IMG/VR virus record: IMGVR_UViG_3300025674_000286
Span: 1 to 28,027 of that record
Strand: one strand, 5' to 3'
DNA from: a virus
Length of the DNA: 28,027 bases
Every line of letters starts with the position of its first letter. Position 1 is the first letter of the stretch. Both the position numbers and the translations under genes were made by a program. Positions 1 through 28,027 of the stretch are shown piece by piece. The notes under the pieces were generated by a model. It worked only from the letters and a program-made list of their open reading frames with translations, was not told where the DNA came from and searched no databases.

Positions 1-544
1 GCGGCGGAACGTAGGGCCACAACCGATCCAGCTCGCGCAGGATCAGCGGCCGGAGCGCGTCGACCGTTCGGAGCTGATCGTCGGTGAGCAGCGTGCAGCC
101 CGCCGGGTACTCGTCCAGCAGCGCGCAGGCCGCCGCCCAGGTGTCCCGACGGACCAGCACAACGCCGTCGGCCTCGGCCTGCTGCGACTCGGCATCCCAC
201 GCCTCCTTGTCGGCCTTCGCTCGACGCTCCTGCACGGAGGCGCCGCGGAATCCGCCCGGGCCCTCGGCCATGATCCGCCGCAGCACGTCGACCTCGGTCG
301 CGGACAGCTTCAGCCCGTCGAAGTCGGGCGCGCGCCGGTAGCGGTCCGCGAACTCCTCGGGCTCCAACGCCGCGCAGTGGATCGCGGACCCGAGGACCAT
401 CGCGGGCGACGGCGCGAACGGGGTTGCCGCTCGGTGCGCCGCGTGCAGGCTCGACTGTGCCGCAGGCCACACCTGCGACCAGTGCGCCGGGGCGTTCAGG
501 TAGTCGTCGAACGGCAGGCCGTGGACGATCCGAGCGCCGCTCAC
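1..544 (-). CDS. RecE-like PD-(D/E)XK exonuclease, N-terminal part (cut by window start)
   Basis: The reading frame is open from a GTG at 544-542 to the window edge, about 181 residues. The N-terminus carries the signature of the exodeoxyribonuclease VIII (RecE)/PDDEXK-like family: a short YLNAPAHWSQ segment, then TPFAPSPAMVLGSAIHCAAL and EPEEFADRYRR. The family pattern is SPAHY, then TPAM-GSA-H--LEP--F---Y. The PD-(D/E)XK catalytic residues would lie beyond the window. The family degrades one strand of double-stranded ends to give 3' overhangs for a single-strand annealing protein. The gene overlaps the stop of the ERF gene by 4 nt (GTGA), with GAGG about 8 nt upstream of the GTG, so the two are translationally coupled as an exonuclease plus annealing-protein pair. 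Family is recognised from sequence; activity is inferred. Confidence 0.75.
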   Translation of the reverse strand, partial: MSGARIVHGLPFDDYLNAPAHWSQVWPAAQSSLHAAHRAATPFAPSPAMVLGSAIHCAALEPEEFADRYRRAPDFDGLKLSATEVDVLRRIMAEGPGGFRGASVQERRAKADKEAWDAESQQAEADGVVLVRRDTWAAACALLDEYPAGCTLLTDDQLRTVDALRPLILRELDRLWPYVPP

Positions 545-1281
545 GACGCATCCTCGACGGCGTAGTCGGCCTCGGCCTGCTGGCGCAGGGTTGCGAGGTC
601 GCAGCCGCGCAGCGCCTCCAGCATCCTCCGTGTGGTCGATGCGCTGCCCTGGCACCGCTCGATCGTGGTCCCCGCGATCAGCGAGCCCAGCGCGAGGTTC
701 GTGATCGCCATCCCGTCGCGGGTGCTCCCGTCGAAGCCAGCGGCCTGGAGCATCGTGTAGAGATCCCGAAGGTCGGCGTCGTGCTGCGACGGCTGCTGCT
801 GCCGGGGCTGCGACTGCTGCCGCTGCGGCGGGCGCTGACGACTCGCGGGCGGCGCACCCTGCATGCTGTTGCCGTCGTCGTCCTCCTGGGCGATCGACCA
901 CACCGCGGAGAGCTGGTAGCGCCGGGCGTAGGTGATCGCCTTGCCCATCTCCTGCGACATGTTGCGGGCGCTCGCTGGCATCGCCTGCCACAGCATGCCG
1001 GTGCTGAACACCGCGCCGTGCCCGGCGACGATCGTCTGGACGCCGACGCGGCCCTCGTCGTCGGTCGTCGCGGGCTGCGAGATCCAGAGCCCCTGGGCGG
1101 TGGCCGCCGGGCGGACCTCGGAGAGAATCGCGGCGATGTCGGCGTAGCGCGAGTTGAAGGCCGGGTTGACGCTGGCCTTGGCCGCGTTGCTGACCTCGGC
1201 CTGGGCCTTCGCCATCGCCGTCATGAGCGCGGCGACGGCCTCGGGCTCGCCGTCGAACTTGAACGAGTAGTAGTGCTCCAC
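541..1281 (-). CDS. erf: ERF family single-strand annealing protein
   Basis: 246 residues. The first 145 match the ERF superfamily: ASVNPAFNSRYADIAAIL (family: NP-FKSKYADL--V), then GHGAVFSTGMLWQAMPA and the hallmark GKAITYARRYQLSAVWSIAQ followed by EDDDGN. The tail is a Gln/Pro/Arg-rich linker (QRPPQRQQSQPRQQQPS) and a short C-terminal helical region. ERF proteins anneal complementary single strands during phage recombination or genome circularisation. The start is GTG, chosen because GAGGAGG lies 7 nt upstream (1289-1295). It is first in a leftward operon with the exonuclease. A minus-strand TAGGGT box (1325-1320) and the dyad at 1322-1346 lie just upstream and probably control it. Confidence 0.92.
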   Translation of the reverse strand: MEHYYSFKFDGEPEAVAALMTAMAKAQAEVSNAAKASVNPAFNSRYADIAAILSEVRPAATAQGLWISQPATTDDEGRVGVQTIVAGHGAVFSTGMLWQAMPASARNMSQEMGKAITYARRYQLSAVWSIAQEDDDGNSMQGAPPASRQRPPQRQQSQPRQQQPSQHDADLRDLYTMLQAAGFDGSTRDGMAITNLALGSLIAGTTIERCQGSASTTRRMLEALRGCDLATLRQQAEADYAVEDAS

Positions 1282-1319
1282 GTCTCAACCTCCTCGGGGC
1301 GGGGATCGCCCACCCCCGA

Positions 1320-1325
1320 ACCCTA
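1320..1325 (-). promoter_or_regulatory. Candidate -10 box of the leftward erf-exonuclease operon
   Basis: TAGGGT read on the minus strand fits the TANNNT consensus. It would start a message near 1313, giving a leader of about 30 nt that holds the GAGGAGG ribosome site. No clear -35 is seen. It overlaps the left arm of the 1322-1346 dyad. Confidence 0.4.
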
Positions 1326-1346
1326 GCACAAGCGCAGGCTGCTAGG
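1322..1346. promoter_or_regulatory. Perfect inverted repeat between divergent operons, operator-like
   Basis: CCTAGCA (1322-1328) and TGCTAGG (1340-1346) are perfect 7-bp inverted arms, 11 bp apart, with arm centres 18 bp apart. The left arm covers the minus-strand -10 box; the right arm covers the -35 region of the rightward promoter. One protein bound here could block both early operons. A single half-site, CCTAGCA, recurs at about 20252 before the tail-terminator gene. Confidence 0.5.
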
Positions 1347-1359
1347 AAGCGGGGATGGC

Positions 1360-1374
1360 TGTTATACTGCCCTT
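1360..1374 (+). promoter_or_regulatory. Extended -10 promoter for a leaderless transcript
   Basis: TGT plus TATACT (1363-1368) is an extended -10 element. It ends exactly 6 nt before the ATG at 1375, where transcription should start, and no Shine-Dalgarno sequence precedes that gene. The same 6-nt spacing recurs at 2400, 11615, 13147 and 15870. Confidence 0.6.
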
Positions 1375-2121
1375 ATGTCGAAACCGGCCCGCCCAGTCCT
1401 CACCGTGCCCGACCTCCTGCGCCTCGCGCGAGACCGGCAGCCGTTGCCCGTCGTCGACTCGCCCGAGGGTCCGCTGTGCGCGATCGTCGCGCCGTTCCTC
1501 ACCGGCGACTCGGGCCTGGGCGGCTTCCTCGGCCGCGACCGGGCGACCATTCGCGCGTGGCTGCTGCGCCTCGGTCCGCACGTCGCCCGGCCGTCGACCA
1601 AGACCCCGATGCTCGACCCCGCGACGGCGCTCGACCTCCTCGGTGAGCTGCGCGCGGAGCCGGTGGTCCACGAGGGCGCGGTCCGCTACGTCATCCACGC
1701 GCCGGGCTGTACCTGCGTCATCGGCCGGGGCGACCGCTTCCGCGACCGCTGCGTCGAGGTGTCGCTCTCCCGCAGCGCCGAGGGTGATGATCCGTGGTGG
1801 TCCGCGCACATCGACGGCGCCCGGGCGCTGCTCGCCGCGGCAGCCGCGCACGAGCCGGAGACGCTGCTTCAGCACGAGCTGACGGCGTTCCTCGGCCGGG
1901 AGAGCGCCGAGGGCTTCGGCCAGTTCGCTTCCGCCTACGCCCGCTGCCCGGGCCTGCTCAACACCCGGGCGGACCTCGGCCCCAACTCCCGCTGCTGGCC
2001 CTGGGAGGGGCACGTCCCGACCCTGCGCGCGTGGATCCGCGGCGAGCCATGGGATGCGCAGGCGCTCGACGCCTGGGCGCTGCGGCGGACGGAGCTGGCG
2101 ATGCTTGAGGGGGCGGCATGA
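1375..2121 (+). CDS. Unknown early protein, leaderless
   Basis: 248 residues, not recognised as any family. The N-terminal half (1-75) contains a segment, LGRDRATIRAWLLRLGPHVA, that could be a helix-turn-helix-like region. Residues 100-140 form a beta-rich stretch with CTCVIGRGDRFRDRCVEV, including three Cys. The rest is helical with a Trp-rich patch (RCWPWEGHVPTLRAWIRGEPW). No membrane segment or signal peptide is seen. The ATG at 1375 is 6 nt past a TATACT box and has no ribosome site, which fits leaderless translation. It is first in the rightward early operon and overlaps the next gene by 4 nt (ATGA). Its position suggests a role in early regulation or replication; nothing in the sequence proves that. 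Confidence 0.75.
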   Translation: MSKPARPVLTVPDLLRLARDRQPLPVVDSPEGPLCAIVAPFLTGDSGLGGFLGRDRATIRAWLLRLGPHVARPSTKTPMLDPATALDLLGELRAEPVVHEGAVRYVIHAPGCTCVIGRGDRFRDRCVEVSLSRSAEGDDPWWSAHIDGARALLAAAAAHEPETLLQHELTAFLGRESAEGFGQFASAYARCPGLLNTRADLGPNSRCWPWEGHVPTLRAWIRGEPWDAQALDAWALRRTELAMLEGAA

Positions 2122-2372
2122 GCCCCGTCGCCCTCGCCCGCCTGGACCTCCCCGCCGCGGCCCTCCGCGCTGCCCTCGTCTGCTGGGACGCCGAGCAGCG
2201 GAGCGGCGGCAAACCGTGGCCAATGTCGGCCGGGCTGCTCGCGCAGGCACTCGACGGCGAGCGGGGCACGACCGAGAAGCGCGCGATGCGCCGCTTGCAG
2301 GACTGCGGCGTCATCGAGCAGGTCCAGCCGCCGACGCGCACCGAGCCGGGCTTGTACCGATTCTCGCTCTAA
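2118..2372 (+). CDS. Small winged-helix-like protein, paralogue of the next gene's N-terminus
   Basis: 84 residues, overlapping the previous stop as ATGA with GAGGGGG just upstream. It lines up with residues about 18-95 of the protein starting at 2412. Both have ALVC plus an aromatic residue, then PWPMSAGL followed two residues later by Q, then Lys/Arg followed by a Leu-containing helix, Gly plus a hydrophobic residue and I, and a P-----LY/F-F ending. This looks like a DNA-binding winged helix of the type used by phage replication initiators. A stand-alone copy before the full-length protein could compete for the same sites or regulate it. The homology is seen directly; the DNA-binding role is inferred. 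Confidence 0.75.
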   Translation: MSPVALARLDLPAAALRAALVCWDAEQRSGGKPWPMSAGLLAQALDGERGTTEKRAMRRLQDCGVIEQVQPPTRTEPGLYRFSL

Positions 2373-2373
2373 G

Positions 2374-2395
2374 GGTGGACCGCGCGCGGCCCACC
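2374..2395. promoter_or_regulatory. Hairpin overlapping the -35 region of the 2412 promoter
   Basis: GGTGG (2374-2378) pairs with CCACC (2391-2395) around the self-complementary CCGCGCGCGG (2380-2389), with one mismatch between. It may be a terminator for the 84-residue gene or an operator for the promoter just downstream. No T-run follows. Confidence 0.35.
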
Positions 2396-2399
2396 TAGG

Positions 2400-2411
2400 T
2401 ACAGTGGGGCC
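2400..2411 (+). promoter_or_regulatory. TANNNT -10 box, leaderless promoter of the O-like gene
   Basis: TACAGT at 2400-2405 is followed by exactly 6 nt and the ATG at 2412. TGGACC, 18 nt upstream (2376-2381), is a passable -35. No Shine-Dalgarno sequence precedes the ATG. Confidence 0.55.
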
Positions 2412-3923
2412 ATGGTCGGACACATCCGCTACGCAAACCACGTTCACGACGCCCTGCTCCTTGCCGGGCTGAACGGCTCCGAGCTGCACGCAGCGCTCGT
2501 CTGCTACCGCGCCGCCCGCGGCTGGGGCGGGCTTGAGTCGAAGCAGGTGCCGTGGCCGATGTCGGCCGGGCTTGTCGTGCAGTCGACGACGCTCAAGCGC
2601 TCGGTCGCCGCGCGCGCCCTGGCGGGCTTGCGGTCCAAGGGGATCATCGTCGAGCACGAGCCGCCGAAGGGTCCTCGGCCCGCGCTGTTTTTGTTTGTCG
2701 AGCGTCCCGATGAGTGGACGGTGGACCTTGTGTCCACGGAGCGGGATATCCACGGAGCGGGACACAAGCCTCCACTCAGCGGGACAGTGGTGTCCACTCA
2801 GCGGGACAGTGGTGTCCACTCAGCGGGACAGTCGGCCGACGAGAACGCTGTCCAGCAGCGCAATACCGCGCCGCCTAAGACAGAAGACGATAAGACAGAG
2901 AAAACGAGAAGCGCGCGCGCGCGCGAGGAGGTGCGGGATGAGCACGAGTCGGTGGATCGAGTTGAAGCGGGAGGAGTGGATCGACCGGGGCGACGGGGAG
3001 ACCGTCTGCCGGAGCCGGTACGGGGACGCGATCACCGCCGAGCAGGCGATGCGGAAGATCGCGGCGGAGTCCCCGCAGGCGGCGATGGCGGCCTTCACGA
3101 CGCCGGAGGTGCTGGGGGCGCTGCCGGTCGGCCAGCTCCGGGCGATGATCGAGGACCTGCAGGCGGTGCTCGCGGAGCGCAGCGGCCCGAGGGAGGACCC
3201 GCAGCCGTGGGATATGGCGAGCGGCCCGGTGGTCTCGTGGCGGGTGGTGAGTCGGGACGGCGATTCGGTGCGGGTGGTGGCGGCCTCCCTCTCGTCGAGG
3301 CCGGTGTCGGTGACGCTGGCAGCGTGGTCGGAGCTGACGCACCACCAGCGCCCGGCCGAGTAGCGGGAGACGGAGGAGGGGATCACGACGAACTTCCCCC
3401 CGGCGTCGTCCTGATCTCGGGCGAGATCCCCGCCGATCGCAAGTCGTGGTCGGACGAGTCCCCGGTGGTCGTCGAGATCTGGGGCGAGCGGATCACGCTC
3501 GACGGCATGTATGTCGAGATCCCGCTATGGATGCTCGCCGAGCCGAAGGAGCAGCGGCAGGCGCCGGAGCCGGCGAAGCGCGAGCAGGAGCCGCCGACGC
3601 TGCCCGACCTGCTCGACGCCCTGCGCGCCGCGACGGACCGCTGGGGCGAGCGGGCCGGCAACCGCGGGGAGCGCGCGGTGCGAGCTGAGCAGGACATCCT
3701 CCGGCCGCACATGCAGTCGCGGCTGCTGGTGATCGCGGACCGAGCCGACGCCGACGGACGCCGGGCCGAGGTGCTGCGCCTTGCCCGCAGGTCGGCCGAC
3801 GCCGACGCAGCGCCGGCGAGGTACTTCCTGGGCTGCTTCGACGACGACGGGACGCCGAAGCGGCAGGACAACAAGCGCGGCCGGCAGGGACGCCGGAGCT
3901 ACGCGCATTATCGGAGGAGCTGA
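2412..3923 (+). CDS. O-like replication initiator with internal iterons; long frame, C-terminal part ambiguous
   Basis: The frame from ATG 2412 runs 503 codons. Residues 1-95 are a winged-helix-like domain (ELHAALVCYRAARGW, then VPWPMSAGLVVQ, then RALAGLRSKGIIVEHEPP) paralogous to the 84-residue protein upstream. Residues 105-140 are encoded by the iteron array. Residues 145-170 are polar (PPKTEDDKTEKTRS). From about 2938 to 3363 the same frame gives Gly/Arg/Ala filler typical of a shadow, because a well-formed gene lies there in another frame. From about 3384 to 3923 this frame looks coding again (LPPGVVLISGEIP, VVVEIWGERI, YVEIPLWMLAEP, helices, basic tail GRQGRRSYAHYRRS). That last segment may be a separate gene with a start such as GTG 3465 or GTG 3324, although GGAGGAGG at 3372-3379 has no ATG/GTG/TTG after it. 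The arrangement resembles lambda O (DNA-binding N-terminus, origin inside the gene, helicase loader downstream). Confidence 0.6.
   Translation: MVGHIRYANHVHDALLLAGLNGSELHAALVCYRAARGWGGLESKQVPWPMSAGLVVQSTTLKRSVAARALAGLRSKGIIVEHEPPKGPRPALFLFVERPDEWTVDLVSTERDIHGAGHKPPLSGTVVSTQRDSGVHSAGQSADENAVQQRNTAPPKTEDDKTEKTRSARAREEVRDEHESVDRVEAGGVDRPGRRGDRLPEPVRGRDHRRAGDAEDRGGVPAGGDGGLHDAGGAGGAAGRPAPGDDRGPAGGARGAQRPEGGPAAVGYGERPGGLVAGGESGRRFGAGGGGLPLVEAGVGDAGSVVGADAPPAPGRVAGDGGGDHDELPPGVVLISGEIPADRKSWSDESPVVVEIWGERITLDGMYVEIPLWMLAEPKEQRQAPEPAKREQEPPTLPDLLDALRAATDRWGERAGNRGERAVRAEQDILRPHMQSRLLVIADRADADGRRAEVLRLARRSADADAAPARYFLGCFDDDGTPKRQDNKRGRQGRRSYAHYRRS
2733..2830 (+). repeat. Five iterons inside the replication gene
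   Basis: There are five 16-bp copies of TCCAC(G/T)(G/C)AGCGGGA(C/T)A at 2733-2748, 2749-2764, 2771-2786, 2793-2808 and 2815-2830. The first two touch. Copies 3-5 are spaced 22 bp apart, separated by 6 nt (GTGGTG between them). As 22 is not a multiple of three, the copies are translated in different frames, so the conservation is at DNA level. A reversed half-copy, GAGTGGA, lies at 2712-2718. Confidence 0.9.
2733..2925. other. Putative replication origin (iterons, A-rich tract, GC alternation)
   Basis: The iterons are followed by a 35-nt A-rich stretch at 2876-2910 with 13 G or C out of 35 (37%), in a genome that is otherwise very G+C rich, then by alternating GC at 2911-2925. Iterons next to an easily melted tract inside the initiator gene, with a helicase loader downstream, is the lambda ori layout. 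Origin function is inferred. Confidence 0.6.
2938..3363 (+). CDS. Unknown protein within the replication block
   Basis: 141 residues, start ATG 2938 with GAGGAGG 7 nt upstream (2925-2931). The N-terminus is charged (MSTSRWIELKREEWIDRGDG), followed by helices (AITAEQAMRKIAAE, LRAMIEDLQAVLAER) and a beta-rich C-terminus (VVSWRVVSRDGDSVRVVAAS). Codons end in G/C almost throughout and composition is protein-like, so this frame rather than the overlapping one is the coding frame here. No family is recognised. It lies just right of the putative origin and before the helicase loader, so a replication role is possible. Confidence 0.75.
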   Translation: MSTSRWIELKREEWIDRGDGETVCRSRYGDAITAEQAMRKIAAESPQAAMAAFTTPEVLGALPVGQLRAMIEDLQAVLAERSGPREDPQPWDMASGPVVSWRVVSRDGDSVRVVAASLSSRPVSVTLAAWSELTHHQRPAE

Positions 3924-3926
3924 GCG

Positions 3927-4790
3927 ATGAGCACAGTCAGAGTCGAGGAGGGCACGCCTTACCCGTGCGCCGAGTGCGGCGCGGAGATCGTGCCGCGGAC
4001 CATCCGGGCGAGGTGGCTGTCGCACCGGGTCGCGCCCGAGCGGTGCGACCGCTGCCGGGGCGTAGAGTCGGACGAGGACAAGCGGCAGGCCGCGCTGAGG
4101 GCCGCGGGCATCCCGGCCGAGCACGTCGGCTGGTGCTGGACCGGGGCGCACGGGACCCGCCTTGAGGTCGAGTCGCGAGTGCGGAGCACGGTGAGCGAGG
4201 CGCTGCGCCGCACGACGACTCGGGGCAACCCGGCGACCGGCGAGCGCGAGACGGTGGCATGGCGGTCGCTGTGGCTGGAGGGTCCGGTCGGCACCGGCAA
4301 GAGCACGCTCGCCTCGGCCCTGCTGCGGACGATCATCCTGCGGCCGGACAAATCGGGCTTTTCTGCGCCGAGCATCGCGGCCGACGGCTATGCCGAGGTG
4401 CGGCGGGAGCGCGGCGCCGCGATCTCGTCGGGGCTGTGGCTCGATACCCGCACAGTCTCGGCGGCGCTCGACGACAAGGCGAAGCGGGCGGAGCTGACAG
4501 CCCGAGCGAGGGCCTGCGGCCTGCTCGTCTTCGACGATCTCGGGCAGGAGGCGACGGCGTGGTGTGCGCGGGAGATCTGCGAGGTGCTGGAGCACCGGCA
4601 CACGCACCGGCTGGCCACGATCATCACGAGCAACACGGCCACCGAGGGCGGCAGGCCTTTCGCGGGCGCCGCTCAGCGCATGGCCGACCTGCTCGGAGAC
4701 AGCGCGCAGGACGAGCGGCTGCGCTCGCGGTGGGTGCAGCAGTACGGGGAGCCGGTCGTGCTGCGCGGCGAGGATCGGAGGACGCGGTGA
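3927..4790 (+). CDS. DnaC-like AAA+ helicase loader with N-terminal zinc finger
   Basis: 287 residues. N-terminal C14-x2-C17 and C40-x2-C43 form a likely zinc finger. The AAA+ domain follows: Walker A GPVGTGKST (119-127), Walker B LLVFDD (199-204), sensor-1-like TSN (234-236) and a basic C-terminal region with RLRSRWVQQY containing candidate arginine fingers. This matches the DnaC/IstB-like ATPases that load replicative helicase onto origin DNA. The ATG at 3927 is 3 nt after the previous stop, with GGAGGAGC upstream. Its place after the O-like gene and iterons parallels lambda O-P, although it is an ATPase rather than a P-type protein. The phage would use a host helicase, as none is encoded in this window. 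Confidence 0.88.
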   Translation: MSTVRVEEGTPYPCAECGAEIVPRTIRARWLSHRVAPERCDRCRGVESDEDKRQAALRAAGIPAEHVGWCWTGAHGTRLEVESRVRSTVSEALRRTTTRGNPATGERETVAWRSLWLEGPVGTGKSTLASALLRTIILRPDKSGFSAPSIAADGYAEVRRERGAAISSGLWLDTRTVSAALDDKAKRAELTARARACGLLVFDDLGQEATAWCAREICEVLEHRHTHRLATIITSNTATEGGRPFAGAAQRMADLLGDSAQDERLRSRWVQQYGEPVVLRGEDRRTR

Positions 4791-4954
4791 TGCTCAAGCC
4801 TTTCTGGCGGTACTACGGCGGCAAGTGGCGCGCAGCACCGCACTACCCCAAGCCCCGGCACGACACGATCGTCGAACCGTTCGCCGGCGCCCGAACTGCG
4901 TTACCCTTCGGGCGCCCGCCGCCAAGCACGACCACCGCCAGGAGGACACCATGA
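4790..4954 (+). pseudogene. N-terminal remnant of a Dam-type (D12) adenine methyltransferase
   Basis: The frame starts at ATG 4790 (TGATG overlap with the loader; GGAGG 8 nt upstream) and encodes 54 residues. Residues 3-34 read like the start of a Dam/D12 methyltransferase: FWRYYGGKWRAAPHYPKP (S-adenosylmethionine-binding motif X, -GGK-), then HDTIVEPFAGA (motif I, EPFAG). After this, at about 4893, similarity stops and the frame becomes Pro/Thr/Arg filler to a stop that overlaps the C5 methyltransferase ATG. The catalytic DPPY motif is missing, so it cannot be active alone. It looks like the left end of a gene whose middle was replaced; a matching C-terminal scrap lies at 6114-6233. Confidence 0.65.
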
Positions 4955-6117
4955 CCCGCCCCTACCTAGAGTTCTTCGCGGGAGGAGGGATGGTCCGGGC
5001 GGGCCTGGGAGCGAACGGGTGGCGGTGCGCGTTCGCGAACGACTTAGACTTCAAGAAGGGCGCGGCCTACCGGATCAACTGGGACAGTGGCGACGGGTGC
5101 CCGGAGCTGCGAGTCGATGATGTTCGCTTGGTGAAGGCGAGCGACCTTCCGAACGCCGAGCTTGCATGGGCCTCCTTCCCCTGCCAAGACCTCTCGCTCG
5201 CCGGTGGCGGCGCCGGGCTGAAGGGGGAGCGCTCGGGGACGTTCTACCCGTTCTGGGACATCATGCGGGACCTGATCGCAGAGGGTCGAGGCCCGCGCGT
5301 CATCGCGCTTGAGAACGTTACGGGAACCCTCACTTCGCATGGCGGTGCCGACTTCGCGGCGATCTGCAAGACCTACTCCGACGCGGGCTACAGGTTCGGT
5401 GCGCTTGTGATCGATGCGGCGCTGTTCGTCCCCCAGTCGCGCCCCCGGCTGTTCGTCGTCGGAGTCCGATCAGACGTGGTGGTGGCCGACGACCTGCTAT
5501 CACCTGAGCCGCTGGACCCGTTCCATACACGCGCCCTGCGGCGAGCGTTCGATGGTCTGGACGAAGGCGTCAAGGCGAACTGGCTCTGGTGGAACTTGCC
5601 AAGTCCTCCCCGCCGTTCGGCATCCTTTTCGGACGTCATCGAGGAGCAGCCCGAGAGCGTTGAGTGGCACTCGGAAGCTGAGACCGCGGCTATCCTGGCG
5701 ATGATGAGCCCGGTAAACGCTGCGAAGGTAGCGGCCGCGAGGCGCGCTGGTCGTCGGATGGTCGGCGGCATCTACAAGCGAACGCGGCGAGATGACGACG
5801 GCGAGAAGGTGCAGCGCGCGGAGGTCCGGTTCGACGATGTGGCCGGCTGCTTGCGGACGCCTGCTGGGGGCTCCAGCAGGCAGGTGATCATGGTCGTCGA
5901 CGGCGACAAGGTGCGAACCCGCCTCATCTCGTCCCGCGAGACCGCACGGCTGATGGGCCTTCCGGACTCCTACCGTCTACCGGCGCGCTACAACGAGGCT
6001 TACCACCTGACGGGCGACGGTGTCGCTGTGCCGGTTGTCCGGCACCTTGCGGCCCACCTGTTCGAGCGCCTGATCCCCGCTCGCCCGCAGGCGGATCGGT
6101 CCGAGTCTGCTGCATGA
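4951..6117 (+). CDS. DNA (cytosine-5)-methyltransferase
   Basis: 388 residues. The C5 methyltransferase motifs appear in order: I, LEFFAGGGM (6-14); IV, SFPCQDLS with catalytic Cys78; VI, LENV (120-123); VIII, QSRPRLF (162-168); then a variable target-recognition region around 230-300; and IX/X near the end (RETARLMGLPDSYRLP; HLTGDGVAVPVVRHLAAHL). It transfers a methyl group from S-adenosylmethionine to carbon 5 of cytosine, and probably protects phage DNA from a host nuclease. No restriction partner is nearby. Start ATG 4951 has AGGAGG 6 nt upstream. A TACCCT box at 4902-4907 could be its own promoter. Codon use is visibly less G/C-biased than the neighbours, which with the flanking Dam scraps suggests recent acquisition. 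Confidence 0.93.
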   Translation: MTRPYLEFFAGGGMVRAGLGANGWRCAFANDLDFKKGAAYRINWDSGDGCPELRVDDVRLVKASDLPNAELAWASFPCQDLSLAGGGAGLKGERSGTFYPFWDIMRDLIAEGRGPRVIALENVTGTLTSHGGADFAAICKTYSDAGYRFGALVIDAALFVPQSRPRLFVVGVRSDVVVADDLLSPEPLDPFHTRALRRAFDGLDEGVKANWLWWNLPSPPRRSASFSDVIEEQPESVEWHSEAETAAILAMMSPVNAAKVAAARRAGRRMVGGIYKRTRRDDDGEKVQRAEVRFDDVAGCLRTPAGGSSRQVIMVVDGDKVRTRLISSRETARLMGLPDSYRLPARYNEAYHLTGDGVAVPVVRHLAAHLFERLIPARPQADRSESAA

Positions 6118-6233
6118 CGTCGATCCCGTGTGAGAAGAACGCGGAGCTCAAGGGATGCCTGGACGGCAACAACACCCCGTCGCCGGAGGTGATCTGGACC
6201 AACACGCCGCCGCGACAGATCGCGCTGTTCTGA
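6114..6233 (+). pseudogene. Short ORF resembling the C-terminal end of a Dam-type methyltransferase
   Basis: 39 residues from ATG 6114, overlapping the C5 methyltransferase stop as ATGA. The end reads SPEVIWTNTPPRQIALF; EVIWTN is a common C-terminal ending of phage D12/Dam-like adenine methyltransferases, often preceded by a CE pair, also present here (PCEKN). With the N-terminal Dam scrap at 4790-4893, this suggests the C5 gene replaced the core of a Dam gene. Alternatively it is an unrelated small coupled ORF; the match is short. Confidence 0.5.
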
Positions 6234-6245
6234 TCGTGACCGCCC
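6226..6245 (+). repeat. 20-bp exact direct repeat, copy 1
   Basis: TGTTCTGATCGTGACCGCCC spans the stop codon of the Dam-end scrap. An identical copy lies at 11464-11483, 5.2 kb away, also overlapping a possible stop codon. Each copy precedes a TAGGCT box (6259 and 11615) and the first gene of a virion-protein block. Confidence 0.85.
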
Positions 6246-6258
6246 GCTCGGCCCGCGC

Positions 6259-6264
6259 TAGGCT
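6259..6264 (+). promoter_or_regulatory. Candidate -10 box for the virion-like gene pair
   Basis: TAGGCT, identical to the boxes at 11615 and 15870, lies 21 nt before ATG 6286. Here the message would have a short leader with a GGAG ribosome site. Confidence 0.45.
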
Positions 6265-6285
6265 CCCCGAAACCGGAGCCCGCAC

Positions 6286-6849
6286 ATGCTGAACGCCCCT
6301 CTCACCCCCCTCGGCCGCGTCGACAACCTGACCGCGGCCGTCAACACGATGACCCTCCAGCGGGTGACCGACTCCGGGGGCGACCCCCTCGCGGGCGGGA
6401 TCCTGCAGGGCGTGACCGCGACCCTCGTCGCCGGCACCGCCGGCAACCTCTCGGTGGCCGCGTTCGGCTCGATGGGCGTTCCGCTCGGCAGCTCGGGCAA
6501 CGGCACCGAGACGGGCAGCACCACCACGGTGATCGAGCTCGACGGCCACGGCCTCGTGGTCGGGCAGTGGGTGATGATCGCCGGCGAGGCCCGCCGCGTG
6601 AGCGTGGTCGGCTCCGCGAACCAGTTCACCGTCTCGGCTGCGCTCTCGGGCGCCCCGGCCGACGGCACGCGGGTCGAGGAGGTGCGCTGCATCGTGAGCA
6701 GCAACCCCACCGCCGTCGCCACCGCCGGAGACGCCGTGACCGCGGCCGGTCCGATGGCGTTCCCCCGGGAGCTGTTCGTCGGCGCGTGGACGGAATCGGC
6801 CACGGACAATGACGTGACGTTCCTCGTCTCCGTCCTGCGGAGCCGCTGA
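6286..6849 (+). CDS. Beta-rich virion-like protein sharing a domain with the tail tube protein
   Basis: 187 residues, start ATG 6286 with CGGAG about 8 nt upstream. Residues about 70-125 (GSTTTVIELDGHGLVVGQ, then GEARRVSVVGSANQFTV and ALSGAP) match residues about 115-165 of the tail tube protein encoded at 20875 (GSTTTVINATGHSYSVDD, then GEVRRVAS, FTVTPALTATP). Domains of this type occur as add-ons on phage structural proteins. The rest is Gly/Ala/Thr/Val-rich beta sequence with no catalytic motif, signal peptide or membrane segment. It overlaps the following gene as TGATG. A decoration or fibre-associated role is the best guess. Confidence 0.75.
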   Translation: MLNAPLTPLGRVDNLTAAVNTMTLQRVTDSGGDPLAGGILQGVTATLVAGTAGNLSVAAFGSMGVPLGSSGNGTETGSTTTVIELDGHGLVVGQWVMIAGEARRVSVVGSANQFTVSAALSGAPADGTRVEEVRCIVSSNPTAVATAGDAVTAAGPMAFPRELFVGAWTESATDNDVTFLVSVLRSR

Positions 6850-7616
6850 TGCCGGGCAGCACCCGCGGCATGGGGCTCGCCCGCGGCTCCCAGGTGTCCA
6901 AGCGCCTCGACTTCGCGGCGCTCGACGCGGCGTCGTGGTCGGACACGACCTACACCGTCAACGGCGTGTCTGTCGTCGCGATCAACTCGGCCCGGATGGA
7001 CGCCTTCGGCCCCGACGGGTCGAGCGGGCTCGTGCTGGACAGCAAGGCGGGCACGACGCACGAGGCCGACTCGCGGGACACCGGGCGGATCCACATCGGC
7101 CTGGGCAACGTGTTCAACCCGGGCGCGTGGTACCTCAGCCGGCCCATGTTCGTCGTGGCCTCGTTCGCGGCGGCGCTCGTGCCCGCCGGTAACACCAGTC
7201 GGACGCTGGAGCTCGGCGTCGACACGGGGACGGGCGTCGGCGCTGGGATCAGCATTTGCGCGTCGCGCCTCGCGGGCAGCGCGGGCGGCTCGGTGGTGTC
7301 CGGCTGGCGCTCGCTCACGGGCGCGGATCTCGCGTCGTCGACGATCAACATCGAGCCGACGTGGCTCGGGATGCTGATCGAGCCGCTCAACGTGCAGGCT
7401 TTCGCGGGGACCGGCACCCCGCCGTCGGAGCCGCGGCTCGCAGACCACGTCTCACCCGCCGCGGGATTCACGGTCACGTCCCTGCAGAATCCGGGGATCT
7501 ACACGCCTGAAGCTGCTGCGACCTCGACCCGCACGATCTACGTCGCTGCCGCGGGCCATTGGTCGACCGCGCCGATCCTTCGCTCCATCACCTGCTACAC
7601 GCTGGCGCCGATCTGA
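6849..7616 (+). CDS. Beta-rich virion-like protein, possible fibre or decoration
   Basis: 255 residues, ATG 6849 overlapping the previous stop (TGATG), GGAG 7 nt upstream. Rich in Gly, Ser, Thr and Val, with alternating hydrophobic strands (MFVVASFAAALVPAG, RTLELGVDTGTGVGAGISI) and aromatic residues, like lectin or jelly-roll folds used in phage fibres. No recognised motif, signal sequence or membrane helix. Coupling to the preceding protein suggests the two act together on the particle. Their location between DNA-modification genes rather than in the late block is unusual. Function is a guess. Confidence 0.7.
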   Translation: MPGSTRGMGLARGSQVSKRLDFAALDAASWSDTTYTVNGVSVVAINSARMDAFGPDGSSGLVLDSKAGTTHEADSRDTGRIHIGLGNVFNPGAWYLSRPMFVVASFAAALVPAGNTSRTLELGVDTGTGVGAGISICASRLAGSAGGSVVSGWRSLTGADLASSTINIEPTWLGMLIEPLNVQAFAGTGTPPSEPRLADHVSPAAGFTVTSLQNPGIYTPEAAATSTRTIYVAAAGHWSTAPILRSITCYTLAPI

Positions 7617-7633
7617 CGGATGGTGTAGACGCC

Positions 7634-7647
7634 ACGACCCCCGTCGT
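7634..7647. terminator. Small hairpin after the fibre-like gene
   Basis: ACGAC (7634-7638) and GTCGT (7643-7647) pair around CCCC, 18 nt after the stop. The 5-bp stem has no T-run, so it is a weak terminator candidate. Confidence 0.25.
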
Positions 7648-7679
7648 CTAGCGTTGTGCCTCAACGGTCGCGCGCCTTG

Positions 7680-7700
7680 TCCTCCTCCTCCTCCTCCTCC
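7680..7700 (+). repeat. (TCC)7 microsatellite
   Basis: Seven perfect TCC units lie in the non-coding gap between the fibre-like gene and ParB. The minus strand is (GGA)7, resembling repeated Shine-Dalgarno cores. It is a pure polypyrimidine/polypurine tract prone to slippage. Confidence 0.8.
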
Positions 7701-7715
7701 CACTGCGCGACCCCC

Positions 7716-7741
7716 AACGCCTCGGCTCCGGCCGGGGCGTT
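7716..7741 (+). terminator. Strong hairpin terminator before the ParB-mom operon
   Basis: AACGCCTCGG (7716-7725) pairs with CCGGGGCGTT (7732-7741), one G-T pair, around a 6-nt loop, followed by the T-containing GTTGGTTCTG. It separates the fibre-like genes from the ParB-like gene. Confidence 0.65.
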
Positions 7742-7798
7742 GTTGGTTCTGTGGTAGCGTTAGGGGGCGGCGCTGCAAGTGCCGAGCGGAGGTCAGAC

Positions 7799-8359
7799 GT
7801 GAGCGCAAACGAGCAAACGGCGAGCAATGGCGAGGCTGCTGCGGTGTGGGTTCGGGTCGCAGACCTCACCCCGTGGGAGGACAACCCGAGGCGCAACGAT
7901 GCGGCCGTGCCCGAGGTCATGGCGTCCATCCGTCGGTTCGGCTTCGCCGCTCCAATCGTCGCTCGCAGGGCCGACGGCGAGATCATCGCGGGCCACACCC
8001 GCCTGGAGGCCGCGCGCAGACTCGGCCTCGACCGCGTGCCGGTCCGCTACATGGACCTTGACCCGGCCGACGCGCACCTGCTCGCATTGGCCGACAACAA
8101 GGTGGGCGAGATCGCGGAGTGGGACGACGCCAAGCTTGCGGCGGTGCTTCGCGACCTCGACGTGGGCGAGGCGACCGAGGGGCTGGGGTTCGATGAGGAC
8201 GAGCTGCGCGACCTGCTCGGGACGCTGGGCGAGGACGTGCCGGACTTTGCTCCAGGGACGGAGGATGACCAGGGTCAGCTTGACCAACTTGAACCCAAGA
8301 TCGTGACGTGCCCGCACTGCGGTGAGTCGTGGGATGAGCGGGAACATGGGAAGGGCTGA
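7799..8359 (+). CDS. ParB/Srx-fold protein upstream of mom
   Basis: 186 residues from GTG 7799, chosen for GGAGG about 6 nt upstream; the frame also opens at GTG 7751, but without a ribosome site. Residues 16-110 form a ParB-like nuclease domain: LTPWEDNPR, then the hallmark IIAGHTRLEAARRLG (GHTR at 65-68), then LALADNKVGEIAEWD. The tail ends with CPHCGESW, a half zinc-ribbon. Such proteins often sit beside phage DNA-modification enzymes, and here the 3' end overlaps the start of the Mom-like gene. A role in assisting or directing DNA modification, or as a nuclease, is inferred. A TAGCGT box at 7755-7760 could be its -10. Confidence 0.88.
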   Translation: MSANEQTASNGEAAAVWVRVADLTPWEDNPRRNDAAVPEVMASIRRFGFAAPIVARRADGEIIAGHTRLEAARRLGLDRVPVRYMDLDPADAHLLALADNKVGEIAEWDDAKLAAVLRDLDVGEATEGLGFDEDELRDLLGTLGEDVPDFAPGTEDDQGQLDQLEPKIVTCPHCGESWDEREHGKG

Positions 8360-9029
8360 CCTCCGCATTGACTGGGCGACGCACGCGGCAGCTAAGTATG
8401 CCTGCGAGACGTGGCACTACACCAAGACGCTACCAGTCGGAAAAATGGTCAAGATCGGTGCATGGGAAAGAGGTCGCTTTATCGGGGTGGTGATCTTTTG
8501 CTGGGGCATGAATCGCAGCCTGGGCTCACCCTACGGTCTCGCCATTACAGAGTGCTGCGAACTGGTGCGGGTCGCGCTCGGGCCGCACGATGCGCCAGTG
8601 TCTCGGGTGCTTTCGCTTGCTTTGCGGTTTCTTCGTCATCAGTCGCCAGGGTTGCGCCTAGTGGTGTCCTTTGCAGACCCAGCAGAGGGCCATCACGGCG
8701 GCATCTACCAGGCGACTAACTGGATCTACTCAGGCCGCTCCGCACCCTCATTCGAGTGGCGACACAATGGTCAGCGCCTCAATAAACGGGCATACACTGG
8801 GCAAAACTTCGGGTCACCCAAAATGAAGCCACCGTCAGGCGCAGTCAAGGTCAAGACAGAAGGCAAACACCGCTATCTTATGCCGCTCGACGACGAGATA
8901 CGCGCCCGCGTGTTACTGCTGTCGAAGCCGTACCCTAGGCGCCAGCCCGTAGGGGACTCGGGGGACCACCCCGCAGAAAGGCCGTGCAAGTCGGACCCTG
9001 GCGCTCCATCTTCCCGCTCGGGTGATTGA
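8334..9029 (+). CDS. mom: Mom-like DNA adenine-modification protein
   Basis: About 231 residues from ATG 8334; GTG 8322 and ATG 8346 are alternative starts, all inside the end of the ParB gene. It matches the Mom family of phage Mu: HYTKTLPVGK, then IGAWERGRFIGVVIFCWG, CELVRVALGPH, PVSRVLSLALRFL, and the diagnostic VVSFADPAEGHHGGIYQATN followed by WIYSG. Mom is a GNAT-related enzyme that converts adenine in DNA to the carbamoylmethyl form, blocking many restriction enzymes. Many codons end in A or T (for instance around 8430-8480), unlike the neighbours, indicating recent transfer. Family call is strong; the chemistry is inferred from family. Confidence 0.88.
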   Translation: MSGNMGRADLRIDWATHAAAKYACETWHYTKTLPVGKMVKIGAWERGRFIGVVIFCWGMNRSLGSPYGLAITECCELVRVALGPHDAPVSRVLSLALRFLRHQSPGLRLVVSFADPAEGHHGGIYQATNWIYSGRSAPSFEWRHNGQRLNKRAYTGQNFGSPKMKPPSGAVKVKTEGKHRYLMPLDDEIRARVLLLSKPYPRRQPVGDSGDHPAERPCKSDPGAPSSRSGD

Positions 9030-9454
9030 TGCCCGGCCCGCACTCCCAGCGCGACGAACTGTCGCCGTCCCAGCGAGAGGCGGCGCGGATGGAGGTGCTG
9101 GGCATGTCGGCGACGGACATCTGCGCGGCCGTCGGGGTGTCGGCCGCGACGCTGTCACGGTGGCGAGCCGACGACCGCTATTGGCGGCACGTCGAGCAGC
9201 TCATGGCCGAGGCCGACCGCGACACGCTGAAGCAGGCCCGGCGAATCCGTGATGAGGCGCTGAAGGTGGCGCGGGCCAGCGTCGGCCGTGCCGCTGCCAT
9301 GCTCCGCGGCGACCTGACCCCGAGGGACGTGTCTGCGATCGGCCGTCTGGCGCTGGAGGTCTACAAGACGACCGCGGCGCAGACCGGCGTCGGTGTCGAC
9401 GAGGGCGCCGCCGACGTGCGCATCACGATCGCGCCTCCGCCGGAGAAGTGCTAG
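9029..9454 (+). CDS. HTH protein, probable small terminase subunit
   Basis: 141 residues, ATG 9029 overlapping the mom stop (TGATG). Residues 25-50 are a helix-turn-helix (MSATDICAAVGVSAATLSRW, then RADDRYW) of the type found at the N-terminus of small terminases. The next 60 residues are helical (AEADRDTLKQARRIRDEALK), as in the oligomerisation domain, and the C-terminus is short and acidic. Small terminases recognise packaging sites and regulate the large subunit. The large-terminase gene is 2.2 kb downstream, separated by small genes, and a transcription regulator is an alternative. Confidence 0.7.
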   Translation: MPGPHSQRDELSPSQREAARMEVLGMSATDICAAVGVSAATLSRWRADDRYWRHVEQLMAEADRDTLKQARRIRDEALKVARASVGRAAAMLRGDLTPRDVSAIGRLALEVYKTTAAQTGVGVDEGAADVRITIAPPPEKC

Positions 9455-9559
9455 CCGCCCGAACCGACCAGCCCGCCGGGTGTTTCCCCGGGGCGCGGTA
9501 GCACTTCCGCGGGTCGAAGCCGACCGAAGCGGCCATCTGCAAGAAAATATCGCTAGTCG

Positions 9560-9588
9560 TTGACGCGCCGGATCGGTGTGGGTAGAGT
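9560..9588 (+). promoter_or_regulatory. Sigma-70-type promoter for the small-gene cluster
   Basis: TTGACG (9560-9565), 17 nt, TAGAGT (9583-9588) is the best complete -35/-10 pair in the window. It lies in a locally A+T-rich patch (9541-9560) and would give a leader of about 40 nt before ATG 9636. The upstream 9455-9559 stretch holds no gene. Confidence 0.7.
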
Positions 9589-9597
9589 CTTCTTGTT

Positions 9598-9621
9598 GCC
9601 GGGGCGATCAACCACCCCGGC
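9598..9621 (+). promoter_or_regulatory. Hairpin in the leader of the small-gene cluster
   Basis: GCCGGGG (9598-9604) pairs perfectly with CCCCGGC (9615-9621) over a 10-nt loop. It begins close to the predicted transcript start and ends just before the GGAGG ribosome site (9623-9627). It may protect the 5' end or affect initiation. Confidence 0.45.
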
Positions 9622-9635
9622 CGGAGGACAGAGCG

Positions 9636-9827
9636 ATGACCTACCGCAACAAGACCACGCAGCGCGGCGCCGTGGTTCGGAACAACGGCAACGAGTTTCA
9701 GGTGATCTTCGGCTTCACGGACCAGCGCGGCGAAGACTTCCGCCCCTCCTACAGGAAGGGCTCGCGGTTCTACCGCACGGAAGCCGGAGCGCATCGTTCC
9801 GCGCGTCGGTGGGTCCGCAACGCCTGA
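9636..9827 (+). CDS. Small basic protein of unknown function
   Basis: 63 residues from ATG 9636, with GGAGG 8 nt upstream. Basic (MTYRNKTTQRGAVVRN start, RRWVRNA end), with a central beta-rich NEFQVIFGFTDQRG. No family recognised. It is first in the cluster after the promoter at 9560. The same 18 nt around its ribosome site and start recur before the next gene (9889-9906). Confidence 0.75.
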   Translation: MTYRNKTTQRGAVVRNNGNEFQVIFGFTDQRGEDFRPSYRKGSRFYRTEAGAHRSARRWVRNA

Positions 9828-9833
9828 GCGCCC

Positions 9834-9872
9834 GCGCCCCTTCGGGGGCGCCGCGCCCGGGGTGCCCCGGGC
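9834..9872 (+). terminator. Two G+C hairpins between small genes
   Basis: GCGCCCC (9834-9840) and GGGGCGC (9845-9851) close on a stable TTCG tetraloop. GCCCGGGG and CCCCGGGC (9855-9872) form a second palindrome. No T-run follows, so this may be an attenuator or RNA-processing/stability element rather than a full terminator. Confidence 0.4.
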
Positions 9873-9888
9873 CCGAGGCCCAGCAACA

Positions 9889-9906
9889 GGAGGACAGAGC
9901 GATGAC
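9889..9906 (+). repeat. Repeated 18-nt ribosome site and start region
   Basis: GGAGGACAGAGCGATGAC is identical at 9623-9640 and 9889-9906, covering the Shine-Dalgarno sequence, spacer, ATG and start of codon 2 for two successive genes. This suggests duplication or shared translational control. Confidence 0.8.
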
Positions 9907-10195
9907 GACGAAGACCGAGCTTCCCCCAATCCCCGACGGCTTCGAGCCGCCGAACGGCCGCTACCGCTACGGCGTCGCGGTCGACGACGACGACACCGCG
10001 GACGGCGAGTGGTCGCTGGAGGCCGCGATCGAGTCCGCCGCCCAGGCCGCGCAGACGGGCCGCCGCGCCCGCGTGGTCGCGGTCGTCTACCCGACCGGCT
10101 CGGGCGTGTGGGGCCGCGCTGCCGCGTGGTTCACGATCTGCACGATCAGCCCGATCAACCCCGCGCTCGTCGCGGCGATCGAGGGGGGCGAGTGA
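9902..10195 (+). CDS. Small unknown protein
   Basis: 97 residues from ATG 9902, GGAGG 8 nt upstream. N-terminal Pro-rich stretch (ELPPIPDGFEPPNGRYRYG), acidic DDDDTADGEW, a helix (SLEAAIESAAQAAQTGRR), then a hydrophobic C-terminal half (ARVVAVVYP, AAAWFTICTISPINPALVAA) that may pack as strand-helix or touch a membrane. No family recognised. It overlaps the following Cys-rich gene as TGATG. Confidence 0.75.
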   Translation: MTTKTELPPIPDGFEPPNGRYRYGVAVDDDDTADGEWSLEAAIESAAQAAQTGRRARVVAVVYPTGSGVWGRAAAWFTICTISPINPALVAAIEGGE

Positions 10196-10425
10196 TGCGC
10201 GGCTGCACCACGAGCTGCCTGCGAGGCAACTGCGACTCGCCCTGCGCGAGCATGGAAGCCTTCCTTGAGGACACCTGCGAGACGTGCGAGGGCTCGGGCA
10301 AGTGCCCGCGCTGCCGCGGCATGAGCAGCGACGAGATCGACCGGCTGTTCGGGGACGACGGCTGCCCGCTGTGCGAGGGCGCCGAGGATTGCACCGACTG
10401 CGACGGCGAGGGAGGTGCGTGGTGA
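10195..10425 (+). CDS. Small Cys-rich protein with DnaJ-type zinc repeats
   Basis: 76 residues from ATG 10195, overlapping the previous stop. Residues 28-75 hold repeated CxxC(x)G units: CETCEGSGKCPRCRG, then CPLCEGAEDCTDCDGEG. These resemble the zinc-binding repeats of DnaJ central domains, with two zinc sites likely. The N-terminus adds more Cys (CTTSCLRGNC, CASMEAF). There is no J domain. Such small zinc proteins in phages may bind host proteins or RNA; no specific role can be assigned. Confidence 0.8.
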   Translation: MRGCTTSCLRGNCDSPCASMEAFLEDTCETCEGSGKCPRCRGMSSDEIDRLFGDDGCPLCEGAEDCTDCDGEGGAW

Positions 10426-10526
10426 CCCGCTACCGCACCCGGGCGGACCTCCGCCGCCCCTCTCTCGCCTCGCGCCTCCTGGCGGCGCTTCGACGCTCTC
10501 GTCGGCCGGTCGCCGGTCGGCTGATC
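10422..10526 (+). repeat. 105-bp direct repeat, copy 1
   Basis: Matches 10840-10944 without gaps, with 7 mismatches in 105 (93% identity), starting at the GTG of both small genes. The offset is 418 bp. Confidence 0.9.
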
Positions 10527-10574
10527 TACCTCCGCGACCTCCGAGGCCGCTACTACCCGGTGAGCCCGCGATGA
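10422..10574 (+). CDS. 50-residue basic protein, copy 1 of a duplicated gene
   Basis: GTG 10422 overlaps the previous stop (GTGA); GGAGG lies about 8 nt upstream. The product is very basic (VTRYRTRADLRRPS, then ASRLLAALRRSRRPVAGRLI, then YLRDLRGRYYPVSPR) with a probable amphipathic helix. Its first 35 residues are nearly identical to the product at 10840, from a 105-bp DNA repeat. In both places it follows another gene by a GTGA overlap, which argues that the small frame is real and translated. Function unknown; nucleic-acid or membrane binding is possible. Confidence 0.65.
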   Translation: MTRYRTRADLRRPSLASRLLAALRRSRRPVAGRLIYLRDLRGRYYPVSPR

Positions 10575-10627
10575 CCGACCCACGAGACGCGACTGTCGAC
10601 CCCACCACCACCAGAAAGGAGAGACCG

Positions 10628-10843
10628 ATGAGCCGACACAAGACCCCAGGCCGCGGCGGGAGCGCACCCGCCGGAGATCGGCCCAAGCGCCCGGTCGCGA
10701 TCACGCTCGATTGCGACGTGCACGAGGCCGCCCGGCAGCGGGTCGGCCCGCGAGGGCTGAGCGCCGAGGTCGAGCGCCTGCTGCGGGAGGCGAACGAGAC
10801 GCCGACGAGTCGCGTCGAGGAGATCGAGGGAGGCCGACAGTGA
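10628..10843 (+). CDS. Ribbon-helix-helix-like DNA-binding protein
   Basis: 71 residues from ATG 10628, chosen for AAAGGAG at 10615-10621, 6 nt upstream; an in-frame ATG at 10571, overlapping the previous stop, would add 19 residues. After a basic Pro/Gly-rich N-terminus, RPVAITLDCDVHEAARQRVG, then GLSAEVERLLREAN gives one strand and two helices, as in Arc/MetJ-type repressors and antitoxins. It may regulate this cluster. No toxin partner is obvious, though the basic 50-residue proteins flank it on both sides. Fold assignment is moderate. Confidence 0.7.
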   Translation: MSRHKTPGRGGSAPAGDRPKRPVAITLDCDVHEAARQRVGPRGLSAEVERLLREANETPTSRVEEIEGGRQ

Positions 10844-10944
10844 CCCGCTACCGCACTCGGGCGGACCTCCGCCGCCCCTCGCTCGCCTCGCGCCTCCTGG
10901 CGGCGCTCTGGCGCCTTCGTCGGCCGGTCGCCGGTCGGCTGATC
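10840..10944 (+). repeat. 105-bp direct repeat, copy 2
   Basis: Second copy of 10422-10526. Five of the seven differences fall within 15 nt, at the position of LRRSRR against LWRLRR. Confidence 0.9.
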
Positions 10945-10989
10945 GTTCCCCGCGGCTCGCGGGACCCCCGGGCGGTGCCGAATGGGTGA
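10840..10989 (+). CDS. 49-residue basic protein, copy 2 of a duplicated gene
   Basis: GTG 10840 overlaps the stop of the RHH gene (GTGA); GAGGGAGG lies about 6-9 nt upstream. Residues 1-35 match copy 1 except two substitutions (LWRLRRPVAGRLI against LRRSRRPVAGRLI). The tails then differ entirely (VPRGSRDPRAVPNG here). It overlaps the next gene by 8 nt. Conservation of the first 35 residues and of the GTGA coupling suggests this part is the functional unit. Confidence 0.6.
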   Translation: MTRYRTRADLRRPSLASRLLAALWRLRRPVAGRLIVPRGSRDPRAVPNG

Positions 10990-11395
10990 CTGGACCCGCG
11001 ATACCCTCGGCGGCCTACGCTCGGACCTCATCATCGAAGCGCTGGATGCCGGGCGCTACCCGGCCGGCACGGTCTGGCACGACCGAGACCGCAGCGCCGC
11101 ATTCCGCTGCATGCGGTACGAGCGCCTCGTCCGACAGATCACCGCATTGGATCGGGCGCTCATGGCGCTCGTGACAGCCCAGCGCAGCGAGATGCACCTG
11201 GCATGCATTCGGGAGGCGTGCGGAGTCCCGGCCGACGCCCCGGCGCTGAAGCTGGCACTTGACCTGAGAGACGCCCTGCGGCAGCGGGACCGATACGAGG
11301 GATGGCTGTGTCGCATTTGCGAGGAGCAGCCACCTGACATCGATGCGCCCGCTGTGTGGGCGGCGGCAGCCCTGCGAGGCGAGAAGCCCCCATGA
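10982..11395 (+). CDS. Unknown helical protein
   Basis: 137 residues, start ATG 10982 inside the end of the previous small gene; the ribosome site is weak, so translation may be coupled. Mostly helical and charged (YERLVRQITALDRALMALVT, ALKLALDLRDALRQRDRYEG), with four Cys (CMRYE, CIREACG, CRICEE). It ends with AVWAAAALRGEKPP. No family recognised. Last gene of the small cluster before the late-operon control region. Confidence 0.7.
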   Translation: MGDWTRDTLGGLRSDLIIEALDAGRYPAGTVWHDRDRSAAFRCMRYERLVRQITALDRALMALVTAQRSEMHLACIREACGVPADAPALKLALDLRDALRQRDRYEGWLCRICEEQPPDIDAPAVWAAAALRGEKPP

Positions 11396-11463
11396 CCCCC
11401 ACCCACTGCCCGCCCGGTGTAGGCATACGCCGAGGGTCGGAGGCGAAGCGACCCAGCGCTCGT

Positions 11464-11483
11464 TGTTCTGATCGTGACCGCCC
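11464..11483 (+). repeat. 20-bp exact direct repeat, copy 2
   Basis: Identical to 6226-6245. The TGA inside it ends a frame reading ATQRSLF, much as copy 1 ends one reading RQIALF, so both may be 3' ends of lost genes carried with a shared junction. Confidence 0.85.
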
Positions 11484-11504
11484 CCGAGTTCGGCCGCAAC
11501 CCGG

Positions 11505-11541
11505 GATCGTTCGGTGGCGGCGACAGATCATTCGGTCGCGG
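11505..11541 (+). promoter_or_regulatory. Tandem 16-bp direct repeats upstream of the late operon
   Basis: GATCGTTCGGTGGCGG (11505-11520) and GATCATTCGGTCGCGG (11526-11541) agree at 14 of 16 positions, offset 21 bp, or two helical turns. They could be activator or repressor sites in the gene-free 231-bp gap before the terminase. Confidence 0.4.
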
Positions 11542-11575
11542 CCGACGCGCGCCGACTGATCCCCGCCCGACGCCG

Positions 11576-11610
11576 AGCAGCGCCAGCCTTGCGGGGCGGC
11601 GCTGCTGCTT
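11576..11610 (+). terminator. Hairpin terminator before the terminase promoter
   Basis: AGCAGCGCC (11576-11584) pairs perfectly with GGCGCTGCT (11598-11606) over a 13-nt loop, followed by GCTT. It would insulate the late operon from the small-gene cluster. Confidence 0.6.
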
Positions 11611-11614
11611 GGGC

Positions 11615-11626
11615 TAGGCTCGGCGC
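11615..11626 (+). promoter_or_regulatory. Leaderless late promoter, -10 TAGGCT
   Basis: TAGGCT (11615-11620) ends 6 nt before GTG 11627. TTGCGG at 11589-11594 is a possible but distant -35 (20 nt). No ribosome site precedes the GTG. Confidence 0.6.
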
Positions 11627-13114
11627 GTGGCAGTCGTCGACGTGCACTCCGCCTACCTCCGCGCGCTGCGGGAGCGCCCGTTCCCCGAGCAGGAGGCGTT
11701 CGCCCGGGATCCAGCGCGGCTCGTGGCGGCGTTCGCCGCGGTCCGGTCGGGCAAGACCTACGGGGCGGCCCGGAAGTTCGCGATGCGCCTCCTGCGCGAC
11801 GTGGCGGCCGATGTCCAGGCCGACGGCGGGGTGCGCTGGAAGCCGCGGCGCCGCGACCCGATGGAGAGCGACCAACCCCGTCGGCTGTACTGGGTGATCG
11901 CGCCCACCTACGGGCTCGCCAATCTCGCGTGGCAGGAGGTGCTCGCGGCGCTGTACGAGGGCGCGGCCGACCTCATCCTCCACGAGACCGAGGGCAAGCT
12001 GTGGCTCCGCACCGGGCACAAGCTAGAGCGGCGAACGGCCGAGAAGGAGCGAAACCTCCAGGGCGCCGAGGTCTCCGGCGCGCTGGCCGACGAGATCTGC
12101 TCGTGGCGGCGGGAGAGCTGGTACCAGCTCAAGAACCGGCTCGCGTCGGTGCGCGGCTGGCTCGTGGCCGCAGGGTCCCCTCGCCCGGGGACGTGGCCGC
12201 AGGCCGAGTGGTGGGACAGGCGCAACGTCGGCGGCCCGGTGTCCTGCCACGCCTGGGCGACCGCTGCGAATCCGTACTTCCCGGCCGAGGAGCTTGCCGC
12301 GGCCCGCGCGACGCTGCCCGAGAGGTGGTATCGCCGCGACTACGAGGCGAGCTGGGAGACCTTCGCCGGCCTCGTGTACGACATGCTCGGGGAGGCCAAC
12401 TACATCGACGCCGACCCGGCCGCAGAGTCCGCCGTCGACCTCGCGCTCGACTTCGGCTACCACCATCCGGCCTGCCTGTTCCTCGCCAGCCGCGACCACG
12501 CATGGGACGCAGACGGCAACCCGGTCGACGGGCGCGGCGGCATCGTCATCGACGAGATCGTGCGGGAGCAGATCCGCCTCCCCGAGCTGCTGCCCCTGAT
12601 CGCGCAGCGGCTCAAGGCGCGCGGGTGGGCGCTGCGCAACGTCTACTGCGACAAGGCGGGCAACCAAGCGTCGGACAAGGTGCCGTGGACCACGGTCGAC
12701 GCGGTCAAGGCCGGGCTCCCGATCCAGGGCCGCGTCGTCTGGCCGACGAAGGTCGAGCAGATCAGCATTGCCACCGGCGTGCTCGAGGTCGCCGCCCGCC
12801 TGCGCGCCGCCGACGGCACGACCCGCCTCCGCATCGCAGAGCACCTCCGGTCCCCGCGCTACCTCGCCACGCTGCGGTCCCCGGGCATCGTCGGCAGCCT
12901 CCGCGGCTACGTCTACCCGGACAGCGACAAGGCCCGGGCGGACGAGCCGCTCAAGGACGGCGTGCACGATCACTTTGCGGACGCGCTGCGGTACTGGGCG
13001 GTCTGCGAGCGCCCGGTGGTCCGGTACGACGAGCCCGCCCGCCGCGAGCCGCTGCGCCCGGTCGGGGACCCCCACGGGCTGCTCGGCGGGATGGGTGGCG
13101 ACCTGTTCGGCTAG
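11627..13114 (+). CDS. terL: Large terminase subunit (ATPase-nuclease packaging motor)
   Basis: 495 residues. Walker-A-like AAVRSGKT (37-44) and Walker-B-like ALADE with D155/E156 form the ATPase. The C-terminal nuclease has an RNase-H-like acidic set: D275 (LALDFGYHH), D342 (VYCDKAG) and D452 (HDHFADALRYW). It cuts concatemers and drives DNA into the prohead with the portal. The GTG start is placed by the TAGGCT box exactly 6 nt upstream and by family length. It heads the late operon. Confidence 0.93.
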   Translation: MAVVDVHSAYLRALRERPFPEQEAFARDPARLVAAFAAVRSGKTYGAARKFAMRLLRDVAADVQADGGVRWKPRRRDPMESDQPRRLYWVIAPTYGLANLAWQEVLAALYEGAADLILHETEGKLWLRTGHKLERRTAEKERNLQGAEVSGALADEICSWRRESWYQLKNRLASVRGWLVAAGSPRPGTWPQAEWWDRRNVGGPVSCHAWATAANPYFPAEELAAARATLPERWYRRDYEASWETFAGLVYDMLGEANYIDADPAAESAVDLALDFGYHHPACLFLASRDHAWDADGNPVDGRGGIVIDEIVREQIRLPELLPLIAQRLKARGWALRNVYCDKAGNQASDKVPWTTVDAVKAGLPIQGRVVWPTKVEQISIATGVLEVAARLRAADGTTRLRIAEHLRSPRYLATLRSPGIVGSLRGYVYPDSDKARADEPLKDGVHDHFADALRYWAVCERPVVRYDEPARREPLRPVGDPHGLLGGMGGDLFG

Positions 13115-13146
13115 CGGTAGCTGACCCCCACTCCCCGCCCCTGCGC

Positions 13147-13158
13147 TACGCTGCGCGC
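13147..13158 (+). promoter_or_regulatory. Leaderless promoter of the portal gene
   Basis: TACGCT (13147-13152), 6 nt, then ATG 13159. CTGACC at 13121-13126 may be a -35 at long (20-nt) spacing. No Shine-Dalgarno sequence. Confidence 0.55.
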
Positions 13159-15177
<2,019 letters not shown>

Positions 15178-15869
15178 CCGCCGCGCTGCGAGGCCGCGTC
15201 ACCGAGGCGCGTCGGGTCGTGGCCGAGGTGCTGGCCGCCGCGCTCGAGCAGATCTCCGACCCGATGCAGGTCGCGGCGCTGCTTCGGTCCGCGGTCGGCC
15301 GAATTGAGCCGGTGAGCGTGGACGCGCTGGAGCAGTACGGGCGCGACGCCGCGAAGGCGGCGACGAAGACGCTCCGGCGGCAACTCCCCGGCAGCAACCG
15401 CCCGCTCTCCCCCGGCGCTGCGCCGTTCGGGTCGATCGACGACCTCGTGCTCGCCTTCGCGCGCAACCTCGCTGACGCGATCGCGGTGATCGACCGCAAC
15501 GTGTTCGACTACCCCGCGACCTCCATCGAGCGCGCCGCCCTTGAGTCGGCCGAGCCGTTGACGGCCGCGCAGATTCGCTCCGCGGCCAGCTCGCGCAAGC
15601 CCGGCAGCCCCGCAGCGCGGTTGCGTCACGATGCCGACTTTGTGGCCGTCGACACGCTCGGCAGCCTGACCAGCGCGGTCAACCGGCGCCGGATGGAGGA
15701 GGCCGGGGTGCGGTACTACGAGTGGAGGTCGCAGCGGGACAGCAGGGTCCGGGACGAGCACGCCGACCTCGACGGGACGCGGTGGGCGGTCGACGGTCCT
15801 GGGCAAATCACCGAGGGGCACCCAGGAGACCCGCCGGGCTGCCGGTGCTATGCCGTGCCGGTGCTGGAG

Positions 15870-15881
15870 TAGGCTCGCGTC
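15870..15881 (+). promoter_or_regulatory. Leaderless promoter, -10 TAGGCT
   Basis: TAGGCT (15870-15875) overlaps the MuF stop codon and ends 6 nt before ATG 15882. Confidence 0.55.
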
Positions 15882-16076
15882 ATGCCCGTCCACCCGCCGC
15901 GAGATCGACGCCCCCGCCGCGAGGAGCCGCGCATCGAAGGCAAGCGGGTGCTCGGCAAGGTCAGCGACGCCGACGCGGCTTACCTGCTGTCGGAGGCCGG
16001 GCAGACGCCCGCCTCGCGTGAGGGCGTCCGCAACCTGCGCCGACGCCGCGGCATCCCCGCCTACCGCGACACCTAG
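15882..16076 (+). CDS. Small basic HTH-like protein
   Basis: 64 residues from ATG 15882, with a TAGGCT box at leaderless spacing. Very basic N-terminus (HPPRDRRPRREEPRIEGKR), then VSDADAAYLLSEAGQTPASR and EGVRNLRRRRGIPAYRD, which could form a small helix-turn-helix. It sits alone between MuF and the protease/scaffold gene, an odd place for a regulator. No family recognised. Expression from its own promoter suggests real coding. Confidence 0.6.
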   Translation: MPVHPPRDRRPRREEPRIEGKRVLGKVSDADAAYLLSEAGQTPASREGVRNLRRRRGIPAYRDT

Positions 16077-16081
16077 GCCGA

Positions 16082-16105
16082 CCCACTCGCACTAGCGGGT
16101 GTGGG
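16082..16105. terminator. Hairpin after the small HTH-like gene
   Basis: CCCAC (16082-16086) with GTGGG (16101-16105), and CGC (16088-16090) with GCG (16095-16097), form a bulged hairpin 6 nt after the stop. No T-run, so a weak terminator candidate. Confidence 0.35.
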
Positions 16106-16141
16106 CCTCCCGGTGGTTTGCCCCGCTGCCCTGCGCTCCCG

Positions 16142-16153
16142 CACGCTTGGGCC
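16142..16153 (+). promoter_or_regulatory. Degenerate leaderless -10 before the protease/scaffold gene
   Basis: CACGCT (16142-16147) sits exactly 6 nt before ATG 16154 and differs from the portal box TACGCT only in the first base. No ribosome site precedes this ATG. Confidence 0.35.
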
Positions 16154-17191
16154 ATGCCGCTGCACCGCTCCGATCTGATTGCCTGCGCCGAGGTCGGTGA
16201 CCGCGAGGCGGACGGGTCCGTCTGGATCGAGCTGGCCGCCTCCGGCCGCATGTACTCGCAGCGCCGCGGCGGCAACGCCGTCGAGGTCGGCCGCGAGCAC
16301 CTGCAGCAGATGGCCGACAACATGGCGGCGTTCCTCGGGGAGCGGTGGGCCGGATCCAACGAGGACGGCTCTCCCCGGGGCGTGCCGATCCGCCTGGACC
16401 TCGCGCACGCCGACGCCGACAAGGACCCCGCCGACCACGCCGCCGCGCCGATGTTCCGCGGCCAAGTCGTCGAGGCGAAGCTCGGGGAGCGCGACGGCCG
16501 CGCCGTCCTCCTCGGCCGCGTGCAGTGGACCGACGAGGGCAAGCTCGACGCCAAGGCGCTGAGCGTCAGCATCGAGGCGTACCCCGACCGGCAGAGCAAG
16601 GCCACCGGCGAGCCCATCGAGGGCTACATGCTCACCGGCGTCGTTCTCACCGACAAGCCAATGGTGCGGGACCTGCGGATTGCAGCGACCGACCACGAAG
16701 ACACCCCCACCCCGGAGCCGCGCATGCCGCTGTCCACCCGAGCGCGTGAGATCCTCGCGCTCTCCGAGTCCCCCTCCGAGTCGGCCGTCGAAGCGGCCGT
16801 CCTCAAGCTCTCCGAGGAGCGCGACACCCTCAAGATCCAGGCGCTGCGTCTGACCGAGGAGCGCGACAGCCTCAAGGCCGAGCTCGACAAGCATGCCGAG
16901 GCCGAGGCCGAGCGCATCGACGAGCAGGCCGTTGCGGACGGTCGCATCACCGCCGCCGAGCGCCCCGAGTACCGCAAGGTGCGCGAGTCGGTCGGCATCG
17001 AGCTGGCCGAGAAGCTCTACCCGAAGGGCAAGCACAACGTGACCCCGAAGTCGGCGACCGGCGGCGGCGACCCCGTGCCGTTCAACATCGACGAGCGCAT
17101 CGCCTTCCACACGAAGCACGGCGCCTCCGAGATGAGCGCCTACAACCTCGCGCTCTCCGAGGCGCCCCGTTCCTTTTACGAGGAGGCCTGA
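16154..17191 (+). CDS. Mu gpI-like prohead protease with scaffold region
   Basis: 345 residues; ATG 16154 chosen by the family start (an in-frame GTG at 16118 lacks support). Residues 1-185 resemble the Mu gpI/prohead protease group: DGSVWIELAASGRMYSQRRG, then IRLDLAHADADKDP, FRGQVVEAKL, ALSVSIEAYPDRQS and GYMLTGVVLTDKP. Residues about 195-265 are charged coiled coil (LKLSEERDTLKIQALRLTEE, RDSLKAELDKHAEAEAERI), as expected for a scaffold. The C-terminus contains ITAAERPEYRKV and is helical. The protein would guide capsid assembly and then cleave head proteins. It sits just before the decoration and capsid genes, as in Mu-like heads. Confidence 0.82.
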   Translation: MPLHRSDLIACAEVGDREADGSVWIELAASGRMYSQRRGGNAVEVGREHLQQMADNMAAFLGERWAGSNEDGSPRGVPIRLDLAHADADKDPADHAAAPMFRGQVVEAKLGERDGRAVLLGRVQWTDEGKLDAKALSVSIEAYPDRQSKATGEPIEGYMLTGVVLTDKPMVRDLRIAATDHEDTPTPEPRMPLSTRAREILALSESPSESAVEAAVLKLSEERDTLKIQALRLTEERDSLKAELDKHAEAEAERIDEQAVADGRITAAERPEYRKVRESVGIELAEKLYPKGKHNVTPKSATGGGDPVPFNIDERIAFHTKHGASEMSAYNLALSEAPRSFYEEA

Positions 17192-17194
17192 ACC

Positions 17195-17575
17195 ATGGCG
17201 AACTCCTGCAAGACCGAGATCCTCGGGTACCGCACCGACGCGGACCTGTCCTCGTCCCCCTACCGCTTCGTCCTCAAGGACGGGGACGACGACCTCTCCG
17301 TGGCGACCGCCTCGGCGGCCGACGTGGTGGGCGTGACCACGAACAACGTGGCCGACTACTCCACCACCGCCGGCACCGTCGAGGTGCAGATCGGCCCGGA
17401 GTACCTCGTGACCGTCGGCGCGACGCTGTCGCAGGGCGCCGAGCTCGTGCCCGGCACCGGCGGCAAGGCGGTCGCTGCCTCCGCGGGTGAGATCGTGGTC
17501 GCGGTGCTGCTCGAGGGCGGCGCCGACGGCGAGGTCTGCCGCGCCAAGGCCGTCAACTACCAGAAGAACCCCTGA
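17195..17575 (+). CDS. Capsid decoration-type protein (DUF2190-like)
   Basis: 126 residues, ATG 17195 only 3 nt after the previous stop, with GAGGAGG upstream. The pattern fits DUF2190-like proteins found before capsid genes: ADVVGVTTNNVADYSTTAGT, VEVQIGPEYLVTVGATLSQG, ELVPGTGGKAVAASAGEIVV, ending with VCRAKAVNY. These small beta-rich proteins bind the outside of the capsid lattice. The family call rests on pattern and gene order. Confidence 0.72.
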   Translation: MANSCKTEILGYRTDADLSSSPYRFVLKDGDDDLSVATASAADVVGVTTNNVADYSTTAGTVEVQIGPEYLVTVGATLSQGAELVPGTGGKAVAASAGEIVVAVLLEGGADGEVCRAKAVNYQKNP

Positions 17576-17591
17576 GCGGAGACGCTGAACC

Positions 17592-18560
17592 ATGTCCCTC
17601 CCCGTCGCCAACATTCGGCAGAACAAGGTCTTCGCGCCGCTCACTCGCATGTACGCGAACGCGGTCGGCAACTTCATCCACAACGTCGCCCCCATGGTCG
17701 TCGACGTGGACACGGAGACCGGCAACTTCATGGACGTTCAGGGGGGCTTCGGCAGCAAGACCGACCCCCAGGGCATGGGCATTGGCTACAGCCAGCTCTA
17801 CCCGCGCTCTATCCACATGGAGATCCAGGAGGTCACCGGCTGGACGGTGCAGCTCTCGGGCCTCGGCGCCGACTTCAACATCGTGCGTGAGCAGCTCCTC
17901 GACAACGAGGCGATCCGCCTCATGCGGCCCCGCCTCGCCCTGCTCATGCAGCAGTGCATGATCGAGCGCGAGCGCACCTTCGCGAGCCTCTGCTTCACCG
18001 CGGGCAACTGGACCGGCTACACGACCGACGTGTCGAGCGCCGACCCGACCGAGCAGTTCCAGACGGACACTGCCGACCCGGTCGAGTACATCCAGAGCAA
18101 GATGGACACCGTCGAGCTCGCCTGCGGCCGACGCCCGAACGCCGCGATCATCGGTCACACCGCGTGGCAGAAGCTCCGCACCAACGAGCGCTTCCGCTCC
18201 TACCGGAAGTTCGTGCAGGACGTGAACATGCCGTTCACCGAGGCGGAGGTCGCGTCCTTCTTCGGGCTCGACCAGATCTTCGTCGGCCGCGCGGTCGAGA
18301 ACACCGCGCAGCAGGGCGCCACCGAGAGCAAGTCCCGCATCTGGGGCGCGCACATGCTCCTGTTCCGCCGCGACGCCGCGCTGGAGCCGGAGACCCCGCA
18401 GGGCACGCTGCACCGCTACCGCGCTCGCGGCTTCTCGGACGGCACGCCCCGCACCGAGCAGAAGTCGGACCTCGTGCGGCAGCTTCAGTGCCTCTACTAC
18501 GACCAGTTCCTTGCCACGAACAAGGCGACGGGCCACCTGCTCCGCAACATCGCCGCCTGA
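17592..18560 (+). CDS. Major capsid protein
   Basis: 322 residues from ATG 17592, with GGAG about 10 nt upstream. Position (after protease/scaffold and decoration protein, before connectors) and size fit an HK97-fold capsid subunit. Features include an N-terminal arm (QNKVFAPLTRMYANAVGNFI), a long helical region (FNIVREQLLDNEAIRLMRPR, LALLMQQCMIERERTFASLC) as in the spine helix, and PNAAIIGHTAWQKLRTNERF, a pattern common to Mu/gpE-type capsids where a helix probes domain contacts. Clean G/C-ending codons throughout fit a highly expressed gene. Confidence 0.85.
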   Translation: MSLPVANIRQNKVFAPLTRMYANAVGNFIHNVAPMVVDVDTETGNFMDVQGGFGSKTDPQGMGIGYSQLYPRSIHMEIQEVTGWTVQLSGLGADFNIVREQLLDNEAIRLMRPRLALLMQQCMIERERTFASLCFTAGNWTGYTTDVSSADPTEQFQTDTADPVEYIQSKMDTVELACGRRPNAAIIGHTAWQKLRTNERFRSYRKFVQDVNMPFTEAEVASFFGLDQIFVGRAVENTAQQGATESKSRIWGAHMLLFRRDAALEPETPQGTLHRYRARGFSDGTPRTEQKSDLVRQLQCLYYDQFLATNKATGHLLRNIAA

Positions 18561-18572
18561 TCGGAGGACGCT

Positions 18573-19061
18573 GTGTCCGACATCCCGTACTACATGCCCT
18601 CGTCGTTCCCGGCGGGGCTGAAGGCCGACACCATCGGCGAGGTCACGGCCGGCAACGGCGTCGCGATCGACGGCCTGACGATCAAGGACGGCGGCATCGC
18701 TCGATTCGGCCCGGTGGCGCTGACCGCCGCGGCCGAGTCGTCGGACACGATCGCAGTGACGATGGCCGGTCCGGCGGTGGCTGCCGCCTACCGGGCGACG
18801 GTCGTGCTCAACGCGACCGGCCTGCCGGACGCGACCAAGTTCACGCTGGCGGAGACCGGCGCCGGGACTGAGATCTCGGCGACCGCTCAGGCGTCGCTGC
18901 TGTTCGCCACCTCGGCGGCGGGCGCAGCCACGATCACCGTGACCGACGTGCTCGGCGCCTCGAACACGAACGTGTTCCTGCTGATCGAGCCGATGTCGAC
19001 GCAGGCCGGCACCCAGGCGGGCGGCGCGGCTCACATCGAGCTGACCTTCGACGCGAGCTAA
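18573..19061 (+). CDS. Beta-rich head protein (fibre or decoration)
   Basis: 162 residues from GTG 18573, with GGAGG 7 nt upstream. The sequence is Ala/Thr/Gly/Val-rich beta: PAGLKADTIGEVTAGNGVAI, DGLTIKDGGIARFG, then Ig-like segments ending VFLLIEPMS and AAHIELTFDAS. The N-terminal LKADTI--VTAGNGV-IDG--IKDGG pattern is often seen in phage head proteins next to capsid genes. Probable head decoration or head-fibre subunit; function inferred from position. Confidence 0.7.
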   Translation: MSDIPYYMPSSFPAGLKADTIGEVTAGNGVAIDGLTIKDGGIARFGPVALTAAAESSDTIAVTMAGPAVAAAYRATVVLNATGLPDATKFTLAETGAGTEISATAQASLLFATSAAGAATITVTDVLGASNTNVFLLIEPMSTQAGTQAGGAAHIELTFDAS

Positions 19062-19076
19062 TCCCCCGGAGGCGCT

Positions 19077-19640
19077 GTGCCCTACCTGTCCACGCTCGCC
19101 GACGCGCTGCGGTACGTCGACGCTCAGACGGGGACGCTCAGCGCCTCCACCCGCCCCACGACCACCGAGGCCACGATCCTATGGGGCGAGGCCGAGACCG
19201 AGGTGAAGGCGGCTCTGCTCGCCGCAGGGCTGTCCACCTCGGTCACCTCGGGCTCCTTCGCAGAGGACTTCGTGCAGGGCATGGAGGCGCTCATGACGGG
19301 CGTCCTCGTGCTGCTCTGGCGGGGGACCGACCGGGCAGGCGCGACGGGCACCGGCTTCATGCGGCTGGTGACCGAGGCCGGAGGCGGCACCACCCGCAGC
19401 GACACCGCAGCGGGCGCGCTCCACGCGCTGTTCAAGGCCCGAGCCGCGAAGCTGCTCGACGACAAGTTCCGGGCGGCGCTGCTCTCCGCGGGCGCGTCGC
19501 GGGCGTCGACCACGCTGCCCACGGATATGGCGTCGCACGCCGTCGACTACCGCGACACGTCGATCAGCGACAGCCCGCCGCCGGGCGGCGACTGGCCGTA
19601 CGCCGAGCCGCAGCCGTACTTCGACGGCGACAGCCTGTGA
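19077..19640 (+). CDS. Head-tail connector/adaptor protein
   Basis: 187 residues from GTG 19077, with GGAGG 6 nt upstream. Mostly helical: YLSTLADALRYVDAQTGTLS, TEATILWGEAETEVKAALLA, HALFKARAAKLLDDKFRAAL. Small helical proteins right after the capsid block and before the gpS-like gene are usually adaptors that dock under the portal. The C-terminus is Pro/Asp-rich (PPPGGDWPYAEPQPYFDGDS). Assignment by position and helical pattern. It overlaps the next gene as GTGA. Confidence 0.68.
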   Translation: MPYLSTLADALRYVDAQTGTLSASTRPTTTEATILWGEAETEVKAALLAAGLSTSVTSGSFAEDFVQGMEALMTGVLVLLWRGTDRAGATGTGFMRLVTEAGGGTTRSDTAAGALHALFKARAAKLLDDKFRAALLSAGASRASTTLPTDMASHAVDYRDTSISDSPPPGGDWPYAEPQPYFDGDSL

Positions 19641-20239
19641 CCGAGCCCGCCGTCTCGATCCGCATCGACCCGGACGCCTCCGAGGTCGCAGGCGCCATCC
19701 TCCGCGGCCCGGCGCGCAACATCGACTTCAGCGCGGCCTTCCGCATGCTCGCGGGCACGGCGCAGCGCCACGTCCAGCGGCACCTCGAGACCGAGGGCAC
19801 GAGCACCGGGCCGAAGTTCGTCCGCCTGTCGGAGCCCTACGCCACGCACAAGCGCCGCGTGTGGGGACAGCTCCCGATCCTCACCCGGTCGGGTCGGCTG
19901 CACCGCGCCGCGGGCGGCGGGCCGGGGTGGTCGCAGACCATCACGCAGCGCTCGGCCAAGTACTCGGTCGACCCGACCAGCCCCGAGGGCTTCCGCTACG
20001 CGAGGGCCCACCAGCAGGGCGCTGGGCGGCTGCCTCGGCGCCCGGTGATCCGGCTGGACGCGACGGTCCAGGGCGGGGTGGGGCGCCTCACTGCGGGGCG
20101 CGTGCTGCCCTTCGGCACGGTCGCCGCGGGCGCGCTGCAGGCGGTCGTCATCGACGCGACCAACAAGGCGCTCGGCAAGGAGCAGCGGGTGGGGCTGGAG
20201 AAGCGGCTGCGGACGCTGGCACGGGTCAAGACGCGGTAA
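19637..20239 (+). CDS. Tail completion protein, P2 gpS / phage virion morphogenesis family
   Basis: 200 residues from GTG 19637 (GTGA overlap). The family pattern is clear: an N-terminal helix (FSAAFRMLAGTAQRHVQRHL), then KFVRLSEPYATHKRRVWGQL followed by PILTRSGRL, as in P2 gpS-type proteins, and a basic end (KEQRVGLEKRLRTLARVKTR). These proteins join the tail to the head or neck. Neighbours on both sides are connector and tail-terminator candidates, which fits. Confidence 0.8.
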   Translation: MTEPAVSIRIDPDASEVAGAILRGPARNIDFSAAFRMLAGTAQRHVQRHLETEGTSTGPKFVRLSEPYATHKRRVWGQLPILTRSGRLHRAAGGGPGWSQTITQRSAKYSVDPTSPEGFRYARAHQQGAGRLPRRPVIRLDATVQGGVGRLTAGRVLPFGTVAAGALQAVVIDATNKALGKEQRVGLEKRLRTLARVKTR

Positions 20240-20281
20240 GCACCCCCGCACCCTAGCACGCGTCCCCGGAAGGGCCACCGC

Positions 20282-20287
20282 TACACT
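20282..20287 (+). promoter_or_regulatory. -10 box upstream of the tail-terminator gene
   Basis: TACACT lies 9 nt before ATG 20297, in a 57-bp gap. The spacing allows a near-leaderless start. A CCTAGCA half-site at about 20252 resembles the dyad at 1322. Confidence 0.4.
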
Positions 20288-20296
20288 CGCCGCAGC

Positions 20297-20872
20297 ATGG
20301 GCCACCACGTCACGCAGCCGCCTGTCGAGATCGCGACCGACGCGCTGCTCGCGTTTTTGGACACGGGCGCGACGCCGCTCGGCGCCGTGCAGAACTTCAA
20401 CGCCCACAAGGACGCGCTGATCGCGGCGCAGGGCTGGGACGCGCTGCCGGACGTGCAGTGGTACGGCTACGACGTGACGCTCGGCAACGTCTACTCCCAC
20501 AGCATCGTCACCGGCGGCGTGTGGTTCGAGGCGCTCGAGCCCAACAACGACGCGACCCAGGTGCAGGACCTCGTGGTGTGCTCGGTCGGCCTGCTGCTCC
20601 CGTCGGACGTGTTCAACGCCGGGCAGGCTGCCACCGGGATCGCCCTGCGCCGCTACGTCGACTGCCTGCGGACCATGCTCGGCCGCGGCTTCCCGATCGG
20701 CAGCCCGACCCGCCGCGACGCCTCCGGCCGCACGCTGAACAACGGCGGCACCGCGTGGCCGGCGCGGGTGCAGAACACCACGCTCGGCCGCACCGAGCAG
20801 ATCGTCGAGCCTGACTCCGGCGCAACCGTCGGCGTCGTCCTCCCCGTGACCGTACAAGTAGAGGTGACCTGA
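20297..20872 (+). CDS. Probable tail terminator protein
   Basis: 191 residues from ATG 20297. Mixed alpha/beta: ATDALLAFLDTGATPLGAVQ, VWFEALEPNNDATQVQDLVV, a helix (AATGIALRRYVDCLRTMLGR) and a C-terminal strand VGVVLPVTVQVEVT. Gene order (gpS-like, this, tail tube) and the strand-rich end match tail terminators that cap the tube. No ribosome site is clear before the ATG. Assignment by synteny. Confidence 0.62.
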   Translation: MGHHVTQPPVEIATDALLAFLDTGATPLGAVQNFNAHKDALIAAQGWDALPDVQWYGYDVTLGNVYSHSIVTGGVWFEALEPNNDATQVQDLVVCSVGLLLPSDVFNAGQAATGIALRRYVDCLRTMLGRGFPIGSPTRRDASGRTLNNGGTAWPARVQNTTLGRTEQIVEPDSGATVGVVLPVTVQVEVT

Positions 20873-20874
20873 CC

Positions 20875-22251
20875 ATGCCCGGACCCACGATCTCCGCCGG
20901 CCGCGACGCGCTGTTCGCCGTCGTGGCCGAGTCCGCCTACGGCGACGGTGGCTCGACCGCCTACGCCGCCGCCGACGACTTCGTCGACTGCTCCGGGTGG
21001 GCGGTGACGCCGCAGACCCCGGGCGGCCCCCGCGACGACGCGCACGGCTACATCAGCCCGCTGGGCGACATCAAGGGCAAGAAGACCGTCGAGTGGACGC
21101 TGAGCCCCACCTACTTCAAGCCCAACGACAACGGCACCGACCCGGACTGGCACGTCCTCGCGACCAAGAACGGCTGGACCGGCGGCTCGTGGTCGGCGTC
21201 CGACGCGGTGGAGGCGGGCAGCACCACGACCGTGATCAACGCAACGGGCCACAGCTACAGCGTGGACGACTTCGTGCGGATCAACGGCGAGGTGCGCCGG
21301 GTCGCCTCGACGAACACCGACGACTTCACGGTCACCCCCGCCCTCACCGCGACCCCGTCGGCCACCGACGCGATCAGCCCGTGCAAGGCGTACTCGATCA
21401 ACGAGGACCGGGACACTGTTCCCGACTCGGTGGCGCTGTGGCTGTTCGACAACAACCGCACCGTGCGGATCCGCGGCGCGTTCGTCACGAGCTGGACGTT
21501 CACCGGCAGCGACCCGGCCGGGCTGAAGTTCAGCGCGCAGGGCAACGCCCGCCGGGCGGACATCATCCCCAGCGCCTTCCTCGACGGCGCCATCAACAAC
21601 GCGGTCACCACCATCACGCTGGCCGAGGGGCACGGCGTGCCGGCGGACACCTCCGCGACTGACCTGCTCTACCTCACGGTCGGCAGCGAGAACCTCAAGG
21701 TGCTCAGCGTTGCCGGCAACGACATCACCGTCGACACCCGCGGCGTGTACCTCGGCGGCGGGGCGGCGGCCTCGCACTCCGACGGGGCCGAGGTCTTCGC
21801 CTTCTACTACACGCCCTCGACTGCCGGGAACATCGTGGACAGCACCGCCGGGGACGCGGTCGTCAACGGCGTGCCCGTCAAGTCGGTGACCGCCTGCACG
21901 GCGTCGGTGGAGACGGGCGCGGAGCCGTGGGCCAACGAGCACGGAGACGCCTACGAGGTCCACGGCTACTCGGTGGGCCGGCTGGAGGCGACCATGCAGA
22001 TGGAGGCGCTCGCCCGCCGCGGTGAGGCGCTCGCCCTCATGCGCCGCGCGCAGGACCGCACCGCCACCGAGGTCATGTGGCAGCAGGGCAACGTCGCGGG
22101 CGCGACCGTCGCGCTCTACATGCAGTCGGCCATCCTCGAGGTGCCGGCCAACTCCATCGACGCGGGCGAGGCGACGGCCTCGCTCTCCCTGTCCTTCTCG
22201 TCCCGCATGGCTGCGGCGGGCGACTCCCCGATCTTCCTCGTGGTGTCCTGA
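20875..22251 (+). CDS. Major tail tube protein with two inserted beta domains
   Basis: 458 residues from ATG 20875, with GAGGTGACC just upstream. The N-terminal part (GRDALFAVVAESAYGDGGST) and the C-terminal part (VHGYSVGRLEATMQMEALAR, LEVPANSIDAGEATASLSLS) are typical of siphovirus tube subunits. Two additions interrupt it: residues about 105-170 (GSTTTVINATGHSYSVDD, FTVTPALTATP), shared with the protein at 6286, and residues about 240-320 (AVTTITLAEGHGVPADTS, LKVLSVAGNDITVDTRGVYL, AAASHSDGAEVFAFYY), a common phage surface-repeat pattern. These likely decorate the outside of the tail. The long length is explained by them. Confidence 0.83.
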   Translation: MPGPTISAGRDALFAVVAESAYGDGGSTAYAAADDFVDCSGWAVTPQTPGGPRDDAHGYISPLGDIKGKKTVEWTLSPTYFKPNDNGTDPDWHVLATKNGWTGGSWSASDAVEAGSTTTVINATGHSYSVDDFVRINGEVRRVASTNTDDFTVTPALTATPSATDAISPCKAYSINEDRDTVPDSVALWLFDNNRTVRIRGAFVTSWTFTGSDPAGLKFSAQGNARRADIIPSAFLDGAINNAVTTITLAEGHGVPADTSATDLLYLTVGSENLKVLSVAGNDITVDTRGVYLGGGAAASHSDGAEVFAFYYTPSTAGNIVDSTAGDAVVNGVPVKSVTACTASVETGAEPWANEHGDAYEVHGYSVGRLEATMQMEALARRGEALALMRRAQDRTATEVMWQQGNVAGATVALYMQSAILEVPANSIDAGEATASLSLSFSSRMAAAGDSPIFLVVS

Positions 22252-22652
22252 TGAACCTGCGGCGCACGATCTCGATCCAGGTCCCCGACGGTCCCCGCCT
22301 GATCTGCTGGCGTCCGACGCTGGGCGATAAGCTGCGCTTTGGAGAGGCGTCGACCGAGTTCCGCGACGCGCTCGCGGCGGTCGAGGCGATGCCCGAGGGG
22401 ATCGAGCGGGACGCGGCTAGCGTCGCGGCGTTCGAGGTCATGCACGAGGCACAGCGCGACCTGCTCGGCTCGTGCCTGCGCCGCGTGGTCGAGGTCGACA
22501 TCGACGGCGGCACGGGCACCACGCACAGGGTCGGCCCGGACAACGTCGCGGAGGTGTACGAGGCGCTGCGGGAGGGCATCGAGGAGGAGCTGCCACGGGC
22601 GGTGACTCGGCTCCTGCAGGCCGGGACGGTGGACGCCGAAGAGGGAAACTGA
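22251..22652 (+). CDS. Tail assembly chaperone (short, G-type product)
   Basis: 133 residues from ATG 22251 (TGATG overlap with the tail tube stop). Composition is mixed and acidic near the end (YEALREGIEEELPRAVTRLL, AGTVDAEEGN). It lies between tail tube and tape measure, the fixed position of lambda G/GT-type chaperones that coat the tape measure during tail assembly. Its last two sense codons are part of the slippery heptamer G GGA AAC, immediately followed by TGA. Confidence 0.85.
   Translation: MNLRRTISIQVPDGPRLICWRPTLGDKLRFGEASTEFRDALAAVEAMPEGIERDAASVAAFEVMHEAQRDLLGSCLRRVVEVDIDGGTGTTHRVGPDNVAEVYEALREGIEEELPRAVTRLLQAGTVDAEEGN
22643..22649 (+). other. Programmed -1 frameshift site GGGAAAC
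   Basis: GGGAAAC is a classic X-XXY-YYZ heptamer of the kind used by many siphovirus G/GT chaperones. In frame it is GAG-GGA-AAC then TGA; a -1 shift reads GGG-AAA-CTG and continues to 23080. The stop codon directly behind the site should promote a pause. Confidence 0.88.
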
Positions 22653-23080
22653 TCCGGGCGCTTGCGCACTACCTGCAGGCGCCCGACTGCCAGCCGCTCG
22701 ACGACACGATCGCGGCGGCGTGGCGCGCGAAGGGATGGGACGGTTGCAAGCTGTGGGCCGCCTGCAAGCAGGGCAAGCAGTGCGACGGGTCGGACCCGGA
22801 GTGGCACACCCCCGTCGTCGGCGGTGGCGCCTCCCGCGGTCGGTCGGTGTCCCGCTGCCCGAGCAAGGCGTTCACGCCGGAGCTGTGGAGCCTTGCCCGG
22901 CTGGTGTCGGCGGTGCGGTCGACCGGGATGCCGATGACCGGCGGCGGCGTGGACACGGCGGACGCCTGGACCGTCGAGGCGTTCGGGCTGCTGAATGCCG
23001 AGTTGGACCGGATCAGCGCGAAGCAGGCCGAGAAGCGGGCCGAGGTGATGCGTCAGAGGATGGGAGGTCGCCGTGTCTGA
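22649..23080 (+). CDS. Frameshift extension of the tail assembly chaperone (GT product, joined to 22251..22649)
   Basis: Read after a -1 slip at 22643-22649, adding 143 residues for a 276-residue GT protein. No suitable start codon lies at the beginning of this frame. The T part contains LIRALAHYLQAP, then GWDGCKLWAACKQGKQCDGS with several Cys, then a helical C-terminus (AFGLLNAELDRISAKQAEKR). In lambda the T domain recruits the tube protein while G binds the tape measure; the same split is inferred. It overlaps the tape-measure start at 23073. Confidence 0.82.
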   Translation: MIRALAHYLQAPDCQPLDDTIAAAWRAKGWDGCKLWAACKQGKQCDGSDPEWHTPVVGGGASRGRSVSRCPSKAFTPELWSLARLVSAVRSTGMPMTGGGVDTADAWTVEAFGLLNAELDRISAKQAEKRAEVMRQRMGGRRV

Positions 23081-24917
23081 CGTAGCAATCAGCATCAGCG
23101 CGACGACGCAGGCCGCCCGGCGCGAGATGGCCAAGCTCGGCAAGTCGTTTGCGGGCATCGACAGGGCGGCAACGCGCACGGCGAAGGCGTCGACCGCGGC
23201 GTTTGACACGCTCCGGGTCGGCCTCGGGACGGCGCTCGGCTTGTCGATCGACGCGGTGCGCTCCAAGGTCATGGAGCTGGGCCGCGCCTACGGGCAGTGG
23301 TTTGCCGAGACGCAGGCGGGCAAGCAGGCCACCGAGCAGTTCACCGCTGTGCTGGTCGAGCAGCGGAACACGGCGTTTGCGCCCCTGAACGCCTCGATCA
23401 TCGGAGCGATGGAAGCCACGAAGGAGTGGCTGTCGTCGCTCGACGAGCAGGAGGTGCGGGCCTTTGGCGAGTCGCTGGCCGACGCATTCCAGAGCGGCGC
23501 GGAGACTGCCTTCCTCGCGGGCCAGGAGCTCCGCAAGATGGCGTCGGGCCTGCGCGTCACCGCCGCGGCCGTCACGGTGCTGTCGGAGCAGTGGCGGCTC
23601 GCCAAGGAGTCCTACGAGGACTACTTCGGCGTCGGCGGCTCCGAGGCCCGGTCGAAGGAGCGCGGCGCGGCGCACGAGGCCCGACGGGCGGTCAAGGCGC
23701 TCACGGCAGAACTCGACACGCTCAAGGCGAAGCAAGCCGAGGTCGACAAGGCGCGGGCCGACGGCGCTGTCGTCATCATCGACTACACCGAGCAGATCGC
23801 GGCGCTGGAGCGCAAGCGCAGCGGCTTCGGCGAGATCGTGCAGGAGTACAACGCGCAGGGCAGCGCAGCGGATCGAGTGTCCACCGCGCTGACCGAGCTA
23901 GACCGCGCCACGGCCGACTACATCCAGACCGGCGAGGACGGCGCCGATGCGTTCAAGCGGTTCCGCGAGACGCTGACCGCCGCTCGCGAGTCGGCCAACG
24001 GGCTCGGCTCGGCGCTCACCGACAAGGCCGCTGAGGGCACCGACGCGCTCACCAGCAAGGCCGCAAAGGGTACCGACGCGCTGGCCGGCCTGCGCCGCGA
24101 GCTAGAGACGCTCGGCCTCACCTCCGAGCAGCTGCTCACCAAGCGCGTCACCGAGTCGCTGGAGACGCTGCGCGAGGGGCTCGACAAGACCGACATGGGC
24201 GCCGCGGACTACAACGCCCGGGTCTCCGAGATCCTGCGGCAAGCCCGCGAGCAGCGCCGCGAGGACCACGCCGAGACGATCGAGCAGATCCACGAGGAGA
24301 CGGCGGCGCGCGACGACGCCGCGGCCCAGCGCATGAGCACCGCCGAGAACGTCGCGAACGCGGTGATGTCGCTGGGCTCGCTCGTGACGGCGTTCCAGGC
24401 CCGCGAGGGCGACGCTCGGACCGCCGAGCAAAAGAAGGCCGCGAAGGCCGGGTTCGCCGCTCAGCAGGCGTTCGCGATCGGCTCGGCGCTGGTCAACACC
24501 GCGCTGGCGATCACCAACGCGCTCGCCACGGTGCAGCCTTACCCGGCGGCCATCGCCGCGAGCATCGCCGCGGGCGTGCAGGGCTTCGCCCAGGTCGCCG
24601 CGATCACTGCCACGTCGATTCAGGGCGTCGCGGACGCCGGGCTGATGCCGGGCGCGCTGAAGGCCGCCGGCCTGAATCAGCACAGCGTGCTCGCCGTCCG
24701 CAACGACGAGGCCGTCGTCGACCCCCGCGGCACCGCGGCGCTCTCGGACATGCTGGAGCTGTCCCGCGACCGCATGGCCCGGGACATGGTCGGGCGCAGC
24801 GGCGGTCCGCAGAACATCACGCTGGAGATCGACGGCCAGGTGCTTGGGTCGATCACCCGCGGCTACCGCATCGCGGACGCGCAGCGCGGCCTCGGCTATG
24901 AGCGGGAGGTGCGCTGA
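23073..24917 (+). CDS. Tape measure protein
   Basis: 614 residues from GTG 23073, with GGGAGG 6-7 nt upstream. Largely helical: AARREMAKLGKSFAGIDRAA, LTAELDTLKAKQAEVDKARA, LTSEQLLTKRVTESLETLRE, with a hydrophobic Ala-rich region at about 470-525 (AFAIGSALVNTALAITNALA, AAIAASIAAGVQGFAQVAAI) that may insert in the host membrane. The C-terminal GLNQHSVLAVRNDEAVVDPR is a familiar tape-measure ending. At the usual 0.15 nm per residue it predicts a tail near 90 nm. Located after the frameshifted chaperone, as expected. Confidence 0.9.
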   Translation: MSDVAISISATTQAARREMAKLGKSFAGIDRAATRTAKASTAAFDTLRVGLGTALGLSIDAVRSKVMELGRAYGQWFAETQAGKQATEQFTAVLVEQRNTAFAPLNASIIGAMEATKEWLSSLDEQEVRAFGESLADAFQSGAETAFLAGQELRKMASGLRVTAAAVTVLSEQWRLAKESYEDYFGVGGSEARSKERGAAHEARRAVKALTAELDTLKAKQAEVDKARADGAVVIIDYTEQIAALERKRSGFGEIVQEYNAQGSAADRVSTALTELDRATADYIQTGEDGADAFKRFRETLTAARESANGLGSALTDKAAEGTDALTSKAAKGTDALAGLRRELETLGLTSEQLLTKRVTESLETLREGLDKTDMGAADYNARVSEILRQAREQRREDHAETIEQIHEETAARDDAAAQRMSTAENVANAVMSLGSLVTAFQAREGDARTAEQKKAAKAGFAAQQAFAIGSALVNTALAITNALATVQPYPAAIAASIAAGVQGFAQVAAITATSIQGVADAGLMPGALKAAGLNQHSVLAVRNDEAVVDPRGTAALSDMLELSRDRMARDMVGRSGGPQNITLEIDGQVLGSITRGYRIADAQRGLGYEREVR

Positions 24918-26083
24918 TGGCTCTTGTTGGATTCGGCCTCGCCAACCTCGCCAAGGGCAAGAACACCAACGTCGGGCGCTGCACGCTCGACGACCGCGGC
25001 GCCTTCCTCACCGATCGCGTCGGGGAGCGCAGCAGCGCCCCGCAGGGCGTCTCGGGCTGGTACGACGTGCATGACGGCAACGGGTCGATCTCGATCAACT
25101 CGACCGCCTACACCGTGCCGAATGGGCTCTATGACGCCCCTACGCTCACCTCCCGCATCACGTCTGCGGTGGTCGGTGGCGGCGGGCCGGCCGACTTCGT
25201 CTGCGACTTCAACGTGCTGAACCAGTTCCGCCTGCGCCGGACCGGCGGGACCCCGTTCACGGTCGACTTCTCCGGCCTCGCCAACTCCATCGCGGCGACC
25301 ATCGGGTACGCCGACGCCAACCTCTCGGGCTCGTCCCTCTACCTGAGCGCCGAGGCGCGGCCGTCCGGGTCGGTGTCGGTGGTCGAGATCGACTTGAACA
25401 CGCTGGCGCCGTCGGGCAGCAGCCCGGACCCGGGCGGGGTCTTTGTCGTGCTCTACGGCGACGACGACACCGACTTCAGCGACGTGAAAGTTTTCCTCGG
25501 CGCGGCGTCGTACTCGTCGAGCTCGCAGCCGTGGCGGACGCTGGGCGAGACGCTGACGCTTTCCGATCGCGGCACCCGCACGGACGCCGCCGGGGTCCTC
25601 ATCAACCCGCTACAGGGCGCGCTGCGGACGACGGGCACGCCCCGCCGGTACATGCGCTTCCAGTGGGACCACCCGGACACCTCGACCGTGCATAGCGTCG
25701 GGGTGATCTACCTGTGCGACTGGACGCAGGACGACACCCGCACGGCGCGGGAGATCCCCTACCACATCCCCACGCCGCAGGACGACGGGGCCGACTCGCT
25801 CTATCCGTCGGAAGGTCTCAAGCGGTGGACGGTGCGCCTGCCGTTTGACCGCTGGGGCCCGTCGGCGGCGGAGGTCCTCGACGCGCTGCACGACACCGGC
25901 GGCGCGCGGTTGATGGTGTGGGCGCTCCGGGGCGACGAGGTCAAGGCGGCCACCCGCACCCTTGGGGACGAGGCCGACGCGGGCTACGCCTACTTCGGGC
26001 GCCTGCTCCTCGGGCCGCGTAGCTACAGCGGCGGCGGCTCGGACTTCGTCAGCGAGGAGCACGAGATCGTGCAGGAGGTCTAG
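24917..26083 (+). CDS. Distal tail/baseplate protein
   Basis: 388 residues from ATG 24917 (TGATG overlap with the tape measure). Beta-rich throughout: SISINSTAYTVPNGLYDAPT, LTSRITSAVV, PFTVDFSGL, VVEIDLNTLAPSG, RYMRFQWDHPDTST, VHSVGVIYLCDWTQ. The final 120 residues (LKRWTVRLPFDRWGPSAAEV, LDALHDTGGARLMVWALRG, ending DFVSEEHEIVQEV) resemble baseplate or distal-tail components. The N-terminal SISIN-TAYTVPNGLYDA segment resembles sequences that many phages place in tail-tip proteins. No catalytic motif. Function inferred from position and fold. Confidence 0.68.
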   Translation: MALVGFGLANLAKGKNTNVGRCTLDDRGAFLTDRVGERSSAPQGVSGWYDVHDGNGSISINSTAYTVPNGLYDAPTLTSRITSAVVGGGGPADFVCDFNVLNQFRLRRTGGTPFTVDFSGLANSIAATIGYADANLSGSSLYLSAEARPSGSVSVVEIDLNTLAPSGSSPDPGGVFVVLYGDDDTDFSDVKVFLGAASYSSSSQPWRTLGETLTLSDRGTRTDAAGVLINPLQGALRTTGTPRRYMRFQWDHPDTSTVHSVGVIYLCDWTQDDTRTAREIPYHIPTPQDDGADSLYPSEGLKRWTVRLPFDRWGPSAAEVLDALHDTGGARLMVWALRGDEVKAATRTLGDEADAGYAYFGRLLLGPRSYSGGGSDFVSEEHEIVQEV

Positions 26084-26086
26084 CCG

Positions 26087-28027
26087 GTGGCGCTCCCTGA
26101 CCTCGACCTGTCCGGCCTGACGCTGCCGCGGCTTGCCGTCGTCGCGACCGTCGCCTACCGCGACGCCGACGGCGTCGATCGGGTCGCGCGGTGGATGGGT
26201 CCGTCGCGCAAGCACGGGAGCGCGCTCGTCGTCGTCGGCCTGGAGGACAGCACCCCGACCCCGCGGCAGTACGTCGCCCGCCTGCGCTCCGTCGTCGACG
26301 ACTTGGACCTTGGCGGCCTGACGAACGCGGTGCAGACGGCGTCGGAGATGACGCTGGAGGTCGATCTCGGCCACCTCGACGACGAGGCCGGGCTCATGCG
26401 GGACGCGCAGCTCGGGTACTGGAGCGCGCGGGAGGCCCGCGTGTGGGTCGTCCAGCTCGAGGCGGCCGGCGGCTCGATGCACGCCACCCGGGCGCGCGAG
26501 ATCTTCGCCGGTCGCGTGGTCGACAGCGGCCTGGATCGGCTGCGGCTCGGGGAGGGCGCCTCGTTGCGGCTGAAGCTCCGCGACACGCTGCTGCCCGAAG
26601 ACGAGCGCATCCCGACCACCTACATGTGGTCGGACGACGAGCTGAAGAACGGGCTCGCGCCGTACACCGAGACGGAGCCGGGAGCGGGCGGGGACTACGT
26701 TTGGCACCCCGCGGCGGCCAGCCGCTCGGTCGCGGACGCCTACAACAATGGCCCGTTCGGCGGGCGCCACGTCGGCGTCGTCTACGGGCGCATGGACTCG
26801 CTCGCATTCCGCTACCAATTCCGCGCGCCGGTGGTGCTGCGGCCTCTGGCCTTCTACGGGGCGCAGCAGGCCGCTGTCGGCGCGACGCACTACTTCTTCC
26901 ACGTTTCGCCGCAGTTCGACTGCTTCGTTGAGAACGACAGCGGAAAGGCCGTCTGGTTCGTGCAGACCAGCACCGGCACGGTCACGAGCCTTGAGACGCT
27001 GTACGGCGGCAACTTGCCGAACGTGAACATCCGGTGTTTCAACAACCGCGATTCGAAGAACGGGCCGGTGGGCACCAACGTTCGGCTGCTCATCAACGAC
27101 AGCGACGCGCCCGACGGCTCCGGCGGCCTGGGCGGCGGCGGCTTCGCCGGGGTCGACGGCGCGCAGTGCTGGGCGATCTGCTACGGGCCGGGCGGCGGCA
27201 CGCTCGACACCTCGGCGTCCGACACCACCGCGGGGCTCGCGCTCGGCGGCACGGTCGAGGCGCTGACGCAGGCCGGGCTCGCCGCGATCCGCAACCGGGA
27301 TGACGAAGTGTTCCGGGACCTCGTCGAACTTGCCGGCTTCGGGGTGATCCTCGACGGCGTCGGGCTGGGTGAGTACGACGCGAACGCCCCGGCAGGCCCG
27401 GCGGGGACCGGGCTCTACCGCGAGATCGGGTGCGCGGTCCCGCTTGAGCCCACCGACGACCCGCCGAAGCTGCGCGAGGTGCTGGGCGAGCTGGTGATGG
27501 TCGGCGGCGGGGATGTGATCGTGCGGCACGTCGGCGGCGCGCGGAAGCTGACTCCGATCCGGCGCCGCCCGAACAGCGCGCAGGGCGCGGCCGATCACAA
27601 GGTGCGGCTCCCCGACTTCTACGAGGGCCGCGACGTGTTCTCCGCGCGACCGGAGGTCGAGCACGACCCGCGCAACGACGGCGGCACGGTCGTAGAGGTG
27701 CGCGCGCCGGACCGCAACGTGCCGGGCGTCGCGCTCGGCGGGACGAGCACCACTGCGAGCATCGCCACCAGCATCGACGGGCCGCGCCGCCGGTACGAGG
27801 ACGCCGCGCACGAGGCCGCGGTGGGCGCTCGCATCGTGCGCCGGGTGACGCTGGAGCACTGGCTGCCGCAGGAGCCGCCCGCGTGGGTATCCGGCGACGA
27901 GGACCCCGCGTTCAGCGACGCCGCCAAGATGCTGTCCGGCAACTTGACGCAGCCGCAGCGGTACATCACCGCGACGCTCGGATGGCGCGCGCTGCTGTGG
28001 GAGCTGGGCGACACCGTGCAGTACGAG
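26087..28027 (+). CDS. Large tail/baseplate protein, cut by window end
   Basis: The frame is open from GTG 26087 (GGAGGT 7 nt upstream, 3 nt after the previous stop) to the edge: 647 residues, incomplete. N-terminal half beta-rich with LAVVATVAYRDADGVDRV and EMTLEVDLGHLDDE; a middle Gly-rich part (GSGGLGGGGFAGVDGAQCWA); then RDLVELAGFGVILDGVGLGE and a helical LREVLGELVMVGGGDVIVRH, patterns of tail-hub or baseplate proteins that follow the distal tail gene. No enzyme motif in the visible part. Probably the tail hub or a fibre-bearing baseplate protein. Confidence 0.7.
   Translation, partial: MALPDLDLSGLTLPRLAVVATVAYRDADGVDRVARWMGPSRKHGSALVVVGLEDSTPTPRQYVARLRSVVDDLDLGGLTNAVQTASEMTLEVDLGHLDDEAGLMRDAQLGYWSAREARVWVVQLEAAGGSMHATRAREIFAGRVVDSGLDRLRLGEGASLRLKLRDTLLPEDERIPTTYMWSDDELKNGLAPYTETEPGAGGDYVWHPAAASRSVADAYNNGPFGGRHVGVVYGRMDSLAFRYQFRAPVVLRPLAFYGAQQAAVGATHYFFHVSPQFDCFVENDSGKAVWFVQTSTGTVTSLETLYGGNLPNVNIRCFNNRDSKNGPVGTNVRLLINDSDAPDGSGGLGGGGFAGVDGAQCWAICYGPGGGTLDTSASDTTAGLALGGTVEALTQAGLAAIRNRDDEVFRDLVELAGFGVILDGVGLGEYDANAPAGPAGTGLYREIGCAVPLEPTDDPPKLREVLGELVMVGGGDVIVRHVGGARKLTPIRRRPNSAQGAADHKVRLPDFYEGRDVFSARPEVEHDPRNDGGTVVEVRAPDRNVPGVALGGTSTTASIATSIDGPRRRYEDAAHEAAVGARIVRRVTLEHWLPQEPPAWVSGDEDPAFSDAAKMLSGNLTQPQRYITATLGWRALLWELGDTVQYE

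What the first reader, a model, noticed from the sequence alone, without database searches (positions are those of the whole stretch)
4790..6233. A Dam methyltransferase gene apparently split and replaced by a C5 methyltransferase
Upstream of the C5 gene is a fragment with Dam motifs X and I (FWRYYGGKW, VEPFAGA), still coupled to the loader gene. Downstream, overlapping its stop, is a fragment ending SPEVIWTN, a usual Dam ending. The intact C5 gene, with less G/C-biased codons and its own ribosome site, sits where the Dam core should be. This looks like replacement of adenine by cytosine modification at one site, leaving both ends.
Basis: partly seen in the sequence, partly recalled or inferred. 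Interest (0 to 1): 0.7.

Follow-up and report, generated by a model that had tools for sequence, protein, structure and literature searches.

The report
Disarmed restriction system inside phage Dam gene
In this phage genome a DNA-adenine methyltransferase gene was broken open by a restriction-modification gene pair, whose DNA-cutting half was then gutted down to 21 codons while its cytosine methyltransferase stayed intact, leaving an unusually legible fossil of how a phage can swap one DNA mark for another.

Summary
Upstream, 4790-4891 encodes the first 34 residues of a Dam-like adenine methyltransferase (E=1e-17, model positions 2-34 only). Downstream, the 39-codon ORF ends SPEVIWTN, the C-terminal signature of that family (29.5 bits; best of 200 randomised windows 17.6). 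Between them lies an intact C5 methyltransferase (4951-6117) in a GC-poor stretch. The 6114-6233 ORF is not simply a Dam fragment: its first 21 residues are two pieces of a type II restriction endonuclease (N-terminus MTSIPCEKNAEL, catalytic motif ELKGCLDGNNT) that elsewhere is a ~285-aa gene directly following this C5 methyltransferase. So a methyltransferase-endonuclease module entered the Dam gene, and deletions removed most of the endonuclease and the Dam core. The closest relative (L002) and a Sphingomonas plasmid also kept the methyltransferase while breaking the endonuclease. All parts are of known kinds. The value is one readable case of a phage solitary methyltransferase arising by in-situ decay of a restriction-modification system, a route a pan-genome study judged rare. 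Order of events, deletion mechanism and enzyme activity are inferred; no sibling contig covers the locus.

The parts
3927..4790 (+). DnaC-like helicase loader, gene immediately upstream (TGATG overlap with the next ORF)
   Evidence: phrog_50 DnaC-like helicase loader 1.3e-15
4790..4891 (+). 5' remnant of a Dam-like adenine methyltransferase gene: 34 codons with motifs X and I, up to VEPFAGA
   Evidence: 76-88% identity to L016-L021 over residues 1/2-34 only; HMM E=1e-17, model 2-34 of 239; phrog_56 4.5e-5
4892..4950 (+). first bases of the insert: leader of the C5 gene with ribosome site AGGAGG at 4940-4945; read in the Dam frame it gives 20 unrelated residues and a TGA overlapping the C5 ATG
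   Evidence: sequence; Dam-like relatives continue AGYSxRY here instead
4951..6117 (+). intact C5 cytosine methyltransferase, 388 aa, with PCQ, ENV and QSRPR motifs
   Evidence: PF00145 7.4e-42, TIGR00675 2.7e-42, PADLOC MTase_II 4e-109; 74% identical to L002
6114..6149 (+). remnant 1 of the type II restriction endonuclease: its N-terminus MTSIPCEKNAEL, overlapping the C5 stop by ATGA
   Evidence: 37.5 bits against a motif from relatives, next best in window 11.1; in a repeat with 8 relatives 35.8, best of 200 randomised windows 24.2
6144..6176 (+). remnant 2 of the endonuclease: catalytic-motif stretch ELKGCLDGNNT (the two remnants share EL, GAGCTC)
   Evidence: 47.8 bits, next best 19.9; best of 200 randomised windows 17.7; phrog_31486 positions 107-118, E=0.09
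6177..6233 (+). 3' remnant of the Dam-like gene: last 18 codons PSPEVIWTNTPPRQIALF and stop (exact left border uncertain by a few codons)
   Evidence: motif SPEVIWTN at 6180-6203, 29.5 bits against 11.0 for the next best; 71 of 75 relatives carry this motif near their C-terminus
4883..4919 (+). 13-nt imperfect inverted repeat (11-nt loop) straddling the left junction; significance unknown

Best explanation
A type II restriction-modification module (C5 methyltransferase, then its endonuclease gene overlapping it by ATGA) entered the Dam-like adenine methyltransferase gene that followed the phage's helicase loader, joining after Dam codon 34. Deletions then removed residues ~13-107 of the endonuclease, leaving its N-terminus joined to the catalytic-motif stretch, and everything from just after GNNT of the endonuclease through the Dam core, leaving the last ~18 Dam codons. 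What remains is one working-looking gene, the C5 methyltransferase, now solitary and placed in the replication operon by stop-start overlaps on both sides. It most likely methylates a specific site in phage (and host) DNA and so protects the phage from host enzymes that cut that unmodified site. Shown by sequence: the identity of all four pieces, the intact C5 frame, the in-frame joins. Inferred: order of events, deletion by short direct repeats (GAGCTC at EL; a short shared word near GNNT), methyltransferase activity, and the protective role.
For: Both Dam-like ends are found in their expected order and strand. The endonuclease pieces are in their native place, directly after the C5 stop with the same ATGA overlap as in L002 and other loci. 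In nine other viral loci the C5 gene is followed by this gene, full-length (~285 aa) in all but L002, and of the 18 plasmid records whose C5 is at least 61% identical, 16 carry a closely related copy, by comparing the lists. PADLOC names it REase_II with E=4e-157, and vsr genes lie nearby in Menos, AH2 and others. GC falls to 65-68% from about 4900 to 6200 against mostly 71-75% in the flanks. Endonuclease-only damage occurs independently: L002 is truncated, and in a Sphingomonas naphthae plasmid the copy breaks off next to an IS256 transposase gene. C5 differences between window and L002 are mostly at third codon positions, 0.22/0.16/0.55, as expected of a gene kept as protein.
Against: No sibling with an intact Dam-like gene, or with an intact endonuclease inside it, was found, so the order of events is not seen directly. 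An exact 26-mer of the Dam 5' part found nothing in viral contigs, the loader had no confirmed relatives there, and sibling contigs L181 and L182 do not reach the locus. The locus rests on one metagenomic contig. The Dam 3' remnant is only ~18 codons and a whole-profile search alone would not find it (E=7.5); it rests on the 8-residue motif and its position. The C5 gene might have entered already partnered with a damaged endonuclease.
Confidence: 0.85

Rival explanations
1. Direct replacement: a C5 gene already solitary, with an endonuclease stub attached, replaced the Dam core in one recombination event; no working restriction module was ever in this phage.
For: Endonuclease damage with the C5 gene kept occurs elsewhere (L002; Sphingomonas naphthae plasmid), so a donor of this kind is plausible. 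Only one recombination in the phage is then needed.
Against: The endonuclease stub is fused directly to the Dam end, and the internal deletion would have had to precede the transfer; nothing found has the same stub.
Confidence: 0.3
2. The tail SPEVIWTNTPPR is not Dam but a shrunken piece of the endonuclease itself (EEFVIWSVCTNPGADPRH), so there is no 3' Dam end.
For: The aligner placed it there with gaps; the endonuclease has VIW, TN and PR in the same order.
Against: It needs several separate small in-frame deletions; the Dam-like motif SxEVIWTN matches without a gap at 29.5 bits and the other Dam end lies just upstream.
Confidence: 0.05
3. The flanking short ORFs are independent small genes kept for a function, for example for translational coupling.
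For: Stop-start overlaps at 4790, 4951 and 6114; both joins keep the frame open.
Against: Each piece matches the end or middle of a much longer protein and stops abruptly at a junction; no relative with the same short ORFs was found.
Confidence: 0.04
4. Assembly chimera of a Dam-bearing phage and a restriction-modification locus.
For: Single metagenomic contig; GC shifts at the borders.
Against: A chimera would not leave the two ends of one Dam-like gene on either side of the insert, nor two separated endonuclease pieces joined in frame.
Confidence: 0.03

Closest known systems
Type II restriction-modification module of Burkholderia phages Menos and AH2 (C5 methyltransferase, PADLOC REase_II PDLC03501, vsr)
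   Same: C5 methyltransferase 67% identical; endonuclease start overlaps the C5 stop; the window's 6114 ORF begins with the same N-terminus and holds the same catalytic motif
   Different: In the window the endonuclease is reduced to two pieces totalling 21 codons; no vsr seen directly after it; inserted in a Dam-like gene
Dam-like phage adenine methyltransferases (L016-L101), fold of E. coli Dam, DpnM and T4Dam
   Same: First 34 residues and last ~18 residues of the gene
   Different: Core of ~180 residues with the DPPY motif is gone, so no activity is to be expected
Solitary (orphan) phage methyltransferases
   Same: Intact methyltransferase without a working partner endonuclease in a phage; the kind is described in PMC4176335 and PMC12707154
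   Different: Here the partner's remnants are still readable next to it; PMC4176335 concludes from 43 pan-genomes that solitary genes rarely arise by decay of complete systems
Actinophage methylases with inserted elements (PMC9957025)
   Same: Phage methylase genes as targets of insertions and within-gene recombination
   Different: There an intein, a homing endonuclease and a domain are the insertion elements; here a restriction-modification module that destroyed the gene

Membership tests
C5 cytosine DNA methyltransferase | significant match over the full domain with PCQ, ENV and QxRxR motifs | tested here: met
   PF00145 residues 6-371, 7.4e-42; TIGR00675 145.6 bits over cut-off 100.65; motifs PCQDLS, ENVTG, QSRPR in the translation
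C5 cytosine DNA methyltransferase | methylates a defined site | not testable with these tools
   no assay; recognition site unknown
Dam-like (D12 class) adenine methyltransferase, for the disrupted gene | 5' end with motifs X (YYGGK) and I (EPFAGA) | tested here: met
Dam-like (D12 class) adenine methyltransferase, for the disrupted gene | C-terminal SxEVIWTN-type end in the same family | tested here: met
   71 of 75 relatives have it; window motif 29.5 bits
Dam-like (D12 class) adenine methyltransferase, for the disrupted gene | Pfam MethyltransfD12 above gathering score | tested here: inconclusive
   window remnant: no match (too short); relatives L023, L049 and L136 below the cut-off, L120 above it; L022 no match
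Dam-like (D12 class) adenine methyltransferase, for the disrupted gene | fold of Dam, DpnM and T4Dam (tested on the intact relative L022) | tested here: met
   AlphaFold pLDDT 93.6; Foldseek top hits Mcbe1, E. coli Dam, DpnM, T4Dam, E 3e-9 to 1e-5
Dam-like (D12 class) adenine methyltransferase, for the disrupted gene | catalytic core with motif IV DPPY present in the window | tested here: not met
   nothing between residue 34 and the tail; no other significant match to the family profile in six frames
Type II restriction-modification system, present-day window locus | intact endonuclease beside the methyltransferase | tested here: not met
   only 21 of ~285 codons remain
Type II restriction-modification system, ancestral module | partner gene is a restriction endonuclease by family model | tested here: met
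   relatives L003 and L004: PADLOC REase_II 4e-157 and 3e-134
Type II restriction-modification system, ancestral module | PD-(D/E)XK fold and motif in the partner | tested here: inconclusive
   invariant D94 and E108-x-K110 and a helix-strand core, but pLDDT 65.7 and best Z only 4.3; nucleases such as LlaBIII, McrBC, Hjc, FokI and EcoRV make up most of the list
Type II restriction-modification system, ancestral module | cleavage and methylation of the same site | not testable with these tools
   no assay

The most novel reading that the evidence does not exclude
Phages exchange their DNA mark by a repeatable route: a selfish restriction-modification module lands in the phage's own methyltransferase gene, is disarmed by deletion at short repeats, and its methyltransferase is kept in the replication operon. 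The locus would be an intermediate of a general way in which phage solitary methyltransferases arise.
Probability: 0.25. Interest if true: 0.65.

Novelty: new member of a known kind. Interest (0 to 1): 0.45.

Why it matters
Solitary methyltransferases are common in phages while complete restriction-modification systems are rare there. A pan-genome study (PMC4176335, read) concluded that solitary genes rarely arise by decay of complete systems. This locus, L002 and the Sphingomonas plasmid copy are cases where the decay can be read directly, with the same half (the endonuclease) lost each time. It also shows a change from an adenine to a cytosine methyltransferase at a single position behind a replication gene, with both breakpoints placed to within a few codons.

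Tried and rejected
The first Pfam and PHROG scans of the Dam 5' piece (protein 3) used 4791-4954, one base out of frame; they are void and were repeated in frame. An exact-codon search for PEVIWTN in viral contigs gave 8 hits, none in a Dam-like gene, so 'usual Dam ending' could not be taken on trust; it was settled by collecting the family and scoring its ends. The 39-aa ORF is too short for the search for related loci. Attempts to find sibling phages through the loader, the capsid and an exact 26-mer gave none covering the locus. No promoter passes the consensus scan upstream of the C5 gene. The endonuclease family was not found in 395 Actinomycetes genomes; that search had no positive control, so it says little. 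A solved-structure sequence search with the endonuclease gave only chance hits. The exact microhomology at the endonuclease/Dam join cannot be fixed without the ancestor; relatives have short shared words there. ScmA of Caulobacter (PMC12907096) was read as a lead for the recognition site (YGCCGGCR), but its relation to this C5 family was not tested.

Full report
What was checked. The window is a 28,027-base IMG/VR virus record. The finding concerns three consecutive ORFs behind a DnaC-like helicase loader (3927-4790): a 54-codon ORF (4790-4954), a C5 methyltransferase (4951-6117) and a 39-codon ORF (6114-6233), all on the + strand and linked by stop-start overlaps (TGATG at 4788-4792, ATGA at 4951 and at 6114).

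The upstream piece. Residues 1-34 of the 54-codon ORF match intact ~235-aa methyltransferases in other viral contigs at 76-88% identity, and every match ends at residue 34, after VEPFAGA. With 73 relatives collected from viral and genome contigs, the profile hits the window at E=1e-17 over model positions 2-34 of 239. The remaining 20 codons are unrelated and end in the TGA that overlaps the C5 start. The border is 4891/4892. The intact relative L022 is predicted with high confidence (pLDDT 93.6) and resembles Mcbe1, E. coli Dam, DpnM and T4Dam (Foldseek E 3e-9 to 1e-5), so Dam-like is justified, although most tested members score under Pfam's D12 cut-off.

The downstream piece. Its last part is one: 71 of 75 relatives carry a motif of the form SxEVIWTN near the C-terminus, and a score matrix from those ends, which does not include the window, gives SPEVIWTN at 6180 a score of 29.5 bits. 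The next best of 50,582 six-frame positions in the window has 11.0 bits, and the best of 200 randomised windows 17.6. The whole-family profile alone would not have found it (E=7.5).

The missed part. The nearest relative of the C5 gene, L002 (74% identical), has behind it, with the same ATGA overlap, a longer ORF containing ELKGCLDGNNT, which also stands in the middle of the window's 39-codon ORF. In phages Menos and AH2, in L005 and in five further viral contigs this is a ~285-aa gene directly after the C5 gene. PADLOC assigns it to a type II restriction enzyme family with E=4e-157, and vsr genes lie nearby in several cases. In plasmids, 16 of the 18 records with a C5 gene at least 61% identical to the window's also carry a closely related copy of this gene (my comparison of the lists). 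The window's ORF starts with its N-terminus, MTSIPCEKNAEL (37.5 bits, next best 11.1), and jumps at EL to its catalytic-motif stretch, ELKGCLDGNNT (47.8 bits, next best 19.9); randomised windows reach at most 24.2 and 17.7. The 39-codon ORF is therefore a mosaic: endonuclease N-terminus, endonuclease core piece, Dam-like C-terminus.

Reading. A restriction-modification module entered the Dam-like gene, and deletions removed most of the endonuclease and the Dam core. The most economical version is a clean insertion after Dam codon 34, one deletion from the endonuclease core into the Dam end, and one deletion inside the endonuclease between two EL codon pairs (GAGCTC in the window). Relatives show similar short words at these places, but the repeats themselves are inferred. 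A single replacement by an already damaged pair remains possible (about 0.3). Foreign origin agrees with a GC drop to 65-68% between about 4900 and 6200 against mostly 71-75% around it, and with a lower GC3 than the loader and the following two genes, though some other window genes are also low.

What remains. The C5 gene is full-length with all main motifs. Differences from L002 fall mostly on third codon positions, 0.22/0.16/0.55, so it has been kept as a protein over that divergence; whether it has been under selection since the endonuclease was lost cannot be tested without siblings. Its likely role, by inference from established phage biology, is to protect the phage from host enzymes that cut its site unmethylated. 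The site is unknown.

Context. The same half of the module is broken elsewhere: in L002 similarity ends after residue 158, and in a Sphingomonas naphthae plasmid the match ends after residue 144 shortly before an IS256 transposase gene, with methyltransferase and vsr kept. PMC4176335 reports that complete systems are nearly absent from phages, that solitary methyltransferases are abundant there, and that solitary genes rarely come from decay of complete systems. This locus is a legible counter-example, but only one.

Limits. One contig, no sibling covering the locus, no reads. The endonuclease fold prediction is weak (pLDDT 65.7, best Z 4.3), so its nuclease identity rests on the PADLOC family model, the invariant D and ExK residues and gene context. 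Novelty is modest: all parts are known kinds; the interest is in the preserved intermediate.

Noticed in passing
window 8322-9029: Mom-like DNA modification protein (phrog_1384, 4e-52) directly after a ParB-like ORF (7751-8359); its GC of 60% is lower than its neighbours. The phage thus carries a second DNA-modification gene.
   Followed up: no
L002:7140-7652: In the nearest relative of the C5 gene the partner endonuclease is also broken: similarity ends after residue 158 of 285.
   Followed up: partly
L192:3001-4732 (Sphingomonas naphthae plasmid): Endonuclease match ends after residue 144 just before an IS256 transposase gene, with the C5 methyltransferase and vsr kept: another endonuclease-only loss.
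   Followed up: partly
window 4883-4919: 13-nt imperfect inverted repeat with 11-nt loop straddling the left junction; left arm mostly in Dam sequence, right arm in the insert.
   Followed up: no
window, whole: Several six-base palindromes are rarer than a Markov expectation: ACCGGT 0 vs 8.3, CAGCTG 1 vs 10.0, GACGTC 2 vs 14.3, AGGCCT 2 vs 12.8; possibly avoidance of host restriction sites.
   Followed up: no
L015:1-2843 (Achromobacter phage CF418P1): A gene annotated as C5 methylase and an intact Dam-like methyltransferase lie one gene apart, so the two kinds of gene can coexist in one phage.
   Followed up: no
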